Source: Phycisphaerales bacterium (GTDB taxonomy: Bacteria; Planctomycetota; Phycisphaerae; Tepidisphaerales; Tepidisphaeraceae). From it: 10,060 nucleotides of DNA. Position 1 is the stretch's first letter; every line of letters begins with the position of its first letter. The notes below the pieces were generated by a model that was given only the letters and a program-made list of their open reading frames with translations, made no database searches and had not been told where the DNA came from. Made by a program: the position numbers and the translations under genes. The stretch lies in the NCBI GenBank assembly GCA_003153655.1, contig PMAK01000028.1, positions 1 through 10,060 on the forward strand, written 5' to 3'. Shown one piece after another: positions 1 to 10,060 of the stretch.

Positions 1-431
1 ATGAATTCACCCCACACCATATTGCCGGTTATCCGATCTTCATTTTTTCCGTTCCGCCGCACGCGGGCTTTCATTTCCGCTTCCATCTCGGCCATTGTTT
101 CATCGACCGCGCTCCGGAACGCGGCCACGATTCGTTCGTCGCCCGTGACCGCGTGTAGCAGCGACACGCTTTTCGGCACATGGAAATTGAAATCGTATCC
201 GACCCGACGCTCGGACTTGCGGCGAACGGTCAGCGTCTGCCCCGTGCTCGGATCGCGATTGTCACATAGCGACTCCCACGCCGCCTGGTCTATCTTTCCG
301 CTTAATTTCAGGCGTGCGGCACCCTCGCCGCGCCAGACGCCCGCGCGTTCCTGGCCTTCGGTGTAATAGTCGCTGGTGCTGTAGTACGTCTTGGCACCAG
401 CCGACGAAACATTCTGAATTATGCGAAGCAT
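1..431 (-). CDS. MobF (TrwC/TraI-type) conjugative relaxase, N-terminal part, runs off the left edge
   Basis: Reading leftward from the ATG at 431-429, the complement encodes 143 residues without a stop and leaves the window. The start MLRIIQNVSSAGAKTYYSTS is followed by DYYTEG, VWRGEGAARLKLSGKID and GYDFNFHVPKSVSLLHAV. These match the TrwC/TraI relaxase N-terminus: paired tyrosines (residues 16-17 and 22-23) in the catalytic Tyr region, the W-x-G-x-G-A segment, and the hallmark D-F-x-F-x-x-PKSVS motif (residues 80-90). The family nicks one strand at oriT, stays bound through a tyrosine, and often carries a C-terminal helicase. The metal-binding histidines and any helicase lie outside the window. 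The start is the first ATG that fits the family alignment; no strong Shine-Dalgarno precedes it. Divergent orientation from the rest of the block is notable. Family call is secure; completeness cannot be judged. Confidence 0.9.
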   Translation of the reverse strand, partial: MLRIIQNVSSAGAKTYYSTSDYYTEGQERAGVWRGEGAARLKLSGKIDQAAWESLCDNRDPSTGQTLTVRRKSERRVGYDFNFHVPKSVSLLHAVTGDERIVAAFRSAVDETMAEMEAEMKARVRRNGKNEDRITGNMVWGEF

Positions 432-447
432 GGGTCATGCTAACACA

Positions 448-460
448 TAAATACTTGATA
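448..460 (-). promoter_or_regulatory. IHF-consensus-like site just upstream of the relaxase start
   Basis: On the minus strand the bases read TATCAAGTATTTA, matching the enterobacterial IHF consensus WATCAANNNNTTR at every defined position. It ends 17 bases before the relaxase start codon. IHF sites flank several known oriT regions. The consensus is short and degenerate, and I do not know whether this host uses an IHF-type protein of the same specificity, so chance occurrence in AT-rich DNA is a real alternative. Confidence 0.25.
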
Positions 461-537
461 AATGGTTAACGCGCGGGTACGTAAACGGCCCACTTTTGCC
501 TCGGATTCACCGGATTTCTCCGATACCGACACGCTGC

Positions 538-556
538 CAGCCAACCGGCTGTTTTT
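538..556 (+). terminator. Weak terminator-like hairpin
   Basis: CAGCC (538-542), loop AACC, GGCTG (547-551) and then TTTTT (552-556) form a 5-bp stem with a U tract when read on the plus strand. The neighbouring genes on both sides are on the minus strand, so there is no obvious transcript for it to end. The stem is short and this could be chance. Confidence 0.2.
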
Positions 557-626
557 GCCGCACCATTTTCGCGCGGCTATATGAGAAGACTCAGCCGGAC
601 CAATTCTTTGAACGGGAGCGTACGCA

Positions 627-833
627 CTAGCTCACGCTGCCGGAGTCATCATTCTTCGATGACGCAGCGCCTGCCGCGGCCTGAATCCCCCATATCAACG
701 CGAAGGCGATTCCTAATGTGGGACCGCCTGCTAAAATCCACGCGGTCAACCGCGCCAGCACTGCGGCGCCCGCGCAAATGGCCTTCTCCCTGCTGGAGAC
801 CTCACCTTCCCGTTTGTCGCTCTCTTGAGGCAT
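627..833 (-). CDS. Small membrane protein of unknown function (68 aa)
   Basis: The frame runs from ATG at 833-831 to TAG at 629-627. An excellent Shine-Dalgarno (AAAGGA, complement of 839-844) lies 5 bases upstream of the start, which favours a real gene. The N-terminus is charged and hydrophilic (MPQESDKREGEVSSREK). Residues about 18-56 are hydrophobic, with the strongest span about 36-55 (GGPTLGIAFALIWGIQAAAG), and the tail is short and acidic. The expected product is a single-span, possibly hairpin, inner-membrane protein. It lies on the same strand as the relaxase but about 195 bases before it, so co-transcription is possible. Small membrane proteins are common among conjugation accessory genes, but no family is recognised. 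The alternative is a chance ORF. Confidence 0.55.
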   Translation of the reverse strand: MPQESDKREGEVSSREKAICAGAAVLARLTAWILAGGPTLGIAFALIWGIQAAAGAASSKNDDSGSVS

Positions 834-845
834 AAGAATCCTTTG

Positions 846-862
846 GCAAACCAGTGGTTTGC
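846..862. promoter_or_regulatory. Perfect 17-base palindrome, candidate operator
   Basis: GCAAACCA, a central G, and TGGTTTGC form an uninterrupted 8+1+8 inverted repeat directly upstream of the ribosome site of the minus-strand small membrane gene. The size and symmetry suit a dimeric helix-turn-helix repressor, or a small RNA hairpin in the leader. No second copy was seen in the window. Confidence 0.4.
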
Positions 863-880
863 GGTGAATCAGATCAGCGG

Positions 881-892
881 TCGCGTACGCGA
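881..892. repeat. Perfect 12-base palindrome TCGCGTACGCGA
   Basis: This fully self-complementary 12-mer is centred 32-33 bases from the centre of the 846-862 palindrome, about three helical turns, so both could be read on one face of the DNA. It could be a second operator half or a partition-type site. It is GC-rich and may be coincidental. Confidence 0.25.
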
Positions 893-1068
893 TGCGTCCT
901 CATCCAATATCTATTTGGCAGTTGCCCGCTCTTTCTTTCACCGAATTTCAGGAATATCGCTCGTTTTTCTCGCGCTGCGTCGCCCGCGGCTTCACCGCTT
1001 AGCCCCCGTTTCTACTGGAGCAACGCTTCCGCCAACGCATTTGATGTGAAATCGTCCGCTTTGCGGGG

Positions 1069-1085
1069 GAGGCGATACGCGCCTC
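1069..1085. repeat. Inverted repeat, 6-bp stem, 5-base loop
   Basis: GAGGCG (1069-1074) pairs with CGCCTC (1080-1085) around ATACG. No T tract follows on either side, so it is not a standard terminator. A small hairpin CCGC/GCGG lies just upstream at 1056-1066. Function unknown. Confidence 0.25.
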
Positions 1086-1321
1086 AGCATGGATCTGACG
1101 CTTGGCCGCAGTTTCAGATCAATCGGTTGCTCATCTGTTTTCCCCTGTTCGGCCGTATGCGGTCCGACAACACGCGGGCCTTATTCGACGGGCACGTTAA
1201 AGCCGACGCCGGGCCGGGCAAGCGGAAAATCGGTTCCCCCTGAAGGTCGCCCCCAATTTTCGCACTTGCCCGGTGCGCTAAAGCCCCGGACTCACTCGGC
1301 TTTGAATCTCGTGCCGTCAGG

Positions 1322-1336
1322 CCGCGATGGTCGCGG
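1322..1336 (+). repeat. Hairpin just upstream of the 1367 gene
   Basis: CCGCGA (1322-1327), loop TGG and TCGCGG (1331-1336) form a perfect 6-bp stem, 18 bases before the ribosome site of the first gene in the rightward operon. It could be an operator or a leader hairpin. No T tract follows. Confidence 0.3.
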
Positions 1337-1366
1337 TCCGAAACTTTAGAACACAGGAGAACTATC

Positions 1367-1579
1367 ATGAGCACTACCGAGAAAAACGAAACCACGACTT
1401 CCAAGCTGCCAAGCCACATCGCTTACGTGGTCCGTGACCGCGAAGGACAAAAGGCCTTCTTCACAAGGGTTGGCGCCGCGTGGCCGACCAAAGACGGCAA
1501 GGGATTCAATATCCAGCTTGACGCACTGCCGACCGATGGACGCATCACGCTTCTCGTCCCTTCGGAAAAGAAAGACTAA
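1367..1579 (+). CDS. Small conserved-looking protein of unknown function (70 aa)
   Basis: ATG at 1367 is preceded by AGGAG (1355-1359) with 7 bases of spacing, and the frame ends at TAA 1577-1579. After a polar N-terminus rich in Thr, Glu and Lys, residues about 16-63 contain IAYVVRDREGQKAFFTRVGA, then WPTKDGKGF, NIQLDALPTDGRITL and LVPSEKKD. The pattern of short beta-strands with the GAAW, KDGKGF and LDALP-DGR segments resembles small hypothetical proteins I associate with plasmids and conjugative elements of Proteobacteria and Planctomycetes. No function is known to me. It is the first gene of a small rightward operon and is followed by a strong hairpin. The call as a real gene is firm; the family memory is approximate. 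Confidence 0.8.
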   Translation: MSTTEKNETTTSKLPSHIAYVVRDREGQKAFFTRVGAAWPTKDGKGFNIQLDALPTDGRITLLVPSEKKD

Positions 1580-1593
1580 CTCCAAATTTCACC

Positions 1594-1619
1594 AGGGCGG
1601 CCCGCATCAGGGCCGCCCT
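1594..1619 (+). terminator. Strong intergenic hairpin without a T tract
   Basis: AGGGCGGCCC (1594-1603) pairs perfectly with GGGCCGCCCT (1610-1619) around GCATCA, a 10-bp GC-rich stem in the 61-base gap between the first two small genes. No run of T follows, so it is not a classic intrinsic terminator. It may be an mRNA-stabilising or partial-termination element that sets different levels for the two genes. Confidence 0.6.
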
Positions 1620-1640
1620 CAACCGTAAAGGAATCACAAG

Positions 1641-1844
1641 ATGAAAATATCAAAAGCTGACTTACACACCTTAGCCGAGGACGCCCAAGTTGCCTTCTGG
1701 GAAGTTCTCGTTAAACGCTACCCCGAGGCCAAAACCGGCGAACTCTCGATTGACCGCACAATCCATCTGCACATGGCCGCCCTGGAAGCCATTGAAGAAT
1801 GGGTCGAACAGAATGTTCCACCAGCGACCAAATGGGAGGCATGA
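1641..1844 (+). CDS. Small helical protein of unknown function (67 aa)
   Basis: ATG at 1641 follows AAAGGA (1627-1632) with 8 bases of spacing, and the stop TGA occupies 1842-1844. The protein MKISKADLHTLAEDAQVAFW continues with a predicted helix, then TGELSIDRTIHLHMAAL and a final acidic helix ending EEWVEQNVPPATKWEA. It is acidic, contains several Trp and is probably all-helical. It resembles small hypotheticals in planctomycete and proteobacterial mobile elements, but I know no function. Its stop lies one base before the next start at 1846, and the ribosome site of that next gene sits inside its last codons, so the two are translationally linked. Confidence 0.75.
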   Translation: MKISKADLHTLAEDAQVAFWEVLVKRYPEAKTGELSIDRTIHLHMAALEAIEEWVEQNVPPATKWEA

Positions 1845-1845
1845 C

Positions 1846-1992
1846 ATGACCGCAACCATCATCAATCCGTTCGACACCGACAGCGAATCCGACGCCGTGC
1901 CCTTGTCCGTGTTCGCGCAGCGCTGGGGCTATGCCAAGCTGCCTCAGTCACCGGTCAACGCAAGCCCGGTTCGCCGAACTGCTCGATGCTAA
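1846..1992 (+). pseudogene. Truncated 5' end of a third operon gene, disrupted by a junction near 1945-1960
   Basis: ATG at 1846 has a strong ribosome site (GGGAGG, 1834-1839, 6-base spacing) and begins one base after the previous stop. The first 34 residues (MTATIINPFDTDSESDAVPL, then SVFAQRWGYAKLPQ) read like a genuine protein start. After that, residues SPVNASPVRRTARC look like out-of-frame reading of the NACHT gene, and the frame stops at 1990-1992. The simplest explanation is that an insertion, deletion or recombination removed the rest of this gene and the beginning of the NACHT gene and joined the remainders out of frame. A sequencing error cannot be excluded. The parent family is not recognised. 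Confidence 0.6.
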
Positions 1993-4900
1993 CAATCCTC
2001 GCGCAGTCCCCGTGCATTTTGAACTAAAAAAGCTCACTAAAGCCTATGATAACGGAGAGGAATTCTTTCAGAAAAGGCTCGCGCCGACTTCCCACATCTG
2101 GCTTACGCCCCTGGCGGACGAAGGTAAGGTAGTATTCATTTTCGACGGTCTCGATGAAGTGGGGATCGATCAGGTTGATTTCCATCACATCTTCAAGACT
2201 CTCGTCGAGCGGTTCCCGGAGTGCTCCTGGGTTCTTGCTGGCCGCCCCGGAACACTTGGCGATCTAGACCAACTTTTTTCTGACGCTGCTGAGCACGAAC
2301 TCAAGCCACTCGAACTCTCTGAAATCCAGTACTACGTCAATGGCTATTTTGCCTATCGCGAAGTTCCCGATCTCGCCCCAAAACTGTTGTCGGAAATTCA
2401 GTCTAATCGGCGTTCGCTATTTCCAATCATCCAAACTCCGTTTATGCTGGCCTTCGCCTGCGATGGGTACTACGACCCCAAACGGACGGATCGGCACGAG
2501 CTTCCCTCCAATCCCGCCGAGCTGATCGAATCAGGTCTGAAACGAATCTTCGCTCGTCGTCGGCGTGGTAAGAGCGGCGCGGGCCTAAGCCTTCCTAAAT
2601 CAGACGAACTTTGCTTCGAGGTGCTTTCCACCCTCGCCGCATTTACGCTGGTAGAACCGAAACCCGGCGATCCGGTTCGGCTTACCTTCTCAACCGAGGC
2701 GGCCGAAAAATGGTTAGTCCAAAACCGAATGTCCTTTGAAGTCCCTGGTGTGAGCTATCGGCTGCAAGACGACGGTGATGCCAAGGAACTGCTCGACCGG
2801 CTTGCGCCGCAGAGCGGTATTTTGGTTGGAACTGACGAGGGCAAGTTTGCCTTTAGCAATCGAGTCATAGCCGAGTTCCTTGCCGCTCGTTGGATTGTGC
2901 GGCACGGTTACCCGAACTGGCCATACAGTTCTGACGAGATGGATTCACAATATACGAAACCTTTTCCGAGCCCTGAAACGGCAGCCCAGCGACTAGATCG
3001 CCAGATAATGGACTTCCTCGGCGACAATGTCTGGACGATAGATCGGAGTGCGCTTGTCCAAGCAGTCTGTTTTGAACTAGGTCGGCTCCCCAACGCCGGC
3101 AGCAGATTGATGCGATTTGTTCGATGGACGTGCAAACAGCTCGATTCATTTGAGGAAGGACAGGTAACGAATTTTCAAATTCGAAAGACGCTCGTCACCC
3201 GGGTCTTTCGTACGTTCCAAGCATTGCACGGTCCGCACACCGCCGAGCAAATCGCTGAGATCGAGGCGTGCGCACATCGCCTTATCCCAGCGACTGATTT
3301 GTGGTGGAATACTGATCTCGCCGGCTTCGACATACAATGCCTTCCAGCGTCATGTAAAGCGGAATATTCGGAAGAGTTTTTGCGGGCGCTGGAGGAGGCC
3401 AGCAGGAACCCGAAAGAGAATTGGGGCAGATCCGTTTATCTTACGCTTGGGATCGCCTCGGGGCTTCTAATTGATGCGAAGCAGAAGGATCGGGCCTTTG
3501 CAGCCTTGTCGGCCGCGCTGAAGGCGGCAACCGAGGATCGGAAGGAACATTGGTCGACGGTGGAATTTCTAGCTCGCGGTATTGTCTCGGGCTTTGCAAC
3601 CGAGATGACGTGGAAGAAGCAGGCCTTCGGTGCCTTGTCGGTTGCGCTGGATATCGCGATCAAACACTCAAAATCGATCGAGGTCAGCGACCTGACCGAC
3701 GCGATTGTCTCGGGCTTTGCAACCGATGCAGAGTTGAAGAAGCCAGCTTTGGACGCTTTGTGCGGGGCGCTGGACATTGCGAGCAAGCGATCGATGAGAA
3801 TCGATAGCCTTTGCCTCGCAATTGCTTCAGGCTTCGCAGGCGATGCAGAATTGAAGACGCAGGCACTCGACGCATTGCTCGCAGTTCTAGAGTTGTCGAG
3901 CAAACACCCGATCTCTATCTACAATCTTTGCGATGCAATTGTTTCAGGGTTTTCGGGAGACCCACATTTGAGCGGCCGGACGCGCCGCGCGTTCTCGATT
4001 GCGCTGCACGCACTCGCCAATCGTCCAAAAGAGAAGTGGGATGCTATTAGTTGCGTCGCCTGCACGATCGCTTCGAACTTTCCAATGGATGTTGAGTTGA
4101 AAAAGCTGGCGCGTGAGTCCATGTTGGTTGCTCTAAACGCGGGCAGCAAACACGCAACGAATAGGTGGCACGCAATCAACGGGCTGTTTCGTGCGATCGC
4201 CTTGAATTTTCCAGCCGATGACGAGTTGAAGGGAAGGTCGCTCGACGTGTTGTTGTTGACTCTTGACGCGACCGGTGAGCACCCAACGAAGGAGTGGGAT
4301 GGAATAGATTCAATTGTCCGTACGATTGTCTCCTTTGCGGCCGATGAAAAGCACAAGACGCGGGCAAGCAAGGTCTTGTTGGCGATGCTGGTCGTGGCCG
4401 AAAAAGATCGAGAGGGAAACTGGCTCGAAGTCTATTTCCTTGTAAATGCGATTGCCACGAGCTTTGGATGCGACGCGAAGTTGAGAGAGCGAGTGCTAAA
4501 CGTCCTGTCGTCGTGGCTCAACGCGGCATGTATGGACCCGAAAGCAGAACTTAGCCGTGTCAATTTGCTGGCAAATACGGTCAGTTCGGGCTTTGCAACA
4601 GACGCAAACTTGAAAGGTCAAGCGCGCGACGCATTATTCGCAGCGCTGAATTCGGTCAGTACGGAGCTCAGGTACAACTTTCGGGCAATCGGTAATCTCG
4701 CTGTCGAGATCGCATCGGGCTTTGGAGCTGACGAGAAGTTGAAGCACCAGGCTTGCGACTCCTTTTTAGCGGCCCTGGACGCGGCCGGCAAAAACCCAAA
4801 AGAAGAGCATGGCTTTCTGGAACATCTGGCAAACGCGATTACCTCGGGGCCCGTAGCGGATACGAAACAGAAGGAACGTGCGTTCCAGGCTTTGCTCGCT

Positions 4901-5791
4901 GCATTGGTCGGCGCTAGCAATCACTGGCGTCAGAACACGGAGTGGATCGGATTTTTGGCCAACACGATTGTCTCATGTTTCGGGCGCGAGTCGAAGTTCA
5001 GAGAACATGCACGCGATGCCTTGGTGACGGCACTATCCGAAGCCGCTAAGGATCGGCGGGAGAGCCATTCGGCATGCCGACGGCTGGCCCAGGCGGTTGG
5101 GTCAGGCTTTCCAGGGGATCTGATAGCCGCTGCCGCAATTGTGGGCGCCGAATGTCGTAGCGTGCTTGATCGTGAAAAGTGGGACTTGTTCGTGACGCTG
5201 CACGGCGATTGGCAGGTATTGTGCGAATGGGCCGGTCCGCGAGGTGAGCGTTTGGGCCTCACGTCCGGAGATCAGATCATTGAGAAGGTACATACTCGTG
5301 ATTCGGACGGCAAAAATTCGAGCTTGGCCGTGCTGGTAGCACCCCGAGAGAAGATTCGCCGCGGCCTGTCGGCGGAGTTGCTCGAAGACATCCAGCGGGT
5401 CGATCGCAAGGCAACAACCGTATCAAATGATATGGAATTACGGCAGACGAGTGGGGTCGGGAACGCTCCCGCGGTAGAAAATCGGCGTTTGCAGCGAACG
5501 TGCCGTCTCAAGGTGGATCTGGTGTCACGAAATATCTATCTCGACGGAGAGCCAATACCTCACACGTCCATTTTAGCCTGTGAAATTGTGCAACGTTTAA
5601 TTGACGCTGACGGCGGAATCATGCCGCCAGATAAACTTCTTCCTGATGACAAGGCGAACAATGCTGAGTTGAAGGATCGTGTGAGAGACGCGATGAACCA
5701 TCTGGATCCGAGCGTGCGTCGATTAGTCGGCGGAAAATCTGGCCAGGGCGGGGGGCGTTTTCTGAGACCGGACGCTTTTGAATTGCGATGA
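1931..5791 (+). CDS. NACHT NTPase with tandem helical repeats and C-terminal winged helix, 5'-truncated, lacking a recognisable P-loop
   Basis: This is a 1286-codon open frame. Residues 65-78 (GKVVFIFDGLDEVG) are a textbook NACHT Walker B, with acidic residues D72, D75 and E76. CSWVLAGRPG (98-107) is the following strand with its Arg. FPIIQTPFMLAFACDGYY and ELIESGLKRIFARR (about 160-215) are the NACHT helical portion. GKFAFSNRVIAEFLAARWIV (about 304-323) matches the usual F-(S)H-x-x-x-x-EFLAA end of such modules, with Asn for His. Residues about 503-1051 are about 13 repeats of 39-43 residues, and 1191-1286 resemble an OmpR/PhoB winged helix. No P-loop is visible: HRSTQARFAELL near the start occupies the GKST position but lacks the Gly-Lys. 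ATG 1931 has no ribosome site and the upstream frame is unrelated, so the native 5' end, including any effector domain, is probably missing. STAND/NACHT proteins act in signalling and phage defence. Whether this one is expressed is doubtful. Confidence 0.75.
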   Translation: MPSCLSHRSTQARFAELLDANNPRAVPVHFELKKLTKAYDNGEEFFQKRLAPTSHIWLTPLADEGKVVFIFDGLDEVGIDQVDFHHIFKTLVERFPECSWVLAGRPGTLGDLDQLFSDAAEHELKPLELSEIQYYVNGYFAYREVPDLAPKLLSEIQSNRRSLFPIIQTPFMLAFACDGYYDPKRTDRHELPSNPAELIESGLKRIFARRRRGKSGAGLSLPKSDELCFEVLSTLAAFTLVEPKPGDPVRLTFSTEAAEKWLVQNRMSFEVPGVSYRLQDDGDAKELLDRLAPQSGILVGTDEGKFAFSNRVIAEFLAARWIVRHGYPNWPYSSDEMDSQYTKPFPSPETAAQRLDRQIMDFLGDNVWTIDRSALVQAVCFELGRLPNAGSRLMRFVRWTCKQLDSFEEGQVTNFQIRKTLVTRVFRTFQALHGPHTAEQIAEIEACAHRLIPATDLWWNTDLAGFDIQCLPASCKAEYSEEFLRALEEASRNPKENWGRSVYLTLGIASGLLIDAKQKDRAFAALSAALKAATEDRKEHWSTVEFLARGIVSGFATEMTWKKQAFGALSVALDIAIKHSKSIEVSDLTDAIVSGFATDAELKKPALDALCGALDIASKRSMRIDSLCLAIASGFAGDAELKTQALDALLAVLELSSKHPISIYNLCDAIVSGFSGDPHLSGRTRRAFSIALHALANRPKEKWDAISCVACTIASNFPMDVELKKLARESMLVALNAGSKHATNRWHAINGLFRAIALNFPADDELKGRSLDVLLLTLDATGEHPTKEWDGIDSIVRTIVSFAADEKHKTRASKVLLAMLVVAEKDREGNWLEVYFLVNAIATSFGCDAKLRERVLNVLSSWLNAACMDPKAELSRVNLLANTVSSGFATDANLKGQARDALFAALNSVSTELRYNFRAIGNLAVEIASGFGADEKLKHQACDSFLAALDAAGKNPKEEHGFLEHLANAITSGPVADTKQKERAFQALLAALVGASNHWRQNTEWIGFLANTIVSCFGRESKFREHARDALVTALSEAAKDRRESHSACRRLAQAVGSGFPGDLIAAAAIVGAECRSVLDREKWDLFVTLHGDWQVLCEWAGPRGERLGLTSGDQIIEKVHTRDSDGKNSSLAVLVAPREKIRRGLSAELLEDIQRVDRKATTVSNDMELRQTSGVGNAPAVENRRLQRTCRLKVDLVSRNIYLDGEPIPHTSILACEIVQRLIDADGGIMPPDKLLPDDKANNAELKDRVRDAMNHLDPSVRRLVGGKSGQGGGRFLRPDAFELR
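3437..5083 (+). repeat. About 13 tandem protein-coding repeats of ~129 bases inside the NACHT gene
   Basis: Each unit begins with a pattern like L-x-x-A-I-x-SGF-x-x-D-x-x-L-K, continues with A-x-x-A-L-x-x-A-L-x-x-A, and ends with a polar stretch, often with Lys-Pro-Lys and Trp, before the next unit. Thirteen units fit between residues 503 and 1051, with a partial fourteenth (LAQAVGSGFPGD) after that. Two neighbours share an identical 23-base stretch (3581-3603 and 3704-3726), which points to duplication by slippage or unequal crossing-over. Each unit should form a helix pair, giving a solenoid like TPR or HEAT arrays, though the consensus matches neither exactly. In NACHT and Avs proteins this position is the sensor. 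Confidence 0.85.
5501..5788 (+). other. C-terminal OmpR/PhoB-like winged-helix segment of the NACHT protein
   Basis: Residues 1191-1286 begin CRLKVDLVSRNIYLDGEPIP, the beta-strand start of the Trans_reg_C fold (hydrophobic-x-x-D-x-x-x-R-x-I-x-hydrophobic-DGE). They then pass through helices TSILACEIVQRLIDADGGIM and AELKDRVRDAMNHLDPSVRR, and end at a Gly-rich wing before RFLRPD. The order and spacing match the OmpR/PhoB DNA-binding domain, where the wing normally ends in G-x-G-Y-R. Here the wing reads SGQGGGRFL. A DNA-binding or protein-interaction role is inferred from the fold only. Confidence 0.6.
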
Positions 5792-5796
5792 TTGTT

Positions 5797-5844
5797 CCCC
5801 AAAGCAACCCCCGAATACCACTCCCAATAACCCCCCTTTAACCC
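5797..5844 (-). repeat. C-rich run array; possible G-quadruplex on the minus strand
   Basis: Five C runs (5797-5800, 5808-5812, 5823-5825, 5831-5836, 5842-5844) are separated by 7, 10, 5 and 5 bases. The complementary strand therefore has five G runs of three or more within 48 bases, enough for a two-to-three-tetrad quadruplex with mixed loops. It lies directly after the NACHT stop codon. It may act on the DNA or merely reflect biased composition. Confidence 0.35.
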
Positions 5845-5848
5845 TCCT

Positions 5849-5927
5849 GATCGGTACGGCGAATGCCGTCAAGATAGGCCCCGTCGTGGGCGTTCCGCGA
5901 CGGGTGTTTACGGCTTAGCGGTCGATC
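5849..5927 (+). ncRNA. Possible structured leader: two hairpins enclosed by a pairing stem
   Basis: Two nested stems are visible: ACGGC/GCCGT around GAAT (5856-5869), and CCCGTCG/CGACGGG around an 11-base loop (5880-5904). Flanking bases GATCGG (5849-5854) and TCGATC (5922-5927) can close them into a three-way junction, with one G-U pair. A competing pair, CGGCT (5911-5915) with AGCCG (5932-5936), would exclude the outer stem. It sits 58 bases before the DUF932 start, so it could be a regulatory leader or a terminator region for the NACHT gene. The second stem is followed by TGTTTA, a poor U tract. Confidence 0.35.
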
Positions 5928-5985
5928 CGATAGCCGCCAGCACCCGCTATCGAGCCAAGTGGAAGAAACTCGAAAGGAAACGAAT

Positions 5986-7017
5986 ATGCTCCCAGATGCA
6001 CTTTCTCCAGAAAAGATCGCCGTCACGAGTGATTCGTCCGCGGTACGGAATCTTCTGGAACTGGAGTTCGCGGTCACTCGTATCCCTGTCTCGCTTCGTG
6101 ATATCGATCTACGGCCTAATGCCATGATCGCCGTGCCGGGCGAGGTCATTCCCTGCACGCAAAGTTTTCTGGAAGCGCTGGCATCGTCGATCAGCATGCC
6201 CATCCCATATGCATACCAGATTGACTCCGACTTGTTCAAGCATAATTTCGACCGGCGCAAAATCGTTAAAGATCGAGCTGTTCAAGTTTGTGTAGTTTCT
6301 CAACGGGCCGTAGGTCTCGCAGGTGCCGAATACCGCCCGGCGCGGACAATCGACGTGTTGGAGGCACTGGATTCAATCAACGAAGATTTCTGGAGTTTCC
6401 AGAAAGTTTCGCTATCTGACGTCGGCGTGGAGATTGACTTGGTCAGCGATGATGTCGCGGAACCCAAGCCGGGCGATCAAATTCGGTTGGGTGTTCGAAT
6501 CGTCAATTCCGAGACGGGGGATACTGGGCTCAAGGCATCCCTCTTTAGCCACCGGCTAGTTTGTTCCAACGGGGCGGTGATGCGGGACACCCTGGGGACG
6601 ATCCGTTGGAATTACGATAATCGCGTAACGTACGTTTCCAGCATCGCCAAGTTCGGGCGGGGGCTGCTGAGTCTTCGCGCCAGTCAGGGCCAATTGAAAT
6701 CGATCTATGCGGAAGCGGTCGAGCGTCCGATCCTGGAAGAAGACATCGTTCGCCTTTGGAGGCGGATTCGGTCTGCGGGCCGTTTCACGCCAGAGCGCAC
6801 TGACCAAGTGCTGGAAATCACTTCTGAGGAGCGGCTACGTTTTCATTCGGTGGTAAATGAGCGAAGGGCGATGGGCTTGCCTGAAGTCGCCAGTGACCGA
6901 GACATCTATCACGTCCACAACTCCATTACGGCAGCGGCCCGCTCGCTGCCATTCCACACACGTTCCCGCCTGGAACGCATCGGCGGGGATGTACTGAGCT
7001 TTTACGCGTCAAATTGA
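5986..7017 (+). CDS. DUF932 family protein (phage/plasmid-like protein), 343 aa
   Basis: ATG at 5986 has AAAGGA (5973-5978) 7 bases upstream. A GTG at 5959 in the same frame lacks that support and would add nine charged residues, so 5986 is chosen. The product is soluble with no signal peptide. A central region SFQKVSLSDVGVEIDLVSDD is followed by GDQIRLGVRIVNSETGDTGL, and then SLFSHRLVCSNGAVMRDTLG. The pattern of a mixed beta core containing 'R-x-x-C-x-N-G' before a helical C-terminus with RFHSVVNERR is typical of DUF932 (also annotated phage/plasmid-like TIGR03299) proteins. The family occurs widely on plasmids, phages and conjugative elements. Its biochemical role is not established, although DNA maintenance has been suggested. 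It opens the rightward accessory block. Confidence 0.75.
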   Translation: MLPDALSPEKIAVTSDSSAVRNLLELEFAVTRIPVSLRDIDLRPNAMIAVPGEVIPCTQSFLEALASSISMPIPYAYQIDSDLFKHNFDRRKIVKDRAVQVCVVSQRAVGLAGAEYRPARTIDVLEALDSINEDFWSFQKVSLSDVGVEIDLVSDDVAEPKPGDQIRLGVRIVNSETGDTGLKASLFSHRLVCSNGAVMRDTLGTIRWNYDNRVTYVSSIAKFGRGLLSLRASQGQLKSIYAEAVERPILEEDIVRLWRRIRSAGRFTPERTDQVLEITSEERLRFHSVVNERRAMGLPEVASDRDIYHVHNSITAAARSLPFHTRSRLERIGGDVLSFYASN

Positions 7018-7023
7018 GTTGAC

Positions 7024-7050
7024 CCGGCCGAAATGGCCGGTTGGTCGGCC
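7024..7050 (+). repeat. Alternative hairpins after the DUF932 gene
   Basis: CCGGCC (7024-7029) pairs with GGCCGG (7035-7040) around GAAAT. The downstream GGCCG (7035-7039) can instead pair with CGGCC around GTTGGT (to 7050). The two structures share bases and are mutually exclusive. A TTTTT run occurs about 20 bases later (7069-7073), too far for a classical terminator. This may modulate read-through to the zinc-ribbon gene. Confidence 0.35.
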
Positions 7051-7093
7051 AGGGAAAGTGATGGTCTGTTTTTGAATGAAAGGAAGCCTGCTC

Positions 7094-7327
7094 ATGAATC
7101 GAATTACACAGTATTTGAGCGACGGATGGGACGATGACCGGCTCCCGAATCAGCGGCCGAACAAGCCAAATCGGCAACGACTGCATGACGCGTTGCATGG
7201 ACGGCATGAGCCCGGAGCACCGCCGAAAAAGTGGTGGTCGTGCGGATGCACGCGCGTGCTTGCCGGTCCTCGACCACTACAAGCCGCGTGCATGGCATGC
7301 GGCAACCAGTTTGTGGAGATCGGATAG
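7094..7327 (+). CDS. Small zinc-ribbon-like protein (77 aa)
   Basis: ATG at 7094 is preceded by AAAGGA (7079-7084). An upstream ATG at 7076 in frame overlaps that ribosome site and is unlikely. The N-terminus is polar and Asn/Arg-rich (MNRITQYLSDGWDDDRLPNQ). The C-terminal third carries four cysteines as C50-G-C52 and C66-M-A-C69, in KKWWSCGCTRVLAGPRPLQA and ACMACGNQFVEIG. This is the layout of a compact zinc ribbon, with the first knuckle C-x-C rather than C-x-x-C. Such proteins bind nucleic acid or other proteins. It lies between the DUF932 and ParB-like genes on the same strand, with 76- and 48-base gaps. No named family is recognised. Zinc binding is inferred. Confidence 0.65.
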   Translation: MNRITQYLSDGWDDDRLPNQRPNKPNRQRLHDALHGRHEPGAPPKKWWSCGCTRVLAGPRPLQAACMACGNQFVEIG

Positions 7328-7375
7328 CAAAGCGCGAATTGGTCTTTAGATGGTTTTCGATATTCGAGGTGTGCT

Positions 7376-8185
7376 ATGCCAATGGAACAGATTCAGTATT
7401 TTCCTCCAGAACGACTCAAGACAGTTTCGCAAGTAAGAACGCGAAAGAATCCGGAGATCGTTCGCGCTATTGCTCAAACAATGCGCGAGGTGGGGCAGCT
7501 TCAACCCATACGTGCGCGGCGAGAGGGAGAGGAGTTAATCGTAGTCGAGGGTCATACGAGACTTGAGGCGGCGAAACTCGCCGGATTAGCGACCGTCGCA
7601 GTCATTATCGAGGAAAAGCCGTTGTGCGAGGGCGAAGTGATTCTTCGGCAACTGGTCGCCAACTGCCAGCGTGAAGATTTGGCGCCGATGGAGAAAGCAC
7701 GAGCGATCAGCCGGCTGTTAACTGAGACGAGTTGGCCGGCAACGCTGGCTGCCGAAAAGCTCGGATTTTCCAATGCGACGGTGAGCCGCCTACTGGCAAT
7801 ACTTGAATTGCCCGAACCAATCCGGCGGCAGGTGGAGTCGGGAGCGATCTCATACTCGGCCGCCACCGAGCTTGGGCGTGTTGAGGACGAAATCCAGCAA
7901 GCAGAGCTAGCCGGTCAGGTGGCAGGCGGGCTCACGCGCGATGCCCTCAGTGGATCGCTCAAAGCCCGACGCAGAGGAACCGCGGCTCGCAGCCTCGATT
8001 CGCCGGCACGGGTGACGGCTCTGCTTGGGGCGGGCCGGTCAGTGACGCTCAACGGACCGGGCCTGACCCTTGAATCTTTGATCACCTGGCTGGAGGAGCT
8101 TCTTGCACGAGCGCGCAAAGTGCGTCCGCAAGGCCTCGAATTGAAAACATTCATAAAAATGCTCAAGGACCAGTCTAAGGCCTGA
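7376..8185 (+). CDS. ParB/RepB/Spo0J-family DNA-binding protein (269 aa)
   Basis: ATG at 7376 is preceded by GAGGT (7366-7370) with 5-base spacing. Domains in order: an N-terminal ParB nucleotide-binding domain (about 5-108) with GQLQPIRARREGEELIVVEG, H60-T-R-L-E-A in the place of the usual GERR box, and NCQREDLAPMEKARA (97-110), matching the E-N-I-Q-R-x-x-L-x-P-x-E-x-A motif; then a helix-turn-helix (about 118-165) with SWPATLAAEKLGFSNATVSR; then a variable C-terminal region with a possible coiled segment (about 232-250) that could dimerise. Family members bind parS-like sites, slide as CTP-dependent clamps in segregation, or act as plasmid transcription regulators such as KorB. No ParA ATPase gene is adjacent within the window, so regulation or a ParA-independent role is possible. 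No ParB site was identified. Confidence 0.9.
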   Translation: MPMEQIQYFPPERLKTVSQVRTRKNPEIVRAIAQTMREVGQLQPIRARREGEELIVVEGHTRLEAAKLAGLATVAVIIEEKPLCEGEVILRQLVANCQREDLAPMEKARAISRLLTETSWPATLAAEKLGFSNATVSRLLAILELPEPIRRQVESGAISYSAATELGRVEDEIQQAELAGQVAGGLTRDALSGSLKARRRGTAARSLDSPARVTALLGAGRSVTLNGPGLTLESLITWLEELLARARKVRPQGLELKTFIKMLKDQSKA

Positions 8186-8246
8186 ACCGCCGCGCGTCCT
8201 AATGCATCTTTTGGTTTCCGCTGAGTTCTCGAGTTAAGGAGCCGGT

Positions 8247-8969
8247 ATGTGTCCCAAATATTCAAGTTTGAATAAGGCATCTGAGTCACTTAACCCCTCT
8301 TCCCTGGCTAAAACGCTGAGGTCTAACGAGCAGTTGAACTTCGCTCTGGAAGGCTATGTCAATCTCGAAGCGAAACCGGGCGTGACGCCCGCCCCAGAAA
8401 CAGCCGCACGGGCAATCATGGCGATGTATTGCTTTGCGAGAAAGATGACGCGGCAGTATGGCGACTCAAATGGGGAATGGGCGGAAGAGACATTGGGCCG
8501 CGCGATTAAAGATATCGCGCGATCAAGGTTAACGAGCAGGTATCAGCCCCGACAGCGCGGATTAAAACCGTACATCGATCGGATCATCCAGCGCGCCGCG
8601 TGGAAGGTCGTCACAAAACGCATGACGGAGCGAAGGCGATATAACGAAATACCCTTGCCGATTGAGATTGCGGCACGCGACTTGGATCCTGCACACATTG
8701 TGGAACTGGAGGATTTGGCCGCGCGATGCAAACAGTTGTTAGGGGACGACATCGCAGAATCGTGGACAACAAATCCGTCTGGACCCGTCTTGTCCACGCC
8801 GGGCGTGCAAAAGCATCGGCATCGAAAAGAGCAATGGCGGCGAATCGCTCATTTGTTTCCAGGCGTCAGTTTCCGCCCAAGACCTCGCCGCGGCCAAGCC
8901 TCACGGAAATCGCGAAATTCAGTCAACACTACAATTTCTTTGAAATTGTCCGAGGTTCAAAGGCAATAG
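8247..8969 (+). CDS. Sigma-region-2-like protein, tentative (240 aa)
   Basis: ATG at 8247 has AAGGAG (8236-8241) 5 bases upstream, so translation is well supported. Residues about 75-140 read EWAEETLGRAIKDIARSRLT, SRYQPRQRGLKPYIDRIIQR, then AAWKVVTKRMTERRRYNEIP and LPIE. The order of a helix, an R-x-x-R-G-L-K-PYIDRI-I segment, a helix and an R-R-R-x-x-x-x-PLP stretch strongly recalls the end of sigma-70 region 2 in ECF factors (F-K-x-W-L-x-x-I-A-x-N, R-R-R, PL). Residues about 154-203 could be a second helical domain; its GVQKHRHRKEQWRRI end is weakly reminiscent of region 4. The last ~35 residues are basic and disordered (RPRPRRGQASRKSR). It lies between the ParB-like gene and a membrane protein gene. 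Alternatives are a helical DNA-binding protein with chance similarity. Sigma activity is inference. Confidence 0.5.
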   Translation: MCPKYSSLNKASESLNPSSLAKTLRSNEQLNFALEGYVNLEAKPGVTPAPETAARAIMAMYCFARKMTRQYGDSNGEWAEETLGRAIKDIARSRLTSRYQPRQRGLKPYIDRIIQRAAWKVVTKRMTERRRYNEIPLPIEIAARDLDPAHIVELEDLAARCKQLLGDDIAESWTTNPSGPVLSTPGVQKHRHRKEQWRRIAHLFPGVSFRPRPRRGQASRKSRNSVNTTISLKLSEVQRQ

Positions 8970-8987
8970 GTAATTAGAAGACTGCGG

Positions 8988-9005
8988 TGCCGTTCTGAAG
9001 CGGCA
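8988..9005 (+). repeat. Small intergenic hairpin
   Basis: TGCCG (8988-8992) and CGGCA (9001-9005) form a 5-bp stem with an 8-base loop in the 70-base gap between the sigma-like and membrane protein genes. No T tract follows. Weak. Confidence 0.2.
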
Positions 9006-9039
9006 ACATTGAAATCTGTGGCTTGTCATAGGAGAAATC

Positions 9040-9507
9040 ATGCTGACTAAATTACATCGGGAAGCCAATCAGCAGACGCTAGACCGGCCCCCGATTTTTC
9101 AAACCATGCACGATGAGCGCACTATCCATCCCATGCAACTGTCGCCGCCCGTGTCTTGTGGCCGACGCGACGGGATATCGCCGCGGATGGCTGTTTCAAA
9201 GGGCCTTGCTCAGTCATTCGGACTGGATATTCGGGCGGCGATACTGACTGTACTTGTGGATCTATTGGTCTTTGGCGGAGATGCGGTCAGCTTTGGCGTG
9301 TTGATTCCGTTGGGAATCGTTGTCGCGGCCATATTGACCTTCATTGTCTACAGAATCCAAATCAAATGGTACGGGGACGATCACGATTCCGCTCTGATCA
9401 AAGCCATGATTGTGGGCCTGCTCACGGCGATACCCGCGCCGCTCGCTCCCGTCGTTGCGATTCCCGGCGGCATTTTGGGAATTGCGAATGCGTTACGACG
9501 CAAATAG
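9040..9507 (+). CDS. Membrane protein of unknown function (155 aa)
   Basis: ATG at 9040 follows AGGAG (9030-9034) with 5-base spacing. About 60 N-terminal residues are hydrophilic and lack a signal peptide. They are followed by hydrophobic segments at about 66-80, 84-105 (VSFGVLIPLGIVVAAILTFI) and 119-150 (the last with a Pro/Gly-rich AIPAPLAPVVAIPGGILG), separated by a charged loop KWYGDDHDS. This predicts two to four transmembrane passes with the N-terminal domain in the cytoplasm. The sequence between the last two segments recalls small planctomycete and conjugation-linked membrane proteins, but no family is identified. Position directly before the coupling ATPase suggests a role in the transfer machinery, by context only. 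Confidence 0.7.
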   Translation: MLTKLHREANQQTLDRPPIFQTMHDERTIHPMQLSPPVSCGRRDGISPRMAVSKGLAQSFGLDIRAAILTVLVDLLVFGGDAVSFGVLIPLGIVVAAILTFIVYRIQIKWYGDDHDSALIKAMIVGLLTAIPAPLAPVVAIPGGILGIANALRRK

Positions 9508-9520
9508 ATCGGGAGTGACT

Positions 9521-9670
9521 ATGCCATCGCAGATCGGGCGGCATTTCTTCAATGGGGCTGGGCAATCTCCCATCAATGTTTTGAAAAGTGGAGACGTTAA
9601 TGCCCGCACCGGCACGCCGCGTTCCACACCGTCCGCTTACCGCCGGTCTATCCAGGCTGCGAGGTTTTGA
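9521..9670 (+). CDS. Doubtful small ORF (49 aa)
   Basis: ATG at 9521 has GGGAG (9511-9515) with 5-base spacing, 13 bases after the preceding stop, as expected for an operon gene. The sequence MPSQIGRHFFNGAGQSPINV is followed by a polar, Arg/Ser/Thr-rich tail ending RRSIQAARF. No domain or membrane segment is visible. The start context supports it, but the composition is not compelling. Confidence 0.35.
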   Translation: MPSQIGRHFFNGAGQSPINVLKSGDVNARTGTPRSTPSAYRRSIQAARF

Positions 9671-9889
9671 GATTCTCTTGAAAGAATTGCTCTGGAACGA
9701 GCATTAAGAGCTTGGAATCGCTGCGCGTCACGAACGTGCCGAAGGGATTCCGTGGGAACGCTGCATTGGTCCGAAATCTGGAGATTTTTCGTTGTCGTTG
9801 AAAGTTTGTTGGTCTTACAGGCAATAAGAGGATGAATGGCGTCGCGGACGCGCCATGCAACGGCCAGGCAGTAAGAATGGTGGTGTTCA
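9671..9889. other. About 220 bases before the coupling protein gene with no clear gene
   Basis: Minus-strand ORFs at 9637-9903 and 9648-9890 overlap the start of the coupling gene, have no ribosome site and read as non-native sequence. Plus-strand frames contain frequent stops. An imperfect inverted repeat (TGGCGTC near 9837 with GACGCGCCA near 9849-9857) is the only structure seen. It may hold the promoter or leader of the coupling gene. Confidence 0.4.
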
Positions 9890-10060
9890 ATGTTCAATTT
9901 CATATGGCCCCGGTCAACTTTGAGGCAGGCTCAGAGAACACGTGACCCTTGGTCACTGGACACGCGGCTGCTGAGTTTTTCGAAACGTGATCACCTCACG
10001 ATCCGTGATTCGGTGAACGGCATATTCGTCACCGGGATCAGCGGGTCCGGAAAAACTTTG
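9890..10060 (+). CDS. TraG/VirD4-type conjugative coupling ATPase, N-terminus, runs off the right edge
   Basis: The frame opens at 9875 after a stop and has its only ATG at 9890. It encodes 57 residues to the edge: an Arg-rich start MFNFIWPRSTLRQAQRTRDP, then WSLDTRLLSFSKRDHLTIRD, then SVNGIFVTGISGSGKTL. The final motif G49-I-S-G-S-G-K-T56 is a Walker A P-loop. The lead-in 'RDHLTIRDSVNGIFVTG' matches the start of the ATPase in type IV secretory conjugative DNA-transfer proteins (VirD4/TraG/TraD), which move the relaxase-DNA complex to the membrane channel. The usual N-terminal membrane segments are absent here, as in soluble or divergent members such as TraG-like proteins of planctomycetes. 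No strong Shine-Dalgarno precedes the ATG. Walker B and the rest of the protein lie outside. VirB4 would be the alternative. Confidence 0.8.
   Translation, partial: MFNFIWPRSTLRQAQRTRDPWSLDTRLLSFSKRDHLTIRDSVNGIFVTGISGSGKTL

Follow-up and report, generated by a model that had tools for sequence, protein, structure and literature searches.

The window, as we call the whole 10,060-nucleotide stretch analyzed here (start of contig PMAK01000028.1, Phycisphaerales assembly GCA_003153655.1), holds a piece of a relaxase gene, a small backbone gene, the beginning of a DNA methyltransferase gene, a long open reading frame (ORF) in which part of a NACHT domain precedes helical repeats, a DUF932-like gene, and a ParB-like gene (Table 1). 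Further on, the contig encodes a coupling protein (TraG-D_C, E 6e-7) and a phage-type integrase (E 4e-18), which adjoins a tRNA-Gln gene. With a relaxase, a coupling protein, and an integrase beside tRNA-Gln, the host of these genes is, judging by gene content, an integrative conjugative element (ICE), and a preliminary description of the DNA was right to place the ORF among conjugation genes. The DUF932-like gene, matched in 2 of 246 genomes of the phylum (its own included), probably belongs to the cargo. For the relaxase piece, the top two plasmid matches listed are from Planctomycetota and the third from Runella, and in 11 of 392 phylum genomes, again counting its own, the relaxase-helicase was matched at E ≤ 1e-60. 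The same genome contains a second, different MOBF relaxase-helicase gene (L037, on contig C7, 3 to 2441, minus strand), whose pieces are 50 to 68% identical and whose frame is split near a run of unknown bases.

Table 1. Features of the window and one gene of contig C273 (positions in nucleotides)
Feature	Position	Strand	Basis and remarks
MOBF (TrwC) relaxase, N-terminal part	3..431	-	PF08751, E 8e-36; runs off contig
Small backbone gene of the element	1367..1579	+	Homologues adjoin relaxase in L033, L034, and L036 (3 of 18 stretches)
DNA methyltransferase gene remnant, first ~42 codons	1846..1971	+	Cut at junction; match to L034
ORF, 1286 aa	1931..5791	+	ORF listing
Spurious ORF start	1931..1971	+	Methyltransferase-gene DNA in another frame; context of ATG 1931
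Junction J5 into NACHT gene	1966..1978	+	CGGTTCGCCGAAC; compared with P0001 residues RLAELL
3' part of NACHT gene	1973..5386	+	Window residues ~15-1152, 97% identical to P0001
NACHT domain, C-terminal part only	2081..2353	+	PF05729 profile; Walker B present, Walker A absent
Alpha-alpha repeat array	3317..5056	+	13 strong 43-aa units and a degenerate first unit
Short alpha/beta segment, ending in LVAPREKIRRGL	5189..5359	+	Conserved across family; alignment, AlphaFold2
C-terminal tail, 134 aa	5387..5788	+	Unlike P0001 tail; candidate winged helix ~5504-5788
DUF932-like gene	5986..7017	+	PF06067, E 0.015, below cut-off
ParB-like backbone gene	7376..8185	+	Profile match, locus comparison
AAA_15/DUF3696-like ATPase gene	L004 (C273) 2800-4152	-	Without C-terminal part

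Gene order around the relaxase was compared in 18 stretches (16 genomic and 2 plasmid, some of which end at contig ends). Relaxase and ParB were both matched in five of them, always on the same strand, whereas they are opposed in the window. In four of the five (L033, L034, L035, and L048) the relaxase is followed by a gene for a 137-aa protein, a gap of 0.8 to 6.2 kb, and ParB. The exception is plasmid pK2D, with ParB lying before the relaxase and the coupling gene oriented against it, so this gene order is not universal. No ParB match lies within the remaining 13 stretches, nor in L037. The gap between the relaxase/137-aa gene and ParB is a cargo slot: it is occupied by a 727-aa HEAT protein in L033 (14830 to 17013) and by a 540-aa leucine-rich repeat (LRR) protein in L034 (6341 to 7963), while one ORF tested in the L035 slot gave no Pfam family and the L048 gap could not accommodate a gene of this size. 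The annotation of plasmid PALBO2, where our search gave no ParB match, likewise shows a HEAT protein flanked by the relaxase and a same-strand gene of ParB type.

The preliminary description had read the ORF as a NACHT NTPase with a 13-unit helical repeat array, a C-terminal OmpR-like winged helix, and a missing N terminus. The NACHT core is real: profile PF05729 matches with an E value of 2.4e-9 and 37.7 bits, above the gathering cut-off of 26.7 bits. The match spans ORF residues 51 to 141 and profile positions 67 to 165 of 167; the P-loop half of the profile, with its Walker A motif, is absent from the ORF. Walker B (FIFDGLDE) is visible, as are AGRPG and EFLAA, and the pattern NR..AE.LAA.WI is unchanged in all eight aligned sequences. 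The start of the ORF, which had been counted as NACHT, proved not to be: residues 1 to ~14 are an out-of-frame reading of the 5' end of the methyltransferase gene. In the methyltransferase frame, 1846 to ~1971 reads 'ARLPQAPINTSPV', against 'AKLPQSPVNASPV' from position 12078 of L034 (33% identity over 42 aa, E 0.003 in a search of the fetched loci only), where the protein has 261 aa with DPMSGSGT and HPPYW motifs. The rest of the methyltransferase gene was not found in its own genome (88% complete). A proposed link between the remnant and contig C29 was rejected, the C29 gene being a different methyltransferase, 30% identical.

What the ORF lacks was found in its relatives. At least seven protein clusters match it in a set of 5.8 billion proteins (the best 7,991 word-sharing candidates being scored), and a profile search of a large protein set gave at least nine, two of them marginal (again scoring the best word-sharing candidates); the earlier remark that the arrangement was not a recognized one is therefore fair. 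Full-length homologues, which the preliminary description had proposed to look for, exist. The nearest of those scored, P0001, is an intact protein of 1504 aa, encoded on three contigs (the longest of 128 kb), in which an N-terminal part of ~100 aa precedes a full P-loop, GEGGMGKTE. The Walker A motif is found in P0001, P0002, P0004, P0006, and P0007, as well as in a gene piece on C273, a further contig of this genome (GEGGxGKTE), and the N-terminal motif LPR..C...R.T.D is invariant in six aligned sequences. Before the P-loop, Pfam detected no effector family in the five relatives having this part or in the C273 piece, and modeling of the N-terminal piece gave a structure of low confidence (mean pLDDT of 53.8), to which we assign no fold.

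In the sets that were searched the family has few members, and it merits testing. Close relatives were not found in viral contigs; searches of 392 genomes of the phylum and 26 of the order returned only its own genome; contigs of GTDB genomes yielded one distant Bradyrhizobium locus (26% identity over P0001 residues 105 to 439); and four plasmid records match the ORF, with 22 to 24% identity over 21 to 23% of its length. The HEAT cargo of L033 has no detectable relation to P0001 (best E 0.13). Against PADLOC, the window protein matched no family at E ≤ 10, and five relatives gave weak matches only, mostly to the P-loop and none to Avs models.

When its own genome was searched with P0001, two places were found: the window (P0001 residues 118 to 1268) and C273:2438-2815, which corresponds to P0001 residues 1 to 126 with 96% identity. 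The 1286-aa ORF is thus part of a broken NACHT gene and not a whole gene, and it is without Walker A because it begins inside that gene. The N terminus is indeed missing from the ORF, most likely through the gene break; the piece on C273 supplies ~100 aa before the P-loop, in which no recognized effector was detected, though one of an unfamiliar kind may be there. The junction on C273 reads CGGCTCGTCGAAC, and RLAELL of P0001 fits CGGCTCGCCGAAC; with codon choice inferred in this way, each junction has one base unlike the sequence implied by P0001. The ends of the two pieces are only a few bases apart in the gene, and we estimate the odds of independent breaks falling this close together by chance in a gene of ~4 kb at roughly 1 in 500. 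Since the P-loop is absent from the window copy, the usual NTP binding should not be expected of it and inactivity is probable; the copy is probably a pseudogene.

Contig C273 (6638 bases) carries the helicase part of the relaxase, the 137-aa gene, the NACHT N terminus, and, both on the strand opposite to it, genes for an AAA_15/DUF3696-like ATPase and a DEAD helicase/methylase. Because both this contig and the window contig (C169, with the N-terminal 143 codons) begin inside the relaxase gene, we infer that the two are neighbors, with ~90 relaxase codons missing between them as measured on L033. The NACHT halves would then flank the relaxase in opposite orientation. The AAA_15 protein resembles candidate defense ATPases (PADLOC HEC-03B, E 5e-33, the best of 125 families), which agrees with defense cargo, though this gene is likewise broken: its relatives on plasmids (n = 2) run ~130 codons longer past the cut. 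The frame of the DEAD helicase/methylase stops after 826 residues, and a relative on one plasmid has ~760 more codons past the cut. The AAA_15 gene starts exactly at the cut of the DEAD helicase/methylase gene.

We consider it probable, though by no means firmly so, that the window holds the remains of a NACHT/STAND sensor gene broken by inversion in the cargo slot of an ICE, the intact form being a STAND switch with an exchangeable tail. The gene would have sat between the small gene that follows the relaxase and ParB; an inversion of ~5 kb including the relaxase would have broken it a few codons past Walker A and carried the N-terminal piece across the relaxase. The opposed relaxase and ParB of the window, which share a strand in every stretch holding both, fit an inversion that includes the relaxase. 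Were the segment turned back, NACHT would be in one piece, in the same relaxase-ParB slot as the cargo of related elements. Reversal alone would not repair the far side, where the methyltransferase and AAA_15 genes are both cut, and so either DNA was lost at that breakpoint, which together with a single inversion is the simplest reading, or further events took place.

A rather unlikely reading, to be taken seriously nonetheless, is that the cell has an intact P0001-like gene and that the assembly is a chimera, wrongly joined at window position ~1971 and C273 position ~2815. The assembly is fragmented (304 contigs), the relaxase itself is broken between contigs, and two more genes of C273 are cut, which makes many joins for 7 kb. 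Against this, the two joins coincide in their position within NACHT, and at each one a base is unlike the P0001-implied sequence, as would be so at real recombinant ends. Two 14-base words common to the contigs are not at the junctions, a weak argument given that the unbroken methyltransferase gene was unavailable for comparison.

The repeat array is as real as the NACHT core. Self-similarity peaks at a period of 43 aa (0.43, whereas none of 500 shuffles exceeded -0.49), and 13 strong units of 32 residues, spaced 39 to 43 aa from start to start, occupy ORF residues 506 to 1042, with a weaker one at 463. An AlphaFold2 model of ORF residues 381 to 1286, built from eight aligned sequences and leaving NACHT outside, predicts two helices per unit forming a regular alpha-alpha solenoid (pTM of 0.50), with ten-residue means of pLDDT in the array mostly of 72 to 92 and dips to 55 to 67. 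Large proteins built of helical repeats, most often HEAT-type karyopherins, make up nearly all of the best 50 Foldseek matches listed, and in PDB the best E value among the 50 is 2.7e-5, with TM scores by query length of 0.09 to 0.36; such matches to transport receptors indicate a fold class, not homology. The 43-aa repeats are thus modeled as a HEAT-like solenoid, and it lies C-terminal to the NTPase core, as expected of a STAND protein. In P0005, residues ~320 to 860 form 39-aa repeats that are much more alike than those of the window (self-similarity of 2.73 vs. 0.43), a uniformity suggesting that units were recently gained and lost.

The end of the protein was harder to place. The window protein and P0001 share at least 57 identical residues in every 60 from residue 61 up to ~1152 (1057 of 1080 aligned residues, ~98%, over 61 to 1140), and beyond ~1152 their similarity is not significant (best E 0.90). 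By eye in the alignment, the tails of P0001, P0002, and P0004 are alike and those of P0005, P0006, and P0007 different again; given the former likeness, the P0001-type tail is probably the usual one and the window tail a replacement. The same tail join occurs in P0010, a 209-aa protein encoded on a 1143-base contig, which by eye differs upstream at one residue and argues against a one-off error in the window contig, though P0010 may come from the same sample or genome. Codon statistics, a weak signal, favor the gene's own frame on both sides of the tail junction, which suggests that the tail is coding. It was found only in its own genome among 294 phylum genomes, in no plasmid, and, in the large protein set within length limits of ~137 to 437 aa (longer tail-bearing proteins falling outside), only in P0010. 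A gapped match to L053 (best E 0.002) in a search of other fetched loci was taken as chance.

The OmpR-like winged helix that had been assigned to this tail found no backing. Alone, the tail matched nothing in Pfam or among PDB sequences at E ≤ 10, its sole NCBIfam match being sigma70-ECF at E 0.17 (11.5 bits, cut-off 42.9), and the AlphaFold2 model has pLDDT below 50 over most of it; a winged helix there is still a suggestion. Of the checks that had been proposed, the profile search favored the NACHT domain and the structure prediction the solenoid. Another reading is that the protein is not for defense and is instead a MalT-like STAND regulator whose C-terminal DNA-binding output controls transfer of the element. 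The preliminary description saw a winged-helix pattern, which the predicted tail elements (short strands, a helix, and two helices, in that order) do not contradict, and a STAND protein with a tetratricopeptide repeat (TPR) sensor has a precedent in MalT, as described in part of PMC6468293. The tail is not conserved across the family, and it has neither a helix-turn-helix profile nor structural support, which makes the regulator quite improbable.

Least probable by far is a programmed, reversible inversion in which recombination between short inverted sequences at the junctions would turn the sensor gene on and off: the junctions are alike (CGG.TCG.CGAAC, with a GTTCGnCGAAC-like palindromic core) and the element encodes a tyrosine-type integrase, but the likeness extends over only ~13 bases with two differences and is partly inherent in both being NACHT ends, reversal would not restore the truncated far-side genes, and the flipped order is seen in none of the five stretches holding both relaxase and ParB.

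Returning to the inversion-broken sensor, we picture its intact, P0001-type form as follows. The HEAT-like solenoid would recognize a ligand, perhaps a protein of a phage or competing element; NTP exchange in the NACHT core would then permit oligomerization; the short conserved N terminus might be an oligomerization or adaptor part; and the exchangeable module behind the LVAPREKIRRGL segment would set output or choice of partner. In our view, an N terminus that is short, conserved, and without a known domain, together with a variable extreme C terminus, points to a solenoid that senses, a NACHT domain that switches, and a tail that gives the output or selects the partner. This role of the tail, suggested by its variability, is the least certain step. 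We would go further only as a doubtful conjecture: a STAND family with its output at the opposite end (short conserved N terminus, NACHT, HEAT-like sensor, and a cassette-like C-terminal module), the module being swapped by recombination between near-identical alleles on conjugative elements, related elements filling the slot with LRR and HEAT proteins. P0001 on the one hand and the window protein and P0010 on the other, near-identical before a single point and unrelated beyond it, amount to a natural swap experiment. Should intact members prove active, conjugative elements would carry NLR-like sensors whose C-terminal module can be exchanged, the reverse of the common layout with the effector at the N terminus. 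Read as raw sequence, a window may lend a broken gene the appearance of a novel architecture: the striking architecture described at first is a broken gene with a replaced tail, its component features being real.

Avs proteins combine a STAND core with a repeat sensor, and the tail of MalT binds DNA. STAND defense proteins have an N-terminal effector, a central NTPase, and a C-terminal sensor, as outlined in parts of PMC12169576 and PMC10907252. A literature search gave no paper joining NACHT, 'integrative and conjugative', and Planctomycet, which does not imply absence from print, and conflict systems with NACHT domains and HEAT repeats, some planctomycete, have been described, the present arrangement not being among those in the available part of the source (PMC7159879). 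Like the bNACHT antiphage proteins as characterized in part of PMC12169576, the family has a central PF05729 NACHT, a long C-terminal region, and a location on mobile DNA. It differs from them in having no recognized N-terminal effector, in its conserved ~100-aa N terminus, in its variable tail behind a regular solenoid, and in its defense role being putative; one of their clades, 14, is likewise reported there to have no discernible N-terminal effector. With Avs it shares the STAND core and repeat sensor (PMC10907252), whereas PADLOC assigns the window protein to no family and its five relatives weakly to other models. MalT/LuxR-type STAND regulators also have a STAND core, helical repeats, and a further part after them (in part, PMC6468293), whereas the core here is of NACHT type and the tail only putatively DNA-binding. 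Finally, the N-terminal part of the relaxase is 49 to 50% identical to those of the Planctomycetota plasmids pK2D, which is typed as MOBF, and PALBO2, where the gene is named mobF; these plasmids have other cargo and gene order, whereas the element described here is integrated beside tRNA-Gln.
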